A DNA stretch of 64,000 nucleotides from Parasphingopyxis algicola (GTDB lineage: Bacteria; Pseudomonadota; Alphaproteobacteria; Sphingomonadales; Sphingomonadaceae): the NCBI RefSeq assembly GCF_013378075.1, contig NZ_CP051131.1:3112501-3176500 (forward strand). The letters are read 5' to 3'. A program made the position numbers and the translations under genes. The notes under the pieces were generated by a model. That model was not told the DNA's origin, did not search any database, and saw nothing but the letters and a program-made list of their open reading frames with translations. The first letter of the stretch is position 1; each line of letters begins with the position of its first letter. Shown piece after piece: positions 1 through 64,000 of the stretch.

Positions 1-56
1 GGATCATTTCCTTCGTGCTGGCGCTCGCCGGCCTGTCGACGCTGAAGCTCAGATGA
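1..56 (+). CDS. mraY: MraY C-terminal end (partial)
   Basis: Only the last 17 codons are in the window, reading IISFVLALAGLSTLKLR and then TGA. This is the typical C-terminal transmembrane end of phospho-N-acetylmuramoyl-pentapeptide-transferase, the membrane enzyme that makes lipid I. The stop codon overlaps the murD start as ATGA, and the dcw gene order that follows supports the call. The 5' part lies outside the window. Confidence 0.85.
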   Translation, partial: IISFVLALAGLSTLKLR

Positions 57-1330
57 CGCCGGCCCGCGCCTTTGCCGGAAAACGCTACGCCGTGCTCGGT
101 TTGGCGCGGACAGGGCTTTCGGTCGTCGACTATCTGTGGCGGTCGAGCGCGAGCGTCACCGCCTGGGACGATCGCGAAGAGGCGCGCGCGATGGTGCAGG
201 ACAAGGCGACGCTGGCCGATCCGCTGGAGCTGGATCTTTCGAAATTCGCCGGCGTCGTCGTTTCGCCCGGCGTGCCGATCAATCGTCATCCGATCGCCGA
301 CAAGGCGCGCGAGGCGGAGATACCGCTGATCGGCGATATCGAGCTGTTCGCCCAGGCGCGTCCGGAGCTGCCGCCGCACAAGGTGGTCGGGATCACCGGC
401 ACGAACGGCAAGTCCACGACGACCGCACTGATCCATCACATCATCGAGACCGCCGGTATTCCGGCGCGGCTCGGCGGCAATATCGGCAAGCCGATCCTTG
501 GCGAGCGCGAGCTGGAAGCGGGCGGCGTTTATGTGCTGGAACTTTCCTCCTTCCAGATCGACCTGACCCAGCGGCTGGATTGCGATGTCGCGATCCTCCT
601 GAACATCACGCCCGACCATCTCGACCGCTACGAGAATTTCGACGCTTATGCGGCAGCCAAGGCGCGGCTGTTCGAAATGCAGTCGGAAGATCATGCGAAG
701 ATCATCGCGATCGATGACGAGCCGAGCCGGAAGATCGCGGCGGAAGCCGACGGTGTCGTTATCCAGATTTCGGCCGGCGGCTGCATGGACCAGTCCGGCT
801 GGTCCGCCTTGCAGGGGCCGCACAATGCGCAGAACGCGATCGCCGCGATGAGCGCCGCACGCCGCCTCGGCATCGGTGAAGAGGCGATCGAACAGGGCCT
901 GCGCACCTTTCCCGGCCTTCCGCACCGGATGGAGCGCGTGGCCGACAGGGACGGGGTTCTCTTCGTCAACGACAGCAAGGCGACCAACCCGACATCCGCC
1001 GCGCCGGCGCTTGCCGCCTATCCGGCCATTCACTGGATACTGGGCGGGCGCGCCAAGTCCGACGATCTCAACGCCTGCGAACCCTATTTCGATCACGTCC
1101 GGGCCGCGTATACGATCGGCGAGACGGCGGACATGTTCGAAAAGCTGCTCGCGCCGAAGATGCCGGTCAGCAATTGCGGGACGATGCGCAAAGCCGTGAA
1201 GCTGGCGGCGCAGGCGGCCAAGTCCGGCGAGACCGTGCTGCTTTCTCCAGCATGCGCGTCCTTCGACCAGTATCGCGATTTCGAGGAGCGCGGCGACGAT
1301 TTCCGCGCCGCCGTGGGGAGCCTGTCATGA
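53..1330 (+). CDS. murD: UDP-N-acetylmuramoylalanine--D-glutamate ligase
   Basis: Cytoplasmic Mur ligase that adds D-glutamate to UDP-MurNAc-L-Ala in peptidoglycan precursor synthesis. The 425-residue protein has an N-terminal Rossmann-like UDP-binding part (AVLGLARTGLS near residues 13-23), the Mur ligase P-loop GTNGKST at residues 116-122, the central ATPase motif LLNITPDHLDRY, and a C-terminal domain with NDSKATNP and LSPACASFDQ, all MurD hallmarks. The length is slightly short for the family (about 440-470). It overlaps mraY and ftsW by 4 bp at each end, so translation is probably coupled along the dcw operon. Confidence 0.96.
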   Translation: MTPARAFAGKRYAVLGLARTGLSVVDYLWRSSASVTAWDDREEARAMVQDKATLADPLELDLSKFAGVVVSPGVPINRHPIADKAREAEIPLIGDIELFAQARPELPPHKVVGITGTNGKSTTTALIHHIIETAGIPARLGGNIGKPILGERELEAGGVYVLELSSFQIDLTQRLDCDVAILLNITPDHLDRYENFDAYAAAKARLFEMQSEDHAKIIAIDDEPSRKIAAEADGVVIQISAGGCMDQSGWSALQGPHNAQNAIAAMSAARRLGIGEEAIEQGLRTFPGLPHRMERVADRDGVLFVNDSKATNPTSAAPALAAYPAIHWILGGRAKSDDLNACEPYFDHVRAAYTIGETADMFEKLLAPKMPVSNCGTMRKAVKLAAQAAKSGETVLLSPACASFDQYRDFEERGDDFRAAVGSLS

Positions 1331-2535
1331 ACATGGAATCCGCCATCGCAAAAACCGCCACGCCGAAAGCCGAACGCCGGCCCTTTGGCGACTATATCGG
1401 CCGTTCGCACAAGGGGCCGCTCGGCGAATGGTTCTGGGAGATCGATCGCGTTCTCCTGCTGCTTGTCACGATCCTGATCTCGATCGGCCTGATCGCCGTG
1501 GCAGCGGCGTCACCGGCCGCGGCCGAACGCTATTCGGGCGACAGTCTCCAGTTCCAGCAGCTCCACTACTTCTATCGGCAGATCGTCTGGTTCAGCGTCG
1601 GCGTGCCGATCATGCTCGTCATCTCGACGATGCCCAAGGAATTCGCGAAACGCTTCGCGCTGGCCGGCGCGATCTCCTGCTTCATCCTGTTGCTGCTCGT
1701 GCCGTTTCTCGGCAACGAGGTGAACGGTGCGCGGCGCTGGATCGGCTATGGCATGGCGACGCTCCAGCCGTCGGAATTCCTCAAACCCTTCTTCATCGTC
1801 GCCACGGCCTGGCTGCTCTCGCTGCGTGTGACCCAGGATCCTACTCTCCCGGTGGTCTGGGCGACGGCGATCCTGACCGGCGTGATCGCGCTGCTGCTCA
1901 TGCGCCAGCCCGATTTCGGCCAGACCGTGATCTTCGGTTCGGTCTGGATCGTTATGCTGATGATTGCGGGCGTGTCGGCGAAGATTCTGGGCGGGCTGTC
2001 CGCGCTTGGTATCGCCGGCATCGGATCGGCCTATTTTTTCTATCCGGTCGCGACGACGCGGATCAACAATTTCCTCTTCGCCGAGGGCGATAGCTACCAG
2101 GTCGACAACGCCATGCGTACGCTGACCAATGGCGGCTTTTTCGGTACTGGGCCGGGCGACGGCGAGATGAAATACCGGCTGCCCGAACCGCATACCGACT
2201 ATATTTTCTCGGTGATCGGCGAGGAGTTCGGTCTCGTCGCCTGTTTCGCCATCGCGCTGATTTTCGGTGCGATCGTGGTCCGCGTCTTCGTCAAGCTGAT
2301 CAACGAGGAGAATATTTTCTATCTTCTCGCATCGGCCGGGCTTGCGACGCAGTTCGCGATCCAGGCGCTCATTAATATGGCAGTAAATCTCGATATGGCA
2401 CCGTCCAAGGGGATGACATTGCCCTTCATTTCCTATGGCGGTTCGTCGATCATCGCCCTGTCGATCGGTTTCGGTCTGCTGCTCGCCTTTACCCGGCGCA
2501 ACCCGCACCTGCCGGCGCTGGACCGGAGGCTTTAG
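1327..2535 (+). CDS. ftsW: Septal peptidoglycan glycosyltransferase FtsW (SEDS family)
   Basis: Polytopic SEDS glycosyltransferase that polymerises glycan strands at the septum with its partner PBP. The ATG at 1327 overlaps the murD stop as ATGA; a longer reading frame exists upstream but would run through murD. The 402-residue protein has an approximately 50-residue cytoplasmic N-terminus and about ten hydrophobic segments. It shows SEDS signatures: NGARRWIGYG, QPDFGQ, the large loop with EPHTDYIFSVIGEEFG, and near the C-terminus NMAVNLDMAPSKGMTLPFISYGGSS. The position between murD and murG is standard for ftsW. Confidence 0.95.
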   Translation: MNMESAIAKTATPKAERRPFGDYIGRSHKGPLGEWFWEIDRVLLLLVTILISIGLIAVAAASPAAAERYSGDSLQFQQLHYFYRQIVWFSVGVPIMLVISTMPKEFAKRFALAGAISCFILLLLVPFLGNEVNGARRWIGYGMATLQPSEFLKPFFIVATAWLLSLRVTQDPTLPVVWATAILTGVIALLLMRQPDFGQTVIFGSVWIVMLMIAGVSAKILGGLSALGIAGIGSAYFFYPVATTRINNFLFAEGDSYQVDNAMRTLTNGGFFGTGPGDGEMKYRLPEPHTDYIFSVIGEEFGLVACFAIALIFGAIVVRVFVKLINEENIFYLLASAGLATQFAIQALINMAVNLDMAPSKGMTLPFISYGGSSIIALSIGFGLLLAFTRRNPHLPALDRRL

Positions 2536-3696
2536 ATGGGCGCGCGGCACTTCGTTCTCGCGGCCGGCGGTACGGGCGGACACATCATTCCGGCCTTCGC
2601 GCTTGCGACCGAGCTCAAGAAGCGCGGCCACTATGTGGCGCTGATCACCGACGAGCGCGGCGCGGCGATCCCCGGCACCTTCGAGGGCGACGAAAAACAT
2701 ATCCTGCCGGCGGGCCGGATCACGAAGAATCCGCTCGGCTGGCTCGGCGCGGTCAAGAATATCTGGCGCGGCCGGGCGATGGCGCGGCGGCTCTATGAAA
2801 GCTTCCATCCCGAGGCCGTGATCGGGTTCGGCGGCTATCCGGCGCTACCCGCGCTGCTCGGAGCGCTCGCTGACGATATCCCCTGCGCGATCCACGAGCA
2901 GAACGCGGTGCTCGGCCGGGTCAACCGGTTGCTCGCCGGCCGGGTCGATGTGATCGCCACGGCCTACAAGCAGGTCGGCCGGCTCAAGGAGCGACATCTC
3001 GGCAAGACACACCTGATCGGCAATCCGGTCCGCGACGAGGTGGCGATCCTCCGGTCCCAGCCGTTTCCCGCGCTCAGCGAAGACGGCATATTCCGCGTCC
3101 TCGTTACCGGCGGCAGCCAGGGCGCGAGCATTCTCTCCCAGGTCGTGCCCGACGGGCTGGCGCTGCTCCCGCTCTCCTTTCGCCGCCGGATGCAGGTCAC
3201 CCAGCAATGCCGCGAAGAGGATATCGAGCGGGTGCGGGATCGCTATGCCGATCTGGCGATCCCCGCCGATCTCGCCACCTATCTCCCCGACCTGCCCGAG
3301 CGGCTCGGCTGGGCGCATATTGTGATTGCGCGCGCGGGCGCCTCGACGATCGCCGAACTGACGACGGCGGGCCGCCCGGCGATCCTCGTCCCGCTGCCGA
3401 TCGCCACCGACGATCACCAGACCGCCAATGCCCGCGAAATGGAAGCGAGCGGCGGCGCGCGGGTCATCAAGCAGAACCATTTCACGCCCGCCGAACTTGC
3501 CAAGCAGATGCAGAAGCTCGGGCTCGAACCCGAAGCGCTGATGAACGCCGCCGGACGAGCTCGCAACGCGGGCTATCCGGATGCCACCCGCGATCTGGCC
3601 GATCTGGTCGAACGGCTGGGTCAGGGCCTGGGCGGCGAGGCGATGCCCGTGGGCGCGCCGGTGCGGGCGAAGCCCGCGATGGGCGGTGCCTCTTGA
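2536..3696 (+). CDS. murG: UDP-GlcNAc--lipid I N-acetylglucosaminyltransferase
   Basis: Peripheral membrane GT-B enzyme that converts lipid I to lipid II. The start codon immediately follows the ftsW TAG. The 386-residue protein carries the N-terminal glycine-rich loop GGTGGH at residues 11-16, a second glycine-rich element VTGGSQGA at the interdomain region, and the UDP-GlcNAc-binding region [34 protein letters not shown] (split here by description only: key residues are RAGASTIAE and the DDHQ motif). The C-terminal tail of about 30 residues ([10 protein letters not shown] onward) is a low-complexity extension. Confidence 0.96.
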
Positions 3697-5099
3697 AGGG
3701 TTTCGGCACCGATATCGGAACGATCCATTTCGTTGGCATCGGCGGCATCGGCATGTCGGGCATCGCCCGGGTCATGCACAATCTCGGCTATAGCGTGCAG
3801 GGTTCGGACATCGCCGAAGGACCGGCGGTCGAAGCGCTGCGCGAGCGCGGGATGAAGGTGTTTGTCGGTCACGATCCCGACAATCTCGGGGATTCAGCGG
3901 TCGTCGTTACCTCGACCGCAATCCAGCGCGGCAATCCCGAAGTCGAGAGCGCGCTCGAACGGCGGATTCCGGTCGTGCGGCGGGCGGAAATGCTCGCCGA
4001 ACTGATGAAGTTGAAGGCGACCGTCGCCATCGCGGGCACCCATGGCAAGACGACGACGACCTCGCTCGTCGCCGCGATGCTCGACGCGGGCGGGCTCGAT
4101 CCGACGGTGATCAATGGCGGCGTGATCAACGCCTATGGCGCAAATGCGCGGGTCGGCGAGGGCGACTGGATGGTCGTCGAGGCCGATGAGAGCGACGGCA
4201 GTTTCCTGCGGCTCGACGGTACGATCGCGATCGTCACCAATATCGATCCCGAACATCTCGACCATTATGGCAGCTTCGACAAGGTCAAGGACGCTTATAT
4301 CGAGTTCGTCGAGAATGTGCCCTTCTATGGCGTTGCGCTGCTCTGCCTAGACCATCCCGAGGTGCAGGCGATCATCCCGCGCGTCCGCGACCGCCGGATC
4401 GTGACCTATGGGTTCGGCGCGCAGGCCGATGTCCGGGCGGAGAATATCGCGGCGGACAATGGCGGCAATCGTTTCGATGTGGTGGTCCGCGATCGCGATG
4501 GCGAGACGCGCCGGATCGAGGGTATCGAACTGCCCATGGCCGGACGCCATAATGTCCAGAACGCGCTGGCCGCGATCGGCGCCGCGCTGGAACTCGGCAT
4601 CGACGATGACGTGATCGCCAAGGGCTTTGCCGATTTCGGCGGCGTGAAGCGGCGCTTCACCAAGGTCGGCGAAATCGACGGTGTGCCGGTGATCGACGAT
4701 TACGGCCATCACCCGGTCGAAATCCGCGCGGCACTGGCAGCCGCCCGCGAGGGCAGTGCGGGTCGGGTCCTCGCCGTGATCCAGCCACACCGCTATACGC
4801 GGCTGCGCGATCTGCTCGAGGAATTCGAAACGGCTTGCAACGATGCCGATGCAGTCTACGTGACCCCGGTATATCCGGCGGGCGAAGAGCCGATCGAAGG
4901 GATCGACGCCGAGACCCTGGTCAACGGCCTCAAGGAACGCGGGCACCGCTCGGCCCAGACCGTGGCCGACGAGGCTGAGCTGGCCTCGGCGCTCGCGGGA
5001 AATATCGAAAGCGGCGACATGATCGTCTGTCTCGGCGCGGGCGACATCACTCGCTGGGCGGCGAAACTTGCGGACCGGATCGGGGAGGCGCGCGCATGA
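3693..5099 (+). CDS. murC: UDP-N-acetylmuramate--L-alanine ligase
   Basis: First Mur ligase, adding L-alanine to UDP-MurNAc. I chose the TTG at 3693, which overlaps the murG stop as TTGA and gives a 468-residue protein beginning [18 protein letters not shown]. The open frame extends upstream through murG, but that part is not MurC-like. Motifs are GIGGIGMSG at 15-23, the ATP loop GTHGKTTTT at 115-123, [20 protein letters not shown], and [10 protein letters not shown] in the C-terminal domain. TTG start with four-base overlap fits the coupling seen in the whole cluster. Confidence 0.95.
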
Positions 5100-6004
5100 G
5101 TCCAATGGATGTCCTTACCGGTCTCCCACCCCTCGAAGGCTCGGTGAAACGGGGCGGCAGCCTCGCCGATTTCATCTGGTTCCGCTGCGGCGGGCCGGCC
5201 GAATGGCTGGTGAAGCCAAGCGATATCGAGGACTTGTCGCAATTTCTGAGCCAGCTCGACCCCGCTATTCCGGTCCTGCCGGTCGGTGTCGGATCGAACC
5301 TGATCGTCCGCGACGGCGGCGTGCGCGGCGTGGTTGTCCGATTGCCGAAAAGCTTTGCGAAGATTTCGATAGAAGACGGTCATCGCGTCCGCGCCGGCGG
5401 TTCCGCGATGGGGATTACGGTCGCGAGCAAGGCGCGCGATGCGGGTATTGCGGGCCTCGAATTTCTGCGCGGGATTCCCGGCACCGCGGGCGGCGCGGTC
5501 CGGATGAACGCCGGAGCCTATGGCCGCGAGGTTAAGGACATCCTGGTCGAGGCGACGCTGGTCATGCGCGACGGTACGGTCGAGACCTGGCCGCTCGAAC
5601 GGTTCGACTACAGCTATCGGCATTCCGCGGTCCCGGCGGGCGCCGTGATTGTCGAGGCGCTGTTCAAAGGCGTGCCCGGTGACCCGGAAACGATCGGTGC
5701 CGAAATGGACCGGATCGCCGCCGAGCGCGAGGCCTCCCAGCCGCTGCGTTCGCGCACCGGCGGTTCGACCTTCAAGAACCCGCCGGGGCACAAGGCCTGG
5801 CAGCTTGTGGACGCGGCCGGGTGCCGGGGGCTGACGATCGGTGGCGCGCAGGTCTCCGAAAAGCACACCAATTTCCTGCTCAATACCGGCGATGCGACCG
5901 CCGCCGATATCGAGGCGCTGGGAGATGAGGTGCGCCGCCGGGTCTTCGAACATTCCGGCATCGAGCTGGAATGGGAAATCCAGCGCGTGGGGGATGCCGA
6001 ATGA
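5096..6004 (+). CDS. murB: UDP-N-acetylenolpyruvoylglucosamine reductase
   Basis: FAD-dependent reductase that makes UDP-MurNAc. The 302-residue protein has the FAD-binding [13 protein letters not shown] near residues 63-75, [18 protein letters not shown] at 127-143, the catalytic serine in GGSTFKNP (Ser224), and the catalytic glutamate near the C-terminus (Glu292 in LEWEIQ). The region is of the shorter MurB type common in alphaproteobacteria. ATGA overlaps with murC upstream and ddl downstream. Confidence 0.96.
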
Positions 6005-6921
6005 CCAAGGCGCTCAATATCGCGGTGCTGATGGGCGGCTGGTCGGCCGAACGCGAAGTCTCTCTGATGAGCGGGGCAGGGGTCGCCGAGGCGCTCGAAG
6101 GTCTCGGCCACACGGTCACCTGCGTCGATATGGACCGCAACGTCGCGATGGTGCTGCACGGGATCCGGCCCGACCTCGTGTTCAACGCGCTGCACGGGAC
6201 GCCGGGCGAGGACGGATCGGTGCAGGGCATGCTCGATCTGATGCAGATTCCCTACACCCATTCGGGCATGGCCACATCGGTCGTGGCGATCGACAAGGTG
6301 CTGACGAAACAGGTGCTGATGCCGCACGGCATTCCGATGCCGGGTGGCCTGATCGTCGAGAGCGAAGGGCTGTATGCCGCCGATCCCATGCCGCGCCCCT
6401 ATGTACTCAAGCCGGTCAACGAAGGCTCGTCGGTCGGTGTCGCGATCGTCACCGAAGAGGGCAATTACGGCTCTCCGATCGGCCGGGATACCGAGGGCCC
6501 GTGGCGCGAATTCGACAGCCTGCTTGCTGAACCGTTCATCCGCGGCCGTGAACTGACGACCGCCGTGATCGGCGACGAGGCGCTCGGCGTGACCGAACTC
6601 GTGCCGAAAAGCGGCTTCTACGATTACGACGCCAAATATACCGATGGCATGACCGAGCATATCTGCCCGGCCGACATTCCCGCCGACATTGCCAAGCGCT
6701 GTATGGACATCGCACTCAAGGCGCACCGGCTGCTCGACTGCCGGGGAACCAGCCGCTCCGATTATCGATGGGATGACCGCAAGGGCCGCGACGGGCTGTT
6801 CCTGCTCGAGGTCAACACCCAGCCCGGAATGACGCCGCTGAGCCTCGTTCCCGAACAGGCGAAACACAAGGGGATGAGCTATGCCGAGCTCGTCCAGCGG
6901 ATAGTGGAGGAAGCGCTATGA
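6001..6921 (+). CDS. ddl: D-alanine--D-alanine ligase
   Basis: ATP-grasp enzyme that makes the D-Ala-D-Ala dipeptide. The ATG at 6001 overlaps the murB stop; an upstream ATG at 5971 would only add residues read from murB. The 306-residue protein starts [21 protein letters not shown], with the GGWSAEREVSLMSG loop, the central KPVNEGSSVGV lysine/serine motif and the C-terminal metal and substrate site DGLFLLEVNTQPGMTPLSLVP. The length is normal for Ddl. Confidence 0.96.
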   Translation: MTKALNIAVLMGGWSAEREVSLMSGAGVAEALEGLGHTVTCVDMDRNVAMVLHGIRPDLVFNALHGTPGEDGSVQGMLDLMQIPYTHSGMATSVVAIDKVLTKQVLMPHGIPMPGGLIVESEGLYAADPMPRPYVLKPVNEGSSVGVAIVTEEGNYGSPIGRDTEGPWREFDSLLAEPFIRGRELTTAVIGDEALGVTELVPKSGFYDYDAKYTDGMTEHICPADIPADIAKRCMDIALKAHRLLDCRGTSRSDYRWDDRKGRDGLFLLEVNTQPGMTPLSLVPEQAKHKGMSYAELVQRIVEEAL

Positions 6922-7841
6922 GCCAGACTCGCAAAGCACGTCGGACCAGCGCGCCGAAAAAACGCGCGACGGTGAAACGCAAGCCAGCGAAAAAGGTCAA
7001 GCGGCAGCCGTTCGCGGCCCAGCTGGCGACGGTGTTGCCGGTGGAAGAGGCGACGATCCGCCGGACCGGCGGCTGGTTGGTCATTGCGCTGCTCGCCGCA
7101 CTGGTGCTGGGCGCGTCGATGATGCTTCGCCTGCCGCAGATGATCGCTTGGCAGCTGGGCGAAGGCGTCGGCCGGCTTGGCTTCACGGTGGAACGTGTCG
7201 AAATCCAGGGCATCGACCAGATGGAGCGGCTGCCGGTTTACGCCGTGGCGCTCGACCAGCCGTCCATGGCGATGCCCAATGTCGATATCGCCGAAATCCG
7301 CGATCGCGTCGAGGCGCTGAGTTGGGTGCAGGAAGCGCGCGTGTCGCGCCGCCTACCCGATACGCTGGTCGTGTCGATCACCGAGCGTATGCCGACGGCG
7401 ATCTGGCAGCATGAGCAGCAGCTCTATCTTGTCGATGGCGAAGGCGCCGTGCTGGAGGAGGTTGCGCTTGATGCGATGCCGGACCTGCCGCTGATCATCG
7501 GTCCGCGCGCCAACCACCAGGTGGCGAATTTCGAGGCGTTGATGGAGCGCGCACCGGCGCTGCGTCCGATGCTGTCCGGCGCGACCTGGGTCGGCAACCG
7601 GCGCTGGGACTTGCGGTTCCAGTCCGGCGAGATCCTGGCCTTGCCCGAAGGTGAGGCGGATGCGGCCCGCGCGCTCATCCGCTTTGCGCGGATGGACGGG
7701 GTGACCGGTTTGCTCGGCGAGGGATTCCGACGGTTCGACATGCGCGTGCCGGACCGGTTCGTGGTGCGCGTCGCGCGGGACGCCGAACGGCCGCCCGCAC
7801 CCGCCGATGGCGACGACAGCGGCGATTCGGATACGATCTGA
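6918..7841 (+). CDS. ftsQ: Cell division protein FtsQ
   Basis: Bitopic division protein that links cytoplasmic and periplasmic parts of the divisome. The 307-residue product has a very basic cytoplasmic N-terminus (KARRTSAPKKRATVKRKPAKK), one hydrophobic segment at about residues 52-72, a POTRA domain starting near VERVEIQGIDQMERLPV, and an FtsQ/DivIB-like periplasmic part with SWVQEARVSRRLPDTLVVSITERMPTAIW. It overlaps ddl by 4 bp and is followed by ftsA after a 16-bp gap with a strong purine-rich ribosome site. The acidic C-terminal tail DGDDSGDSDTI is variable. Confidence 0.94.
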   Translation: MSQTRKARRTSAPKKRATVKRKPAKKVKRQPFAAQLATVLPVEEATIRRTGGWLVIALLAALVLGASMMLRLPQMIAWQLGEGVGRLGFTVERVEIQGIDQMERLPVYAVALDQPSMAMPNVDIAEIRDRVEALSWVQEARVSRRLPDTLVVSITERMPTAIWQHEQQLYLVDGEGAVLEEVALDAMPDLPLIIGPRANHQVANFEALMERAPALRPMLSGATWVGNRRWDLRFQSGEILALPEGEADAARALIRFARMDGVTGLLGEGFRRFDMRVPDRFVVRVARDAERPPAPADGDDSGDSDTI

Positions 7842-7857
7842 GGAAGGGAAGGGGATT

Positions 7858-9117
7858 ATGGCACAGGGACGCACCGACAATCTGATCACCGTTCTCGATA
7901 TCGGATCCTCGAAGATCTGCGCGATGATCGTGCGCAACCCCGAGGGCAGCGATTTGCAGGTGCTCGGCACCGGGCAACGCGAAAGCAAGGGCATCCGCCG
8001 CGGTTATATCGCCGACATGGAGCAGACCGAGGCGGCGATCCGCGCCGCGGTCGAGCAGGCCGAGCGCATTGCCGGGATCAATATCGACAGTGCCTGGGTC
8101 GGCTTTTCGGCGGGCGGACTGGTCAGCAAGGTGACGACGATCGAGGCCGATCTGGGTGGCTACCGGATCGAGGATGCGCATATCCGCGATCTCCACATCG
8201 CCGGGCTCAACGCGATCGATCCCGAGGATATGGAAATCCTCCACGCCCATCCCACGCTCTACACGCTGGACGGCCTGGAAGGCGTGAAAAATCCACTCGG
8301 GCTGCACGCCGACCAGCTCGGCGTCGATATCCACGCCGTGCTCACCGAACGGTCTCCGATGCGCAATCTCGATCATTGCGTGCGCAGCGCCTATCTCGGC
8401 GTCGAGGGTATCGTCGCCTCCCCGGTCGCCACCGGCTATGCCTGTCTGAGCGATGAGGAGCGCGAGCTCGGCGTCGCGCTCGTCGAACTCGGCGCGGGCG
8501 TCACCAATGTTTCGCTGTTCGCCGGCGGCATGCTGGTCGGCCTCACCTCGATCCCGATCGGCGCGGCCGATATCACCGACGCGGTCGCCACCCAGTTCGC
8601 GATGCGCCGGGCGCAGGCCGAACGGATCAAATGTTTTCACGGTTCGGCGACGACGAGCCCGCGCGACAATCACGACATGATCGATATCACCGGCGCCTCC
8701 GAAGACGAGAGCGGCGACGCGCCGCGAATCACGCGCGCGCAGCTCATCTCCGTCGTTCGCGAACGGCTCGAGGATCTGATGGCGCAGGTCGGGCAGGCGC
8801 TCGATGATATGGGATTCAGCGGTCCGGTGGGTCGGCAGGTCGTGCTGACTGGCGGCGGCGCGGAGCTCAAGGGCATCGCAGATTTTGCGCAAGGCGCGCT
8901 GGGCCGGACGGTCCGGACGGGCCGTCCGATCGCGCTGGCGGGCCTGCCCGAAGCGCATTCGGGACCGGCTTTCGCGACGCTCGCCGGGCTCGCCCGCTTC
9001 GCCGCGGAAGGGCCGGCGGACCTGCGGGTCATGCAGGATCAGGAACAGCTTGTGCACCGTACGGCGAAGGGCGGGCTGTGGAGCCGATTCATGGCTGCGT
9101 TCAAGAGTGAATATTGA
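7858..9117 (+). CDS. ftsA: Cell division protein FtsA
   Basis: Actin-like ATPase that anchors FtsZ to the membrane. The start at 7858 is preceded by the purine-rich site aggaagggaagggg; a start 17 codons upstream would overlap ftsQ and add unrelated residues. The 419-residue protein has the phosphate-1 motif TVLDIGSSKICAMI, the SHS2/1C domain, ALVELGAGVTNVSLF (phosphate 2), VVLTGGGAELKGI (adenosine motif), and a C-terminal amphipathic helix GLWSRFMAAFKSEY expected to bind the membrane. Confidence 0.96.
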   Translation: MAQGRTDNLITVLDIGSSKICAMIVRNPEGSDLQVLGTGQRESKGIRRGYIADMEQTEAAIRAAVEQAERIAGINIDSAWVGFSAGGLVSKVTTIEADLGGYRIEDAHIRDLHIAGLNAIDPEDMEILHAHPTLYTLDGLEGVKNPLGLHADQLGVDIHAVLTERSPMRNLDHCVRSAYLGVEGIVASPVATGYACLSDEERELGVALVELGAGVTNVSLFAGGMLVGLTSIPIGAADITDAVATQFAMRRAQAERIKCFHGSATTSPRDNHDMIDITGASEDESGDAPRITRAQLISVVRERLEDLMAQVGQALDDMGFSGPVGRQVVLTGGGAELKGIADFAQGALGRTVRTGRPIALAGLPEAHSGPAFATLAGLARFAAEGPADLRVMQDQEQLVHRTAKGGLWSRFMAAFKSEY

Positions 9118-9239
9118 GCGATAAAGTGAGGTTTATCCACGAGTCGCGGCACTTTTTCGCTGGCATCGCCGAGTCATTGTGTTGTAGTATTGGTTAACGT
9201 TTTGATCAGGATGCAAAATTGCAAGGGGGAGACCACGTC
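9118..9239 (+). promoter_or_regulatory. ftsA-ftsZ intergenic region with two GANTC sites and a CtrA-like half-site
   Basis: This 122-bp gap is the first sizeable one in the cluster. It contains GAGTC at 9141-9145 and again at 9171-9175, exactly 30 bp apart, and a GGTTAAC half-site at 9192-9198. GANTC is the CcrM methylation site and TTAA-N7-TTAA is the CtrA box in alphaproteobacteria; here only one TTAA half is present. A ribosome site aaggggga lies just before the ftsZ ATG. The region probably holds the main ftsZ promoter, but I could not define -35 and -10 boxes convincingly. Confidence 0.4.
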
Positions 9240-10910
9240 ATGAGCATCGAATTCACCCGTACCGAAGTGAGCGAATTGCGGCCCAAGATCACCGTAATCG
9301 GCGTCGGCGGCGCGGGCGGTAACGCGATTGCCAACATGATAGCCGCCGAGGTCCAGGGCGTCGATTTCATCGTCGCCAATACCGACGCCCAGGCGCTCAA
9401 CCACAGCGATGCCGACACCCGGATCCAGCTCGGCCCTAAGATCACCGAAGGCCTGGGCGCGGGTTCGCGTCCCGAGATCGGCCGCGCCGCCGCCGAGGAA
9501 ACCCTCGCCTCGATCGACGACGCGCTGGACGGTTCGCACATGTGCTTCATCGCTGCCGGCATGGGCGGCGGAACGGGCACGGGCGCCGCTCCGGTGATCG
9601 CCGAAGCGGCCCGCAAGAAGGGCGTCCTGACCGTCGGTGTCGTGACCAAGCCGTTCAGCTTCGAAGGCTCGCGGCGCGCCAAATCGGCGGACTCGGGCAT
9701 CGAAGAGCTGCAGAAGCATGTCGATACGCTGATCGTCATTCCCAATCAGAACCTGTTCCTCATCGCCAACCCCGACACGACCTTCAAGGACGCGTTCCGG
9801 ATGGCCGACGAAGTGCTCCAGCAGGGCGTGCGCGGGATCACCGATCTGATGGTCATGCCCGGCCTGATCAATCTCGACTTTGCCGATGTTCGCTCCGTCA
9901 TGGAGGAAATGGGCAAGGCGATGATGGGTACGGGCGAGGCCGAGGGCGACAATCGCGCCCGCGAAGCAGCCGAGAAGGCGATCGCCAACCCGCTGCTCGA
10001 CGGCGTGTCGATGCAGGGCGCCAAGGGGGTCATCATCTCGATTACGGGTGGCGAGGATATGCGCCTCATGGAGGTCGACGAAGCGGCCAACCATATCAAG
10101 GAGCTGGTCGATCCGGACGCCAATATCATCTGGGGTTCGGCATTCAACGACGATCTCGAAGGCAAATTGCGCGTCTCGGTCGTCGCGACGGGCATCGATG
10201 CCGAAGCCGCTGGCGAAGCGAAGCCGATGCCGGCCAAGGTCTTCAGCTTCCCCTCGGCACGCGACAAGGCCGAAGAAGCTGAAGCGGAAACCGCAGCCGA
10301 GGCCGAGGAGACGGTCGAGGAAATGACGCCGCTGGCCAAGGACGAGCCGGAAGCGCCGGCGACGGCGGAACCGGCCGAGCCGGAAATCGAGGAGATTGCG
10401 GCGGAAGCGGAAACCGACACAGCCGCCGAAGAGCCGGCTGCCGAACCCGAGGCGCCGGCTGCCAGCGAGCCGGTCACGCGGATCTTCGACGATACGGCAC
10501 CGATACCCACGGTGACCGAACGCCGGGCGCCGCGATCGAGCCCGACTTTCACGGTGCGGGCTGCCGACGGAGAGTCGCGTCAGATGTCGGCCGATGCCCG
10601 TCCGGCCGGAACGAAGGCGGATGCCGGTGAAGACGAGTTGCTGCTCGACGCTGGCAATATCGTTTCGGCGGACGATACGCCGGAGGAAACGCCGGCCTCG
10701 CCGACGAACAAGTGGATTGCCGAGGACGACAAGGTCGATGCGGCGCCTGCCGCCAAGCCTGCGCGTTCGGGCGGGACGCTGTTCGAGCGGATGTCGAACA
10801 TCGCCCGTGGCGCGGCAAAGGTCGAAGGCGAAGAGAAAAAGGCGGCATCGGGCGGCGATCGCGATTCGCTCGACATTCCGCACTTCCTGAACCGCCAGAA
10901 CAACCAGTAG
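9240..10910 (+). CDS. ftsZ: Cell division GTPase FtsZ
   Basis: Tubulin homologue that forms the Z ring. The ATG at 9240 follows a clear ribosome site (aaggggga); an in-frame alternative 7 codons upstream lacks one. The 556-residue product has [15 protein letters not shown], the tubulin signature [28 protein letters not shown] and [14 protein letters not shown]. After about residue 315 there is a long, acidic Ala/Glu/Pro-rich linker of roughly 220 residues, longer than in E. coli but usual in alphaproteobacteria, and then the conserved C-terminal peptide [10 protein letters not shown] that binds FtsA and other partners. Confidence 0.97.
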
Positions 10911-10921
10911 CAAAGCGATCG

Positions 10922-10965
10922 TGCCGGCGTCCTCGATCCCGTAAAGAGGGGTGGAGACGCCGGCA
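10922..10965 (+). terminator. Hairpin after ftsZ, probable terminator
   Basis: Perfect 10-bp arms (tgccggcgtc at 10922-10931 and gacgccggca at 10956-10965) enclose a 24-nt loop that itself has a short ccc/ggg pairing. The hairpin begins 11 bp after the ftsZ stop. It is followed by tcttcatgttt, so there is only a weak U-tract. It likely ends or attenuates dcw transcription. Confidence 0.5.
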
Positions 10966-11060
10966 TCTTCATGTTTGCCGACTGGAAGGCACATTTTGTC
11001 GATTGCGCGGGTACGGTTTGCCGTGCGTTCAGAAAACGGGCCGTCTATGATCGACCGGTA

Positions 11061-13211
11061 ATGCCCCGTCCCACACTTGTTTATAGTCCGGCGCTAGGCC
11101 GCTCCGCCCGCCGCTTCCTGTTCGGCGTCCTGTTGGCGGGCGTTGCGATGCCCGCCGCGGCGCAGCGCAGCGATGCCTTTCCCTTCATGGACCGCAGCCG
11201 GCAAGCCCAGGCAACGGCCGGCGATCTCAGCCGCTTCCTCACGATGCTGGCCGACAATCCGAACAATGTGGAAGCGTTGATCGGTGCCGGGCGCTCGGCG
11301 CTTCAGCTCGACGATGCCGATGCGGCGCTCGGCTTTTTCGTCCGCGCGAACGAACTCAGTCCGCGAAACGGCCGGGTCAAGGCGGGGCTCGGTGGTGCGC
11401 TCGTCCGTCTCGAACGTCCGCTCGAGGCGATGCAGCAGTTTCGCGAGGCGGAGCGGCTGGATGTGCCGCTCATCGAGTACGCCGCCGATCGCGGTTTTGC
11501 CTACGACCTGCTCGGCCAGCCGGCATTGGCCCAGGCCGATTATCGGCTCGCCATCGACCGGCGTTCGACGCCGGCGCTGTTGAAGCGATTGGCGATCAGC
11601 CTCGCAATCTCCGGCGATCAGGCGGGCGCGCTCCAGGTCCTCGATCCGCTGCTCCGCGCCCAGGATATGACGGCGTGGAGAACACGAGCCTTCGTCATCG
11701 GGCTGACGGGCGATGTTCGCGACGCGGTCGAGGCAGCGGCGATCGCACTGCCTCGCCGCGAACTCGAGATCCTGACACCCTATCTTGGGCGCCTTTCCGG
11801 ACTTAGCGATGCCGGCAAGGCGCAGGCCGTGCATTTCGGAACCTTCCCGGCGAGCGGCGACGGGCCGCGCTACGCGCTGAGCGATTTTCCGGAGCTCGCC
11901 GCGGCCGGCACGCCGGGTGCGGGGCTGGTGCCGCAGGGCGCGGCGCTCGGTTCCCGTACAGAGGCCGAGATTCGGAGGGAAACCCAGCGGGAGCAACGCC
12001 GGCGCGAACGCCGTGAAGCGATCGCCCGGCGCGTTGCCGCACGGGAAGGCCAGAGCCGCCGCCGTCCGGGCCGCAGCGAAACCGTGCAAATGGCGCAGGC
12101 CGAGACGGCACCGCCCGCACCCCCGCCATCGCCTCCACCACCACCGCCCCCGCCTCCGCCACCTCCCGCTGCTGCGGTCGAGACGGCTCCGGCGATCGAT
12201 CCGGCGCCGGATGCGCCGCAGCCCGGTTTCGCGTCGCTCCCTGCGGCGGCCGAGACGGACTCCGGAAATGCGCAGGCTGAGGCTGAAGCGGCACCAGCGG
12301 GGGCGGAGGAGGGCGTATCGGTTATCGAAACCCGCTTCTCGCTGGCCGACCTCGAAGCCGATCTGCGCTCGCGGGCCGAACGCGAGCGCGCTACGGAGGA
12401 AGCGCGTGCCCAGGGGCCGTCCCCGGAATCGCTCTTGCCGGCGGCGCTCGCGGCGATCACGCCTGCACCGCCACCGCCACCGCCACCGCCACCGCCACCG
12501 CCACCGCCACCGCCACCGCCACCGCCACCGCTGGCAGCGGCCGGTGAGCAGGCCGCGGAGCCGGACGCAGCGGAACCGGCCGAGCCGGCGCGCAACTGGG
12601 TGCAACTGGCAACCGGCCCGACGCAGGACGGGTTGCGGTTCACCTATCGGCGCTATGCGCGGGTCAACGCGGTTTTTGCCGGCCGCGAGGGCTGGTACAC
12701 GCCGCTCGGCCAGAGCAACCGGTTGCTCGTTGGTCCCTTTGACAGCGGCGCCGAAGCCCAGGCCTTTATCAACACACTGTCCGAAGCGGGCGTCGAGGCG
12801 CTGCGCTGGCGCAGCCCCGAAGGCCAGTCCGTCATCCGGCTGTACCGGGAAGGGCGCGCGCCCCAGCCGACCGAAGCGGCGATGGCGGGCGGATCGACGA
12901 CGGCTGCACCCGAGCCCGAAGCCGCGCCCGCGCATCCCGCGCGGACATGGGCCCAGGTCGCGATCGGCCGCGAACAATCGGCCCTGCGCTTCACCTATCG
13001 GCAATTCTCGCGCCGCGCGCCGGAGGCGTTCGAAGGCCAGACCGGCTGGTTTACACCCTGGAATGCGACGAACAGGCTGCTGGTCGGCCCGTTCGACAGC
13101 CGCGTCGAGGCCCAGGCCTTTCTCGATGCGATCGAGGCGGAAGGCGAGATCGACGGCCATACTATCCGTAGCGCGGAGGGGCAGGAGGTCACCCGCCTCA
13201 ACCCGCGATGA
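11061..13211 (+). CDS. Secreted TPR / polyproline / double SPOR-type envelope protein
   Basis: The start at 11061 gives a signal peptide (basic start, then FLFGVLLAGVAMPAAAQ) in a 716-residue protein; a longer frame from 10971 would hide it. Residues about 50-250 are TPR-like helices (PNNVEALIGAGRSALQLDDADAA). Two polyproline tracts follow at about 350-374 and 469-491, separated by Ala/Glu-rich sequence. The C-terminus has two related SPOR-like modules (about 511-600 and 627-716), each with a W(V/A)Q(L/V)A strand, LRFTYR and a NRLLVGPFDS motif. SPOR domains bind denuded septal glycan, so a periplasmic role in division is likely. It overlaps dgt by 4 bp. The exact function is unknown. Confidence 0.7.
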   Translation: MPRPTLVYSPALGRSARRFLFGVLLAGVAMPAAAQRSDAFPFMDRSRQAQATAGDLSRFLTMLADNPNNVEALIGAGRSALQLDDADAALGFFVRANELSPRNGRVKAGLGGALVRLERPLEAMQQFREAERLDVPLIEYAADRGFAYDLLGQPALAQADYRLAIDRRSTPALLKRLAISLAISGDQAGALQVLDPLLRAQDMTAWRTRAFVIGLTGDVRDAVEAAAIALPRRELEILTPYLGRLSGLSDAGKAQAVHFGTFPASGDGPRYALSDFPELAAAGTPGAGLVPQGAALGSRTEAEIRRETQREQRRRERREAIARRVAAREGQSRRRPGRSETVQMAQAETAPPAPPPSPPPPPPPPPPPPAAAVETAPAIDPAPDAPQPGFASLPAAAETDSGNAQAEAEAAPAGAEEGVSVIETRFSLADLEADLRSRAERERATEEARAQGPSPESLLPAALAAITPAPPPPPPPPPPPPPPPPPPPPPLAAAGEQAAEPDAAEPAEPARNWVQLATGPTQDGLRFTYRRYARVNAVFAGREGWYTPLGQSNRLLVGPFDSGAEAQAFINTLSEAGVEALRWRSPEGQSVIRLYREGRAPQPTEAAMAGGSTTAAPEPEAAPAHPARTWAQVAIGREQSALRFTYRQFSRRAPEAFEGQTGWFTPWNATNRLLVGPFDSRVEAQAFLDAIEAEGEIDGHTIRSAEGQEVTRLNPR
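12466..12530 (+). repeat. Hexanucleotide tandem repeat (caccgc)n inside the SPOR gene
   Basis: About 10.8 perfect copies of a 6-bp unit encode the second polyproline tract. Because the unit is a multiple of three, copy-number change would lengthen or shorten the proline rod without a frameshift. On the opposite strand it reads as (gcggtg)n, a run of GG doublets that could form weak two-tier G-quadruplexes. Confidence 0.9.
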
Positions 13212-14371
13212 CCCTCGCTCTCTTTGCTTCCAATCCGGCGCAGTCGCGGGGCCGCTTGCACGACGAGGGGCGCGACGAAATGCGCGGACCCCGCGACGCG
13301 TTTCAACGCGACCGCGACCGGATCATCCATTCGGTCGCCTTCCGCCGGCTGCGCGGCAAGACGCAGGTGTTCGTCGCGCCGGACGGAGATCATTTCCGCG
13401 TCCGCCTGACCCACAGCCTCGAAGTCGCGCAGATCGGCCGGACGATCGCCCGCGCGCTCGGGCTGAACGAGGATCTGACCGAGGCGTTGTGCCTTGCCCA
13501 TGATATCGGCCATCCGCCATTCGGCCATGCGGGCGAGGACGCGTTGCAGGTGGCGCTCGCCGGTTCCGGCGGCTTTGATCACAATGCGCAGACGCTGCGC
13601 ATGCTGACCCGGCTCGAACATCGCTATCCGCGGTTCGCGGGCTTGAACCTGAGCTGGGAAACGCTGGAGGGGCTGGCGAAACATAACGGTCCGATCGACG
13701 ACCCGTCCTGGGCGCTGGCCGATGTCGATGCCGAACATGAACTCGATCTCGACAGTTTTGCGAGCCTCGAAGCGCAGGTGGCGACGCTCGCCGACGATAT
13801 CGCCTATGACAATCACGATATTGACGACGGGCTGCGCGCTGGACTGTTCGATCGCGGGACGCTGTTCGCAATCCCCGAGATAGCCGAGATCTGGGAACGC
13901 GCCGCGCACCGCTTTCCGGATGCCGGTCCCGCACAGCTCGCGTCCGAATTGATCCGCGAACAGATCGGGCTGATGGTCAACGATCTGATTGCGGAAACCC
14001 GAGCGCGCGTCGCCGATGCTGCGGTGGCCAGCGCCGACGATGTTCGCGCCGCCGGCCGCCAACTTGCCGCCTTCTCGCCCGCGATGGCCGAACATGAACG
14101 CACCCTGAAACGCTTTCTCTACGCCAATATGTACGAACATCCGAAACAGGAGGAGGTCGCCGATGCGGTCCGGGCGGTCGTGGAAGGGCTCTATGCGGCC
14201 TATCATGCCGATCCTGCGCTGCTGCCGGAGAACTGGCGGAACCGCTTGCCCGACGAGGAGCCGCACCGGGCGCGCCATATCGCCGATTTCATCGCAGGCA
14301 TGACGGACGGTTTTGCGATCCGTTGTTATCGCGAAGTGGTCGGCCCGCTGGAACTGCCCGAGGGTTTTTGA
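13208..14371 (+). CDS. dgt: dGTP triphosphohydrolase-like protein (HD domain)
   Basis: Cytoplasmic HD-domain enzyme that hydrolyses dNTPs to the nucleoside and triphosphate. The 387-residue protein has RRLRGKTQVFVAPDGDHFRVRLTHSLEV, ALCLAHDIGHPPFGHAGEDAL (the HD metal site), GGFDHNAQTLRM, and DDIAYDNHDIDDGL. The size fits the short type-2 dGTPase-like subfamily. It overlaps the upstream SPOR gene as ATGA. In many alphaproteobacteria dgt directly precedes argS; here a haem peroxidase gene stands between them. Confidence 0.92.
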   Translation: MTLALFASNPAQSRGRLHDEGRDEMRGPRDAFQRDRDRIIHSVAFRRLRGKTQVFVAPDGDHFRVRLTHSLEVAQIGRTIARALGLNEDLTEALCLAHDIGHPPFGHAGEDALQVALAGSGGFDHNAQTLRMLTRLEHRYPRFAGLNLSWETLEGLAKHNGPIDDPSWALADVDAEHELDLDSFASLEAQVATLADDIAYDNHDIDDGLRAGLFDRGTLFAIPEIAEIWERAAHRFPDAGPAQLASELIREQIGLMVNDLIAETRARVADAAVASADDVRAAGRQLAAFSPAMAEHERTLKRFLYANMYEHPKQEEVADAVRAVVEGLYAAYHADPALLPENWRNRLPDEEPHRARHIADFIAGMTDGFAIRCYREVVGPLELPEGF

Positions 14372-14484
14372 TCCCGGACGGATCAGGTCCGGCTACGTTT
14401 CTCCCTCAAAAGATGATAGTTTTCTTCAAAGCGCGGTTAACGGCGCGTCGATCGCGAACGTCATTCGGGAAGAGGGAGAGAAAC

Positions 14485-16104
14485 ATGGGGAGTTTCCTCG
14501 AAGATGTCGGGATCGGGCTGTTGTCCGCCGTCCTCGGCAAGAAAAAGACCAACGCGTTCCTGATCAACCGGCTTGTCGAGCGGGGGAGAAACCGGCCACA
14601 TGCTTGGAGCACGCGCTCCGACTATATTACCTGGCCAGGCCTCAAGGATCGCAGCTATTTCGGTCGGCTGTTGCCGAGCACGCGCTGGCCGAGCGTGACG
14701 CCGCCGGCCTTGCCGCCGCCCGAGGAGGTGGTCGAGCTGTTCCTCGCCGGCCCGAACGGCCAGCAGCTCTGCCCCAAATCCACCTGCCTGTTCCCGGCTT
14801 TTGCCCAATATCTCACCGACGGTTTCCTCCGCACAAAGCTGTCCAATGTCGATGCGGAGGAAGACCGGACACGCACGACCTCCAACCATGAAATCGATCT
14901 CAGCACGCTCTACGGCCGCACCGAATGGCAGACCCGGGCGCTCCGGCTTCTGTCCGGCGATTCCGGACGCAAGGGGCGCCTCAAATCGGAGGGGATCGAC
15001 GGCGAGGAATGGCCGCTGAGGCTCTATCAGCCGGGCGGCGAGCAGATCGATCCGCAATTCCTCGATCCAGAAACCGGTCAGCCGATCCTCGATACGCCCC
15101 TGGGGATCAGCCATACGACGCCCGAGATGCGCGAAACGCTGTTCGCGGTCGGCGGGGACCGGGTCAATGCAGCGCCCCAGACCGCGATGATGAACGTCCT
15201 GTTCCTGCGCGAACATAACCGGGTCGCGGCCCTGATCGAAGGCGATCATCCCGAATGGGACGATGACCGGGTATTCGAAACGGTGCGCAACATCCTGATC
15301 GTGATGTTCATCAAGCTCGTGGTCGAGGAATATATCAACCATATCAGCACCGCGAAGTTCAAACTGCGCGCTTTGCCGAACGTCGCCTGGACGGCCGACT
15401 GGAACCGCGAAAACTGGATGACGATCGAGTTCACCCTGCTCTACCGCTGGCATTCGCTGGTTCCGCAGAAAACGCGCTGGGCGGAGCAGGATATCGACGG
15501 CAATCTGCTGCTGCTCAACAACAGGGTGCTGCTCGATGGCGGACTCGCCGGCGCCTTTGCCGACATCTCCGCCAATCCGGCGACCGAGCTCGGGCTCGGC
15601 AATGCCGCCGATTTCATGCGCAAGGCGGAGATGGACGCGCTGCGCCAGTCACAGATCAATGCGGTGCAGGGCTATGCCGCCTATCGCAGGGAGATGGGCA
15701 AGGACGTGCCGGAAAGCTTCGCCAAGCTGGTCGGCAGGTCGAAGGATCCGGCCGAACAGGCGCGGCGCGATGCGTTGGCCGGCGAACTGGAACGGCTTTA
15801 CGGGTCGGTCGACCGGCTCGAATTCTATACGGGGCTCTTCGCCGAGCCGCGCGAGCCCAACGGGCCCTTGCCGGACCTGCTGACCGCGATGGTGGCGATG
15901 GATGCCTTCTCTCAGGCGCTGACCAATCCGCTGCTCTCCGAACATGTCTGGGGTGACGCGAAAAACCAGCGTCAGACGTTCACCGAGCGGGGCATCGCGA
16001 TCATCGCCGAGACCGAGAATCTGCGCGATATCCTGGCGCGCAACGCGACGGGGCTCGGCGACCGGTTCGTCGGCATGACGCGGCCCGAGTGGCGGCGCGA
16101 ATAA
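14485..16104 (+). CDS. Animal-type haem peroxidase, cyclooxygenase / dioxygenase-like
   Basis: The start at 14485 follows the ribosome site gggagag and gives 539 residues. Signatures of the animal haem peroxidase superfamily are NHEIDLSTLYG (about 134-144), LFLREHNRVAALI (239-251), and EFTLLYRWHSLVP (315-327). In the last, Tyr320, Trp322 and His323 have the same spacing as the catalytic Tyr385 and proximal His388 of cyclooxygenase. In FAQYLTDGF (106-114) Gln108 matches the distal Gln203, but the distal His207 position is Asp112. No signal peptide was seen. It may oxygenate fatty acids; substrate and activity are unknown. It interrupts the usual dgt-argS neighbourhood. Confidence 0.8.
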   Translation: MGSFLEDVGIGLLSAVLGKKKTNAFLINRLVERGRNRPHAWSTRSDYITWPGLKDRSYFGRLLPSTRWPSVTPPALPPPEEVVELFLAGPNGQQLCPKSTCLFPAFAQYLTDGFLRTKLSNVDAEEDRTRTTSNHEIDLSTLYGRTEWQTRALRLLSGDSGRKGRLKSEGIDGEEWPLRLYQPGGEQIDPQFLDPETGQPILDTPLGISHTTPEMRETLFAVGGDRVNAAPQTAMMNVLFLREHNRVAALIEGDHPEWDDDRVFETVRNILIVMFIKLVVEEYINHISTAKFKLRALPNVAWTADWNRENWMTIEFTLLYRWHSLVPQKTRWAEQDIDGNLLLLNNRVLLDGGLAGAFADISANPATELGLGNAADFMRKAEMDALRQSQINAVQGYAAYRREMGKDVPESFAKLVGRSKDPAEQARRDALAGELERLYGSVDRLEFYTGLFAEPREPNGPLPDLLTAMVAMDAFSQALTNPLLSEHVWGDAKNQRQTFTERGIAIIAETENLRDILARNATGLGDRFVGMTRPEWRRE

Positions 16105-16189
16105 AGATGTCGGGCGGCCTTCCAGCAGCGGAATTGCCCACCGGCTCCTGATCGTCTAATCGCCCGGCTCGCACAAGAACGGGAAACCA

Positions 16190-17920
16190 GTGACCATTTA
16201 CACCCAGTTCGCCGACCATATCGGCGCCATTCTCGATCGTCTGGCCGAGGCGGGGGATATTCCCGCGGAGCTCGACCGCAAGAATGTGGCCGTCGAGCCG
16301 CCGCGCGATCCCTCGCACGGCGATCTGGCGACCAATGCCGCGATGGTGCTCGCCAAGTCCGCGGGCAAGAATCCGCGCGAGCTCGCGGCGCTGATCGCTC
16401 CGAAGCTCGCCCGGCTCGACGGCGTTTCAGCGGCCGAGATCGCCGGCCCCGGCTTCATCAATATCCGCCTCGACGAGCAGGCCTGGCGCGACGAGTTGAA
16501 AACGATTGCCGTCGAGGGTGCAAATTATGGCAAATCGGCCATGGGTGCGGGCAGGGCCGCCAATGTCGAATATGTCTCGGCCAACCCGACCGGGCCGCTC
16601 CATATGGGCCATTGCCGGGGCGCGGTCGTCGGTGACGCGCTTGCCAACCTGCTCGAATATGCGGGCTATTCCGTCATTCGCGAATATTATGTCAACGATG
16701 CCGGCGGGCAAGTCGATATTCTCGCGCGCTCCGCGCATATCCGGTATCGCGAGGCGCTGGGCGAGGATGTCGGGGAAATTCCCGATGGCCTGTATCCGGG
16801 CGACTATCTGAAACCCGTTGCGCAAGCCCTCGCCGAGGAATTCGGCGATCGCTACGCACAGGCTGAAGAGACCGAGTGGCTGCAGATATTTCGCGAGCGC
16901 GCGGTGGCCGCGATGTTGCACCTGATCCGCGCGGATCTCGCGCTGCTCGGTATCCGGCACGACATCTTCGCATCGGAAGCCGATGTGCTGGCGGCAGGCA
17001 AGCCGCAGGCAGCCGAGGCCGAACTGCGCGGACGCGGTCTCGTCTATGACGGAGAGCTCGAAAAGCCCAAGGGAAAGACGCCGGAGGACTGGGAGCCGGT
17101 CGAGCTGCCGCTCTTCAAATCGACCGAATTCGGCGACGATCAGGATCGGCCGATCCGCAAGTCGGACGGGTCATGGACCTATTTCGGCAACGACCTCGCC
17201 TATCATTACCAGAAGAGCCAGTCGGCCGACATCCTGATCGACATATGGGGTGCCGACCATGCCGGCACGGTCAAACGGATCAAGGCGGCGGTCGCGGCAC
17301 TGACCGGAGGCGAGACCGAATTCGACGTCAAGCTCGTCCAGATGGTCCGGCTGTTGCGGGACGGCGAACCGGCCAAAATGTCGAAACGGTCTGGTAGCTT
17401 CATCACGCTCGCCGATGTCGTGGACGAAGTGGGCAAGGATGTGGTTCGCTTCACCATGCTGACGCGCAAGGCCGATGCGCAGATGGACTTCGATTTCGCG
17501 AAGGTCGTCGAAGCGTCGAAAGACAATCCGGTCTTCTACGTCCAATATGCGCATGCGCGCATCCGCTCGGTGCATCGCAAGGCCGAGGCCGAAGGGATCG
17601 CCCTGGACGGCGAGGCGGATCTCGGTCTGCTCGACGGCGAGGAACTGGCGCTGGTCAAGCGTGCCGCGCAATTCCCGCGGATCGTCGAGGCAGCGGCGGC
17701 GGCTTATGAACCCCATCGGATCGCCTTCTATCTTTTTGATCTTTCAGCAGAATTCCATGCCTTGTGGAATCGTGGTAATGATCATCCGGAAAAGCGGCTA
17801 TTGATAGTTAACGACCCGGAACGGACCTTGGCCCGGCTGGCCTTGGCGGCCGGAATCGGGCAAATTATCCGCAATGGCCTGGCGATCATGGGTGTGGAGG
17901 CCGTCGAGGAGATGGAGTGA
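16190..17920 (+). CDS. argS: Arginyl-tRNA synthetase
   Basis: Class I aminoacyl-tRNA synthetase charging tRNA-Arg. The start is GTG at 16190. The 576-residue protein has the N-terminal additional domain, VEYVSANPTGPLHMGHCRGA with the HIGH-type signature HMGH, VNDAGGQ, and the KMSKR loop AKMSKRSGSF, then the DALR anticodon-binding domain with VQYAHARIRSVHRKA. The length is typical. It ends overlapping the next gene by one base (TGATG). Confidence 0.96.
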   Translation: MTIYTQFADHIGAILDRLAEAGDIPAELDRKNVAVEPPRDPSHGDLATNAAMVLAKSAGKNPRELAALIAPKLARLDGVSAAEIAGPGFINIRLDEQAWRDELKTIAVEGANYGKSAMGAGRAANVEYVSANPTGPLHMGHCRGAVVGDALANLLEYAGYSVIREYYVNDAGGQVDILARSAHIRYREALGEDVGEIPDGLYPGDYLKPVAQALAEEFGDRYAQAEETEWLQIFRERAVAAMLHLIRADLALLGIRHDIFASEADVLAAGKPQAAEAELRGRGLVYDGELEKPKGKTPEDWEPVELPLFKSTEFGDDQDRPIRKSDGSWTYFGNDLAYHYQKSQSADILIDIWGADHAGTVKRIKAAVAALTGGETEFDVKLVQMVRLLRDGEPAKMSKRSGSFITLADVVDEVGKDVVRFTMLTRKADAQMDFDFAKVVEASKDNPVFYVQYAHARIRSVHRKAEAEGIALDGEADLGLLDGEELALVKRAAQFPRIVEAAAAAYEPHRIAFYLFDLSAEFHALWNRGNDHPEKRLLIVNDPERTLARLALAAGIGQIIRNGLAIMGVEAVEEME

Positions 17921-18687
17921 TGAGTAACGAGGACGTGTCGGACACGCCCGAGGAAGAGCGTTTGCCATGGCTCGAGGCGGTCGAGGAAGATGAGGATGAG
18001 GGCGTCAGCCTTTTGAAGCTGATCGGCGGTGTGCTCGTTGTGCTCGTCGCGATCGCGCTTGTCGTCGGCGGTATCTTCTGGTTGCGCGATCGTGGGCCCG
18101 CCGCACCTGACGGCGCGGAGCTGATCGCCGCGCCGGAAGAGGATTATCGCGTGCGGCCCAGCGAGGCTGGCGGCATGGAGGTCGAAGGCGAGGGCGATGC
18201 CGCGTTTGCGGCGAGCGAGGGCGGCAGCCCCGAGGGCCGGATCGATCGCAGCGCGACGCCTGAGGAACCCGTCTCCGGGCGCCGGGTCGCGGCGACCTCA
18301 GGCGAAAATTCGGGCAACGATGCCAGCGGCCGGCCGAGGGGAGCTGCCAGCGCGCGGATTCCGGCGAGCAACCGCAGCCTAGCCGAGTCCGCCCCGCGAA
18401 CCGCTGGCGGTAATGCCGCCGCCTCGTCGAGTGGCGCGACGGCGGCCAGTGGCCGACTTATCCAGCTCGGCGCATTTTCCAGCGAGGCGGCCGCCAACCG
18501 GGCCTGGACGCAGATCAGCCGGCAGAACAACGCGTTGAATTCTTTACAGCATTCGGTGACCCCGGTCCGGGCCGGCGGGCGGACGCTGTACCGCCTTCGA
18601 GCCGCCACCAGCTCCCGGGACACCGCCCGGTCGCTCTGCACCCGCTTGCGCAATGCCGGGCAAGCGTGCAGCGTGGTGGTCAACTGA
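17920..18687 (+). CDS. Single-pass membrane protein with C-terminal SPOR domain
   Basis: The ATG at 17920 shares its A with the argS TGA. The 255-residue protein has an acidic cytoplasmic start, one transmembrane segment (about 28-51, LIGGVLVVLVAIALVVGGIFWL), a low-complexity Ser/Ala/Gly-rich periplasmic linker, and a SPOR domain at the end (LIQLGAFSSEAAANRAWTQI ... LYRLRAATSSRDTARSLCTRL). SPOR domains recognise peptide-free glycan at the septum. The position between argS and nagZ is conserved in alphaproteobacteria, which supports a role in envelope remodelling. Confidence 0.88.
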   Translation: MSNEDVSDTPEEERLPWLEAVEEDEDEGVSLLKLIGGVLVVLVAIALVVGGIFWLRDRGPAAPDGAELIAAPEEDYRVRPSEAGGMEVEGEGDAAFAASEGGSPEGRIDRSATPEEPVSGRRVAATSGENSGNDASGRPRGAASARIPASNRSLAESAPRTAGGNAAASSSGATAASGRLIQLGAFSSEAAANRAWTQISRQNNALNSLQHSVTPVRAGGRTLYRLRAATSSRDTARSLCTRLRNAGQACSVVVN

Positions 18688-18733
18688 TTTAGGACCGGTC
18701 GGCCGTAAACGAGATGTCTACGAAGAGAGCGCG

Positions 18734-19741
18734 ATGAAGCCCGTCGTCTTTGGCATTGCCGCGGAAACGCTGAATGACGAAGAGCGGGCGCTGTTCCGCG
18801 ACAGCGACCCGGCCGGCTATATCCTGTTCGCGCGCAATGTGGCGGATCGCGACCAGTTGCGGGCGCTGACCGACGAGCTTCGGGAGATATCCGGCCGCGA
18901 CAATGTGCCGATCCTGATCGATCAGGAAGGCGGGCGCGTCGTGCGGATGAAGCCGCCGGTCTGGCCGGAATTCCCGCCCTGGGCGAAATTCGATGCGCTA
19001 TACGACAAGGCGCCGATTTCGGCGATCGAGGCGGCGCGCAGCAATGCGCACGCGATCGGCCTGACGCTCGCCGAATGCGGAATCACGGTGGACTGCCTGC
19101 CGCTGCTCGATGTCCGTCAGCCCGGCGCGCATGACGTGATCGGCGATCGTGCGCTCGGGTTCGAGCCGATGCGGGTGGCCGCGCTTGGCCGGGCGGTGCT
19201 GGACGGTCTGGCCGAAGCCGGAGTGGCCGGCGTCGTCAAGCATATTCCCGGGCATGGCCGAGCGATGGTCGATACGCACAAGGCATTGCCGCGCGTGACC
19301 GCCTCGGCCGAGGAACTGGCCAGCGATGTCGCGCCGTTCAGGAAACTCGCCGACGCGCCGATGGCGATGACCGCCCATATCGTGTTCGAGGCGTGGGACC
19401 CGGATCGTTGCGCGACTCTGTCGCCGATTGTGATCGACACGATCATCCGCGGCGAAATCGGGTTCGACGGGCTGCTGTTTTCCGACGACCTCGACATGCA
19501 GGCGCTTGAGGGAGATCCCGCCGACCGCGCCGTCGCGGTGGTCGAGGCGGGTTGCGATATCGGGCTCAACTGCTGGGCGCGGATGGACGAGATGAAACGG
19601 ACGGTCGAACGGCTCGATGACATCTCGGCGGTTTCACGCGAGCGCCTTGATCGCGCCATGGAAGCGGTTCGCCCTGCCGAGACCGCCGACGCGCTCGATG
19701 CGCTGATCGACAAGCGCGACAGACTGTTGGCGCTGGCGTGA
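18734..19741 (+). CDS. nagZ: Beta-N-acetylhexosaminidase NagZ
   Basis: Family 3 glycoside hydrolase that removes GlcNAc from anhydromuropeptides during cell wall recycling in the cytoplasm. The start at 18734 begins MKPVVFGIAAETLNDEER; the frame is open further upstream but overlaps the SPOR gene. The 335-residue protein has LIDQEGGRVVRMKPP, KHIPGHG followed by DTHKALP (the family catalytic His and substrate loop), and LLFSDDLDMQAL containing the nucleophile aspartate. It overlaps scpA by 4 bp. Confidence 0.95.
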   Translation: MKPVVFGIAAETLNDEERALFRDSDPAGYILFARNVADRDQLRALTDELREISGRDNVPILIDQEGGRVVRMKPPVWPEFPPWAKFDALYDKAPISAIEAARSNAHAIGLTLAECGITVDCLPLLDVRQPGAHDVIGDRALGFEPMRVAALGRAVLDGLAEAGVAGVVKHIPGHGRAMVDTHKALPRVTASAEELASDVAPFRKLADAPMAMTAHIVFEAWDPDRCATLSPIVIDTIIRGEIGFDGLLFSDDLDMQALEGDPADRAVAVVEAGCDIGLNCWARMDEMKRTVERLDDISAVSRERLDRAMEAVRPAETADALDALIDKRDRLLALA

Positions 19742-20508
19742 GCGAGGCGGGCGAGGATATTTTCGACGAGGCGCCGGAGGTCGCGGAAGCCGAACGGCTG
19801 ACGCTCGATCTCGACGGCTGGGAAGGGCCGCTCGACCTGCTGCTCAGTCTTGCGCGGACGCAGAAGGTCGATCTCCGGGAAATCTCGATCCTCGAACTGG
19901 TCGAGCAATATCTGGCCTTTATCAACGACGCCAAGGCGCTGAAACTCGAAATCGCCGCCGATTATCTCGTGATGGCGGCCTGGCTGGCCTATCTCAAATC
20001 CTGTCTCTTGCTTCCCAAGGAGGAGCAGGAGGATCCGAGCCCCGAGGAACTGGCTCTGCGCCTCCAGCTTCGGCTGCAACGGCTCAACGCGATGCGCGAG
20101 GCGGGCGCGCGGCTGATGGCGCGCAATCGCGTCGGGCGGGACGTGTTTCTGCGCGGCGCGCCCGAAGGCATTCGCGTGATCCGCAAGAGCCGCTGGCAGG
20201 CCGAGCTTTACGACCTGATCGCCGCCTACGGCCAGCTGCGCGCGCGCACCGAGCCTGCGGTCCATATCGTCGCCCACCGCCCGGTGATGACGCTCGAAGC
20301 GGCGCTGGAGCGGCTCGAACGGCTGGTCGGCCAATCGGTCGACTGGGCGACCCTGGAGAGTTTCCTCCCGGACAGCGCCGATGACGGCTATCGCAAATCG
20401 GCGCTGGCATCGAGCTTCGTCGCCGCGCTGGAGCTTGCCCGTCAGGGCAAGGCCGAGATTCAACAGGACGAACATTTCTCCGATCTGATGGTGAGACAAG
20501 GCAAATGA
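19738..20508 (+). CDS. scpA: Segregation and condensation protein A
   Basis: Kleisin subunit of the SMC-ScpAB condensin. The GTG start at 19738 overlaps the nagZ stop. The 256-residue protein has the N-terminal kleisin signature LDLDGWEGPLDLLLSLARTQKVDLREISIL, EIAADYLVMAAWLAYLKSCLLLP, and a C-terminal winged-helix part. It overlaps scpB by 4 bp. Confidence 0.95.
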   Translation: MSEAGEDIFDEAPEVAEAERLTLDLDGWEGPLDLLLSLARTQKVDLREISILELVEQYLAFINDAKALKLEIAADYLVMAAWLAYLKSCLLLPKEEQEDPSPEELALRLQLRLQRLNAMREAGARLMARNRVGRDVFLRGAPEGIRVIRKSRWQAELYDLIAAYGQLRARTEPAVHIVAHRPVMTLEAALERLERLVGQSVDWATLESFLPDSADDGYRKSALASSFVAALELARQGKAEIQQDEHFSDLMVRQGK

Positions 20509-21083
20509 CCGAAATCAGCGACGATGTCCGGGCGATCGAGGCGGCGCTCTTCGCTGCAGAGGACCCGTTGACGCTCAACGATCTGTCGCAGGCCGTGGGC
20601 GAGGATGTCGATGTCCGTGCGGCGCTCGAGGAATTGCAGGCCCATTATGCGGGGCGCGGCATAAACCTGGTCGAGCGCGGCAAGCGCTGGCATTTCGAAA
20701 CCGCGCCGGATCTCGCGCACGTCCTGCGCCGGGAGCGGGAGGAACCGCGCAAGCTGAGCCGTGCGGCGACCGAAACGCTGGCGATCATCGCCTATCATGA
20801 GCCCGCCAGCCGGGCCGAGATCGAGTCCATTCGCGGCGTCCAGATTTCCAAAGGCACGCTCGACGTGCTGATGGAAGCGGGCTGGGTACGTCCGGCGGGT
20901 CGGCGGGAAACGCCGGGAAGACCGTTAATATACGCAACAACCCCTGTATTTCTCCAGCATTTCGGGTTAGAGAATCGGCGCGACCTACCCGGTCTTGATG
21001 ATCTCAAAGCTGCCGGGCTGCTCGATCCTGTGGATGCCGCGCTCGAAGAGCTCGAACTGGAATCCGCCGAACAGGATGACTAA
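20505..21083 (+). CDS. scpB: Segregation and condensation protein B
   Basis: Winged-helix partner that dimerises and binds ScpA in the condensin complex. The 192-residue protein contains AIEAALFAAEDPLTLNDL in the first winged helix and RAATETLAIIAYHEPASRAEIESIRGVQ in the second, the hallmark of ScpB, followed by PGRPLIYATTPVFLQHFGL. ATGA overlap with scpA indicates coupled translation. Confidence 0.95.
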   Translation: MTEISDDVRAIEAALFAAEDPLTLNDLSQAVGEDVDVRAALEELQAHYAGRGINLVERGKRWHFETAPDLAHVLRREREEPRKLSRAATETLAIIAYHEPASRAEIESIRGVQISKGTLDVLMEAGWVRPAGRRETPGRPLIYATTPVFLQHFGLENRRDLPGLDDLKAAGLLDPVDAALEELELESAEQDD

Positions 21084-21109
21084 CTAGGCCGCGGATAAGG
21101 AGAAAATTC

Positions 21110-21358
21110 ATGGCTTTAGGTCCGTGGCAAATTGTTATTGTAGTGCTGCTCATAGTCCTGTTTTTCGGGCGCGGGCGGATTTCCGACATGATGGGTGATC
21201 TCGCCAAGGGCATCACCAGCTTCAAGAAAGGCTTGCGCGAAGACGAGGACGAAGGCCAGTCGGCCGCTTCGTCCGAGCCGCCGCGCATTGCGCCCCAGCC
21301 TGCGCCGCCGCCGGCGGAAACGACTGTCGAAGCCAAGCGCGAAGACAGCGCCAGCTAG
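21110..21358 (+). CDS. tatA: Twin-arginine translocase subunit TatA
   Basis: Pore-forming subunit for export of folded proteins. The 82-residue protein has a single N-terminal membrane helix (IVIVVLLIVLFFG), the FGRGRISDMMGDLAKGI hinge and amphipathic helix, and a Pro/Ala/Glu-rich tail. The ribosome site aaggag is 8 bases upstream. It is the first of tatABC; the tatA-tatB gap of 63 bp contains a weak cgcccg/cgggcg hairpin. Confidence 0.95.
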   Translation: MALGPWQIVIVVLLIVLFFGRGRISDMMGDLAKGITSFKKGLREDEDEGQSAASSEPPRIAPQPAPPPAETTVEAKREDSAS

Positions 21359-21421
21359 GCTTTTCGCGCCCGGCCTTGCGGGTCGGGCGTGCTGCTCAGG
21401 CATTGAGGTAGATCGGCGCCT

Positions 21422-21844
21422 ATGTTCGATATTGGTGCAATAGAGCTGTTGCTCGTCGGTATGGTGGCGCTCGTCATCATCGGACCGAAGGATTTGCCGA
21501 TCGCGATGCGCACCGCGGGCCGCTGGCTCGGCCAGCTGCGGGCGATGACCGGCCATTTCAGGGTCGGGATCGACGCGATGATCCGGGAAGCCGAAATCGA
21601 GGAACAGGAGAAGGCCTGGGCCGAGAAGAACGCCCAGATCATGCGCGATCATCCGTCGGAAAAGATAGAAAAACCCGAGAAGCCTGAGAAGCCCCAGGCG
21701 GCCGAGGATGTCGCGATGCGGCCGCTTGAAGAGAGTCCGGCTCCGGGTCCGGACGACCAGTCGCGGACCGACGCGTCTTCCGAAACGCAATTGCCGCTCC
21801 TGCCCGACGATCCCGACCCGAAGGCGCGGGATGAAAAACCATGA
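21422..21844 (+). CDS. tatB: Twin-arginine translocase subunit TatB
   Basis: Signal-peptide receptor subunit working with TatC. The 140-residue protein begins MFDIGAIELLLVGMVALVIIGPKDLPIAMRT, with the Glu8 and GPKDLP hinge typical of TatB, followed by an amphipathic helix and a Lys/Glu/Pro-rich soluble tail. ATGA overlap with tatC. Confidence 0.95.
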   Translation: MFDIGAIELLLVGMVALVIIGPKDLPIAMRTAGRWLGQLRAMTGHFRVGIDAMIREAEIEEQEKAWAEKNAQIMRDHPSEKIEKPEKPEKPQAAEDVAMRPLEESPAPGPDDQSRTDASSETQLPLLPDDPDPKARDEKP

Positions 21845-22611
21845 GCGACGAAGCCGAAATCGACGAAAGCAGCGCGCCGCTGCTCGATCATCTGATCGAG
21901 CTCAGGAACCGGCTGCTCTGGTGCATGCTCGGTCTCGCGATCGCGTTCGGAATCTGTTTCTATTTCGCGACAGAGATATTCGAATTTCTCGTCCAGCCGC
22001 TTACGGCGGCTTTCCCCGAAGGTGAGGGACGCCTGATCTATACGCAGCTCTACGAGGCCTTCTTCGTGGAGATAAAGGTCGCGATGTTTGGCGCCTTCGT
22101 GATCGCGTTCCCGCTGGTAGCGAACCAGATCTGGGCGTTTGTGGCGCCCGGTCTCTACAAGAATGAGAAGGGCGCCTTCCTCCCGTTCCTGTTCGCGACA
22201 CCTATATTGTTCACGCTCGGGGCGGCGCTCGCCTATTATGTCGTCATGCCCGTCGCGTTCCGGTTTTTCCTTGGCTATCAGGGGGAAGTCGGCGGGCTTG
22301 ACCAGGAAGCGCTGCCGGCCGTCGGCAGCTATCTGTCGCTGGTGATGCGCTTCATCATCATCTTCGGGATCGCCTTCCTGCTTCCGGTGCTGATCCTCCT
22401 GCTCAATCGCGCCGGGCTTGTCGACCGCGCACAGCTTGTCCGCGCCCGCAAATACATCATCGTGGGCGCCTTTATCATCGCCGCGATCTTCACGCCCCCC
22501 GATCCCGTCACGCAGCTCATGCTCGGCATACCGCTCTGCCTTCTGTTCGAACTGACCCTTGTGATCATCTGGTTCACGGAGAAGCGGCGCAAGGCGGAAA
22601 AACCGGCTTGA
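21841..22611 (+). CDS. tatC: Twin-arginine translocase subunit TatC
   Basis: Six-helix core of the Tat receptor complex. The 256-residue product has PLLDHLIELRNRLLWC at the N-terminus, LIYTQLYEAFFVEIKVAMFGAFVIAFPLVANQIWAFVAPGLY in the first loops, and ARKYIIVGAFIIAAIFTPPDPVTQLMLGIPLCLLFEL at the end (these motifs are contiguous only in part). It overlaps the next gene as TTGA. Confidence 0.95.
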   Translation: MSDEAEIDESSAPLLDHLIELRNRLLWCMLGLAIAFGICFYFATEIFEFLVQPLTAAFPEGEGRLIYTQLYEAFFVEIKVAMFGAFVIAFPLVANQIWAFVAPGLYKNEKGAFLPFLFATPILFTLGAALAYYVVMPVAFRFFLGYQGEVGGLDQEALPAVGSYLSLVMRFIIIFGIAFLLPVLILLLNRAGLVDRAQLVRARKYIIVGAFIIAAIFTPPDPVTQLMLGIPLCLLFELTLVIIWFTEKRRKAEKPA

Positions 22612-24311
22612 ATCGGGAAACGCTCTTCCTCCGCGCCGGGGATGAGGCGGCCTTTCCGGTTCGCGACGGATGCCGGGTCACACCGTTGATCGATTCCGCG
22701 GAAATGTACCCGCGGCTCGAAGAGCGAATGCTGACCGCCGACCGGACAGCGTGGCTCGCCTTCCGGATTTTCGATCCGTCGACCAGGTTGCGATCGGACG
22801 CAGCGCAGGAAAAGGGGCTGACGGACTGGGCCGATCTCATTCTTTATACCGTTCGGCGCGGCGTCGAAGTGCGCCTGTTGCTGGCCGATTTCGAACCCGT
22901 GATGGCTGAGCGGCTGCATGCCGGAGCATGGCGCAGCTTCCACCGGATTCAGGCGGCTCGCGCGCTGCTTTCCGATGCCGATCAGCAGCGGCTTCAAATC
23001 ATCGTCATCCAGCATGTGGGGGAAATCGGCTGGTTCTGGCGGCAGATGCTGCGCCTGGCGCTGCGCCGGCGGATCCGGCGGCTGGTCGAACGGTTTTTCG
23101 GCAGGCTGGAAAAAGATGCGGACGCTTTCAATGTACGTCCCGGCCTATGGCGCTGGTTGCGATGGAACGGCGATCGGCCGACCGGATGGAAGCCCGGCCC
23201 GCCACCGCGGCTCTGGCCGGCGACCTATCACCAGAAATGCGCGATCATCGATGGCAAGACCGCCTTTATCGGCGGTCTCGACCTTGACGAGCGGCGCTGG
23301 GACGATTCCGAGCATGATCGTCCGGCCGATGAGACCTGGCACGATCTTTCGGCCATCGTCGATGGTCCGGCGGCGGGCGATGCAGCCCAGAACTTCGTCG
23401 ATCTGTGGAACGCCGAACTGACGCGGTTCGCAGAAATTGTCGGTCAGTGGACGAGCGACGAGACGCCGGACATCGCAGCCGGCCCGCTGGATCGTATCGA
23501 CGGTCCCGTACCCGCCGCGCCGCGCCATGATGCCGACGCGACGGTTCAGCTGTTGCGGACGCGATCGCGCCACTCCGCCTCGCTATTTGCCTTCGGCCCC
23601 GTGCCCGATATTCGCGAACTGAAGTTGGCGCACCGACAGGTAATCGGGGCGGCAAGAAAGCGGCTCTATGTCGAAGCGCAGTTCTTTCGGTCGCAGGATG
23701 CGGCGCACTGGGTGATCGCTGCGCTGCGCGACAATCCGGCGCTGGAGGTGGTCATCCTGATCGCCAACGTTCCTGAAGAGATCGCCTTTCTGGGTCAGGG
23801 CGATAATCCCGCGCATCGGCATGGCGAGTATCTCCAGGCCAAGGCGCTGACCCGCATTCTCAAGGCTGGCGGGCCCGAGCGTGTCGGTCTGTTCACGATG
23901 GCGCGCGACGAAGCCGCCGACCCAGTGGAGGATCGCTATTCGGACAGTCGCGGCACCGCTTTCGGGTCCGGGCTCATCCATATCCACGCGAAACTGCTGA
24001 TCGCCGATGATGCGGCCTGTCTGATATCCTCCGCCAATATCAACGGCCGCAGTTTCAACTGGGATACCGAACTCGGTTTTCTGTGGTGGCAACCGGACGG
24101 CGCTATTGCGGCGTTCCGCGATGAGCTTTGGTCCCGTCTTTCAGGCGGAGCACTGGCCGGCGATGCGGGGCTGGCGGAATGGCGCAGCCTTGCCGACCAT
24201 AACCGGCTGTCCGATGCCGGCGATCGCAAGGGATTCATCATTCCCTATCAGCGTGCGCGGGCGCGGCGATTTGGCCGCCCGCATTTCTACGTGCCCGACA
24301 GTCTGGTCTGA
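22608..24311 (+). CDS. Phospholipase D family protein (two HKD motifs)
   Basis: A 567-residue protein starting at a TTG that overlaps the tatC stop. It has two PLD active-site motifs: HQKCAIIDGKTAFIGGLDL in the first half (about residues 207-225) and HIHAKLLIADDAACLISSANINGRS near the end. No signal peptide or clear membrane helix is visible, unlike most cardiolipin synthases, and the length and second-motif NINGRS resemble eukaryote-like PLDs. It may hydrolyse or transphosphatidylate phospholipids. It is coupled to the tat operon by overlap, but there is no twin-arginine signal, so the link is probably only transcriptional. Confidence 0.85.
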   Translation: MNRETLFLRAGDEAAFPVRDGCRVTPLIDSAEMYPRLEERMLTADRTAWLAFRIFDPSTRLRSDAAQEKGLTDWADLILYTVRRGVEVRLLLADFEPVMAERLHAGAWRSFHRIQAARALLSDADQQRLQIIVIQHVGEIGWFWRQMLRLALRRRIRRLVERFFGRLEKDADAFNVRPGLWRWLRWNGDRPTGWKPGPPPRLWPATYHQKCAIIDGKTAFIGGLDLDERRWDDSEHDRPADETWHDLSAIVDGPAAGDAAQNFVDLWNAELTRFAEIVGQWTSDETPDIAAGPLDRIDGPVPAAPRHDADATVQLLRTRSRHSASLFAFGPVPDIRELKLAHRQVIGAARKRLYVEAQFFRSQDAAHWVIAALRDNPALEVVILIANVPEEIAFLGQGDNPAHRHGEYLQAKALTRILKAGGPERVGLFTMARDEAADPVEDRYSDSRGTAFGSGLIHIHAKLLIADDAACLISSANINGRSFNWDTELGFLWWQPDGAIAAFRDELWSRLSGGALAGDAGLAEWRSLADHNRLSDAGDRKGFIIPYQRARARRFGRPHFYVPDSLV

Positions 24312-24336
24312 CGGTGGAGCGTCGCCGTGCGGCCGT

Positions 24337-24462
24337 CTACTCGGCGACCTCTTCGACCGTTTCGCCGACGCTTTGGACGTCCCGGCCAATTCCGGCGACC
24401 GTGTTGCAGGCGGACAGTGCGAGGCTCGATGCGAACAGCGTCAGCACGATGAATTTCGACAT
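24337..24462 (-). CDS. Entericidin-like small lipoprotein
   Basis: A 41-residue product, MSKFIVLTLF onward, with a hydrophobic signal and lipobox LSAC (Cys19), then NTVAGIGRDVQSVGETVEE, the EcnA/EcnB pattern. I prefer the ATG at 24462: the ribosome site aaaggag lies 7 bases upstream of it, and only one base from the alternative ATG at 24468. A 65-residue frame from 24534 has no ribosome site. Entericidins are outer-membrane-associated peptides often controlled by general stress response regulators. The gene is convergent with the PLD gene and lies just beyond phyP. Confidence 0.8.
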   Translation of the reverse strand: MSKFIVLTLFASSLALSACNTVAGIGRDVQSVGETVEEVAE

Positions 24463-24584
24463 ACTCATACTCCTTTCGGGCGGAACCGCGCTATCGCGGG
24501 ACCGGACAATGCCGGGCGATCCGTTCCATTCCAATAGTGCATTGTAGGAAATCCGGTCGATTCGGGCAGCCCCAAAATATTAAA

Positions 24585-24624
24585 CCCGGAAACGCCTTCC
24601 GGGGGGGGTGGAGGCGCTTCCGGG
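24585..24624 (-). terminator. Hairpin downstream of phyP, possible terminator
   Basis: Twelve-base arms with one mismatch (cccggaaacgcc at 24585-24596 and ggcgcttccggg at 24613-24624) around a 16-nt loop. Read on the minus strand, the stem is followed by tttaatatttt. It sits 160 bp beyond the phyP stop. The rest of the 24463-24784 gap holds the entericidin upstream region and the A-tract region; I see no gene there. Confidence 0.45.
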
Positions 24625-24707
24625 CTAATGTTTCGGATAGCGAGAGCGGGGGGCAAAAAAGGTCACTATCCGACTATCAGAACGCCGGACGGACCCTTTG
24701 GTTCCCG

Positions 24708-24784
24708 AAAAAACCGAAAAAATCGGAAAAAAATCGAAAATCCTTGCATTTCAATATTTTGTACATCGAATTTTTCCAAAAAAA
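24708..24784. other. Phased A-tracts, predicted bent DNA
   Basis: Runs of A start at 24708 (6), 24717 (6), 24727 (7), 24737 (4) and again at 24778 (7), with a T5 run at 24771. Spacing is close to one helical turn (9, 10, 10, then 41 bp), the arrangement that gives intrinsic curvature. The composition is strikingly AT-rich against the GC-rich surroundings. On the minus strand these are T-runs directly after the phyP stop, so they might also help termination. Confidence 0.55.
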
Positions 24785-26335
24785 TCACAATGTCGGGATG
24801 GCGATCGTGAAGAGCGTCCCGGATTCCTCCTCGTCGAGGCTGGCTTGCAGCTGGCGCGCCATACCGGTCAGCACGCGGCGATAGCGCGGGAATTCGTCGC
24901 GATTGGACGCTTCGGCAAGAGCGGCCGAGCGCACGGCCAGCCGGGCGCATCGATCCGCGAGCGCCGTCACCGTGATGGCGATCTCGACCCACTCGCCGCA
25001 CAGCATTGCCAGTTCGACAAGCTCGGTTATGAGAAAGGCCGTCGGCGCCGCGATATCCTGTCCGACGCGAACCGAATCTACATCGAGCGTGATCGCGATT
25101 TCGACGCTCGGCGGCGCGCTTTGCTGGAGTCCCGATGCGAGCTCGGCGACCACCGGACGAAGCGGCAGCCCGCTGTCGTTGTCCAGCTCCGCAAAGAGAT
25201 TGCGCTGCACGATCGCCAGCGCATCGACCCGCCGCTGGATCGATGCATAGGCCGCGGCGCTGTCGTCCGATTTCGCGGCGCGGGCATGGAGATTGAGCAG
25301 GCTGGCGATGATCTGCAGGTTGTTCTTCACGCGGTGATGCACTTCGCGCGTCAGCCGGACCTGTTCCTCCAGGCCGGCGGCCAGCTGCTCCTCATGGCTG
25401 TGGAGTGTGTCAAAGGCATCTTCGAAGGCTTGCGCCAGCTGCTGGATCTCGATTGCCGAGATCGGGAAATGCGGCAATTCGAAATTGGCATCGCCATTGG
25501 CGTGCCGCACGACTGCATGGCGAAGCCGGGTCAGCGGCCGGATCAGCAGTTGGGCAATGGCGATCCAGCCCAGAAGAGCGGCCACGGCCCACATCAAAAC
25601 CGGCAATGCGATCGCGAATAACTCGGCTGTGCTGAGCGGTCGTTTTTCGAAGCTTGCGGACAGGATAAATCCGGTGTCGCTGATCGGTTTTGCTGCGTTC
25701 AGGACCCGGTCGTCCGCGACAGGGTCGCTCCACGGGCGCACGACGACCAGATCGTCGTCCCGCGACAGGGTGATCTGGTAATTGCGCGCCAGCAGTGTGG
25801 GCTGCGGGAGCAGCGCAAGCGATTCGCGGGTCAGCTCGGCGAGGCCGATCACGCGGCCGTCGGGGCTGGCCTGGGCGAGTATGATGGCTTCGCGGTCAAT
25901 GTCGGCCGCCATCGTCGCCTGGCCGGGAGCGGGCAGGTCGATCGTGGAAACGGGCTCAAAGCCTTCGGACGCGCAGATGAGGCGTCCGTCGCCATCCAAA
26001 ATGGCTAACGGCGGCTTTCGGGGCTCCAGCGCCACTGCCCTGTCGATCGCGCTCTGACAGTTCGCTTCCAGGTCCTCTTGGGCGGCCATCGCCACGACTG
26101 CCGACCGCAAGCCCATTTCGGCGTCGGCGATCGCGCTGGAGAGGTGCCGCGACCCGACTTCGGCGAGCAAGTTAACCTCGGCATAGCGGCTTTCGCGCGC
26201 ATCGCTGGCCTGGTCGAATGACGCAAGGATCGCGACGACGCCCAGCGGCAATAGTGCAATGCCTAGCAACACCAATGTCTTCAGACTGGTCGGAAGTTTC
26301 GTCAGACGCCGGGGCGGATTATCGTCTTCGCTCAT
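24785..26335 (-). CDS. phyP: PhyP-like membrane sensor with HisKA_2 domain and degenerate ATPase domain
   Basis: A 516-residue membrane protein with TM helices at about 20-38 and 239-263, a 200-residue periplasmic sensor between them, a HAMP-like linker, and a HisKA_2 dimerisation domain with EVHHRVKNNLQIIASLLNLHA (331-351, His334). The following ATPase domain is degenerate: the N-box position reads FLITELVELAML with no asparagine, and no glycine-rich G-boxes are visible. In Sphingomonas such a protein, PhyP, encoded beside phyR/nepR/ecfG, acts as a negative regulator and probable phosphatase of PhyR; I recognise this by context and architecture. It lies 33 bp downstream of nepR and is likely cotranscribed. 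Confidence 0.75.
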   Translation of the reverse strand: MSEDDNPPRRLTKLPTSLKTLVLLGIALLPLGVVAILASFDQASDARESRYAEVNLLAEVGSRHLSSAIADAEMGLRSAVVAMAAQEDLEANCQSAIDRAVALEPRKPPLAILDGDGRLICASEGFEPVSTIDLPAPGQATMAADIDREAIILAQASPDGRVIGLAELTRESLALLPQPTLLARNYQITLSRDDDLVVVRPWSDPVADDRVLNAAKPISDTGFILSASFEKRPLSTAELFAIALPVLMWAVAALLGWIAIAQLLIRPLTRLRHAVVRHANGDANFELPHFPISAIEIQQLAQAFEDAFDTLHSHEEQLAAGLEEQVRLTREVHHRVKNNLQIIASLLNLHARAAKSDDSAAAYASIQRRVDALAIVQRNLFAELDNDSGLPLRPVVAELASGLQQSAPPSVEIAITLDVDSVRVGQDIAAPTAFLITELVELAMLCGEWVEIAITVTALADRCARLAVRSAALAEASNRDEFPRYRRVLTGMARQLQASLDEEESGTLFTIAIPTL

Positions 26336-26368
26336 ATCTGGACCGGGCCGGAAACAGGCCGTCGAGGC

Positions 26369-26557
26369 TCAATCGAGCTTGCCGAGCAAGTCCAGCATTT
26401 CCGGAGGAATATCCTCTTTGACGGCGTCTTCATATGCCGAGCGCAATGCATCGCCGATATCGGCGTCCTTCGCTGGCTTCGAATCGTCTGCTGACTTGCC
26501 TTTGATTCTCTCGTCCGGCCTGCGCGGATTTTTGCCACCAGAAGCCAATCTGCTCAT
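26369..26557 (-). CDS. nepR: Anti-sigma factor NepR
   Basis: A 62-residue protein with a disordered, charged N-terminus and the NepR helix pair IGDALRSAYEDAVKEDIPPEMLDLLGKLD at the C-terminus (contiguous motif; key pattern LR.AY...V.E.IP..M.DLL..L). NepR sequesters EcfG until phosphorylated PhyR binds NepR by sigma mimicry. It is divergent from phyR and starts an operon with phyP. A weak EcfG-like match (gaaac, 17 bp, cgtg) lies on its strand at 26603 to 26578, too poor to call. The other 150 bp of the divergent region are unassigned. Confidence 0.9.
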   Translation of the reverse strand: MSRLASGGKNPRRPDERIKGKSADDSKPAKDADIGDALRSAYEDAVKEDIPPEMLDLLGKLD

Positions 26558-26771
26558 TCCCCCAAAAAACCACGACCCACGTCCTTCCTAGCCACATAGT
26601 TTCAAACTGCGCAACCGCGAATTTCCGGGGAAAAGTTCTTTTCTTACAAATATGTTTGGCACCGAATAATATTCGGCAATCTCGGCCGGCGCGAATTTCC
26701 ACCTTTCCTCTTGAGTTGTATCGGTCGATCCGCCTACGCGTGTCTGCGTCAACTTTGAGAAGGAATCATCC

Positions 26772-27578
26772 ATGGCGTCATTGGGCCAGCAACTTGCGCC
26801 GCATCTGACCTTTTTGCGCCGGTTCTCCCGCGCCTTGACCGGCAACCAGAAGCAGGGTGACGCATTTGTCCGGCTGACGCTTGAATCGATTGTCGCCGAT
26901 CCGGACTCCTTTCCGCAAGACGTTGATCCGCGGGCGGGACTTTACAAGACTTTTCTCAAAGTCTGGGCTTCAACGGAAAATGGCGATGTCGCGGCAGCCG
27001 GCAATTCGGCCGGTGACCCGGCAAGCGAGGCTATTGCCAATGCCCGCCTGGCGATGATCGACAAGGTCTCGCGCCAGGCCCTGCTATTGGCCGAAGTCGA
27101 AGGCTTTTCTAATGGAGATATCGCCTATCTTCTCGATTGCACGACCGATCGAGTCGACGCGCTGATCGCCGAAGCGCGCGGGGAAATCGAAGCGCAGTTG
27201 AAGACGGACGTGCTGATCATCGAGGATGAGCCCATTATCGCGATGGATATCGAAGCGATCGTTCGCGATCTTGGCCATACTGTGACCGGTATCGCCGTCA
27301 CGCGCGATGAAGCCGTCGCCGAAGCGGCCAGCCGGGCGCCCGGTCTTGTACTGGCGGATATTCAACTCGCCGACGACAGTTCGGGCATCGATGCCGTCCA
27401 GGATATCCTGGACGAGATCGACGTCCCGGTTATTTTCATTACCGCCTTTCCCGAACGTCTGTTGACCGGCGAACGGCCCGAACCCGCTTTTCTCATTACC
27501 AAACCATTCCAGAATGCTACGGTGAAGACGGCGATTGCGCAGGCGTTGTTCTTCAACCAGGCAACCGTTCCGGAGTAA
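26772..27578 (+). CDS. phyR: General stress response regulator PhyR
   Basis: Hybrid protein of 268 residues: an N-terminal sigma-like domain resembling EcfG (PHLTFLRRFSRALTGNQKQGDAFV and the sigma4-like SRQALLLAEVEGFSNGDIAYLLDC) and a C-terminal receiver with acidic pocket Glu151-Asp152, phosphoacceptor Asp196 (LVLADIQLAD) and Lys244 (LITKPF). Once phosphorylated, its sigma-like domain binds NepR and frees EcfG. The ribosome site aagga precedes the ATG. The sigma-like part lacks DNA-binding function in this family. Confidence 0.95.
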   Translation: MASLGQQLAPHLTFLRRFSRALTGNQKQGDAFVRLTLESIVADPDSFPQDVDPRAGLYKTFLKVWASTENGDVAAAGNSAGDPASEAIANARLAMIDKVSRQALLLAEVEGFSNGDIAYLLDCTTDRVDALIAEARGEIEAQLKTDVLIIEDEPIIAMDIEAIVRDLGHTVTGIAVTRDEAVAEAASRAPGLVLADIQLADDSSGIDAVQDILDEIDVPVIFITAFPERLLTGERPEPAFLITKPFQNATVKTAIAQALFFNQATVPE

Positions 27579-27651
27579 GGGCGGCCGCGCGACGGCAAAA
27601 AAAGGGCGATCATCGCAACCATGATTTCACATCGAACGCAAAGGACGAGGC

Positions 27652-27786
27652 ATGACTGAAGAAGGGCCGCATCTCACCAAGAAGGAGGCACGCGCCGGTA
27701 CGACCCCGCATATGACGCGGGTAATACTCGTCGTTTCACTTGTGTTGATCATCGCCATTTTCGGGGTCTTGTTCTGGGCGTGGTGA
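27652..27786 (+). CDS. 44-residue single-pass membrane protein between phyR and ecfG
   Basis: A short open frame with a ribosome site (aaaggacgagg) about 4 bases before the ATG. The protein starts MTEEGPHLTKKEARAGTTPH and then has one hydrophobic helix (VILVVSLVLIIAIFGVLFWAW) to the stop. The charge pattern predicts the N-terminus inside. It sits in the 321-bp gap between phyR and ecfG and matches GC-rich codon use. I do not know its function; its place suggests a stress-response membrane peptide, but that is inference. Confidence 0.6.
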   Translation: MTEEGPHLTKKEARAGTTPHMTRVILVVSLVLIIAIFGVLFWAW

Positions 27787-27818
27787 GTGTCTTCGGCCGA
27801 CTGCGTTCGGTATGTGGC

Positions 27819-27858
27819 ATTAGCGATTGTTATGGCTTAAACCGTTGGGATCGCTAAT
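27819..27858. promoter_or_regulatory. Inverted repeat upstream of ecfG
   Basis: Perfect 9-bp arms (attagcgat at 27819-27827, atcgctaat at 27850-27858) separated by 22 bp, ending 41 bp before the ecfG ATG. AT-rich arms and spacing of about three turns centre to centre fit a two-site operator or a stem in the 5' leader. No canonical EcfG promoter was found in this gap. Confidence 0.4.
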
Positions 27859-27899
27859 AGACCGGTTGGTAGCGGATGAGTTTACGGGGGGGTCCTTAG

Positions 27900-28526
27900 A
27901 TGGCCAAAACGCCTAGCAAGGCGGACGGAGAGGCGGAAAAACCCGAACCGCTGAGCGATTCCGAATTCAAGGATCAGCTTGCACAGGTAATCCCGCACCT
28001 GCGCGCTTTTGGCCGTTCCCTCTCCGGCAATCGCGACACCGCGGATGACCTCGTGCAGGAAACGCTGCTCAAGGCGTGGGCCGCGCGCGAACGGTTCCAG
28101 GCCGGTACCAACATGCGGGCATGGACGTTCATCATTCTGCGCAACCTGTTCCTGTCGCAGATGCGTCGATCAAAGTTCAAAGGCGAATGGGACGATCTGA
28201 CCGCGGACAAATTGCTCGCCGCGCCGGCCAGCCAGGATCGGCATGTCGAATTGGGCGACATGCAGCGGGCCTTGATGGAATTGCCGGAAACGCAGCGCGA
28301 GGCTCTGATCCTCGTGGGAGCCGGCGGTTTCGCCTATGAGGAGGCGGCCGAGATCTGCGGATGTGCAGTCGGGACGATCAAGAGCCGCGTGGCCCGCGGA
28401 CGGACGGCGCTCGAAGCGCTGATGGACGAAGGCAAGCTCAAGCCTCGTGAGACGCTCGAAAGCGACAACGGCAAGACAGCACTGCAGGAGATCATGAGCG
28501 AAGTTGACGAGCTCAGCAACCGCTGA
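27900..28526 (+). CDS. ecfG: General stress response sigma factor EcfG
   Basis: An ECF sigma factor of 208 residues: region 2 with DTADDLVQETLLKAWAARERFQAGTNMRAWTF and a region 4 helix-turn-helix with LPETQREALILVGAGGFAYEEAAEICGCAVGTIKSRVARGR (motifs given as key parts). The ILRNLFLSQMRR element is typical of the EcfG group. A C-terminal tail of about 35 residues follows region 4. Released from NepR by PhyR, it directs RNA polymerase to GGAAC/CGTT promoters. A G-rich ribosome site (ggggggg) is 7 bases upstream. Confidence 0.93.
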   Translation: MAKTPSKADGEAEKPEPLSDSEFKDQLAQVIPHLRAFGRSLSGNRDTADDLVQETLLKAWAARERFQAGTNMRAWTFIILRNLFLSQMRRSKFKGEWDDLTADKLLAAPASQDRHVELGDMQRALMELPETQREALILVGAGGFAYEEAAEICGCAVGTIKSRVARGRTALEALMDEGKLKPRETLESDNGKTALQEIMSEVDELSNR

Positions 28527-28537
28527 GCAGGCAGGGC

Positions 28538-28720
28538 CTAGTTGAGTTTGCCGAGAAGTTCTTGAAGCTCGTCGGGTACGTCTTCATCAACAACACGGTC
28601 GAACGCGTCGCGCAGACATGCGCCGACCCGGGTTCGATTTTTTGTCGGAAATCCGAGGTGCAGATGGCCATCCGGACGCTTGCCGGACTCCGGACGGCTG
28701 GATGGCGAATTGTCGCTCAT
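28538..28720 (-). CDS. Second NepR-like anti-sigma factor
   Basis: A 60-residue product starting MSDNSPSSRPESGKRPDGHL and ending VGACLRDAFDRVVDEDVPDELQELLGKLN, matching the NepR pattern LR.AF..VV.E.(I/V)P.E...LLGKL of the gene at 26369. A longer frame running into glnE antisense is spurious. It is convergent with ecfG, with 11 bp between the stops, and divergent from glnE. It lacks a visible ribosome site and may be read from a leaderless transcript (see the promoter entry). It could tune EcfG or a paralogous sigma factor. Confidence 0.8.
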   Translation of the reverse strand: MSDNSPSSRPESGKRPDGHLHLGFPTKNRTRVGACLRDAFDRVVDEDVPDELQELLGKLN

Positions 28721-28728
28721 GCGTGAAT

Positions 28729-28753
28729 AACGTACAAATCGGACAAAAGTTGC
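28729..28753 (-). promoter_or_regulatory. EcfG-type promoter candidate for the second nepR
   Basis: On the minus strand GCAAC (28753-28749), a 16-bp spacer and CGTTA (from 28732) match the EcfG consensus GGAAC-N16/17-CGTT with one mismatch. The -10 ends 8 bp before the ATG, so the transcript would begin at or next to the start codon, in line with the missing ribosome site. This would make the anti-sigma gene part of its own regulon, a feedback loop. Confidence 0.45.
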
Positions 28754-28790
28754 ATTTGGCCAATAATCGCAGGATCCTGCCCGCATCGTC

Positions 28791-31499
28791 ATGACCGAGA
28801 GCGTCGAAAAGGACAGGATTGCCGCGGCGCTCGACCGGGCGCGGCGGTACGCACCTTTTTTGAACCGTCTTGTCGCAGCGAACCCGGAATTTGCGGAATC
28901 GCTGACCGATGGGCGGCTGTTCGCACATTTTGGCGATTTTGCCGTGCATCTGGAAACCGAACGCGCAGATTCGGTGTGCGCGTTGCGGCTGGACCGGCAA
29001 AAACTCGCGTTGTTCACAGCAATCGGCGATCTTGCGGGGGCGTTCGATCTCGTCGAGACGACCGCACTGCTGTCGGACTTTGCCGACTATGCGCTGGACG
29101 AGGCGATCGGGGCGGCCTTCGCGGAACGGCTTCCGGATGCGGCGCCGGCCGGCTTTGCCGTGATCGCTCTCGGCAAGCACGGGAGCCGGGAACTCAACTA
29201 TTCATCGGACATCGACCTGCTGTTCCTCTTCGATCCGGACACGATGCCGCGCCGGGAGAAGGACGATCCGCAGCGGGCTGCGGTCCGCATCGGACGCCGG
29301 GTGGTCGAAATCCTCAACGAGCGGACCGGCGACGGCTATGTCTTCCGGGTCGATTTGCGGCTCCGCCCCTCGCCCGAAGTTACGCCGATCGTGCTCACCC
29401 TGGGCGCGGCGATCGCGCATTACGAGACGAGCGCGGAGCCTTGGGAACGGGCGGTTTTCATCCGCGCGCGCGCGGCGGCGGGGGATGTCGAACTCGGGCG
29501 CAGGTTTCTGGATGCGATCCAGCCCTTTATCTGGCGCCGGTCGCTCGATTTCGGCGCGATCCGCGCCATTCGCGCGATGTCGCACCGAATTCGCGATCAT
29601 TATGCGCAGGGCCAGGAATTCGGACCCGGGTACGACCTGAAACGCGGCCGCGGCGGCATTCGGGAGATCGAATTCTACGCCCAGATCCACCAGCTGATCC
29701 ATGGCGGGCGGGAGCCCGAGCTTCGGGCTCCGGCTACGCTGGATGCGCTGTCGGCGCTCGGCGAGAGCGGTCAGATCGCGCCGCGCGATGCCGATCATCT
29801 GGCGAGCGCCTATCGGCTTTTCCGGACGATCGAGCATCGTCTGCAGATGATCGAGGATCAACAGACGCACAGCCTGCCGGAGGACCTGGCGGCGCTGGAC
29901 GCGGTGGCCGGCCTTCACGGCATGGCGGATGGGGCGGCGGTGCTCGAGGCATTGTCCGGTCCGGTTGCCTATGTCGGCGCGCTCTACGATCAGTTGGAGG
30001 ACGAGCGGCAGGAAGGGTTGCCGACGGATCCGGAAAGGCTCGAACAGGCGCTCGAAACAGCCGGTTTCAGGCCGGCCGCCGATGCGCGGCGCCGGATAGA
30101 AGGCTGGCGCGCAGGGCGGCTGCGCTCCACCCATTCGGCGGTCGCCCGCGAGGCGCTGGAGGATGTGCTGCCGGCGCTGGTCTCCGAGATGGGGATGGCG
30201 CCCGATTCGATCGGGGTCATCAACCGGTTCGACGTGCTGCTCGATCGCCTGCCCAGCGCGGTCAACCTGTTTCGCCTGCTTGAGGCCCGGCCGGGGCTGG
30301 CGCGCCTGCTGGTCGCCGTGCTCAGCCATGCGCCGGCGCTCGCCGACGAACTCGCGCGCCATGCCGAACTGTTCGACGGCCTGATCGACGCCACGGCCCT
30401 CGATCCGCCCGAACCGCTCGGCGAACTCACGGCTCTGCTCGCCGATCGCAGCGCGTCGCCCGACTATCAGCTGCGTCTCGACCGGATGCGCCAGCTGGTG
30501 GGCGAGGAGCGGTTCGCGCTCGGCGTCCAGCTGATCGAGGGGCGGAGCGATCCGCTCGACGTCGCGAGCGGTTATGCCCGGGTTGCCGAAGCCGCACTCA
30601 CCGTGCTCGCCGATGCCGCGATCACCGAATTCGAAGCGGTGCATGGTCGGATTCCCGGCTGCGATCTCGTGATATTGGCACTCGGCCGGTTGGGCGGCCG
30701 GGCGCTGACCCATGCGTCGGATCTCGATCTCGTCTATCTGTTTACCGGCGATCATTCAGCGCAGTCGGACGGCGATCGCTCGCTCGGCGCGACCGCCTAT
30801 TTCCAGCGGCTGGCCCAGCGGGTGACGGCCGCGCTCAGCGTGCCGACGGCTGCCGGACCGCTCTACGAGGTCGATACCCGATTGCGGCCGTCGGGCGCAC
30901 AGGGGCTGCTCGCCGTCTCGTTCGACAGTTTCAAGGCCTATCATCGCGACAATGCCTGGACCTGGGAGCATATGGCGCTGGCGCGGGCCCGCCCCGTCTT
31001 TGGGCCGCAAAAGGCCCGGGACGAAATCGCCGCGACCATCGCGGGGATCCTGGATCGCGAGCGGGATCCCGACCCGTTGATAGCCGATGCGCGGACCATG
31101 CGCGCCGAGATAGCCGCACACAAACCGCCGGCCGGGCCGTTCGACGTCAAGCTCGTCGATGGCGGGCTCGTCGATCTCGAATTCTGCGTCCATCTCGTCC
31201 AGTTGCGCGACCGGACCGGCTTTAACCCGGAGTTGCGCGATGCGATCGCCGCGCTCGTGGAGGCCGGACTGGTGGATCCCGGTCTTGCCGACGCGCACGA
31301 TCTGCTGACCCGGATGCTCGTGACGCTGCGCCTCGTGTCGCCGGCGTCGCAGGACATTGCCGAAGCGAACCGGGCGCTGGTCGCCGAACAGTGCGGCGCC
31401 GACGACTGGGACAGCCTGGTTGCGGATTACGATCGGGCGCGGCAATGCGTGAGCGGCGAATGGCACAGGCTCGCCATGATTCAGAAAGAAGGAGATTGA
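28791..31499 (+). CDS. glnE: Bifunctional glutamine synthetase adenylyltransferase / deadenylase
   Basis: Controls glutamine synthetase by adenylylating and deadenylylating it in response to PII. The 902-residue protein has the two nucleotidyltransferase domains of GlnE: the N-terminal one with ALGKHGSRELNYSSDIDLLFLFD and the C-terminal one with ILALGRLGGRALTHASDLDLVYLF, each followed by a helical domain (YDLKRGRGGIREIEFYAQ; FDVKLVDGGLVDLEFCVH). The length is near the family norm of about 950. It is divergent from the second nepR, and the bcp start follows 2 bp after its stop. Confidence 0.95.
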   Translation: MTESVEKDRIAAALDRARRYAPFLNRLVAANPEFAESLTDGRLFAHFGDFAVHLETERADSVCALRLDRQKLALFTAIGDLAGAFDLVETTALLSDFADYALDEAIGAAFAERLPDAAPAGFAVIALGKHGSRELNYSSDIDLLFLFDPDTMPRREKDDPQRAAVRIGRRVVEILNERTGDGYVFRVDLRLRPSPEVTPIVLTLGAAIAHYETSAEPWERAVFIRARAAAGDVELGRRFLDAIQPFIWRRSLDFGAIRAIRAMSHRIRDHYAQGQEFGPGYDLKRGRGGIREIEFYAQIHQLIHGGREPELRAPATLDALSALGESGQIAPRDADHLASAYRLFRTIEHRLQMIEDQQTHSLPEDLAALDAVAGLHGMADGAAVLEALSGPVAYVGALYDQLEDERQEGLPTDPERLEQALETAGFRPAADARRRIEGWRAGRLRSTHSAVAREALEDVLPALVSEMGMAPDSIGVINRFDVLLDRLPSAVNLFRLLEARPGLARLLVAVLSHAPALADELARHAELFDGLIDATALDPPEPLGELTALLADRSASPDYQLRLDRMRQLVGEERFALGVQLIEGRSDPLDVASGYARVAEAALTVLADAAITEFEAVHGRIPGCDLVILALGRLGGRALTHASDLDLVYLFTGDHSAQSDGDRSLGATAYFQRLAQRVTAALSVPTAAGPLYEVDTRLRPSGAQGLLAVSFDSFKAYHRDNAWTWEHMALARARPVFGPQKARDEIAATIAGILDRERDPDPLIADARTMRAEIAAHKPPAGPFDVKLVDGGLVDLEFCVHLVQLRDRTGFNPELRDAIAALVEAGLVDPGLADAHDLLTRMLVTLRLVSPASQDIAEANRALVAEQCGADDWDSLVADYDRARQCVSGEWHRLAMIQKEGD

Positions 31500-31501
31500 C
31501 G

Positions 31502-31966
31502 GTGGTCGAAGAAGGTCAAATGGCGCCCGATGTGACGCTGCAACTGCCCGACGAGAGCGAAGTCGCGCTCAGCGCCTATCGTGGCCAGCCGCTGGTCCTC
31601 TATTTCTATCCCAAGGACGATACGCCCGGCTGCACCAAGGAGGCGATCGCCTTCACCGATCTCGCGGGCGATTTCGAACAGGCGGGGGCGAAGATCGTCG
31701 GCGTCTCGAAGGATCCGCCGGCCAAACATGTCAAATTCGCCGCCAAGCACGATCTCAAGGTCGATCTCGCGACCGATGCCGACGGCTCGGTAACCGAGGC
31801 GTTCGGCGTCTGGGTCGAGAAGAACATGTATGGCCGCAAATATATGGGGATTCAGCGCGCGACCTTTCTCATCGACAGCGACGGCAAGGTCGCCAAGATC
31901 TGGCCGAAGGTGAAAGTGGCCGGCCATGCCGAAGCGGTGCTCGAAGACGTGAAGGCGCTCGGATAG
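31502..31966 (+). CDS. bcp: Thiol peroxidase of the PrxQ/Bcp family
   Basis: Thioredoxin-like peroxidase that reduces hydroperoxides. The GTG at 31502 has the ribosome site aggag 8 bases upstream and gives a 154-residue protein of normal length; the open frame upstream overlaps glnE. The peroxidatic cysteine is Cys44 in YFYPKDDTPGCTKEA. The resolving cysteine usually found five residues later is Ile49, and no other cysteine is present, so this is a one-Cys form. Confidence 0.93.
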   Translation: MVEEGQMAPDVTLQLPDESEVALSAYRGQPLVLYFYPKDDTPGCTKEAIAFTDLAGDFEQAGAKIVGVSKDPPAKHVKFAAKHDLKVDLATDADGSVTEAFGVWVEKNMYGRKYMGIQRATFLIDSDGKVAKIWPKVKVAGHAEAVLEDVKALG

Positions 31967-31970
31967 GCGC

Positions 31971-32768
31971 ATGGGCGGGGCCAGCGTCGCAGAAGCGGTG
32001 GCAGGTGTCCTGCGCGCCGCCGATCCGAAGGACAAGGTTTTCGCGGCGCGGTCGGCGGCGCGGAACTGGCGCCTTGGAAGACTGCCGCATGTTTTCGACG
32101 CGGATATGCCGGATCGACCCGCACGTCCGGGACGGCCCGAATTGCGGCCGCCATCCGAAATGCCGCGTCGCGGCAAGGGCGGATCCGAGCGTGCCCGGAT
32201 CGCGATGCTCCACGCGCTGGCGCATATCGAGTTCGTCGCGATCGATCTCGCATTCGACCTGATCGGCCGTTTCGGCAGCGCGTTTCCGCGAGAATTCGTC
32301 GACGACTGGATGCGGGTCGGGGCGGAGGAGGCCATGCATTTCGCGCTGCTCGACCGGCGCCTCCGCGATCTCGGCGCTTACTACGGCGCGCTGCCGGCCC
32401 ATGACGGATTGTGGGAATCGGCCGAAGCGACCGCGCATGATGCGGCGGCACGGCTCGCGATCGTCCCGATGGTGCTGGAGGCGCGGGGGCTGGACGTCAC
32501 GCCCGCGACGATCGCGCGGTTCGAAAAGGTGGGGGACACGCGTTCGGCAAGGATTCTGGCGAGAATTATGAACGACGAGATTCGCCACGTCGGATTCGGC
32601 GTCAAATGGTTCGAATCCCTGTGCAAGGGCGGTAATGTTGCGCCGCAGCAACACTGGCAGAGCCTCGTTTCCCGCTATTTCGGCGGCCGATTGAAGCCGC
32701 CATTCAACGACTCAGCGCGTCGACAAGCCGGTTTGACCCGGGATTTCTATTCGTCGCTTGCCTGTTAG
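31971..32768 (+). CDS. DUF455 ferritin-like protein
   Basis: A 265-residue protein of the COG2833/DUF455 family, with ferritin-like iron ligands in HALAHIEFVAIDLAFDL, GAEEAMHFALLDRRL and MNDEIRHVGFGVKWFE. The fold and ligands suggest a di-iron carboxylate enzyme similar to the tRNA hydroxylase MiaE, but the substrate is unknown. It starts 4 bp after bcp, so the two are probably cotranscribed, a pairing that suggests redox chemistry. Confidence 0.82.
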   Translation: MGGASVAEAVAGVLRAADPKDKVFAARSAARNWRLGRLPHVFDADMPDRPARPGRPELRPPSEMPRRGKGGSERARIAMLHALAHIEFVAIDLAFDLIGRFGSAFPREFVDDWMRVGAEEAMHFALLDRRLRDLGAYYGALPAHDGLWESAEATAHDAAARLAIVPMVLEARGLDVTPATIARFEKVGDTRSARILARIMNDEIRHVGFGVKWFESLCKGGNVAPQQHWQSLVSRYFGGRLKPPFNDSARRQAGLTRDFYSSLAC

Positions 32769-32897
32769 GCACTTCGTTAACAATGTCGGCCCACACCGGT
32801 TGCGGGGAGGCAAAATCCGTCTCCGGATTGAGTATGGTTCTTGATTTGGGCGCAGAATCTGCGCGGCAAATCGCAAATAACGGGTCGCAAAACCGCT

Positions 32898-33560
32898 ATG
32901 ATTTCACGTATTTTCGCATCGGCCGGCCACTGGGTTTCAGCGCCTGCCTATGCTTTCGCCGCACTTCTTGCCGCCTTCGCCGTGTCGGCGCCGGCAACCG
33001 CTCAAACTAATACGACTGTAGCCGCGGAAAGTTCCGATGTTCGGACACTTTTTGCCAGCTGGCGCCAGAACGAACGGCAGCGCCGGGGCGTGATGGCCAT
33101 CCCGTCGCTCCGCCCGGTCGAGGGCTATCGCCTGACCAGCAGCTTCGGCACGCGCAACGATCCGTTCCGCCGCGGCCGTCGCATGCATAACGGTCTCGAT
33201 ATGGCGGGCCCGATCGGAACGCCGATCTACGCGACCGCCGACGGCATTGTCGGCCGCGCCCAGTGGCTCGGCGGCTATGGCAAATATGTCGAGATCAACC
33301 ATGGCGGCGAGATCCAGACCCGCTACGGCCATATGTCGCAGATCCTGGTCGAGCCGGGTGCGCGGGTGACGCGCGGCCAGCTCATCGGCCGGATGGGCTC
33401 CACCGGCCGCTCGACGGGCAGCCACCTTCATTACGAAGTCCGCGTCGCCGGACTTCCGGTCAATCCGATGCCGTTCATGACATCGGGCCAGTATCTCGCG
33501 CAGCTGGCTTCGGCGAGCAGCGCGACCGAAGGAACGACGGCCGTCGGCGCGAGCCAATAG
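32898..33560 (+). CDS. Secreted M23 (LytM-type) peptidase
   Basis: The ATG at 32898 gives 220 residues with a signal peptide (PAYAFAALLAAFAVSAPATAQ; cleavage after ATAQ). The M23 domain has zinc ligands in MHNGLDMAGPIGTPIYATADG and GSHLHYEVRV, with YGKYVEINHGGEIQTRYGHM between (key H.G...YGH pattern). Both HxxxD and HxH are intact, so it should be an active glycyl-type endopeptidase acting on peptidoglycan. The 129-bp gap upstream shows no feature. Confidence 0.9.
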   Translation: MISRIFASAGHWVSAPAYAFAALLAAFAVSAPATAQTNTTVAAESSDVRTLFASWRQNERQRRGVMAIPSLRPVEGYRLTSSFGTRNDPFRRGRRMHNGLDMAGPIGTPIYATADGIVGRAQWLGGYGKYVEINHGGEIQTRYGHMSQILVEPGARVTRGQLIGRMGSTGRSTGSHLHYEVRVAGLPVNPMPFMTSGQYLAQLASASSATEGTTAVGASQ

Positions 33561-33632
33561 CGTTTTCGTCGCGTTGTCGAAAAAAGGGGCTCGGCGCTTG
33601 CCGCGGACGGCCTCTTTTCCTATTTTGAGTAC

Positions 33633-33968
33633 ATGACCGACGTAATCGATATCGATCTGACGCAATCGGCCGCGACGCGTGTGGCGGCAATCGCCGAACG
33701 CCAGGGCAAGCCCGCCATATTGCGGCTGGCCGTGGACGGCGGCGGTTGTGCCGGGTTCCAGTATCGCTTCGAACTCGCCGACGGCGTCGAGGACGACGAC
33801 GTGCTGGCCGAGCGGGACGGCGTGAAACTCGTCGTCGACACGATCAGCCTCGATCTGGTGCGCGGCTGCTCGGTCGATTTCGTCGAAAATCTCGGTGGAG
33901 CGGCCTTTCAGGTTAATAATCCCAATGCCCAGTCGGGCTGCGGCTGCGGCACGAGTTTCTCGGTCTAA
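33633..33968 (+). CDS. erpA: Iron-sulfur cluster insertion protein ErpA (A-type carrier)
   Basis: Cytoplasmic A-type carrier that delivers Fe-S clusters to apoproteins. The 111-residue protein has the three conserved cysteines: one in GGGCAGFQY and two in the C-terminal SGCGCGTSFSV. Its stop codon overlaps the stop of the convergent GNAT gene by 4 bp. In many alphaproteobacteria erpA and xth neighbour dgt-argS; here they lie 17 kb away. Confidence 0.92.
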   Translation: MTDVIDIDLTQSAATRVAAIAERQGKPAILRLAVDGGGCAGFQYRFELADGVEDDDVLAERDGVKLVVDTISLDLVRGCSVDFVENLGGAAFQVNNPNAQSGCGCGTSFSV

Positions 33969-34459
33969 TCCGCTTTCAGTAGCATAACGATACGCGTCGC
34001 GGGATCGAAGCCGTCCGCATATTCCACGTCGAGTTCGGCCCGTACGCCCGGAGAAGGGTCTGGCCACTCCGCAAAGCCAAGCGACGCATAAAAGGGCTCG
34101 TTCCAAGAGATTTTCCGGTCCGTGATCAGCGCCAGCGTGGTAGCGCGCTCGCGGGCGTGGGCAATGACATGCCGCATGAGCTTGCGACCGATCCCGCGGC
34201 GCTGGAAGTCCGCGCCGACGGCGAGCTGGTCTATATATAGCAGATCGTCGACGGCATGCGCGCAGAGAAAGCCCGCTATCCGGTCGTCCTCCTCCCACAC
34301 CCAGAGCCGCCCCTCGCCGAGGCTTCGCTCGTAGCGGTCGCGCGGCGGCGGCCATTTGCCGATCGCCCATTCCAGATGCGTGCCGCGAAACAGCGTGTCG
34401 GCCGATTCCTCGATGGCGCCGATTTCGCCGAGTTCTCCGCTGCGCGCCGCGCGTATCAA
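33965..34459 (-). CDS. GNAT family N-acetyltransferase
   Basis: A 164-residue GNAT protein. The start appears to be TTG at 34459, with the ribosome site ggag 8 bases upstream. The acetyl-CoA loop is IDQLAVGADFQRRGIGRKLMRHVI, and FYASLGF marks the end of the fold. The substrate cannot be predicted. It is convergent with erpA and divergent from xth. Confidence 0.85.
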   Translation of the reverse strand: MIRAARSGELGEIGAIEESADTLFRGTHLEWAIGKWPPPRDRYERSLGEGRLWVWEEDDRIAGFLCAHAVDDLLYIDQLAVGADFQRRGIGRKLMRHVIAHARERATTLALITDRKISWNEPFYASLGFAEWPDPSPGVRAELDVEYADGFDPATRIVMLLKAD

Positions 34460-34511
34460 ATCTCATCTCCCGGCTGGCCCCGTCCCATCGATCGGGGCAT
34501 AAGGCGTTCCC

Positions 34512-35285
34512 ATGAAAATCGCGACCTACAATGTGAACGGGATCAATGCCCGGCTGCCCCGACTCACCGAATGGCTCGCCGAGCAGAAGCCCGATGTGGT
34601 GTGCCTGCAGGAGCTCAAGGGCGATGGCGACCGCCTGCCCGTCAAGGCGATCGAGGAGGCGGGCTATGGCGGCGTCTGGCTGGGGCAGAAGGGGTTCAAC
34701 GGCGTCGCGATCCTGGCGCGCGAGGCGGAACCTGTCGAGCATCGGCGCGGCCTTCCGGGAGACGATGAGGACGAGCAGAGCCGCTATATCGAGGCGGAGA
34801 TCGGCGACGTGATCGTCGCGTCGATCTACCTGCCCAACGGCAATCCCCAGCCCGGCCCCAAATTCGACTACAAGCTCGCCTGGATGGAGCGGCTGCTGGC
34901 GCGCGCCGAAGAGCTGTTCGCGACCGAGCGGCCGGTCGTGCTGGCCGGCGATTATAATGTGATCCCGACCGATCAGGATATCTATTCGCCGGACAAGATG
35001 ACCGACGACGCGCTGACCCAGCCGGAAAGCCGCGCCGCGTTCCGCCGGCTCGCGGCGATGGGCTGGACCGATGCGATCCGCGCGCGGTTTCCGACGGGCA
35101 GGATCTGGACCTATTGGGACTATCAGGCCGGCGCCTGGCAGCGCGATGCGGGCTTTCGCATCGATCATCTGATGCTGAGCCCGGTCGCCGCCGACCGCCT
35201 GCGCGATGCCGGCGTCGACAAGGAATATCGCGGCCGCGAAAAGGCGTCGGACCATACGCCGGTCTGGGTCGAGCTGGCTGGCTGA
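34512..35285 (+). CDS. xth: Exodeoxyribonuclease III
   Basis: AP endonuclease and 3'-5' exonuclease for base excision repair. The 257-residue protein has MKIATYNVNGINARLPRL, CLQELKGD, YLPNGNP, LAGDYNVIPTDQDIY and the final FRIDHLMLSP and KASDHTPVWVEL motifs carrying the metal and catalytic residues. Length is normal. Confidence 0.94.
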   Translation: MKIATYNVNGINARLPRLTEWLAEQKPDVVCLQELKGDGDRLPVKAIEEAGYGGVWLGQKGFNGVAILAREAEPVEHRRGLPGDDEDEQSRYIEAEIGDVIVASIYLPNGNPQPGPKFDYKLAWMERLLARAEELFATERPVVLAGDYNVIPTDQDIYSPDKMTDDALTQPESRAAFRRLAAMGWTDAIRARFPTGRIWTYWDYQAGAWQRDAGFRIDHLMLSPVAADRLRDAGVDKEYRGREKASDHTPVWVELAG

Positions 35286-35340
35286 CGGTTTCTCTCATTA
35301 AGTTCCCGTTTCGTTTACACCCGCCGCACCCGATGTGCGC

Positions 35341-35775
35341 TTAAGTTCCCGTCCGGTTGACGGCCATCCGGTCGACAGGGGCCGGCTTCCGCCGCGCCAG
35401 CACCGAGTCCATGCGGGAGAGGGCGACGCGCAGCTCGGCGCTGGACAGCGCGGCGTGATCGGGCTCACGATCGGGGATCGCATCGATGTCGCAAAAGGCC
35501 GCCACGCGCGCCTGCCGGTGCCGCGCCGCCGCCTCCCACGCCGCGGCGAAGGCGGGGTTGCGGCGGCGCAGTTTCGTCACCGACCGCCGCGACAGCCCGA
35601 GCGCCGCGCAGGACGCGCCGACCCGACCGCTCGCCTCGAACAGCGACAGAAAACACCGCATCCGCCGCGCCGTCCAGCCCGAGCGGCGGTTGCGGATGAT
35701 CGCGTCGGCGAGGGGGTCGGGCGTGACACACGCCGTTTGTCCTGCGCCCGTCGAAGGGCTGTTCTTTCCTGTCAA
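35341..35775 (-). CDS. Small HTH-type hypothetical protein, 5' end merged with a dispersed repeat
   Basis: The recognisable part, TPDPLADAIIRNRRSGWTARRM followed by LSLFEASGRVGASCAALGLSRRSVTKLRRRNP, looks like a sphingomonad family with one helix-turn-helix (WT...RM..FL.....G.V..A....G.S..S...LR.R). No ATG or GTG lies just before it: the choices are TTG at 35775, ATG at 35925 (whose reading passes entirely through a dispersed repeat) or an internal ATG at 35661. The gene may have lost its native start. The 3' end aacgggaacttaa is echoed 43 bp downstream. Function unknown. Confidence 0.45.
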   Translation of the reverse strand: MTGKNSPSTGAGQTACVTPDPLADAIIRNRRSGWTARRMRCFLSLFEASGRVGASCAALGLSRRSVTKLRRRNPAFAAAWEAAARHRQARVAAFCDIDAIPDREPDHAALSSAELRVALSRMDSVLARRKPAPVDRMAVNRTGT

Positions 35776-35870
35776 AGTCCCGGAAGAAAAGCGCAGGGCT
35801 TCGACAGGCTCAGCCCGAACGGAATCTGTGTTATCCCCGCCATTCCCGCTTTCGCGGAAGCGACGATGAG
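35750..35870. repeat. Dispersed palindromic repeat (cttcgacaggctcagcccgaac type)
   Basis: Arms gtcgaag (35750-35756) and cttcgac (35799-35805) flank a loop with partly complementary ttctttcc/ggaagaaa. The sequence cttcgacaggctcagcccga continues outside, and a second small hairpin cgctttcgcggaagcg follows near 35847-35862. This resembles intergenic repeats found many times in sphingomonad genomes (recalled, not searched). The 36135 upstream gap (35871-36134) otherwise shows nothing assignable. Confidence 0.6.
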
Positions 35871-36134
35871 AAGGGGAGGCAGCGAGGCCGATGGCTTCCC
35901 GCAATGCATGTGTCCGATGCGTCATCCATCATAATGGCACATGGTTTTTCCTACATTGCAAGGACGTTCGGATACTTCCAGTTCGCGGTGGAAGTCCGTT
36001 TGCGCCCCCTTATCGAACATTGATCTTGGCGGAGCGGATTGTCCACGAACAGCCCCGAAATTTCAGCTATCCTGTCTCAAGTGGTATGGTGACAACAAGC
36101 CATAACCAGAAGCAGGAAACGGGGATCGCAGGAG

Positions 36135-37502
36135 ATGCCAGCTTCGCTAGGCAGTCGTCGCTCTATCAAGGGCCTTTTCATTGCGGCCCTCGTCGTCCTT
36201 TGCGGTTCGTTTAGTTCTCCCGCTCATTCTTCTTCGGGCGAGGCCTATGTAATGCGCCTCGAGGGCGCGATCGGCCCTGCTTCGGCGTCCTTCATCGCCG
36301 ATGGACTGGGGCAGGCCAGCCAGGCTGACGCCGAACTTGTCGTCATCTCCATGGATACGCCCGGAGGCCTCGACACCTCCATGCGTGAAATCATCCAGGC
36401 CATCCTTGCGATGCCGATCCCGGTCGTAACCTATGTCCATCCCAGCGGGGCCCGGGCTGCGAGCGCCGGGACATATATACTTTACGCAAGTCACGTTGCA
36501 GCGATGACCCCCGGAACGAACCTTGGCGCGGCGACGCCTATCCAGATCGGTGCGGCTCCTTCGCCCGAAGGCGATGGCGAGGACGGGGAAGCAGGGAATT
36601 CGCCGGCGACTGCTGCTGAACGCAAGGCAGTGAACGATGCCGTTGCCTATATACGGTCACTGGCTGAAATGCGCGGCCGAAACGCCGACTGGGGCGAAGA
36701 GTCGGTCCGAGAGGCCGCGAGCCTATCCGCAGACGCGGCCCTGGAGCAGGGCGTGATCGATATAGTCGCGCCCAATCTTGCATCCTTGCTCGAACAATTG
36801 GACGGGACGACCGTGACAATCGATGGCGAGACACGCGAGGTGAGAACCGCCGGGCTCACCGTGAGGGAGATCGAGCCCGGCTGGACGACCCAGTTGCTCG
36901 CGACCATCACCAACCCCAACATCGCGCTCATTCTGCTGATGATTGGGATTTACGGGATGATTTTCGAATTCCTCAATCCCGGGTCGCTCGTACCCGGGAC
37001 GGTGGGCGCCATTTGCCTGCTGATCGGCCTCTATGCCTTGGCGGCGCTGCCCGTCGATTTTGTCGGTCTCGCGCTGATCCTGCTTGGAATTGGGCTTATG
37101 GTCGGCGAAGCTTTTGCGCCGTCGTTCGGCATCCTGGGTATCGGCGGGCTCGTTGCGCTCGTTTTCGGTGCGACGATCCTGTTCGATACCGACGTGCCGG
37201 AATTCCGCGTCAACTGGTCCGTGATAGCTGCCATCGGCGTGTTCGGCGCGGGCCTGGTCATCCTTGTCGCCCGCGTCGGCATCAGTTCGTTCAAGCATCG
37301 CGTCGTCACTGGTCCGGAAGAACTGATCGGAGCATCGGCGACAGTCATCGACTGGACGGACGGCAAAGGGCACGTCCTTGTTCATTCGGAACGCTGGAAC
37401 GCCGAAGGGCCGGAAGGCCTGAGCGAGGGCCAGGGCGTCATCGTCAAGGAATTGTCGGGCCTGAAACTGACGGTCTCGCCGTCGGGAGACCCCGGACCCT
37501 GA
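36135..37502 (+). CDS. NfeD family membrane serine protease (ClpP-class)
   Basis: The 455-residue protein has an N-terminal signal or anchor (about 12-31), a ClpP-like protease domain with catalytic Ser110 in [10 protein letters not shown] and probable base Lys164 in AERKAVND, then four or so membrane helices ([22 protein letters not shown] and following) and a C-terminal OB-fold NfeD domain ([18 protein letters not shown]). It pairs with the slipin gene 16 bp downstream, the typical nfeD-stomatin operon; in archaea the protease cleaves the stomatin tail. Likely role: membrane microdomain quality control. Confidence 0.9.
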
Positions 37503-37518
37503 TCGCAAGGAGGAAAGA

Positions 37519-38280
37519 ATGGATTTTCTGAATTATGGCTTCTTCGTGCCGCTGGTGCTGCTGGTCCTTGCCTTCCTCTGGGCCGCGATCAAGATACTGC
37601 GCGAATATGAACGCGCGGTCGTTTTTACTTTGGGGCGCTTTACCGGGGTGAAGGGACCCGGCCTCATCCTTCTCATACCATTCGTCCAACAGATCGTTAG
37701 GACTGACCTCAGAACCATCGTACTCGACGTGCCCACCCAGGATGTCATCTCACGCGATAACGTTTCGGTGAAGGTAAATGCCGTCGTATATTTCCGTATC
37801 GTCGATCCGGAGAGCGCGATCATCCAGGTAGAAAACTTCATCCAGGCCACGAGCGAACTCGCCCAGACAACGCTACGATCGGTACTGGGCAAGCATGAGT
37901 TGGATGAGATGCTCTCAGAGCGTGACAAGCTCAACGAGGACCTCCAGGAAATCCTCGATAAGCAGACAGACCCTTGGGGGATCAAGGTCGCCAATGTCGA
38001 GATCAAGCATGTCGATATCGATGAATCGATGGTGCGCGCGATTGCCCGCCAAGCCGAGGCCGAACGCGAGCGGCGCGCAAAGGTCATCAATGCCGAAGGT
38101 GAATACCAGGCCGCTGCAAAGCTGCTCGAAGCAGCGCGCGTGCTGGGCCAAGCCCCCGAAGCCATGCAGCTGCGCTACCTTTCGACGCTGAACGTGCTTG
38201 CCAATGAACAGAACAGCTCGACGATCGTCTTCCCCTTCCCGATAGATCTGAGTGGCTGGTTCGGCAAAGGCGAAAGCTGA
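37519..38280 (+). CDS. Slipin / stomatin-like SPFH protein
   Basis: A 253-residue SPFH-domain protein with one N-terminal hydrophobic segment ([18 protein letters not shown]), the SPFH domain from [27 protein letters not shown] to a coiled-coil rich in Ala/Glu/Arg ([19 protein letters not shown]), and the conserved [24 protein letters not shown] end. It forms membrane scaffold oligomers. It is preceded by aaggagg and lies directly after its likely protease partner. The 276-bp gap to the next gene holds no feature I can support. Confidence 0.92.
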
Positions 38281-38556
38281 TGCGCCCGGCGCCAGGCAAT
38301 TTGCGGAACCTCGTCATGGGAACGTGGTGCAATTCTATTTAGGCCCAGGCCAACGCTTCGATCAGTCCGTGAATGGCTACTGTCATTGGAGACGTACAGA
38401 ATCTGCAAGCGCCAACATTGTGTCATAGGCAAGTCATTCCGGTGGAATTAGGCCGAACGGCGGCTTTCGCAACTCAATCCTTAAGAGCCGACAGTCCGCA
38501 ACCGGCCCCGAAACAGTCATTTCTCTTCTGGTGAAAATCTCGCGGCCGCCCGCCCC

Positions 38557-39711
38557 CTAAAGCGCCTTCTCATACACCGAATATACCCGGTTCACCTCGC
38601 CCTTGATCGCGTCGGCGATGGCGACCATTCCCTGGTTGTCGTCGAGGATCCAGCCGACTTCGGCGCGTTCCACGCCCATCCGCTCGACGCCCCAGCGGCG
38701 GATATGCTCGATCATCATGAAGGCGAGCTGGCTGGCGAGGCGGCTGTTCTGGTGTTCGGGGAGCACGCCCATCAGCGGCACGCGGCCGCCCTTCCATTTC
38801 CGGCGTTTGAGCTTCCAGAGCAGCTTCGCCCAACCGAACGGCAGTAGCGAGCCGTTCATGTGCTTCAGCGCCTCGTTGACGTCGGGCAGGCAGAGCATGA
38901 AGGCGGCGGGCTTGCCGTCATATTCGGCGATCAGGTTGATTTCGGGATAGATGACCGGCTTCAGCTTGGTCTTGATATAGTGCACTTCGCTGTCGGTGAT
39001 CGGAACGAAGCCCCAGTTTTTGCTCCAGGCCTGGTTGAGTATCGAGAGGATCAGCGTCGCTTCCTCGTCGAAGCGGCGCATATCGACCGGGCGTATATTG
39101 ATCCGCTCGTTGCGCTCGCCCGATTGCACGATCCGGCGGATGATCGGCGGAAAGCCGTCCGCCACCGGGACGATGAAGGTGTGGAGCTGCTTGGCTTCCG
39201 TATGGCCGCATGCCTCGATCCATCCCGCATAGGCCGGTTTGTGATGGCCCATCATGATCATCGGGCGGTGGTCGTGGCCCTTGGTGAGCAGGCCCGGTTC
39301 GTCCCAGACGGAAAGGCTCAGCGGGCCGAGCGCGCGGGTCATGCCCTGGCCGCGCAGCCAGTCCTCGGCGGCGGCGAGCAGCGCGGCCATGACCGCCTCG
39401 TCTTCCGCCTCCATCATGCCCCAATTGCCGGTGCCCGGGCCCATGCCCTGTTCGATCGGCTGTTCGAGCGCGAGATGGTCGATATGCGCGGAAATCCGGC
39501 CGACCGGCTTGCCGTCCCGCCAGGCGAGGAGCGGCTGGACGTCGGCATGCTCGTAAAACGGGTTCTTGCCCGGCGTCAGCAGTTCGATCACCTCGGAGCG
39601 CAGCGGCGGAACCCAGTACGGCGTATCGGCATTCAGCCGATAGGCCAGATCGACGAATGTCTTGAGTTCCGCCTTGCCGGTGACCGGGCGGACGGCAATG
39701 TCTGCGCTCAT
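38557..39711 (-). CDS. GNAT-fold acyltransferase-like protein, candidate bacterial ceramide synthase
   Basis: A 384-residue cytoplasmic protein with features of the GNAT superfamily: an N-terminal half starting VRPVTGKAELKTFVDLAYRLN and a C-terminal half with LMGVLPEHQNSRLASQLAFMMIEHIRRWGVERMGVERAEVGWILDDNQGM, where the acyl-CoA loop and strand-helix pattern appear (parts quoted). Bacterial ceramide synthase of Caulobacter (bCerS) is a GNAT-type protein of similar size encoded near spt, and the presence of spt, an ACP, an SDR and lipid kinase within 12 kb fits. The match is from architecture and context, not from alignment. It follows the hydroxylase gene by 20 bp on the same strand. Confidence 0.55.
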   Translation of the reverse strand: MSADIAVRPVTGKAELKTFVDLAYRLNADTPYWVPPLRSEVIELLTPGKNPFYEHADVQPLLAWRDGKPVGRISAHIDHLALEQPIEQGMGPGTGNWGMMEAEDEAVMAALLAAAEDWLRGQGMTRALGPLSLSVWDEPGLLTKGHDHRPMIMMGHHKPAYAGWIEACGHTEAKQLHTFIVPVADGFPPIIRRIVQSGERNERINIRPVDMRRFDEEATLILSILNQAWSKNWGFVPITDSEVHYIKTKLKPVIYPEINLIAEYDGKPAAFMLCLPDVNEALKHMNGSLLPFGWAKLLWKLKRRKWKGGRVPLMGVLPEHQNSRLASQLAFMMIEHIRRWGVERMGVERAEVGWILDDNQGMVAIADAIKGEVNRVYSVYEKAL

Positions 39712-39731
39712 GATGGGTGCGGCTGTCTCGC

Positions 39732-40499
39732 CTAGTCCTTGGCGCGCTGGGTCGGATGCCCGGTCGCCACTCCGCCCGAAAGCTCCGCCACCCAGGGATA
39801 GCGTTCTGCGGTTTCGGGCGTGTAGCCGAGGTTGAACACCGTCTCGCTCTTTTCCTTCCGGTCGGGGCGCTCGTAGAAGGTGCCGAACACCTTGTCCCAG
39901 AAGAAGTTGGTGATCCCGAAATTGCCGCTCTCGTCATGGAAGTGATGGGCCATGTGGCGCGCTTTCATCTGGGCGAGCCACTTGTTGCGCGGCTTGTATT
40001 TGAGATGCTGCACGCAGTGGCAGAACTCGTAGAAGCAGGTCGTCAGGAGACCGGCGCCCACGGCAGCCGCCGCGCCGCCGATGCCGCCGATCAGCCAGCC
40101 GATCGGCGCGAGGATGACGACGATCGTCGGCAGGGTCGTCGAGAGCGAGCCGAACAGCACCTCGAGATGGTTCGGGTCCTGATGGTGATCGTAATGGATA
40201 CGCTTCCAGACCGGCGAGAGGATCTTCACCTTGTACATCCACTGGCTGTGCAGCACCCAGCGGTGCAGCAGGTACCAGGCAAGCGGATATGCCATCACGG
40301 CGACGGCAAGACTGACGACGGTCTGCGCCAGCGTCGCCGGCTGCCAGAGCCAGACGCCGAACGACACGACGGACAGAACGAGATAGGCGATGATCGCCGG
40401 ATACTGAAAATAGGCGACGACCAATTCCTTGAACGTCATCTTGTCCAGATAGTGCGACCGATTCCAAATCCCGGGGCGCGCGGTGGCTGCGACTCTCAC
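39732..40499 (-). CDS. Membrane fatty acid hydroxylase / sterol desaturase family di-iron protein
   Basis: A 255-residue protein from a GTG at 40499 with the ribosome site aaaggaag 8 bases upstream. It has about four membrane helices and the histidine clusters of the family: HRWVLH, HYDHHQDPNH, HCVQH and HMAHHFHDE. The same fold hydroxylates sphingoid bases or amide-linked acyl chains in eukaryotes, and its place beside the candidate ceramide synthase suggests a sphingolipid hydroxylase. Carotenoid hydroxylases belong to the same superfamily, so the substrate is not certain. Confidence 0.8.
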   Translation of the reverse strand: MRVAATARPGIWNRSHYLDKMTFKELVVAYFQYPAIIAYLVLSVVSFGVWLWQPATLAQTVVSLAVAVMAYPLAWYLLHRWVLHSQWMYKVKILSPVWKRIHYDHHQDPNHLEVLFGSLSTTLPTIVVILAPIGWLIGGIGGAAAAVGAGLLTTCFYEFCHCVQHLKYKPRNKWLAQMKARHMAHHFHDESGNFGITNFFWDKVFGTFYERPDRKEKSETVFNLGYTPETAERYPWVAELSGGVATGHPTQRAKD

Positions 40500-40645
40500 G
40501 TCTAACTTCCTTTAATCATGTATCTTTCGGGTTCGCCGGCACTTTCGCCAACTGCTCTAAGCCACCGCATATGAACGGGTAATGAGGCAGCTTTGCGACG
40601 AAAATCGTGCGGTTCTTGTGCCGCGATCCGCCGAAACGGCCCTAT

Positions 40646-42109
40646 TTAAACCAGTCGCGTTCGTCTGGCAAAAGCGCCGAGCGCGGCGCGGTCGTCATGG
40701 TCGAGGCCAAGCCGTAGCGTCACCCAGCACAGCGGGACGAAGGCGAGCAGCAGGGCAACGGCCCGGACGGGCGCGCCCAATGGTCCGAGAGCGAGGCCGA
40801 GCATGGCGAGGACCGTCAGGCCCGCGCCGCCGATCAGCAGTCCGCGCAGGAAGGGCAGGTCGAACGGCTGGAGGCCGTCGCTCACTTTCAATTCGACGAC
40901 CGCCGCGACGGCGATCACGACCGCGCCGATGCTGACCGCTATCGCCATGCCCTCGGCGCCGCGGTCGGGCGCGAAAATGCCGGCGAGGAATGCCCAGACC
41001 GCGATTCCGGCGAGGCTGTTGAAGAAGGGCAGCAGGCGATGCCCGGTCATCTCGACGATCGGCGTCGCCGGGCCGATAATCGCTTCGCCCATCCGGCCCA
41101 GGGTCAGGATGACCAGCGCGGCGAGCGCCGCGTCCGCCCCGGGCCCGAACAGGCTCAATATGTCGGACGCGAGCAGGATCAGCAGCCCGCCCAGCGGCAG
41201 CACGAGCGCCGCGGACAGGCGCGAGGAAAAGGCGTAGAGCGGCGCGATCCGGGCGCGGTCCAGCGCCGCCTGGGCCGAGCTGAGCGGCGCGAGGACGTAG
41301 AGAAAGGCCTGGCGGACGATCAGCGGGACCGACGCGACCTTGCGGGCGATGCCGAACAGGCCGGCGGCGGTCGCTCCCTGGGCCCCCGGCAGCATCAGGT
41401 TGAGGATGATCGGCGGCAGGTCGTTCAGGGTCCGCCGGGCGATTGCGCTCGGCGACAGGGCGATACCCGAAACCAGCACATTGGCGCGCAGCGCCGCCGG
41501 CACCGGCGCGCGCAGCATGAGACGCATGTCATAATAGCGCGCGAGCAGCCGCGCCGCGAGAATGGCGACGAGCGCCAGAGATAGCAGATGGGCGAGGAGC
41601 AGCCCCGTGCTCGTCCAGCCGGCGAGGAAGAAACCGACCGCGAAGGCGAGCCGCGCGCACTGCTCCCAGAATATCCGCAGCCGGATTTCGGGGCCGAACG
41701 CACGGCGCGCGCGCGCCGCCGATGTCGCCACCTCGACAAAGGTCCAGAGCGGCAGCGCCCAGGCGAACAGGGCGATCATCTCGGGCAACCGGGCTGCGTC
41801 CTCGGGCGCTGCCGAAACGAAACCGGCGATCTGCGGCGCGAACAGGGCGACGAGCGCCGCGATCGCTATGGCCGGGAGCGTCGTGACGAGCAGCGCGAAC
41901 TTGACCGCGCCATGCGCCGCTTCCTCGCTCTCGACGGGCACGATCCGCTGCAGCGCCTGGGTCAGCGAGAGATCGACGATCTTCTCGGCCATGTTCACCG
42001 CCGACCACAGGACGATGTAGAGGCCGTAGGTCGCGATCCCGAACAGCCATGTGTAGAGCGGCTGCGCGACGACTTCGATCAGCGCGCCGAGCCGGGCCAT
42101 CGCCGCCAT
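40646..42109 (-). CDS. Polysaccharide/lipid flippase-like membrane protein (MOP superfamily)
   Basis: A 487-residue polytopic protein with about 12-14 hydrophobic helices and the start LGALIEVVAQPLYTWLFGIATYGLYIVLWSAVNMAEKIVDLSLTQALQRIVP typical of Wzx-like lipopolysaccharide biosynthesis flippases (key pattern TYGLY.VLW...N...KI.DL.L..ALQR.VP). The frame remains open 33 codons upstream of the chosen ATG and reads family-like, but has no start codon. It sits between the hydroxylase and lptG on the same strand, so it may flip a glycosylated sphingolipid or polysaccharide. Confidence 0.75.
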   Translation of the reverse strand: MAAMARLGALIEVVAQPLYTWLFGIATYGLYIVLWSAVNMAEKIVDLSLTQALQRIVPVESEEAAHGAVKFALLVTTLPAIAIAALVALFAPQIAGFVSAAPEDAARLPEMIALFAWALPLWTFVEVATSAARARRAFGPEIRLRIFWEQCARLAFAVGFFLAGWTSTGLLLAHLLSLALVAILAARLLARYYDMRLMLRAPVPAALRANVLVSGIALSPSAIARRTLNDLPPIILNLMLPGAQGATAAGLFGIARKVASVPLIVRQAFLYVLAPLSSAQAALDRARIAPLYAFSSRLSAALVLPLGGLLILLASDILSLFGPGADAALAALVILTLGRMGEAIIGPATPIVEMTGHRLLPFFNSLAGIAVWAFLAGIFAPDRGAEGMAIAVSIGAVVIAVAAVVELKVSDGLQPFDLPFLRGLLIGGAGLTVLAMLGLALGPLGAPVRAVALLLAFVPLCWVTLRLGLDHDDRAALGAFARRTRLV

Positions 42110-42191
42110 TGCCGCGCCATGCGCGACGTCGCCGCGTTCGACCGTTTTTCCGGCGACGGTTTGCCCGCTATCGGCCCCCTGCGCTATCGCT

Positions 42192-43295
42192 TCATTCCTC
42201 GGTTCGGATCAGCACGGCCTCGCCGATCAGCAAAAACAGGAAGAAGGGCGCCCAGGCCGCGAGCAACGGCGGATAGGCGCCGATATTGCCCATGGCTAGC
42301 GCGAAATTGTCGGCGACGAAATAGGTGAAACCGAGCGCCATGCCGATGATCGCGCGGATGAAGAGTTGGCCGGAACGGGCGAGCCCGAAACCCGCCACGG
42401 CGCCGAGCAGCGGCATCAGCAGGGTGGATAGCGGGCCCGATATCTTGTGCCAGAGGCCGGCCTCGAGCGCGGTGGTCGGCCGGCCTGCCGCCTGGAGATC
42501 GGCGATCGCCTGGCGCAGCTCGAAAAAGTTGAGCGCGCCGGCCTCGATATTGGCCAGCGTGAACTGGTCGGGCGTCACGCCTTCGGCGATGACGAGCGAT
42601 TCCGGATTGCTCTGTTCGACCGCCGAAACGTCGAATTGCTGGGGGTTTTCCAGCCGCCAGCCGTTGCCGGTATAGGTGGCGCGTTCGGCGCTGACGAGAA
42701 ACTCGATCACGCCGCCGGTCCGGTCATATACGGTCACGCCGTCGAGTATGGTCGCATCGCCCCGCCCGGATACGCTCCGCGCGTTGATCAGGTCGTTGCC
42801 GTCGCGCACCCAGACATTGGTCGCGCCGGCGCGCTGTTCGGGGATCGGGCCGTAATCGACGGACTCCCAGGCGCTGAGCGTTCCATAGGCGGGGGCGACG
42901 ACGCGTTCGTTGAAGATGAACAGGCCGATGCCGACGATGAAGCTCGTCAGGATCAGCGGCGCGAGGATCTGGTGCGCCGACGCGCCGGCCGCCTTCATCG
43001 AGATGATTTCGCTGTTCGCGTTCATCGAGCTGAGCGCGATCAAGGTGCCGAGCAGGGCGGCGAATGGAAGAAACCGCTCGATCAGCTGCGGCACGCGGAG
43101 CGACACGTAGAACCAGAGTTCGGCCTCGCCATTGCCCTCGGGCGCGAGAATCTGTCCCGATTCGCCGAGCAGGTCGAGCGTCATCAGGATGACGACGAGC
43201 CCGCCCAGCACCGCGAATGTGCGGGTCAGGAACATCTTCGCCATGTAGAGCGAGATCGTCCGTGACGGGAAAAACTGTAGCTGCGGTGCGTCCAA
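42192..43295 (-). CDS. lptG: LPS export permease-type protein LptG
   Basis: A 367-residue inner-membrane YjgP/YjgQ permease with six predicted helices and a large periplasmic beta-jellyroll (VSGRGDATILDGVTVYDRTGG). The helix patterns YMAKMFLTRTFAVLGGLVVIL, SSMNANSEIISMKAAGAS and GQLFIRAIIGMALGFTYFVAD match LptG. Together with LptF, LptB2 and LptC it extracts lipid from the inner membrane. It follows lptF by 3 bp. Sphingomonads carry glycosphingolipids in place of LPS, so the cargo may be different here. Confidence 0.9.
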   Translation of the reverse strand: MDAPQLQFFPSRTISLYMAKMFLTRTFAVLGGLVVILMTLDLLGESGQILAPEGNGEAELWFYVSLRVPQLIERFLPFAALLGTLIALSSMNANSEIISMKAAGASAHQILAPLILTSFIVGIGLFIFNERVVAPAYGTLSAWESVDYGPIPEQRAGATNVWVRDGNDLINARSVSGRGDATILDGVTVYDRTGGVIEFLVSAERATYTGNGWRLENPQQFDVSAVEQSNPESLVIAEGVTPDQFTLANIEAGALNFFELRQAIADLQAAGRPTTALEAGLWHKISGPLSTLLMPLLGAVAGFGLARSGQLFIRAIIGMALGFTYFVADNFALAMGNIGAYPPLLAAWAPFFLFLLIGEAVLIRTEE

Positions 43296-43298
43296 GGA

Positions 43299-44504
43299 TC
43301 AGCTCCCGATCGGGCTCCGCCGGCGCAGGAACAGCCGCCGCACGAATCCGGCCATCTTGGAAAATCCCTTTTCGAGCGCGCCGATCGGCTGGCCGCCCGG
43401 CACATAGGCGATATGGTAGTACATCCAGGCGATGAGCGCGGCGAAAACCGCGAACGGCACCCAGAGCGAAATCAGCGGATCGACCCGGCCGAGCGCGGCC
43501 AGATCTTCGCCATATTGGCAAATCTTGTGATAGGTGGTGATCATCACGACGGACAGGAACACGCCGAGCGCGGATGTCGAGCGCTTGGGCGGGACCGCGA
43601 GCGCCACGGCGAGCAGCGGCAGCAGGAACATCATCGCGATCTCTGCCATCCGGTAGTGGAAATTGGCCCGGCTCGCGAGCCGCAACTCTTCCGGAGCGCT
43701 ACTGTCGCTCCCCACCCGCGCCAGCTCGAACAGGGTGAGTTCGCGATGTTCGCCGCCACGCCCCCTGAACTGTTCGATCTGCGGCAGATCGATCGGCAGG
43801 TCGTGACTTTCGAAGCTCAGCACGCGCGGGCTCTCGAAATCGGCTTGGTTATGGATGAGCCGGCCGTTGGTGAGGCGCAGCAGGATCGTGTCCTGCTCGT
43901 CGGTCGCCATGAAGGTGCCATGATCGGCGGACACCGAGAGCTGCCGGCCCTGGGGCGATGTGGTGCGCACGAAGATACCCGACAGGTCCCGGCCGTCATT
44001 CGTGCTTTCCTCGACCCGGAGCGTCATGTTGCTGCCGAGATTGTTGAACTCGCCGACATTGATCGATGCGCCGAGCGCGCCCGAACGCAGCTCGAACTGA
44101 AGGTTTTCGTATGAATAGCGCGCGATCGGCTGGAAATAGCTGACGATCAGCAGGTTGAGCAGCACGAAGCCGACCGTGAAGATATAGGGCACGAGCAGCA
44201 GTCGGCGATAGCCGATGCCGACCGCGCGCAACACGTCGAGTTCCGAGGACAGCGCGAGCTTGCGGAAGGCGAACAGGATACCGAGCATCAGCCCGACCGG
44301 GATCGCCAGCGACAGATATTCGGGCACGAGATTGGCCAGCATCTGCCACACGACATTCACCGGCCCGCCCTCGCGCGCGACGAAATCGAACAATCGCAAC
44401 ATCTTGTCGAGAACCAGCAACATGGCCGCGATGACCAGCGTCGCGACGAGCGGCACGATGATCAGCCGGAACATATAGCGGTCGGTGGCAGTGAAAATTT
44501 GCAA
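43299..44504 (-). CDS. lptF: LPS export permease-type protein LptF
   Basis: A 401-residue partner permease. The TTG at 44504 has a ggag site 9 bases upstream and places the ATDRYMFRLIIVPLV element at the N-terminus as in other LptF proteins. Helices, the coupling-helix region SSELDVLRAVGIGYRRLLL, and the periplasmic domain (VEESTNDGRDLSGIFVRTT) are clear. It forms an operon with lptG and is divergent from the DUF2141 gene. Confidence 0.9.
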   Translation of the reverse strand: MQIFTATDRYMFRLIIVPLVATLVIAAMLLVLDKMLRLFDFVAREGGPVNVVWQMLANLVPEYLSLAIPVGLMLGILFAFRKLALSSELDVLRAVGIGYRRLLLVPYIFTVGFVLLNLLIVSYFQPIARYSYENLQFELRSGALGASINVGEFNNLGSNMTLRVEESTNDGRDLSGIFVRTTSPQGRQLSVSADHGTFMATDEQDTILLRLTNGRLIHNQADFESPRVLSFESHDLPIDLPQIEQFRGRGGEHRELTLFELARVGSDSSAPEELRLASRANFHYRMAEIAMMFLLPLLAVALAVPPKRSTSALGVFLSVVMITTYHKICQYGEDLAALGRVDPLISLWVPFAVFAALIAWMYYHIAYVPGGQPIGALEKGFSKMAGFVRRLFLRRRSPIGS

Positions 44505-44637
44505 AGTTCAGACGCTCCGTGACCATAATTTGGCCGCAAGCATTGGGGATATCTGACAGAAATAGGGGATTAGTTTGAATTTTGCCATGCCTGATCCGGG
44601 CAAACAGGCCTTGGCAAATATGTTGGAGTTGGTTTCA

Positions 44638-45150
44638 ATGCTGAAAAGCACGATTATCCCTGCGGCCGCTGCCCTGCCCATGGCCGCTTTCGCAACTGCA
44701 GCCGATGCGGGCACGCGCGTGCCCAACGACCTGTCGCAATGCCGCGCCGGGGCATCGGGATCGGCGGCGCTGGTGCGCGTCGTCGGTTTTCGCGACGATA
44801 ACGGCCGGGTGCGCGTCCAGTCCTACCAGGGCGACAATAACTGGCTCGAACGCGGCCAGTGGCTGCACCGGGTCGATATTCCCGTCCAGCCCACCAATCG
44901 CAACATGACCGTGTGTCTGCCGTTGCCCGGCCCGGGCACGTACGGGATCGCGGTTCGCCATGACAGCAACGGCAATAACCGGTCGGACCGGCGCGATGGC
45001 GGCGGCTTTTCGGGCAATCCCGACCTGTCCTTCCCGTTCAACCTCGAGCCCGATTACGATGAAGTCGCGTTTCGCGCCGGCAACGGGGTCACCCGGATAA
45101 CCGTCGTCCTCAATTACATGCAGGGCACGGCGGTGGAGCCGATCGGCTAA
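44638..45150 (+). CDS. Secreted DUF2141 protein
   Basis: A 170-residue protein starting at 44638 (site ggagtt 8 bases upstream) with a signal peptide (STIIPAAAALPMAAFATAADA). The mature part has the DUF2141 motif YGIAVRHDSNGNNRSDRRDGGGFSGNPD (key parts YGIAV.HD.NGN and GG.F.GNPD), which resembles a calcium-loop in a small beta-sandwich. Function unknown. It heads the operon with the lipid kinase, 4 bp downstream, so it may act on the exported lipid or in the envelope. Confidence 0.75.
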   Translation: MLKSTIIPAAAALPMAAFATAADAGTRVPNDLSQCRAGASGSAALVRVVGFRDDNGRVRVQSYQGDNNWLERGQWLHRVDIPVQPTNRNMTVCLPLPGPGTYGIAVRHDSNGNNRSDRRDGGGFSGNPDLSFPFNLEPDYDEVAFRAGNGVTRITVVLNYMQGTAVEPIG

Positions 45151-45154
45151 CCCG

Positions 45155-46129
45155 ATGGTCTGCGTCGCCCTTCTCTCCAATCCCCGGTCGACGGGAAATG
45201 TCGCGATGTTGCCGCGCATCCGGAAGTTCTGCGCGCAACGATCCGACATCTTCCATTACGAGGTCGAGGATGTGAGCCAGATCGGCGACGCGCTCCAGAC
45301 GATCGCGCGCGTAAATCCGCAGATACTGGTGATCAATGGCGGCGACGGGACGGTACAGGCGGCGCTGACCGAACTCCATCATGGCCGGCATTTCTCGGAT
45401 ACGCCGCCGCCGGTCGCGGTCCTGCCCAACGGCAAGACCAATCTCATCGCGCTCGATCTCGGCGCCGACGGCGATCCGATCGAGGCGCTCGAGCGGATCA
45501 TGGAGATCGTCCGCACCGACCTGTCCGACCATATCGTCCGTCGCGAACTGATCGCGCTGACCGGCGGCGACGCCAACGGCCGGCCCGTGCTCGGCATGTT
45601 CCTCGGCGGGGCGGGGCTGGCCGATTCGATCCTCTATTGCCGGCACAAAATCTATCCGCTCGGGCTCCCGAACGGCTTCAGCCATCTGATCACCGCGATC
45701 GCCGTGGTCTTTTCCGCGCTGTTTCGGATCAAGGCGCGATTCCTGCCGCCCCAGGCGCGGCCGATCAGCGTGTCGGTCGTCCATCAGGGCGAAATCCAGG
45801 GCAAGTTCGCGCTGCTGATGGTGACGACGCTCGAGCGCCTGCTGCTGAAGAGCCAGACCAATATCGGCTCAACTGCCTCGGGACCGCTCAAGCTGATGAT
45901 GGTCGAGCAGAAGCCGCTGGCGCTCCTCCGCGCCGCCTGGGCGAGTTTCCTCGGCAAGCTGGACAGCGCGCAGCTCGCCGGCGTCCATCTGAGCCATGGC
46001 AACGAGATCCGGATCGAGGGTGACAAATCCAGCGTGATTCTGGACGGCGAACTGTTCGAGGCGCAGAGCGAACGGCCGATCGTGCTGACCCCGACAATGC
46101 CCGTACCCTTTCTCTCGCTGACGGCGTGA
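45155..46129 (+). CDS. Diacylglycerol kinase-family lipid kinase, candidate ceramide kinase
   Basis: A 324-residue DAGK-catalytic-domain protein with LSNPRSTGN, the nucleotide loop INGGDGTVQAAL (GGDGT at 62-66) and LPNGKTNLIALDLG. This superfamily includes diacylglycerol, sphingosine and ceramide kinases. A related Caulobacter kinase in the sphingolipid locus phosphorylates ceramide (recalled from the literature). Its neighbours here, including spt and lptFG, make ceramide the best substrate guess. The stop overlaps the Tam41-like gene by 4 bp. Confidence 0.72.
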   Translation: MVCVALLSNPRSTGNVAMLPRIRKFCAQRSDIFHYEVEDVSQIGDALQTIARVNPQILVINGGDGTVQAALTELHHGRHFSDTPPPVAVLPNGKTNLIALDLGADGDPIEALERIMEIVRTDLSDHIVRRELIALTGGDANGRPVLGMFLGGAGLADSILYCRHKIYPLGLPNGFSHLITAIAVVFSALFRIKARFLPPQARPISVSVVHQGEIQGKFALLMVTTLERLLLKSQTNIGSTASGPLKLMMVEQKPLALLRAAWASFLGKLDSAQLAGVHLSHGNEIRIEGDKSSVILDGELFEAQSERPIVLTPTMPVPFLSLTA

Positions 46130-47046
46130 CCCGGCTCCAGGACCTGGTACGCGCGGAGCTTGAGGCGCCCGTCGATCCGCGCGTCACCAGTTTTGCCCGC
46201 CATGTCGCCGGCCTGTTCGGCGATTCCGCGCGCGCCGTGCTTTTCTATGGCTCTTGCCTGCGGACGACCGAACTCGACGGCCAGATGCTCGATTTCTACG
46301 TCATCGTGTCCGAATATCGGGCCGCCTATGACCGGCGCTGGCTCGCGGTTGCGAACCGGCTCATCCCGCCCAATGTCTTTCCCGTCCAGCATGGCGGTTT
46401 GCAGGCAAAATATGCGGTTCTCAGCGAAAGCGATTTCGCGCGCCTCGCCTCGTCCCGAACCCGCAACGTCTCCGTCTGGGCGCGCTTCGCCCAGCCGTCA
46501 CGCCTGGTCTGGAGCCGCGACCCGGCGGCGGCCGAACGCGTCACGGAATCCGTTTCGCTGGCTGCTCCGGCCCTGCTCGAAGCGGCGCTTCCGATGATCG
46601 AGGGCGAGGTATCGACGCTCGATCTCTGGCGCCGCGCCTTTGCGCTCACTTACAGCGCGGAGCTGCGCGCCGAGCGGCAGGGCCGCGCCGCCTCGGTCGT
46701 CGATTTCGATCCCGATCGCTACCGGCGGTTCGCGGCTCCCGTGCTCGCCACGCTCGGCATCGATATCGCTGTCGATGGAGATGAACCGCTCGCGCTGGGG
46801 CATCGGACCGGCGCACGCGCCGCGCGCCGGACATGGGCGCGGCGGCGGATCGAAGGCAAATTGCTGACGCTCGCGCGGCTGGCCAAGGCCAGCGCCACCT
46901 ATGCGGGCGGCGTCGATTATCTCGCCTGGAAGATCAACCGGCACGCCGGAACCGAGATCACGGTCCGGCCCTGGCAGCGACGCTGGCCGCTGCTCGGCGC
47001 CCTGGCGCTGCTGCCGCGGCTCTTGCTGCGCGGGGCGGTCCGCTAG
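46126..47046 (+). CDS. Tam41-like nucleotidyltransferase
   Basis: A 306-residue protein with a GTG start overlapping the kinase stop. The motif VLFYGSCLR (38-46) and MLDFYVIVS (54-62) match the nucleotidyltransferase core YGS...(M/V)D(F/L)I of mitochondrial CDP-DAG synthase Tam41, and LQAKYAVLS, then WARFAQPSRLVW, match its later KYGV.S and GR..KPV elements. Tam41 makes CDP-diacylglycerol from phosphatidate and CTP. Coupled to a lipid kinase here, it could make CDP-ceramide from ceramide-1-phosphate. A C-terminal hydrophobic, arginine-rich stretch may bind the membrane. Its stop overlaps the convergent kinase gene by 4 bp. Confidence 0.62.
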   Translation: MTRLQDLVRAELEAPVDPRVTSFARHVAGLFGDSARAVLFYGSCLRTTELDGQMLDFYVIVSEYRAAYDRRWLAVANRLIPPNVFPVQHGGLQAKYAVLSESDFARLASSRTRNVSVWARFAQPSRLVWSRDPAAAERVTESVSLAAPALLEAALPMIEGEVSTLDLWRRAFALTYSAELRAERQGRAASVVDFDPDRYRRFAAPVLATLGIDIAVDGDEPLALGHRTGARAARRTWARRRIEGKLLTLARLAKASATYAGGVDYLAWKINRHAGTEITVRPWQRRWPLLGALALLPRLLLRGAVR

Positions 47047-48998
47047 CCCGCCCGCCGGTTGCCCGGTGCCGCATTGGCGACGGCGTCCGCCAGAGCGGCG
47101 ATGGTGAACGGTTTGCGGAGGATCGCATGGCCCGAAAACTGTTCGCCGTCGATCGCCTCGCGCGCATAGCCGGTCACGAAGATCACCGGCAGATCGGGAT
47201 GGCTGGCCGCGACCCGGTCCGCAAGCTCCGGCCCCGTCATGTCGGGCATCACGACATCGGTCAGCAACAGGTCGATATCGGGGCGCTCGGCCAGCACATC
47301 GATCGCCGTCGGTCCGTTGGCGCAGGCCAGCACGACATGCCCGAGTTCCTCGAGACCGGCGGTCGTCGAGCGGCGCACCCGCTGATCGTCCTCGACCAGC
47401 AGGATCGTGAGACCGTCCCTCGCGCCGTTCCCGCCGGACGCTGCCGCGGCCGGGGCTTCGGGCGCGACGACGTCGCCATCGAAACGCGGCAGGAACAGCG
47501 ACACGGTCGTGCCTTCGTTAACTGTTGAATCGATCCGCACATCACCGCCGGACTGGCGGACGAAGCCGAATATCTGGCTGAGGCCGAGGCCCGTTCCCTT
47601 GCCGACAGGCTTGGTTGTGAAGAAGGGCTCGAACACATGCTCGATCACCCCATCGTCCATGCCGCTGCCGGTATCGGTGACGGCGATCTGCACATAATCA
47701 CCGGCGGCGATGTCGCCGACCTCGTCATCTGCAAGCGTCCGGTTGCGGATGGCGATCGTCAGCTCGCCTTTTCCGTCCATCGCGTCGCGGGCGTTCACCG
47801 CGAGATTGAGGACGGCGTTTTCGAGCTGGTGCGGATCGACCCAGAGCGGCCAGATATCGCTATCGGCCTCGATCGCCACCGTGATCTGTTCGCCGATCGA
47901 CCGGCGGAGCAGGTCCGCCATGGTATCGATCCGCGCGGCCGCGTCCGTGCCTTCGGGCAGGAACGGCTCGGCGCGGGCGAAGGTCAGCAGCCGGCGGGTC
48001 AGCGCCGCCGCCCGATTGGCGCCTTCGAGCGCATTCTCGATATGTTCGTTCGCGCGCTCGGGCTGTTCGGCCATCTTCCGCTTGGCGAGATCGAGTCCGC
48101 CGATCACGACCGCGAGCATATTGTTGAAGTCGTGCGCGATCCCGCCGGTCAGCTGGCCGACGGCTTCGAGCTTCTGCGCCTGGTTCAACTTCTGCTCGGC
48201 GGCCGTCCGCTCGGCGACTTCGGCGCGCAGCTGGGCGTTCAACGCTTCGAGCTCGGCCGTGCGTTCGGCGACGGCATCCTCCAGCTCTTCGGCGCGCTGA
48301 TCGGCGTCGAAGCGCTGACGGAAGGCGCGGATCGTCGCATAGGCGAGGATCAGCGCAACGATGGCGAGGATGATCCCGGCGACGGTCAGCAGGTTGGCCA
48401 GTATCCGGGCCCGTTCGTTGGTCTCGATCCGCGCCGCCGATCGGCCGCTCAGCAATGTCCGTTCATAAGCGGCGATCTCGTCGAGCGTTGCGATCACCGC
48501 GACGCCGTTCTGGCTGTTGGCGACGCTGTTGTACCGGGCGAGCGCATCGAAATTCTGCCCCGCCGACGTCAACCGGGTGATCGCGGCCAGCTCGCTGCCA
48601 TAGGCATCGTACAGCGTTTCCAGTCGTTCCGCCCGCTCGGCCTGGGCCGGATAGCCGCGGACGATCCGCTGGAGGCTCTCGATCTGCCGGGCAGCGGCCC
48701 GGCGCTCGTTGCGATAGATGGTGGCCGGCGTGCTGTCGCCGTTGATGACGAAGCGGCCGAGCGCGACCTCGGCCCGGGCCATCGATTCCTCGATATTCCG
48801 CACCGCCATGATCGTCTCGAAACTCTGGCGTTCGCTGCGCGCCGCTTCGTCACGCTCGTCGTTGGACTGGATGACGAGATAGACGAGCACGCCGAACAGC
48901 AGTGTGAGCACCAGCGCCGCCGCGCTGGCGAATCCGCGTCGCCAGACCTCCTCGTTGGCGGAGGCGGCCAGTGCCGCTCCCCCATATCCGTCCACCAT
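47043..48998 (-). CDS. Hybrid sensor histidine kinase (CHASE3-like, HisKA, HATPase, receiver)
   Basis: A 651-residue protein with TM helices at about 26-45 and 200-222 enclosing a helical CHASE3-like sensor. A coiled coil (VAERTAELEALNAQLRAEV) leads to the HisKA H-box AVGQLTGGIAHDFNNML, an ATPase domain with complete N and G boxes (NLAVNARDAM, DTGSGM, GKGTGLGLS), and a C-terminal receiver (LLVEDDQRVR, LLLTDVVMPDMTGPEL, FVTGYA, ILRKPF). All catalytic residues are present. No response regulator gene lies next to it. It lies between the Tam41-like and spt genes, which may be chance or a control role. Confidence 0.9.
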   Translation of the reverse strand: MVDGYGGAALAASANEEVWRRGFASAAALVLTLLFGVLVYLVIQSNDERDEAARSERQSFETIMAVRNIEESMARAEVALGRFVINGDSTPATIYRNERRAAARQIESLQRIVRGYPAQAERAERLETLYDAYGSELAAITRLTSAGQNFDALARYNSVANSQNGVAVIATLDEIAAYERTLLSGRSAARIETNERARILANLLTVAGIILAIVALILAYATIRAFRQRFDADQRAEELEDAVAERTAELEALNAQLRAEVAERTAAEQKLNQAQKLEAVGQLTGGIAHDFNNMLAVVIGGLDLAKRKMAEQPERANEHIENALEGANRAAALTRRLLTFARAEPFLPEGTDAAARIDTMADLLRRSIGEQITVAIEADSDIWPLWVDPHQLENAVLNLAVNARDAMDGKGELTIAIRNRTLADDEVGDIAAGDYVQIAVTDTGSGMDDGVIEHVFEPFFTTKPVGKGTGLGLSQIFGFVRQSGGDVRIDSTVNEGTTVSLFLPRFDGDVVAPEAPAAAASGGNGARDGLTILLVEDDQRVRRSTTAGLEELGHVVLACANGPTAIDVLAERPDIDLLLTDVVMPDMTGPELADRVAASHPDLPVIFVTGYAREAIDGEQFSGHAILRKPFTIAALADAVANAAPGNRRAG

Positions 48999-49089
48999 AG
49001 CGGAGAAGCTATAGAACCGTCAGCCGGGCGCGGATAGCGGGCGGGCTCTGTTCGTCCCCCGATTCCGCTCGGCTGGACGTACGAACGCC

Positions 49090-50343
49090 CTAGGAAATGG
49101 CGCCCGTGGCCTTTCCGGCCGCCTCGAACATGCCGAGGATCTGCTCGACCTGTTCGGCCGTATGCTCGGCGCAGAGCGAGCAGCGGAGCAGGTAAACGCC
49201 GACCGGGGTCGCGGGCGGGCGCGCCATGTTGACGTAAAGCCCGTGCTCGAGCAGCGCCTGCCACATGCGCACCGCCTTTTCCTGATCGGGCAGCAGCACG
49301 GCGAGGATGGCGCTTTCCGGTTCGTCGGTCGCCAGCTTGAAGCCGAGATCGCGCAGACCCTGGTGCAGCCGCTTGCTATTCTCCCAGAGATGCGCGCGCT
49401 TGTTGCCCGCATGCATGAGCTTGCGGATCGAGGTCGTCGCGGTGGCCACCACCGAAGGCGGCAGCGACGCTGTGAAGGTGTAGGGCCGGCAGACGAGGCG
49501 CAGGAAATCCGTCTTCGGATGGTTCGACACGCAAAAACCGCCGACCGTGCCGACGCTCTTCGAGAAGGTGCCGATGATGAAATCGACCTGGTCGAGCACC
49601 CCCTGCGCTTCGGCGACGCCGCGGCCATGTTCGCCGAAAAAGCCCATCGAATGCGCTTCGTCGACGAGCACCATCGCGCCATATTTCTTCGCGATCGGGA
49701 CCATCTCGTCGAGCGGGGCGATATCGCCGAGCATCGAATAGACGCCCTCGAGCACGACCAGCTTGCCCGCCTCGGGCGGCAATTTGGCGAGTCGCTTTTC
49801 GAGATTTTCGACGTTATTGTGCCGGAACCGGACGATGTCGGCATTGCCGAGGAAACAGCCGTCATAGATGGACGCATGGCTGTCGGCGTCGAGGATCACA
49901 TAATCGCCGCGCCCGGCCAGCGTCGAGACGATGCCGAGATTGGCCTGATAGCCGGTCGAAAAGACCATGGCATGGTCCATGCCGTAAAATTCCTGGAGCG
50001 CTTCCTCGCACGCCTTGTGGCCCTGATAGGTGCCGTTGAGCACTCGGCTGCCGGTCGTTCCGGAACCGAATTTCTCGAGCGCCTCCTGGCCCGCCGCGAT
50101 GACGTCGGGATCGAAGGTCATACCCATATAGTTGTAGGTGCCGAGCAGGATCGTGTCCTTGCCGTCGATCACCGCCTCGGTCGGCGACTTCACCTCGTCC
50201 ATGACGATGGCGAACGGATCGCGTACGCCGGCGGCGAGCAGGTTGTCGCGCTCCTGGATCAGCGGTTCGAATTTGGCGAAGAGATCGGCGGCCTGCGGTT
50301 CTTCGGTTTCCGCCAGCACCGCTTCGGTTGTCGTTGCGTTCAT
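49090..50343 (-). CDS. spt: Serine palmitoyltransferase
   Basis: PLP enzyme condensing L-serine with palmitoyl thioester to make 3-ketodihydrosphingosine, the first step of sphingolipid synthesis. The ATG at 50343 shares a base with the ACP stop (TAATG) and gives 417 residues. PLP-lysine is Lys262 in GTFSKSVGT; His156 (DADSHAS), Asp228 and His231 (VDEAHS) match the S. paucimobilis residues Lys265, His159, Asp231 and His234 with a constant offset of three. A longer upstream frame overlaps the ACP gene and is discarded. Confidence 0.95.
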   Translation of the reverse strand: MNATTTEAVLAETEEPQAADLFAKFEPLIQERDNLLAAGVRDPFAIVMDEVKSPTEAVIDGKDTILLGTYNYMGMTFDPDVIAAGQEALEKFGSGTTGSRVLNGTYQGHKACEEALQEFYGMDHAMVFSTGYQANLGIVSTLAGRGDYVILDADSHASIYDGCFLGNADIVRFRHNNVENLEKRLAKLPPEAGKLVVLEGVYSMLGDIAPLDEMVPIAKKYGAMVLVDEAHSMGFFGEHGRGVAEAQGVLDQVDFIIGTFSKSVGTVGGFCVSNHPKTDFLRLVCRPYTFTASLPPSVVATATTSIRKLMHAGNKRAHLWENSKRLHQGLRDLGFKLATDEPESAILAVLLPDQEKAVRMWQALLEHGLYVNMARPPATPVGVYLLRCSLCAEHTAEQVEQILGMFEAAGKATGAIS

Positions 50344-50582
50344 TATTTCAGCTCCTCGACGGCATCGACAAGCTGGCCCACGGTTTCGATCTCGGCCTGC
50401 TGGTTCATCGTGATCACGATGTCGAACTCGTCCTCGATCGACGCCACGAAATCCATGACCGTCAGGCTGTCCCATTCGAGATCGCCGGCAAAGGTCGTGC
50501 TTTCGTCAAGCTCGACGCCCTTTGCGTTGAACGGTTCGATGAGATCCTTCACGGAGGCGAAGGTCGTCGCGCGGTCTGTCAT
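50343..50582 (-). CDS. Acyl carrier protein dedicated to sphingolipid synthesis
   Basis: A 79-residue acidic helical protein with the phosphopantetheine site DLEWDSLTVMDFV (Ser39) in a typical ACP fold (KDLIEPF ... TVGQLVDAVEEL). It overlaps spt by one base, as in alphaproteobacterial sphingolipid loci where a special ACP supplies the acyl group for serine palmitoyltransferase. The sequence differs from housekeeping AcpP, which has DSLD.VEL. Upstream, 132 bp separate it from the SDR gene, with no obvious promoter. Confidence 0.88.
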   Translation of the reverse strand: MTDRATTFASVKDLIEPFNAKGVELDESTTFAGDLEWDSLTVMDFVASIEDEFDIVITMNQQAEIETVGQLVDAVEELK

Positions 50583-50714
50583 GATGCGTCCCTAAAGTGT
50601 ATGGAAATGGCTTGCCAAGCGAATGCGGCGGTAAAACGGCAAAGGATTGTCGAATTCAGCGCGGATCGGGCGGGATTCTATGCCGGAGAGGGGCCTGAAA
50701 CCGCAGTTTTCCGG

Positions 50715-51622
50715 CTATTTCAGCCAATCCTGCTCGCGATACCAGCGCGCCGTATCCGCCAGCCCCCGGTCATGGGGTATGGCCGGTATCCAGAGCGTCG
50801 CGGGCGGTTTGCGGTCCGGATCGACGACCCAGTCGGGATGGCAGAAATAGCGCGCGCGATCCGGCGTCAGTTTCGCGTTTTCGCCCCTGAACAGTCCGTC
50901 CATCCGCGCGCCGAACCGGACGAGCGGCGCGGGCATCGACAGGGTCCGGACATCCCGGCCGACGGCGCGGCCCAGCGCCTGGCCGAAAGCGACATGGCTC
51001 AGCCCGCCCGGCGTCCCGTCGTCCGGTTCGTAAATCGCGCCGATCGCCGGCTCTGCCTCGACCGTCGCAAGCATGAGCGCGCACAGATCGCGGACATGGA
51101 TCAGCGACGTCCGGCCCTCCGGCGGCAGGATGACCACGCCCTTGGCCGCCATGGCGAACAGATCGAGCGTTTCACCGTCGCCGGGGCCGTAGACGGCGGG
51201 CGGGCGGATGATCGTCCAGTCGAGGGCGGACTCTTGTACAACGCGTTCTGATTCCGCTTTCGACCAGCCATAGTCGGATAGATCGGGCTCGCGCGCTGCC
51301 AGCGAGGAGATATGGATGAAGCGCCGGACGCCCGCCTGGCGGGCGGCGTCGATGACATTGGCAGTCCCCGCGATATTGGGCGCGGCGAAGCCGTCCCGGT
51401 CCGGTGCGCGGATCGCGCCGGCGATATGGATCACGCTATCGGCGCCGCGCGTGAGGAGTTCGAGATTCTCCGGTTCCGACAAAGTGCCCGATATCCAGTC
51501 TATGCCGGGGCAGGGCGGTTGGTCCCGCCGGGTCAGCGCCCGTACCCGATGGCCGGCATCAACCGCCACGCGCAGCAGATGCCCGCCGACAAAACCCGTA
51601 CCGCCCGTGACCGCGATCGTGC

Positions 51623-51626
<4 letters not shown>
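50715..51626 (-). CDS. Extended SDR oxidoreductase, candidate ceramide reductase
   Basis: A 303-residue NAD(P)-dependent epimerase/dehydratase-family protein with the Rossmann motif VTGGTGFVGGHLL, HIAGAIR, HISSLAA and the catalytic YGWSK (Tyr-x-x-x-Lys). A similar gene beside spt in Caulobacter encodes CerR, which reduces the 3-keto group of the sphingoid or ceramide product. The GTG start overlaps the proB stop as GTGA, which links it to the obgE-proB operon; spt and the ACP follow on the same strand. Confidence 0.68.
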
Positions 51627-53871
<2,245 letters not shown>

Positions 53872-56340
53872 CTAGAAGCGCGTACGCACCGTCAGACCGT
53901 ACATCCGGGGCTGTTGCGGGAAGGCCGAACGCGATCCGCTCCGCAGCGTCGTGTTGAAGGTCACCCCCCGGGTGGTGACGTTGGTGATGTTGGTCGCCCA
54001 GACTTCGAGGCCCCAGCTTTCGTCCTCCGCGCCGATACCGGCCCTCAGGTTGATCTTCACATTGCCGTCCTGGATGTCGAAGGGCAGCGGCGTCGTATCC
54101 GCGAGGTTGGCCGGATCGGACGGCTGGGTCGATGTCCGGCGGTCGTCCTCCATCCGGATCTGCCCGTTCAGGAACCAGGCGAGATTGTCGCCGATCGTGC
54201 CCCGGTAATCGGCGCCGGCGATGGCGACGAGATCGGGGGCGTTGGTCAGCTCGTTCCCGCACAGATTCTGGACGCGCAGCACGGTAAGATTGCCCGCGCA
54301 ATCGCCGGGGTAGCGGGCGTCGATCCAGGTCACGCCGAGGTTGAACGTCAGATTGTCGGTCGGCTGGATCAGCGTCTCGATCTCGATGCCCGACGAAATC
54401 GCCTGGGGCACGTTGAACGTCTCGAACTGGGCGCCGGTGAACTCGAGTACCTGGAAGTTGCTGAACTCCTGGTAGAACAGCGCGACGTTCGCCGTCACCG
54501 CATCGTCGAGCGCCCGGGCCTTCAGGCCGATTTCATAGGCGTCCACCTCTTCGGACGCGAAGGTCGGGTCCGCCCCGCCGATTGCCGCGGTGGCGTCCAG
54601 GTTGAAGCCGCCCGACTTATAGCCATGGGTGAAGCTGGCATAGACCGTGACCGGCGCGTCGAACTCATAGGAAAGTTTGGCCGTGTAGATAAGCTCTTCG
54701 TCGCTGAACGAACCCGCGAAGGAACGCGGCAGGGGCAATACCGCCGCCGCGGGCAGGTCGGCCGGAGCGACGAACGGAAAACAGCCGGTGACGAGGATCG
54801 TCGGTTGCAGTGCCGCGGGAACGGTACCGAGATTGCCCAGCACGGCCGGGCAGAGCGGGTTGTTGATCGCTGTCTGCTGGAAGGCGCCATCCTTGCTCTC
54901 GTCCGAATAACGCAGGCCAAGCGTCAGATTGATGTTGTCCGTCAGCTCGAACACGTTGTGCGTGAAGATCGACCAGCTTTCGCTGTTTTGCGTGAACCGG
55001 TTGCTCGCCGATACCACCGACGGGTCGATCCCGCCCGATATGACGGTCAGCGGATTGGCGCCGAACGCGCCGCCGGTCGGTGCGAAGATCAGCGCGCCGA
55101 CGAGTTCGCCATAATCGTCGCCGAGCGAAGCCGTTACCTCCTGGCTGATATCCTCGTCCGAATAGTAGAAGCCGACGAGCCAGCTCCAGCGATCGTCGAA
55201 CGCTTCGCCCTGCAGGCGCAACTCGTGCGTCATCGTGTCGATATTCGTGCGCTGCCGGTCGATATTGAAGACGTCGATCGCGGTGAAATCGGAATCGTTG
55301 GATTCGAGTGCGTCGAATTCGCGGTATGAGCCGATATAGATCAGGTCGGCATTGTCGCCGATCGGTATTTCGACCTCTGCGGTGATGCCCCATTGCTCGA
55401 CATCGGTCATCGGCGGGAAAGTGGCCGAGGTGATCCGGTCGTCGAGCGCATCCAGGCCGGAATTGGGCTGGAACTGGCCGCCGCGCGGGCCGAGGCCTAC
55501 AAGATTGAATAGCCCCGCGGTTTCGACCGGCGACGGCCGCAGCTCGATCGCCGTACAGCAATTGGCCGTGCTTTCGGAAAAGTCGGTGATGATCCGGACG
55601 CTGACGCCGCCGAGACTCTCATAGCCGATCTGGCCGCGGACCAGATACTGGTCGATATCGTTGGATTCGCCGATCACGCCCGTGCCGTCGATGACGTCGA
55701 CATAGCCGTCGCGTTCGCGATAGGCGCCGGTCAGGCGTACGGCCAGCGTGTCCTGGATTAGCGGTACGTTGACCGCGCCCTGGATGCTCATCAGGTCGTA
55801 ATTGCCGTAGCTCGCATTGGCGAACCCGCCGAATTCGCGCAGATCGGGCCGGTTGGTGGTGATGTTCAGCGCGCCGGCGGACGTGTTGCGGCCGAACAGC
55901 GTGCCCTGCGGCCCGCGCAGAATTTCGACCCGCTCGACATCGACGAATTCGGCAAGCGCCACGCCGGGCCGCGACTGATAGGCGCCGTCGATGAAGATGC
56001 CGACCGCGCTCTCGAACCCGATATTGTTCGAGGTCGTGCCGACCCCGCGGATACGCAGCACGTTGGTGCTCGATGCGTTTTGCGCGTTCGATGTCGAGAA
56101 GCTCGGCGATACCTGGGTGATCTCGGTGACGTTGACGACGCCCTGGCGGTCGAGTTCGGCGGCGCCGACCGCGGTCACGGCGATCGGAACATCCTGGATG
56201 TCTTCCGCGCGCCGGGTGGCGGTCACGATGATCACGTTGCTCGTATCGACGGCGGACGCCCCTTCCTCCTGTGCATGGGCGATGCCGGGAATGGCCAGCG
56301 CCGCCACGGCGGCGGTGCCACACAAAGTGCGTTTCAGCAT
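53872..56340 (-). CDS. TonB-dependent outer membrane receptor
   Basis: An 822-residue receptor with a signal peptide (VAALAIPGIAHAQ), a TonB-box-like element (NVIIVTATRRAEDIQDVPIAVT; key VTATRR), a plug domain (RIRGVG, VERVEILRGPQGTLFGRNTSAGALN) and a beta-barrel ending in the aromatic C-terminus LTVRTRF. It belongs to the large sphingomonad family of receptors for siderophores, carbohydrates or aromatic compounds; the ligand cannot be read from sequence. A TetR-type gene lies upstream on the same strand, and a palindrome sits in the gap. Confidence 0.93.
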   Translation of the reverse strand: MLKRTLCGTAAVAALAIPGIAHAQEEGASAVDTSNVIIVTATRRAEDIQDVPIAVTAVGAAELDRQGVVNVTEITQVSPSFSTSNAQNASSTNVLRIRGVGTTSNNIGFESAVGIFIDGAYQSRPGVALAEFVDVERVEILRGPQGTLFGRNTSAGALNITTNRPDLREFGGFANASYGNYDLMSIQGAVNVPLIQDTLAVRLTGAYRERDGYVDVIDGTGVIGESNDIDQYLVRGQIGYESLGGVSVRIITDFSESTANCCTAIELRPSPVETAGLFNLVGLGPRGGQFQPNSGLDALDDRITSATFPPMTDVEQWGITAEVEIPIGDNADLIYIGSYREFDALESNDSDFTAIDVFNIDRQRTNIDTMTHELRLQGEAFDDRWSWLVGFYYSDEDISQEVTASLGDDYGELVGALIFAPTGGAFGANPLTVISGGIDPSVVSASNRFTQNSESWSIFTHNVFELTDNINLTLGLRYSDESKDGAFQQTAINNPLCPAVLGNLGTVPAALQPTILVTGCFPFVAPADLPAAAVLPLPRSFAGSFSDEELIYTAKLSYEFDAPVTVYASFTHGYKSGGFNLDATAAIGGADPTFASEEVDAYEIGLKARALDDAVTANVALFYQEFSNFQVLEFTGAQFETFNVPQAISSGIEIETLIQPTDNLTFNLGVTWIDARYPGDCAGNLTVLRVQNLCGNELTNAPDLVAIAGADYRGTIGDNLAWFLNGQIRMEDDRRTSTQPSDPANLADTTPLPFDIQDGNVKINLRAGIGAEDESWGLEVWATNITNVTTRGVTFNTTLRSGSRSAFPQQPRMYGLTVRTRF

Positions 56341-56471
56341 GATGTCTCTCTCCTTCGGGGCCGCTTCTTGTTTTCGGTGGCCCTCGTCGGATCGGAACGT
56401 GAATAAACTGGCGCACTATCGCAAGACGCAGGCGCGGTTTTGCGCCGCCAGTAGACGTATTCTCACCCGGA

Positions 56472-56499
56472 GTGTGGCATAATTACAATTATGTTACAC
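56472..56499. promoter_or_regulatory. 28-bp operator-like palindrome upstream of the TonB receptor
   Basis: GTGT-gg-CATAATT-ac-AATTATG-tt-ACAC: the inner 7-bp arms are perfect around a 2-bp centre, and the outer 4-bp arms also match. It is AT-rich in a GC-rich genome and lies 132 bp before the receptor ATG. A regulator dimer, perhaps the neighbouring TetR protein, may bind here. The rest of the 56341-56552 gap includes a ggagagag ribosome site. Confidence 0.55.
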
Positions 56500-56552
56500 A
56501 TCCGTACCGATCCGCCGTGCGGTTTAGCAACTTTTACCGCCGGTACGTTCGG

Positions 56553-57152
56553 CTAGCTGACGCCGTGGCTGGCTTTCCCGCTTTCCAGTGACTGGGTGAA
56601 ACGCCGCTCGGCGATTTCCCGGCCGGTTTCGCGGGCAAGGCCCAGCGAGGCGGACAACTGGCGTCCCATGAGGGCGTCGCCCAGAGCGAGGAGGACGAGT
56701 TCCAGCGTATCCTCGTGCAGCCGTCGGTCCTCATGTCCGTCTTCTCCAAGCTCGTCGACCAGCTCATGGATCTTCTCGACGATCGGGTCGAGCGCGTCTT
56801 CATTGCCGGAGATCAGCATCCAGGAGGCGAGAGCGCCGGCGCCTTCCTTGTCGAATGCGTCGAAAGTGAGGTCGACGATATCGCGCGGGCTGCCCTCTCC
56901 GGCGCGGGACTTGAGCACCGCCTGGCTGATCGTCTCGCAGATCGTTTCGGCGAGATAGCCGGCCAGCGCCCGCTGCAGGCCCGATGCGGATCCGAAATGA
57001 TGAAGCAGGTTGGCATGCGTCCGCCCGATCCGCGTGGCCACCGCTTTCAAGGTGACGGATTGCGGCCCGGTCTCGATCAGCAGCTGCCGCGCGGCCTGCA
57101 AGGCGGCGGTGCGGCTTTCTTCCGGGGTCAGGCGCTTTCTCGCTATTGACAT
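56553..57152 (-). CDS. TetR family transcriptional regulator
   Basis: A 199-residue repressor-type protein with an N-terminal helix-turn-helix (AARQLLIETGPQSVTLKAVATRIGRTHANLLHHFGSASGL; key G...VT..AVA...G...A.L..HFGS) and an all-helical ligand domain. The ATG lies inside a 22-bp palindrome shared with the divergent hydrolase gene, which predicts autoregulation. The ligand is unknown. Confidence 0.9.
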   Translation of the reverse strand: MSIARKRLTPEESRTAALQAARQLLIETGPQSVTLKAVATRIGRTHANLLHHFGSASGLQRALAGYLAETICETISQAVLKSRAGEGSPRDIVDLTFDAFDKEGAGALASWMLISGNEDALDPIVEKIHELVDELGEDGHEDRRLHEDTLELVLLALGDALMGRQLSASLGLARETGREIAERRFTQSLESGKASHGVS

Positions 57153-57164
57153 TAATGTAAGTAG
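57143..57164. promoter_or_regulatory. 22-bp palindrome between TetR and hydrolase genes, probable TetR operator
   Basis: CTATTGACATT/AATGTAAGTAG, with 9 of 11 pairs matching and a perfect acattaatgt core at 57149-57158. It covers the TetR start codon and lies about 40 bp before the hydrolase ATG. The size and place fit a TetR-family operator controlling both divergent genes. Confidence 0.6.
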
Positions 57165-57201
57165 CCTTCAGATACTGAATAAATTGCAATGGAGTCGCAC
57201 C

Positions 57202-58068
57202 ATGGCCAAAGACCGGACACCTGTCGACCTAGAGATTACGCCGCGTGACCGCCGCTTCGGGCGGGACGCAACCCAGGCGCGCTGGTGGATGAACAATGAC
57301 CCGATCGCGACCGCGTTTTACAACGCGCTGTCGGTCACCTTTCCCAAGGGGGAAGCCTATTTCGTGGAGGCGGTGAAGGCGCATCGGGACGGGGTGCCGC
57401 CCAAGCTCGAACGCGAGATTCGCGCCTTCGTCCAGCAGGAGGTGATGCACAGCCGCGAGCATGTCGCCTTCAACCGCAAGGTGTCCGAAACCGGCTACGA
57501 TATCACGCCGCTCGAGCGCGTGGTCGACGAGTCGCTTGAAAAGACAAAGGACCGGCCGCCCGTGATCGCGCTCTGCGTGACGATGGCGCTCGAACATTAT
57601 ACCGCGATCCTCGCCCACCAGTTCCTCTCCGTGCCGGAGCTGCTGAACGGTGCGGACAAGGAATGGGCCGATCTGTGGCGCTGGCACGCGGTCGAGGAGA
57701 TCGAGCACAAAGGCGTGGCCTATGACACCTGGCTCCACGCGACCCGCGACTGGTCCCGCTGGGAACGTTGGAAGGTCAAGGCGCGGGTCATGCTGCTGGT
57801 GACGATGATGTTCTGGCCGCGCCGGATACGCGGCATGCGCGCCCTGCTAGCGCAGGACGGGATCACGGGCTGGCGCGCCCTGGCCCGGATCAACTGGTAT
57901 CTCTGGGGCAAGCCCGGCCAGCTGCGCCGCGCGCTCAGGCCCTGGCTCGCCTATTTCCTGCCCGGCTTCCATCCCTGGAACCATGACGATCGCGAACTGA
58001 TCCGGCTCGCCGACAGCGAGTATAGCGATGCCGTCATGCCGGGCCGCGAGGAAGCGCTGGCTGCCTGA
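57202..58068 (+). CDS. PF10118-type metal-dependent hydrolase family protein
   Basis: A 288-residue protein with the conserved helical metal-binding pattern FVQQEVMHSREHVAFNRKV, TMALEHYTAIL and WRWHAVEEIEHKGVAYD, which mirrors ferritin-like EXXH pairs. Starts at the ATG 57202; an upstream open frame overlaps TetR antisense. Two or so hydrophobic helices follow (RVMLLVTMMFWPRRIRG). Function in the family is unclear despite its name. Likely regulated by the divergent TetR. Confidence 0.8.
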   Translation: MAKDRTPVDLEITPRDRRFGRDATQARWWMNNDPIATAFYNALSVTFPKGEAYFVEAVKAHRDGVPPKLEREIRAFVQQEVMHSREHVAFNRKVSETGYDITPLERVVDESLEKTKDRPPVIALCVTMALEHYTAILAHQFLSVPELLNGADKEWADLWRWHAVEEIEHKGVAYDTWLHATRDWSRWERWKVKARVMLLVTMMFWPRRIRGMRALLAQDGITGWRALARINWYLWGKPGQLRRALRPWLAYFLPGFHPWNHDDRELIRLADSEYSDAVMPGREEALAA

Positions 58069-58123
58069 ATAGGGCCGGGCCATGCCCGCGCGTGGCGGAC
58101 ACGGCCCGGCCGTCAGTCGGTGA

Positions 58124-58672
58124 TCATGCCGCCAGCGCCGGCGGCGCGGTTTGCGCCATGTCGTCCTCGTCGGACTCGAACATAACGCAATCGACCGCGC
58201 AGCCCCGCGCCCGCGAATGACGCGGCTCGACATGGCCCGTCCGCCGGAATCCGAGCTTTTCGAGCACGCGGCCCGATGCCGGATTGTCGACGAAATGGCC
58301 AGCGAGGATCCGGGTATAGCCGAGCGAGGCGCGCGCCGCCGCGATCGCCGCTTGGCCCGCTTCGGTGGCGAAACCGCGGCCCCAGGCATGGGGCGCGATC
58401 CAATAGCCGAGTTCCGGCGCCTCGTCGCCGTCCATGAAGCCGATGCCGCCGATCATCCGCACCGGATCGACCGTCCGGTCGACGATCTGGAAATTGGGAT
58501 AGTCGGGGTCCGGTTCGCGCGAGAGAAACTCTTCGGCGTCTTCCCGGGTGTAGGGCCAGGGCATCCGCGTCGTGTTCCGGGCGATACGCGCGTCGGCGAT
58601 CGTCTCGGCAAGTACGGGGGCCTCCTCCATCCAGCCGGGCCTCAGCAACAGTCTCTTTGTAACCGCGAACAT
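58124..58672 (-). CDS. RimJ/RimL-type GNAT N-acetyltransferase
   Basis: From the ATG at 58672 (site ggagag) this gives 182 residues with RLLLRPGWMEEAPVL, ELGYWIAPHAWGRGFATEAGQAAIAAA containing the acetyl-CoA loop, and NPASGRVLEKLGFRRTG, hallmarks of the RimJ/RimL group. The substrate is unknown. It lies downstream of the rplU-rpmA terminator on the same strand. Confidence 0.88.
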   Translation of the reverse strand: MFAVTKRLLLRPGWMEEAPVLAETIADARIARNTTRMPWPYTREDAEEFLSREPDPDYPNFQIVDRTVDPVRMIGGIGFMDGDEAPELGYWIAPHAWGRGFATEAGQAAIAAARASLGYTRILAGHFVDNPASGRVLEKLGFRRTGHVEPRHSRARGCAVDCVMFESDEDDMAQTAPPALAA

Positions 58673-58742
58673 GTCTCTCTCCATGCCGCCCCCGAAGCGC
58701 TGCTGTACGCGCTTTCGGTGACGATTGTATGAGGGAGACCAT

Positions 58743-58773
58743 AAAAAAGGGAGATCGGGTCAGCCCGTCTCCC
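58743..58773 (-). terminator. Rho-independent terminator of the rplU-rpmA operon
   Basis: Minus strand: gggaga (58773-58768), an inner ggg/ccc pair, tctccc (58754-58749) and then a run of six T. It is 68 bp beyond the rpmA stop. Just before it a second GC hairpin (gggctg/cagccc near 58800-58825) without a T-run is also present. Confidence 0.85.
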
Positions 58774-58840
58774 TCAATCGGCCCCGTTTCCGGAACCTTC
58801 GGGCTGCCCTCCCTGAGGACAGCCCTTTATCGACTGTCCT

Positions 58841-59107
58841 TTATTCGGCCGCTTCGGCCATTTCCACGCCCACATAGGTGCGGTTGTTGCGGCCTTTCTT
58901 GAATCGGACCGTGCCGTCCACGAGCGCGAAAATCGTATGGTCGCGGCCGAGACCGACATTGTCCGCCGGAATCCATTTGGTCCCGCGCTGGCGCACGATA
59001 ATGTTGCCGGCCACGACGTTTTCGCCGCCGAACTTCTTGACGCCCAGGAATTTCGGGTTGGAGTCGCGACCGTTGCGCGACGAACCGCCTGCTTTCTTAT
59101 GTGCCAT
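58841..59107 (-). CDS. rpmA: 50S ribosomal protein L27
   Basis: An 88-residue L27 beginning [19 protein letters not shown], with [23 protein letters not shown] and the conserved [12 protein letters not shown]. The N-terminus reaches the peptidyl transferase centre. It follows rplU with a 2-bp gap. Confidence 0.97.
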
Positions 59108-59109
59108 GG

Positions 59110-59664
59110 TTACGCGTCCTTATCGCCAGTTTCGGTCTTATTTTGAGTCTTCGGCGCTGCCTTTTTGGCAGGCGCTTTCTTCGCCGGGGCCTTCTTGGCT
59201 GGGGCCTTTTTGGCCGCGGTCGTCGTCTTGGCGGCCGCCGTCTTCTTGGCCGGGGCCTTTTTGGCGGGCGCCTTCTTCGCCGGTGCGGCCTTGGCCGTCT
59301 CGGCGGTGTCGGCCTTGGCGTCGGTCTTCGCCGCGGCGGTCTTCTTGGCCGGAGCCTTCTTCTTCGCGCCGCCGATGCCCGTGATCTTGATCTGGGTCAG
59401 CATCTGGCGATGGCCGTTCTTGCGGCGGTAATTTTGGCGCCGCTTCTTCTTGAAGATGACGACCTTCTCGCCCTTGCCCTGTTCGACGATCTCGCCGGAC
59501 ACGCTAAGGTTCTTCACATCCTTCAGGTCGGCGCCTTCGCCGGCCATCAGAACATCGTCAAACGAGACCGAATCGCCGGCTTCGCCAGCGATCTTCTCGA
59601 CCGTGATTACATCACCTTCAGCGACGCGATATTGCTTGCCGCCCGTGCGCACGACTGCGAACAT
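59110..59664 (-). CDS. rplU: 50S ribosomal protein L21 with long Lys/Ala/Pro tail
   Basis: The start at 59664 ([18 protein letters not shown]) is that of L21; a frame from 59718 is too long. The L21 core (to about residue 100) has [17 protein letters not shown]. After it come 85 residues of [14 protein letters not shown]-type repeats, resembling the tail of histone H1, almost doubling the usual length of about 103. The tail is basic and probably disordered. First gene of the rplU-rpmA operon. Confidence 0.95.
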
Positions 59665-59740
59665 GGTACCAACTTTCATCAATTCTGCGATCCGCACGAG
59701 ACTCAAGGCCGCAGCCAAGCACCCGCGCGGGAAAGCGCGC

Positions 59741-59769
59741 CAAATATGGGAACTATGCCATTATGTCAA
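59741..59769 (-). promoter_or_regulatory. rplU promoter
   Basis: Minus strand TTGACA (59769-59764), 17-bp spacer, TATTTG (59746-59741): a perfect -35 with a moderate -10. It predicts an approximately 70-nt leader before the rplU ATG, with a gcgcg hairpin. It lies just past the end of phaZ. Confidence 0.6.
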
Positions 59770-59788
59770 CCGATGGCGGCGTCTAAAT

Positions 59789-60649
59789 TCAGGCCGCCGC
59801 GGCATTCTCCCCACTCGCTTCGTCATCGAGATCGCGGTCCAGGAATTCGCGGACATGGCCGATGAACTCGTCCGGATGGCTCAGCATGAACAGATGGCCG
59901 CCATCCTCGATGATGACAAGCTCGCTGCCCGGGATCAGCGTGTTGAGGATTTTCCCGTTGACCGGTTGGACGATCGGGTCCCGGTCGCCGGTCAGGATCA
60001 GGGTCGGCTTGCGCAGGAAGGGCAGGGCGGGGGCGCTGGTCCAGCCCAGCATCGCCAGCAGCTGGTAGAAATAGCCGAGCTTGGAGGGCGGTTTGATCCG
60101 GTGGATATGGCCGTCCGAGCCCTTGGTCGATCCGCCGTACAGCGTCTCGAAATGCGTCTCCATGAATTTGGGGTCGATATAGCGGCGCGGGTCCGCCATT
60201 TTCGACAGCGCCTCGAACTTGCCGGGCACCATCAGCATCCCCGCCGTCGTCGCGACGAGGATCAGCCGATTGGTGCGCCGCCCGTGCTGGAGTGCGAAAT
60301 GCTGCGCCATCGCGCCGCCCCAGCTGACGCCCATGACGTCGACGAGCGGCATGTCGTAACGCTCGAGCAGCTGGTCGGTGATCCGCGACATGGTGAAGGC
60401 GTTGTAGGGCAGGGTCGGTTCGGGCGATTCGCCGACCCCGGGCATGTCGAAGGTCAGAAAATCGCGATCGTCGAGCATCGTCGGGAGCGGCGACGCGACT
60501 TCGGTATTGGCGCCGATCCCGTTGAAGAAGAGCAGGGGCGGCTTGCCGTTGGGCGGCCCCGAATAGCGCCAATAGGCGACCTGCAACTGCCGGCCGCCGA
60601 CGGACTCAAGCGTGTATTCGGGGGCTTTCATATGGCGGGATTGGGACAT
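59789..60649 (-). CDS. phaZ: Intracellular polyhydroxyalkanoate depolymerase-like alpha/beta hydrolase
   Basis: A 286-residue alpha/beta hydrolase with nucleophile elbow GVSWGGAMAQHFA, LLFFNGIGANTEV, DMPGVGESPEP, VPGKFEALSKMADPRRY, the acid in LTGDRDPIVQP and the final histidine in IEDGGHLFML. These closely follow the PhaZ depolymerase pattern of Pseudomonas (GIGAN, GVSWGGALAQQFA, MVPGKP, LGYYWQL, DDGHLFL). With phaC 50 bp upstream on the same strand it should mobilise stored PHA. Confidence 0.85.
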   Translation of the reverse strand: MSQSRHMKAPEYTLESVGGRQLQVAYWRYSGPPNGKPPLLFFNGIGANTEVASPLPTMLDDRDFLTFDMPGVGESPEPTLPYNAFTMSRITDQLLERYDMPLVDVMGVSWGGAMAQHFALQHGRRTNRLILVATTAGMLMVPGKFEALSKMADPRRYIDPKFMETHFETLYGGSTKGSDGHIHRIKPPSKLGYFYQLLAMLGWTSAPALPFLRKPTLILTGDRDPIVQPVNGKILNTLIPGSELVIIEDGGHLFMLSHPDEFIGHVREFLDRDLDDEASGENAAAA

Positions 60650-60698
60650 GAAGGACTTTCTGTTGGTGCGAAACTGTTACCGGCCGTAATGCAGCCGC

Positions 60699-62387
60699 CT
60701 ATTCGAGGACATAGGTTCCGGGGGCCGGTTCCATCGCCTTGTTCGCCTTGCTGCCGAGCGATTTCGGCGCATCCTTCTGCTCCCCCGACCGGCTCTGCAG
60801 CCAGTCCATCCAATAGGGCCACCAGCTATCCTTGATTTCCTCGGTGCCTTCCATCCACTTGTCCACAGAGGCGGGCGGCTTTCCTTTCTTCTTTGCCTTG
60901 AAATATTTGGCCTTGGGATTGCCGGGCGGATTGAGGATCGCCTGCATATGGCCCGATTGGGAGAGCACGAACTCGACATTCTTCGAACCGAACAGCTGGG
61001 TCGAACGATAGCAGGCGCGCCACGGCGTGATATGGTCGGTCACGCCGCCCAGGATGAACATGTCGTTCTTGACCTTTTTGAGGTCCAGCGTGTGGCCGGC
61101 GACGTCGAAGGTTCCGGGCTCGGCATAGGCATTGGCCTCGAACAGGTCGAGAAAATCGCCCATCAGCGATGCCGAGAGATTGGTGGCGTCCGCATTCCAG
61201 AACAGCACGTCGAACGCCGGCGGGTCCTCGCCCATCAGATAGTTGTTGATCACATAATTCCAGATGAGGTCGTTCGGCCGGAGCCAGGCGAAGCTGCGCG
61301 CGAGCGAACTCGCCTCGATCACGCCCTTGCGCTTGGCGCGCTGCTTGGCGAGCGCGATGCCGTTTTCCGAGACCAGTGAGCTGGCCTCGGTATCGCCGGG
61401 CTTGGGTTCCAGCACGCAGACCATCATCGTCGCGGCGCCGATCCGGTCGTTCTTGTCCGACGCGAGCCTGGAGAGCAGCACCGACATGGTCTGCCCGCCC
61501 GAACAGCCGCCCGAGACGTTGACTGTGTCCGATCCGGTAATGTCCTGCACCGCATCGAGCGCGCGGATGCAGGCATCGACATATTCGTCCATGCCCCAGA
61601 CGCCCATCTCCTCGGTCGGGTTGCGCCAGCTGATGACGAAGGTCTGGATGCCGTTGTCGACCTGGAACTTCACCACGCTCTTCTCGGGCGAAAGGTCGTT
61701 GATATACATCTTGTTGATCTGCGGCGGGATCGTCAGCTGCGGGATCGCGTACACCTCGTCGGTCGAGGGCTGATACTGGATCAGCTCGAACATCTCGTCG
61801 CGATGGACGACCGCGCCGGGCGAGGTCGCGACATTCTCGCCGAGCGTAAACGGCTTCTTGTCGACCTGGCTGACCATGAAGTCGTTATTGACCATGTCGT
61901 CATAGGCGTTTTTCAGACCCTTCACGAGAGAAAGCCCGCCGCTGTCGATCGCCCGCTTCTGCGCCATCGGATTGAGCGCGAAGCTGTTGGTGGGCGCAAG
62001 CGCGTCGATGACGATCTGCGAGATGAAGCTCGCCCGGTCCTTCTCCAGCGCGTCGAGCTCGAGATCGTCGATCCAGCGCTTCGTGCCTTTTTCGACCGCG
62101 AGGAAATACTGCATCCCCGCCTTGTAGAAGGGGTTGAAGCTGAACGCCGGGTCCATGAACCGCTTGTCGCGCGGATTGGGCGCGAGCTCCGACTTGCCCG
62201 TCATGATCTGGACGACATCTTCGGAAAAGCTTTGCGCGTGTTTGAAGGCCCTTTGCGGGTCGCTTGCGGTTTCGCGCAGCAGCATCGCGATCGCACCGAC
62301 GAAATCCTCGCGCGCCAGGCCGACCAGCGGCCCCAGCGCCATCGTCGCTTCCGGTTCGCCCTCGAGCGTCGGTCCCTCTTGCGCCAT
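60699..62387 (-). CDS. phaC: Polyhydroxyalkanoate synthase (class II-like)
   Basis: A 562-residue PHA synthase that polymerises hydroxyacyl-CoA. The catalytic cysteine is Cys295 in VSGGCSGGQT (lipase-like box), with Asp in GGVTDHITPW and His in LSQSGHMQAILNPPG. The N-terminal domain has FMDPAFSFNPFYKAGMQYFL, a PhaC signature. The length and the GxCxGG box fit class II (medium-chain) synthases; the neighbouring phaZ agrees. Confidence 0.92.
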   Translation of the reverse strand: MAQEGPTLEGEPEATMALGPLVGLAREDFVGAIAMLLRETASDPQRAFKHAQSFSEDVVQIMTGKSELAPNPRDKRFMDPAFSFNPFYKAGMQYFLAVEKGTKRWIDDLELDALEKDRASFISQIVIDALAPTNSFALNPMAQKRAIDSGGLSLVKGLKNAYDDMVNNDFMVSQVDKKPFTLGENVATSPGAVVHRDEMFELIQYQPSTDEVYAIPQLTIPPQINKMYINDLSPEKSVVKFQVDNGIQTFVISWRNPTEEMGVWGMDEYVDACIRALDAVQDITGSDTVNVSGGCSGGQTMSVLLSRLASDKNDRIGAATMMVCVLEPKPGDTEASSLVSENGIALAKQRAKRKGVIEASSLARSFAWLRPNDLIWNYVINNYLMGEDPPAFDVLFWNADATNLSASLMGDFLDLFEANAYAEPGTFDVAGHTLDLKKVKNDMFILGGVTDHITPWRACYRSTQLFGSKNVEFVLSQSGHMQAILNPPGNPKAKYFKAKKKGKPPASVDKWMEGTEEIKDSWWPYWMDWLQSRSGEQKDAPKSLGSKANKAMEPAPGTYVLE

Positions 62388-62529
62388 GGCATCCCTCTCT
62401 CGGTTTTTTCTTTGCAGCGTGGCGCTGGAAGGGCCGGGATGTCAACAATGCGGATCAGATCGGTCCCCAAAGTTGACATAGTAGACACACAGGCTGTTTC
62501 GCGAATGGAGCTCGAACGGCACGCACGCC

Positions 62530-62627
62530 CGTCATTGCGAGGAGGTCCGAACTCGTTTCGGGCCGACGCGGCAATCCAGAGCGTTCCGCGCTTGGGCCTG
62601 GATTGCTTCGCTTCGCTCGCAATGACG
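62530..62627. repeat. Dispersed palindromic repeat (cgtcattgcgag type)
   Basis: Outer 12-bp arms cgtcattgcgag (62530-62541) and ctcgcaatgacg (62616-62627) are perfect; inner arms gcaatccag (62571-62579) and ctggattgc (62598-62606) are perfect too, so the 98-bp unit can form a branched hairpin. Similar units are frequent in sphingomonad genomes (recalled). It lies in the 384-bp gap between phaC and the next gene, in which I see no other feature. Confidence 0.75.
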
Positions 62628-62771
62628 AAATCTGAGCGTCGCAGAGAGCAATCGATTTGCTCGACCGAGAATATCATACGTCCCGACCTGTAGGACAGGA
62701 AATAGGATCGGCGGTAGCGATGTGGGGAAAGCGATCTTCCCCTTTTGTTCCTTCTGGTGCACAGCATTGCC

Positions 62772-63947
62772 ATGGCGCTGACCATTTCCAATCGCGAGGC
62801 ACGCAGGCTCTGGCTCGACGCCCAGGGCCTGTCGGCGACGCCGACCGGGCCGCTCGACGTCATGGCGATCATTCGCGATCTCGGCTTCGTCCAGCTCGAC
62901 ACGATCCGCGCCGTCGCCCGCGCGCACCACCATATCCTCTGGTCGCGCAACCAGAATTATCGCGAGCCGATGCTGTGGCAGCTGCTGGCCGACGAGCGAG
63001 CGGTGTTCGAACATTTCACGCATGACGCCTCGGTATTGCCGATGGAATATTATCCCTATTGGCGGCGGCAGTTCGGGCGGCTCGAACAGAAGATCCGTCG
63101 CTGGGAAAGCACCCGGTCCATGCCGGATGCCGAGGGCCGGGCGGCGATCAAGGCGCGGATTGCAGCGGAAGGCCCGCTCTCCACCCATGCCTTCGACACC
63201 AAGGCGCCGGAAAAGGCGATGTGGGTGCGCCCGCCGCACAAGATCGCGCTCGACTATATGTGGTTTCGCGGCGAGCTGGCGACCGCGCATCGCGAGAATT
63301 TCACGAAATTCTATGACCTCAGCGAACGCGTGATCCCCGACCGTCTGCGCGAGGCGGAGGTGGCCGACGCGGCGCAGATCGACTGGCTGTGCCGGTTCGC
63401 GCTCGACCGGCTGGCCTTCGGCAGCGAGGGCGAGATCATGCGCTTCTGGGACGCGGCGGCGCTCCCCGAGGTCAAGGCCTGGCGTAGTGCGAATGCGCGC
63501 GATCTGGTTGCGGTCGAACTGCAATCCGCCGATGGCGGAACGATCAAGGCCTTCGCGCCTCCCGACATCGAACAGCGGCTCGCCAACCTGCGCGCGCCGA
63601 CGTCCCTCCTGCGCATTCTCAGTCCCTTCGATCCCGCCGTGCGAGACCGGAAGCGGCTGGCGCGCCTGTTCGGCTTCGATTTCCGGATCGAGATTTTCGT
63701 CCCCGCGGCGCAACGCAAATGGGGCTATTATGTCATGCCGCTGCTCGAGGGCGACCGGTTCGTCGGGCGGATCGAGGCCAAGGCGGACCGGAAAAAGGGG
63801 GTGCTGAGCGTCCACAATGTCTGGCCCGAACCCGGCGTCAAATGGGGGCCGGCGCGGCGGGACAGGCTCGACGCCGAACTTGACCGGCTGGGCCGGTTCG
63901 TCGGATGCCGAACGGTGGCTCGGGAGGAGGGCGCACGCGATGAGTGA
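62772..63947 (+). CDS. YcaQ-like winged-helix DNA-binding protein
   Basis: A 391-residue protein of the HTH_42/YcaQ family, with ISNREARRLWLDAQGL, DLGFVQLDTIRAVARAHHHILWSR, FEHFTHDASVLPMEYYPYWRRQ and IEAKADRKKGVLSVHNVW (parts quoted). Family members unhook DNA interstrand crosslinks as DNA glycosylases, which gives a possible repair role. I chose the ATG at 62772; a TTG 9 codons upstream is possible. It overlaps the next gene by 8 bp. Confidence 0.85.
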   Translation: MALTISNREARRLWLDAQGLSATPTGPLDVMAIIRDLGFVQLDTIRAVARAHHHILWSRNQNYREPMLWQLLADERAVFEHFTHDASVLPMEYYPYWRRQFGRLEQKIRRWESTRSMPDAEGRAAIKARIAAEGPLSTHAFDTKAPEKAMWVRPPHKIALDYMWFRGELATAHRENFTKFYDLSERVIPDRLREAEVADAAQIDWLCRFALDRLAFGSEGEIMRFWDAAALPEVKAWRSANARDLVAVELQSADGGTIKAFAPPDIEQRLANLRAPTSLLRILSPFDPAVRDRKRLARLFGFDFRIEIFVPAAQRKWGYYVMPLLEGDRFVGRIEAKADRKKGVLSVHNVWPEPGVKWGPARRDRLDAELDRLGRFVGCRTVAREEGARDE

Positions 63948-64000
63948 AATGGATATCGAACTTCCCGAAGGCCTGCGCCGGGCCGGTCCGGCCGACTGGC
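63940..64000 (+). CDS. Start of a gene, possible GNAT acetyltransferase (partial)
   Basis: Only the first 20 codons are present: MSEMDIELPEGLRRAGPADW, in which LRRAGPADW resembles the N-terminus of GNAT acetyltransferases. The ATG overlaps the end of the YcaQ-like gene by 8 bp, so coupling is likely. The rest lies outside the window. Confidence 0.4.
   Translation, partial: MSEMDIELPEGLRRAGPADW

Follow-up and report, generated by a model that had tools for sequence, protein, structure and literature searches.

The lipid kinase gene and the Tam41-like gene that overlap in the stretch of Parasphingopyxis algicola DNA analysed here (64,000 nucleotides, termed the window) probably constitute the cpgB-cpgC module of phosphosphingolipid synthesis, in which CpgC would make CDP-ceramide from CTP and ceramide-1-phosphate. 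The combination of a ceramide kinase with a Tam41-shaped partner suggests that ceramide phosphate is activated by CTP on its way to a charged head group. Activation of ceramide-1-phosphate by the Caulobacter protein CC_1161 had already been put forward, in a passage of an earlier paper, as speculation (Olea-Ozuna 2024; PMC11324152), and this 2024 suggestion was the only relevant one found in the literature searched for CDP-ceramide. New here are the fold evidence, the conserved residues and a census of CDP-alcohol transferases.

The upstream gene (45155..46129, plus strand, ATG start) encodes a cpgB-type lipid kinase of 324 aa, a predicted ceramide kinase, which matches Pfam DAGK_cat (PF00781, 2.7e-14) and carries GGDGT at residues 62-66 (45338-45352). 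The cpgC-type gene follows on the same strand (46126..47046, GTG start) and encodes a Tam41-like nucleotidyltransferase of 306 aa, a predicted CTP:ceramide-1-phosphate cytidylyltransferase, containing all three of the elements YGSCLR, MLDFYVI and KYAVLS. The stop and start codons share the four bases GTGA (46126..46129, plus strand), so that both reading frames, their motifs and the 4-bp overlap were found as the original prediction had given them. The translated kinase combines a diacylglycerol-kinase domain and GGDG with the lack of the CxxxCxxC motif of eukaryotic ceramide kinases; GGDG and the absence of CxxxCxxC have been used as criteria for bacterial ceramide kinases (PMC10331486).

The pairing of the two genes exceeds chance. 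A kinase lies on the same strand, just upstream of a relative of the 306-residue protein, at 146 of 149 loci, a set that counts the pair in the window and contains duplicates as well as numerous closely related loci. The order has 95 positive genomes, and the loci come from 70 of them, one of which (G114) yielded no protein, and from the 80 best of 344 relatives. The three exceptions are Sphingobium, each with the kinase elsewhere in the genome. With start codons picked by script, the distance between kinase and partner is at most 60 bp in 139 of the 146 loci and exactly a 4-bp overlap in 31. Beyond the order the pair is intact at 11 of 12 loci, and at the twelfth (L192) no kinase was seen in the stretch examined. 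The CpgC family has a single match in the P. algicola genome.

The pair sits inside a conserved ceramide gene cluster made up of spt, acp, cerR, LptF/LptG and a GNAT protein, and the spt match and the conserved neighbours support the ceramide setting that had been assumed for it. The spt gene, for serine palmitoyltransferase (49090..50388, minus strand; NF047603, 5e-238, above cut-off), follows cpgC in the opposite orientation in 98 of 131 loci. It is adjoined by an acyl carrier protein gene (50343..50582, minus strand; 79 aa, with acyl carrier protein models under their cut-offs; 92/131 loci), and beyond this lies an NAD-dependent epimerase/dehydratase, the candidate ceramide reductase CerR (50715..51626, minus strand; PF01370, 9.5e-25; 54/131). 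Directly upstream of the kinase is a DUF2141 protein gene (44575..45150, plus strand; PF09912, 2.2e-18), and 102 of 131 loci have one no more than 3 kb from cpgC. On the minus strand there follow LptF-type (43299..44504; TIGR04407, 1.6e-72) and LptG-type (42192..43295; TIGR04408, 5.2e-89) permeases, both above cut-off and kept in place and strand in 98 and 97 of 131 loci, respectively, a putative lipid flippase (40646..42109; PF01943, 7.7e-6, under its cut-off; 31/131) and a GNAT protein (38557..39711; PF00583, 8.9e-8; place and strand kept in 75/131), a candidate bacterial ceramide synthase by synteny only. The hybrid histidine kinase encoded between cpgC and spt (47043..48998, minus strand; CHASE3, HisKA, HATPase_c and Response_reg; 54/131 loci) is probably outside the pathway.

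Two further candidates were rejected. A 772-aa minus-strand reading frame (32937-35255), recurrent near CpgC, belongs to no family and looks like an antisense reading, because its G+C content is highest at codon position 1. Spt failed as a marker separating the CpgC-bearing genomes of the order, since 141 of 147 genomes match at 7.7e-116 or better (related enzymes score near 1e-75). The curated Spt cut-off was passed by only 65 of the 147, the loose limit was also triggered in 8 of 14 control genomes, and a fragmented CpgC-bearing assembly (G014) was without a strong Spt match.

The window pair corresponds to CpgB and CpgC of Caulobacter crescentus (CCNA_01218/CC_1160 and CCNA_01219/CC_1161). 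Caulobacter CpgB phosphorylates ceramide in vitro (PMC10331486), and the predicted ceramide kinase step is thus supported by the literature on this counterpart. Loss of CC_1161 abolishes ceramide phosphoglycerate (CPG) and moderately raises ceramide. CpgC is required for the conversion of ceramide-1-phosphate to ceramide phosphoglycerate, and passages of a report from May 2026, in which the mechanism of this step is still described as unidentified, state that anionic phosphosphingolipids allow Caulobacter to live without lipopolysaccharide (PMC13228409).

Sequence comparison gave a faint link between CpgC and Tam41. No Pfam or NCBIfam model matched the 306-residue protein, and the Tam41 model PF09139 (Tam41_Mmp37) matched neither it nor any of 28 other divergent members. 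Over 150 genomes of the phylum, the single PF09139 match was a CpgC relative in G246 (2.2e-4; 1.4e-4 in a second scan), with none in the other CpgC-bearing genomes of this draw (at least G000, G019, G025, G154 and G184); the best PF09139 score within the family was 21.8 bits (L186) against a cut-off of 24. Aligned with a stretch of Schizosaccharomyces pombe Tam41, the window protein reached z 6.0, a score equalled in none of 300 shuffles, and three of five members tested (L185, L191 and L031) gave no pairwise signal. With a block profile of the family, the true S. pombe stretch outscored every one of 2000 shuffles (1754 reported). Against PDB sequences the family profile did not find Tam41 at E values up to 10, searches with the protein returned only marginal nucleotidyltransferase or chance matches, and in a phmmer search the most Tam41-like relative reached S. 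pombe Tam41 at E 1.6, behind an unrelated match. This weak homology agrees with a Tam41 fold. Since sequence alone did not suffice to place the protein, a structure search was needed.

The AF2 model of the 306-residue protein (pLDDT 87.7, pTM 0.87) retrieved Tam41 entries at ranks 1-5 in Foldseek. VIA gave Z scores of 16.9, 15.1 and 14.6 against Tam41, the best being 7ecd, with 231 residues aligned at 3.4 Å, and the next, non-Tam41 entry reached Z 7.4 over 111 residues. Identity to the Tam41 entries in these alignments was 14-16%. The predicted fold is therefore much closer to Tam41 than to the runner-up, which supports the Tam41 reading of CpgC, and the Tam41-like nature first proposed from motifs agrees with the modelled structure. 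The protein is Tam41-like and not a formal Tam41 member, because no Pfam model claims it. The alignments end at residue 261 (7ecd) or 237 (6ig4 and 6ig2), and from residue 251 onward the model is less confident, with block pLDDT values of 57-78.

The elements KYxVxS, RFxxP and SYxx(D/E)xR are collinear between CpgC and Tam41. In all 154 distinct relatives the residues Y41, G42, D56, P82, K95, W118, R120, Q123, P124, E179, R181, E183, R251, T258, Y265, K269, R272 and H273 are invariant, among them the putative active-site residues D56, K95, R120, E179 and R181. Within the GS...D nucleotidyltransferase motif, G42 and D56 are kept in 154/154 and S43 in 153/154. A review states that, of the three acids usual in such enzymes, Tam41 retains only one (PMC11646218). 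When CpgC was mapped at positions 56 and 58, residue 58 was found to be tyrosine in 151 relatives and histidine in 3, and acidic in none of the 154. A conserved C-terminal block (R251-H273) lies partly outside the Tam41 match.

In the mechanism we favour, CpgC would use CTP as the donor of CMP for the phosphate of ceramide-1-phosphate, yielding CDP-ceramide and pyrophosphate. An acceptor hydroxyl, by analogy that of glycerate, would then attack the activated ceramide phosphate, and the product would be an anionic lipid with one phosphate, for instance ceramide phosphoglycerate, whose export the neighbouring Lpt-type permeases may aid. CTP as the nucleotide, ceramide-1-phosphate as the acceptor and CDP-ceramide as the product are thus each proposed from context. 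Ceramide-1-phosphate is favoured as the substrate by the kinase partner, which is kept even where the genes are unlinked, and by the ceramide cluster, and also by the genome's own CdsA, which supplies CDP-diacylglycerol. The loss of CPG in Caulobacter without CC_1161 argues for the role of CpgC here, and the need for an activation step follows from the consideration that ceramide-1-phosphate and glycerate should not join unactivated; a passage in PMC11324152 calls direct attachment to ceramide-1-phosphate energetically not very favourable. Besides the faint sequence link to Tam41, several points count against this mechanism. No dedicated CDP-alcohol transferase accompanies CpgC in general, though one might be expected if CDP-ceramide is made; the fold alone fixes neither nucleotide nor acceptor; and CerR is periplasmic in Caulobacter, whereas steps that consume ATP or CTP would be expected to be cytoplasmic, which poses a problem for the order of steps.

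The transferase census bears on the first of these points. The P. algicola genome has only two PF01066 matches, both outside the window, so that the predicted absence of a CDP-alcohol transferase from the window holds. From size, score and neighbours, the two look like PgsA and PssA: one gene adjoins MoaD/MoaE-like reading frames and the other follows a phosphatidylserine-decarboxylase-like one. The linked transferase that had been sought is absent from this genome; in some relatives the pair does adjoin a gene for a CpgA-type transferase. Within the order, carriage of CpgC is not accompanied by an excess of CDP-alcohol transferases. At a completeness of at least 99%, the mean number of PF01066 matches is 2.81 with CpgC (n=74) and 3.00 without (n=25; Mann-Whitney p 0.23), two or fewer being present in 33 of the 74. 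Over all 147 genomes the means are 2.88 (n=95) and 3.12 (n=52; p 0.06), the 95 including G114, where CpgC is a broken remnant (E 1e-4, two stops). Beyond the order, the number of PF01066 matches is exactly two in 8 of 13 CpgC genomes. In five of these (G393, G184, G437, G375 and G395) both are strong and neither is near cpgC, and G426 and G349 each have a CpgA-type gene adjoining the pair as one of their two matches. CpgA-type transferases also occur about 4 kb or less from cpgC in three genomes of the order (G056, G128 and G146) and near cpgC in 6 of 12 clusters beyond it, which counts against a partner-free reading. Strong CpgA relatives were found in 19 of the 147 genomes, all 19 of them CpgC-bearing, and none in the window genome. 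Since no dedicated CDP-alcohol transferase was found in this genome, the last step here would fall to a housekeeping enzyme (PgsA or PssA), to CpgC itself or to some unrelated transferase.

If CpgC itself finished the lipid, it could be a one-enzyme ligase, in which an NTP activates ceramide-1-phosphate and glycerate is joined in the same site, CDP-ceramide being at most a bound intermediate. We consider this unlikely, though it is the strongest of the alternatives. It would account for the lack of a transferase excess in CpgC genomes, for a window genome with only PgsA-like and PssA-like enzymes, and for the finding that CPG in Caulobacter requires just two of the six cluster genes studied, CC_1160 and CC_1161. 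The invariant C-terminal block would bind the acceptor, and Y265, K269, R272 and H273 are kept in 154/154 relatives although the 7ecd alignment stops at residue 261. Against this, known Tam41 enzymes produce CDP-diacylglycerol, the C-terminal helices may merely bind the membrane, as described for those of Tam41, and no ligase was noticed among the fold matches listed by Foldseek and VIA.

A different acceptor for the nucleotide that CpgC transfers (glycerate, phosphoglycerate or a protein), or a nucleotide different from CTP, is improbable. Lower-scoring fold matches do include antibiotic adenylyltransferases and further nucleotidyltransferases, and CpgD (CCNA_01210), a CTP:phosphoglycerate cytidylyltransferase later in the same pathway, makes CDP-glycerate; but CPG stays intact after CpgD loss (PMC12275187), and were glycerate activated, the acceptor should be free ceramide, making the kinase needless. 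Least probable by a little is a second CDP-diacylglycerol synthase acting, like Tam41, on phosphatidate supplied by the kinase, for although the fold is that of Tam41 and CpgB phosphorylates diacylglycerol in vitro with comparable activity (PMC10331486), CdsA is already encoded in the genome, the genes lie in a ceramide cluster, CC_1161 loss removes CPG, and cpgB loss in Caulobacter leaves phosphatidate levels unchanged (PMC10331486).

Under the CDP-ceramide reading, a concrete reaction can be assigned to CpgC from its Tam41-type fold, for the step still described as unidentified in May 2026. If this is true, CDP-ceramide would be a lipid intermediate of a new kind, and bacterial sphingolipids would be served by a fold that is also known from the synthesis of cardiolipin in mitochondria. 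With a dedicated CDP-alcohol transferase absent here and in many CpgC genomes, PgsA, PssA and CpgC itself become candidates for the final step. The fuller proposal, that CpgC makes the first nucleotide-activated ceramide with a Tam41-type rather than a CdsA fold and that Sphingomonadales finish the lipid through PgsA, PssA or CpgC, so that the head groups of sphingolipids and glycerophospholipids would be built by one shared liponucleotide chemistry, is a tentative one.

Among known systems, the mitochondrial CDP-diacylglycerol synthase Tam41/TAMM41 and its Firmicutes relative (PDB 6ig4, 6ig2 and 7ecd) share with CpgC a fold common to most of the protein and a nucleotidyltransferase motif whose strand carries a single acid. 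CpgC differs from them in its low identity, the missing Pfam match, a ceramide rather than phosphatidate context and a conserved C-terminal block beyond the structural match. CdsA (PF01148) would share the reaction of CTP with a lipid phosphate monoester, if the prediction is right, but is an integral membrane family; the single PF01148 (CTP_transf_1) match in the genome is the separate CdsA (C1:670782-671498), none being reported for the window protein or the 28 relatives scanned. CpgD shares the pathway and, with the predicted CpgC activity, CTP-dependent activation, but is assigned to another family in the published work (COG1213), and what it activates is phosphoglycerate, for the second addition, rather than ceramide-1-phosphate. 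The closest system is that of C. crescentus, where the kinase likewise adjoins its partner in a spt/acp/cerR/Lpt cluster. The Caulobacter-like locus L181, whose CpgC stands in for CC_1161, has the same kind of cluster and a pair with a 4-bp overlap; its CpgC is 39% identical to that of the window (E 1e-57) and its CpgB 30%, the latter ending in ALRFLVG, as does C. crescentus CpgB read from a published primer. Unlike Caulobacter, the window genome is without CpgA, the CDP-alcohol transferase for the second phosphoglycerate, and carries the DUF2141 gene where L181-type clusters have cpgA and a phosphoesterase gene.

The two open reading frames expected from the original prediction, a GGDGT lipid kinase and a protein with YGSCLR, MLDFYVI and KYAVLS elements overlapping it by 4 bp, are both present with their motifs. 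The kinase gene (cpgB type, 45155–46129, + strand) encodes 324 residues with a diacylglycerol-kinase domain (PF00781, 2.7e-14) and GGDGT at residues 62–66, and shares the four bases GTGA with the cpgC-type gene (46126–47046, GTG start), which encodes 306 residues. Family scans placed the 306-residue protein in no Pfam or NCBIfam family. Its three closest named relatives (78–85% identity) belong to Parasphingopyxis, a genus of the Sphingomonadaceae.

Of 147 Sphingomonadales genomes, 95 carry a relative of the 306-residue protein, as do 30 of 397 genomes sampled across the Pseudomonadota, two of these 30 lying outside the Alphaproteobacteria. One of the 95, in genome G114, is a weak, broken remnant with two stop codons (G114:C1:2032970-2033413); spt is still present in that genome. 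Pairing was examined in loci from 70 of the 95 positive genomes and from the best 80 of 344 relatives in named genomes, a set with duplicates and closely related sequences; together with 12 proteins from beyond the order it comes to 161 proteins, 154 of them distinct. The kinase lies directly upstream on the same strand in 146 of 149 loci with a cpgC relative, with a median gap, using script-chosen start codons, of 10 bp (60 bp or less in 139 of the 146, and the exact 4-bp overlap in 31). The three exceptions, all Sphingobium (L134, L143 and L145), each carry the kinase elsewhere in the genome. Outside the order the pair is kept in 11 of 12 loci; at L192 the available stretch, with about 2.8 kb ahead of cpgC, showed no kinase. 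The cpgBC pair is real, conserved and the counterpart of a published pair.

Near the pair lies spt (NF047603, 5e-238), and the further neighbours are an acyl carrier protein, a CerR candidate (50715–51626), the LptF and LptG permeases and a putative flippase; a neighbouring GNAT protein is, by position, a candidate ceramide synthase. Over 131 loci, many with incomplete flanks, the neighbours scored by their position and orientation with respect to cpgC were spt (98), acyl carrier protein (92), the two Lpt permeases (97 and 98), GNAT (75), CerR (54), DUF2141 (102) and flippase (31). The DUF2141 gene (44575–45150 in the window) accompanies cpgBC: it precedes the pair in 84 of the 131 loci and lies beyond cpgC in 18. 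A hybrid histidine kinase with CHASE3, HisKA and receiver domains (47043–48998), encoded on the opposite strand in the space separating cpgC from spt, recurs at this position in 54 of the 131 loci and is a possible regulator. A diverged cpgBC pair (cpgC 35–43% identical) is present in further genera of the family (loci L031–L048); there a search of roughly 8 kb around the pair turned up no ceramide gene such as spt, apart from a weak CerR match in L041, and no Lpt gene, and DUF2141 is nearby in 17 of 18 loci.

The 306-residue protein had been likened to Tam41, and its predicted structure supports this. An AlphaFold2 model built on 56 sequences (pLDDT 87.7, pTM 0.87) was compared with the PDB by Foldseek, where Tam41 filled the five best rows: 7ecd, a Firmicutes enzyme with CTP and Mg (E 1.5e-8, TM 0.50), and the mitochondrial 6ig4 and 6ig2, against E 2.9e-5 and TM 0.29 for the next row. 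VIA-align gave Tam41 Z scores of 16.9 (231 residues, 3.4 Å), 15.1 and 14.6, whereas the entry ranked after them reached 7.4 (111 residues); the program warns that Z below 8 can reflect a common arrangement, a level that the Tam41 rows clearly exceed. The Tam41-type predicted fold turns the original guess into a well-founded prediction.

Comparisons of sequence agree weakly with this fold. The Pfam Tam41 model, run against 150 genomes of the phylum, had a single match, the CpgC relative in genome G246 (2.2e-4; in a second search 1.4e-4 and 21.8 bits, where the cut-off is 24), and none in the other CpgC-bearing genomes of that draw. Against PDB sequences, the G246 protein matched Schizosaccharomyces pombe Tam41 with an E value of 1.6, the KYxVxS and RFxxP elements being aligned in register. 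With that S. pombe stretch the window protein scored z 6.0 (0 of 300 shuffles as high), a nearly independent comparison, and the G246 protein z 8.7, a non-independent value since the stretch was picked from its own match; three other members gave no signal. Under a family block profile the true stretch outscored all 2000 shuffles (1754 reported).

Across the 154 distinct relatives the invariant residues are Y41, G42, D56, P82, K95, W118, R120, Q123, P124, E179, R181, E183, R251, T258, Y265, K269, R272 and H273, the block from Y265 to H273 falling beyond residue 261, where the alignment to 7ecd stops. Position 58, the site of a second acid in ordinary nucleotidyltransferases, is tyrosine in 151 and histidine in three. 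A review describes Tam41 itself as retaining a single acid of the usual three (PMC11646218).

That the substrate of CpgC is ceramide-1-phosphate is suggested by its pairing with the kinase, by the ceramide cluster and by Caulobacter genetics. Phosphatidate, the substrate of Tam41, is also possible, since CpgB phosphorylates diacylglycerol in vitro with comparable activity (PMC10331486); the P. algicola genome (a single contig of 3.67 Mb) has one CdsA, so CDP-diacylglycerol is already supplied. On the ceramide-1-phosphate reading, CTP would be the donor, ceramide-1-phosphate the acceptor and CDP-ceramide the product of CpgC; glycerate would be the group added, and the choice of the enzyme adding it is likewise putative.

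The linked CDP-alcohol phosphatidyltransferase that such a route might suggest did not emerge, the genome holding just two matches to that family, read as PgsA (beside MoaD/MoaE-like genes) and PssA (after a decarboxylase-like gene), and no third. CpgA, in Caulobacter the CDP-alcohol transferase of the second phosphoglycerate addition, is absent, and its product CPG2 is therefore not expected in this organism. Among genomes of the order at least 99% complete, CDP-alcohol transferases average 2.81 with CpgC (n=74) versus 3.00 without (n=25), with no excess in CpgC-bearing genomes, 33 of the 74 having two or fewer. Nineteen genomes of the order have a strong CpgA relative; all 19 also bear CpgC, and in three (G056, G128 and G146) the relative lies about 4 kb or less from cpgC. 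Outside the order, CpgA-type proteins occur in 6 of 12 clusters, and the transferase matches number just two in 8 of 13 genomes; in five of these both are strong and neither is near cpgC. These counts indicate that in many genomes the CpgBC module lacks a dedicated partner of this family. At L182 the sphingolipid cluster encodes, besides its CpgA-type protein, a second CDP-alcohol transferase (L182:16126-17334, 403 residues, PF01066 2.2e-9), a possible head-group enzyme. A fatty-acid-hydroxylase-type gene is found in six of the 12 clusters outside the order (L182, where it matches PF04116, L185, L187, L188, L189 and L191), all except L182 being without a CpgA-type protein in the cluster.

In Caulobacter crescentus, cpgB and cpgC are CCNA_01218 and CCNA_01219 (CC_1160 and CC_1161), with numbering that adjoins spt (CCNA_01220). 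Others have established there that CpgB acts as a ceramide kinase in vitro (PMC10331486) and that CC_1161 is required for ceramide phosphoglycerate, its loss raising ceramide moderately; the reports on CC_1161 term its mechanism unidentified (PMC11324152, PMC12275187, PMC13228409). A 2024 remark that its InterPro domain hints at a CDP-diacylglycerol synthase, and that NDP-activated ceramide might form (PMC11324152), places the idea already in print as speculation, and the open-licence literature yielded no paper testing activation of ceramide by CC_1161. To this the present analysis adds the pairing, the cluster, the invariant residues, the Tam41-type predicted fold and the two-member transferase complement, and the CDP-ceramide proposal is a plausible prediction. 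CerR is reported as periplasmic in Caulobacter (PMC11087976), yet the ATP-using kinase step and the predicted CTP-using step of CpgC are expected in the cytoplasm; head-group addition may start on ceramide that is still unreduced. What ties the window pair to that of Caulobacter is synteny, together with locus L181. The published C. crescentus start primer matched none of 206 loci; the C-terminus of the L181 CpgB, ALRFLVG, is the end encoded by a published C. crescentus primer, and L181 has the same kind of cluster as the window and the same 4-bp overlap, its CpgC and CpgB being 39% and 30% identical to the window proteins.
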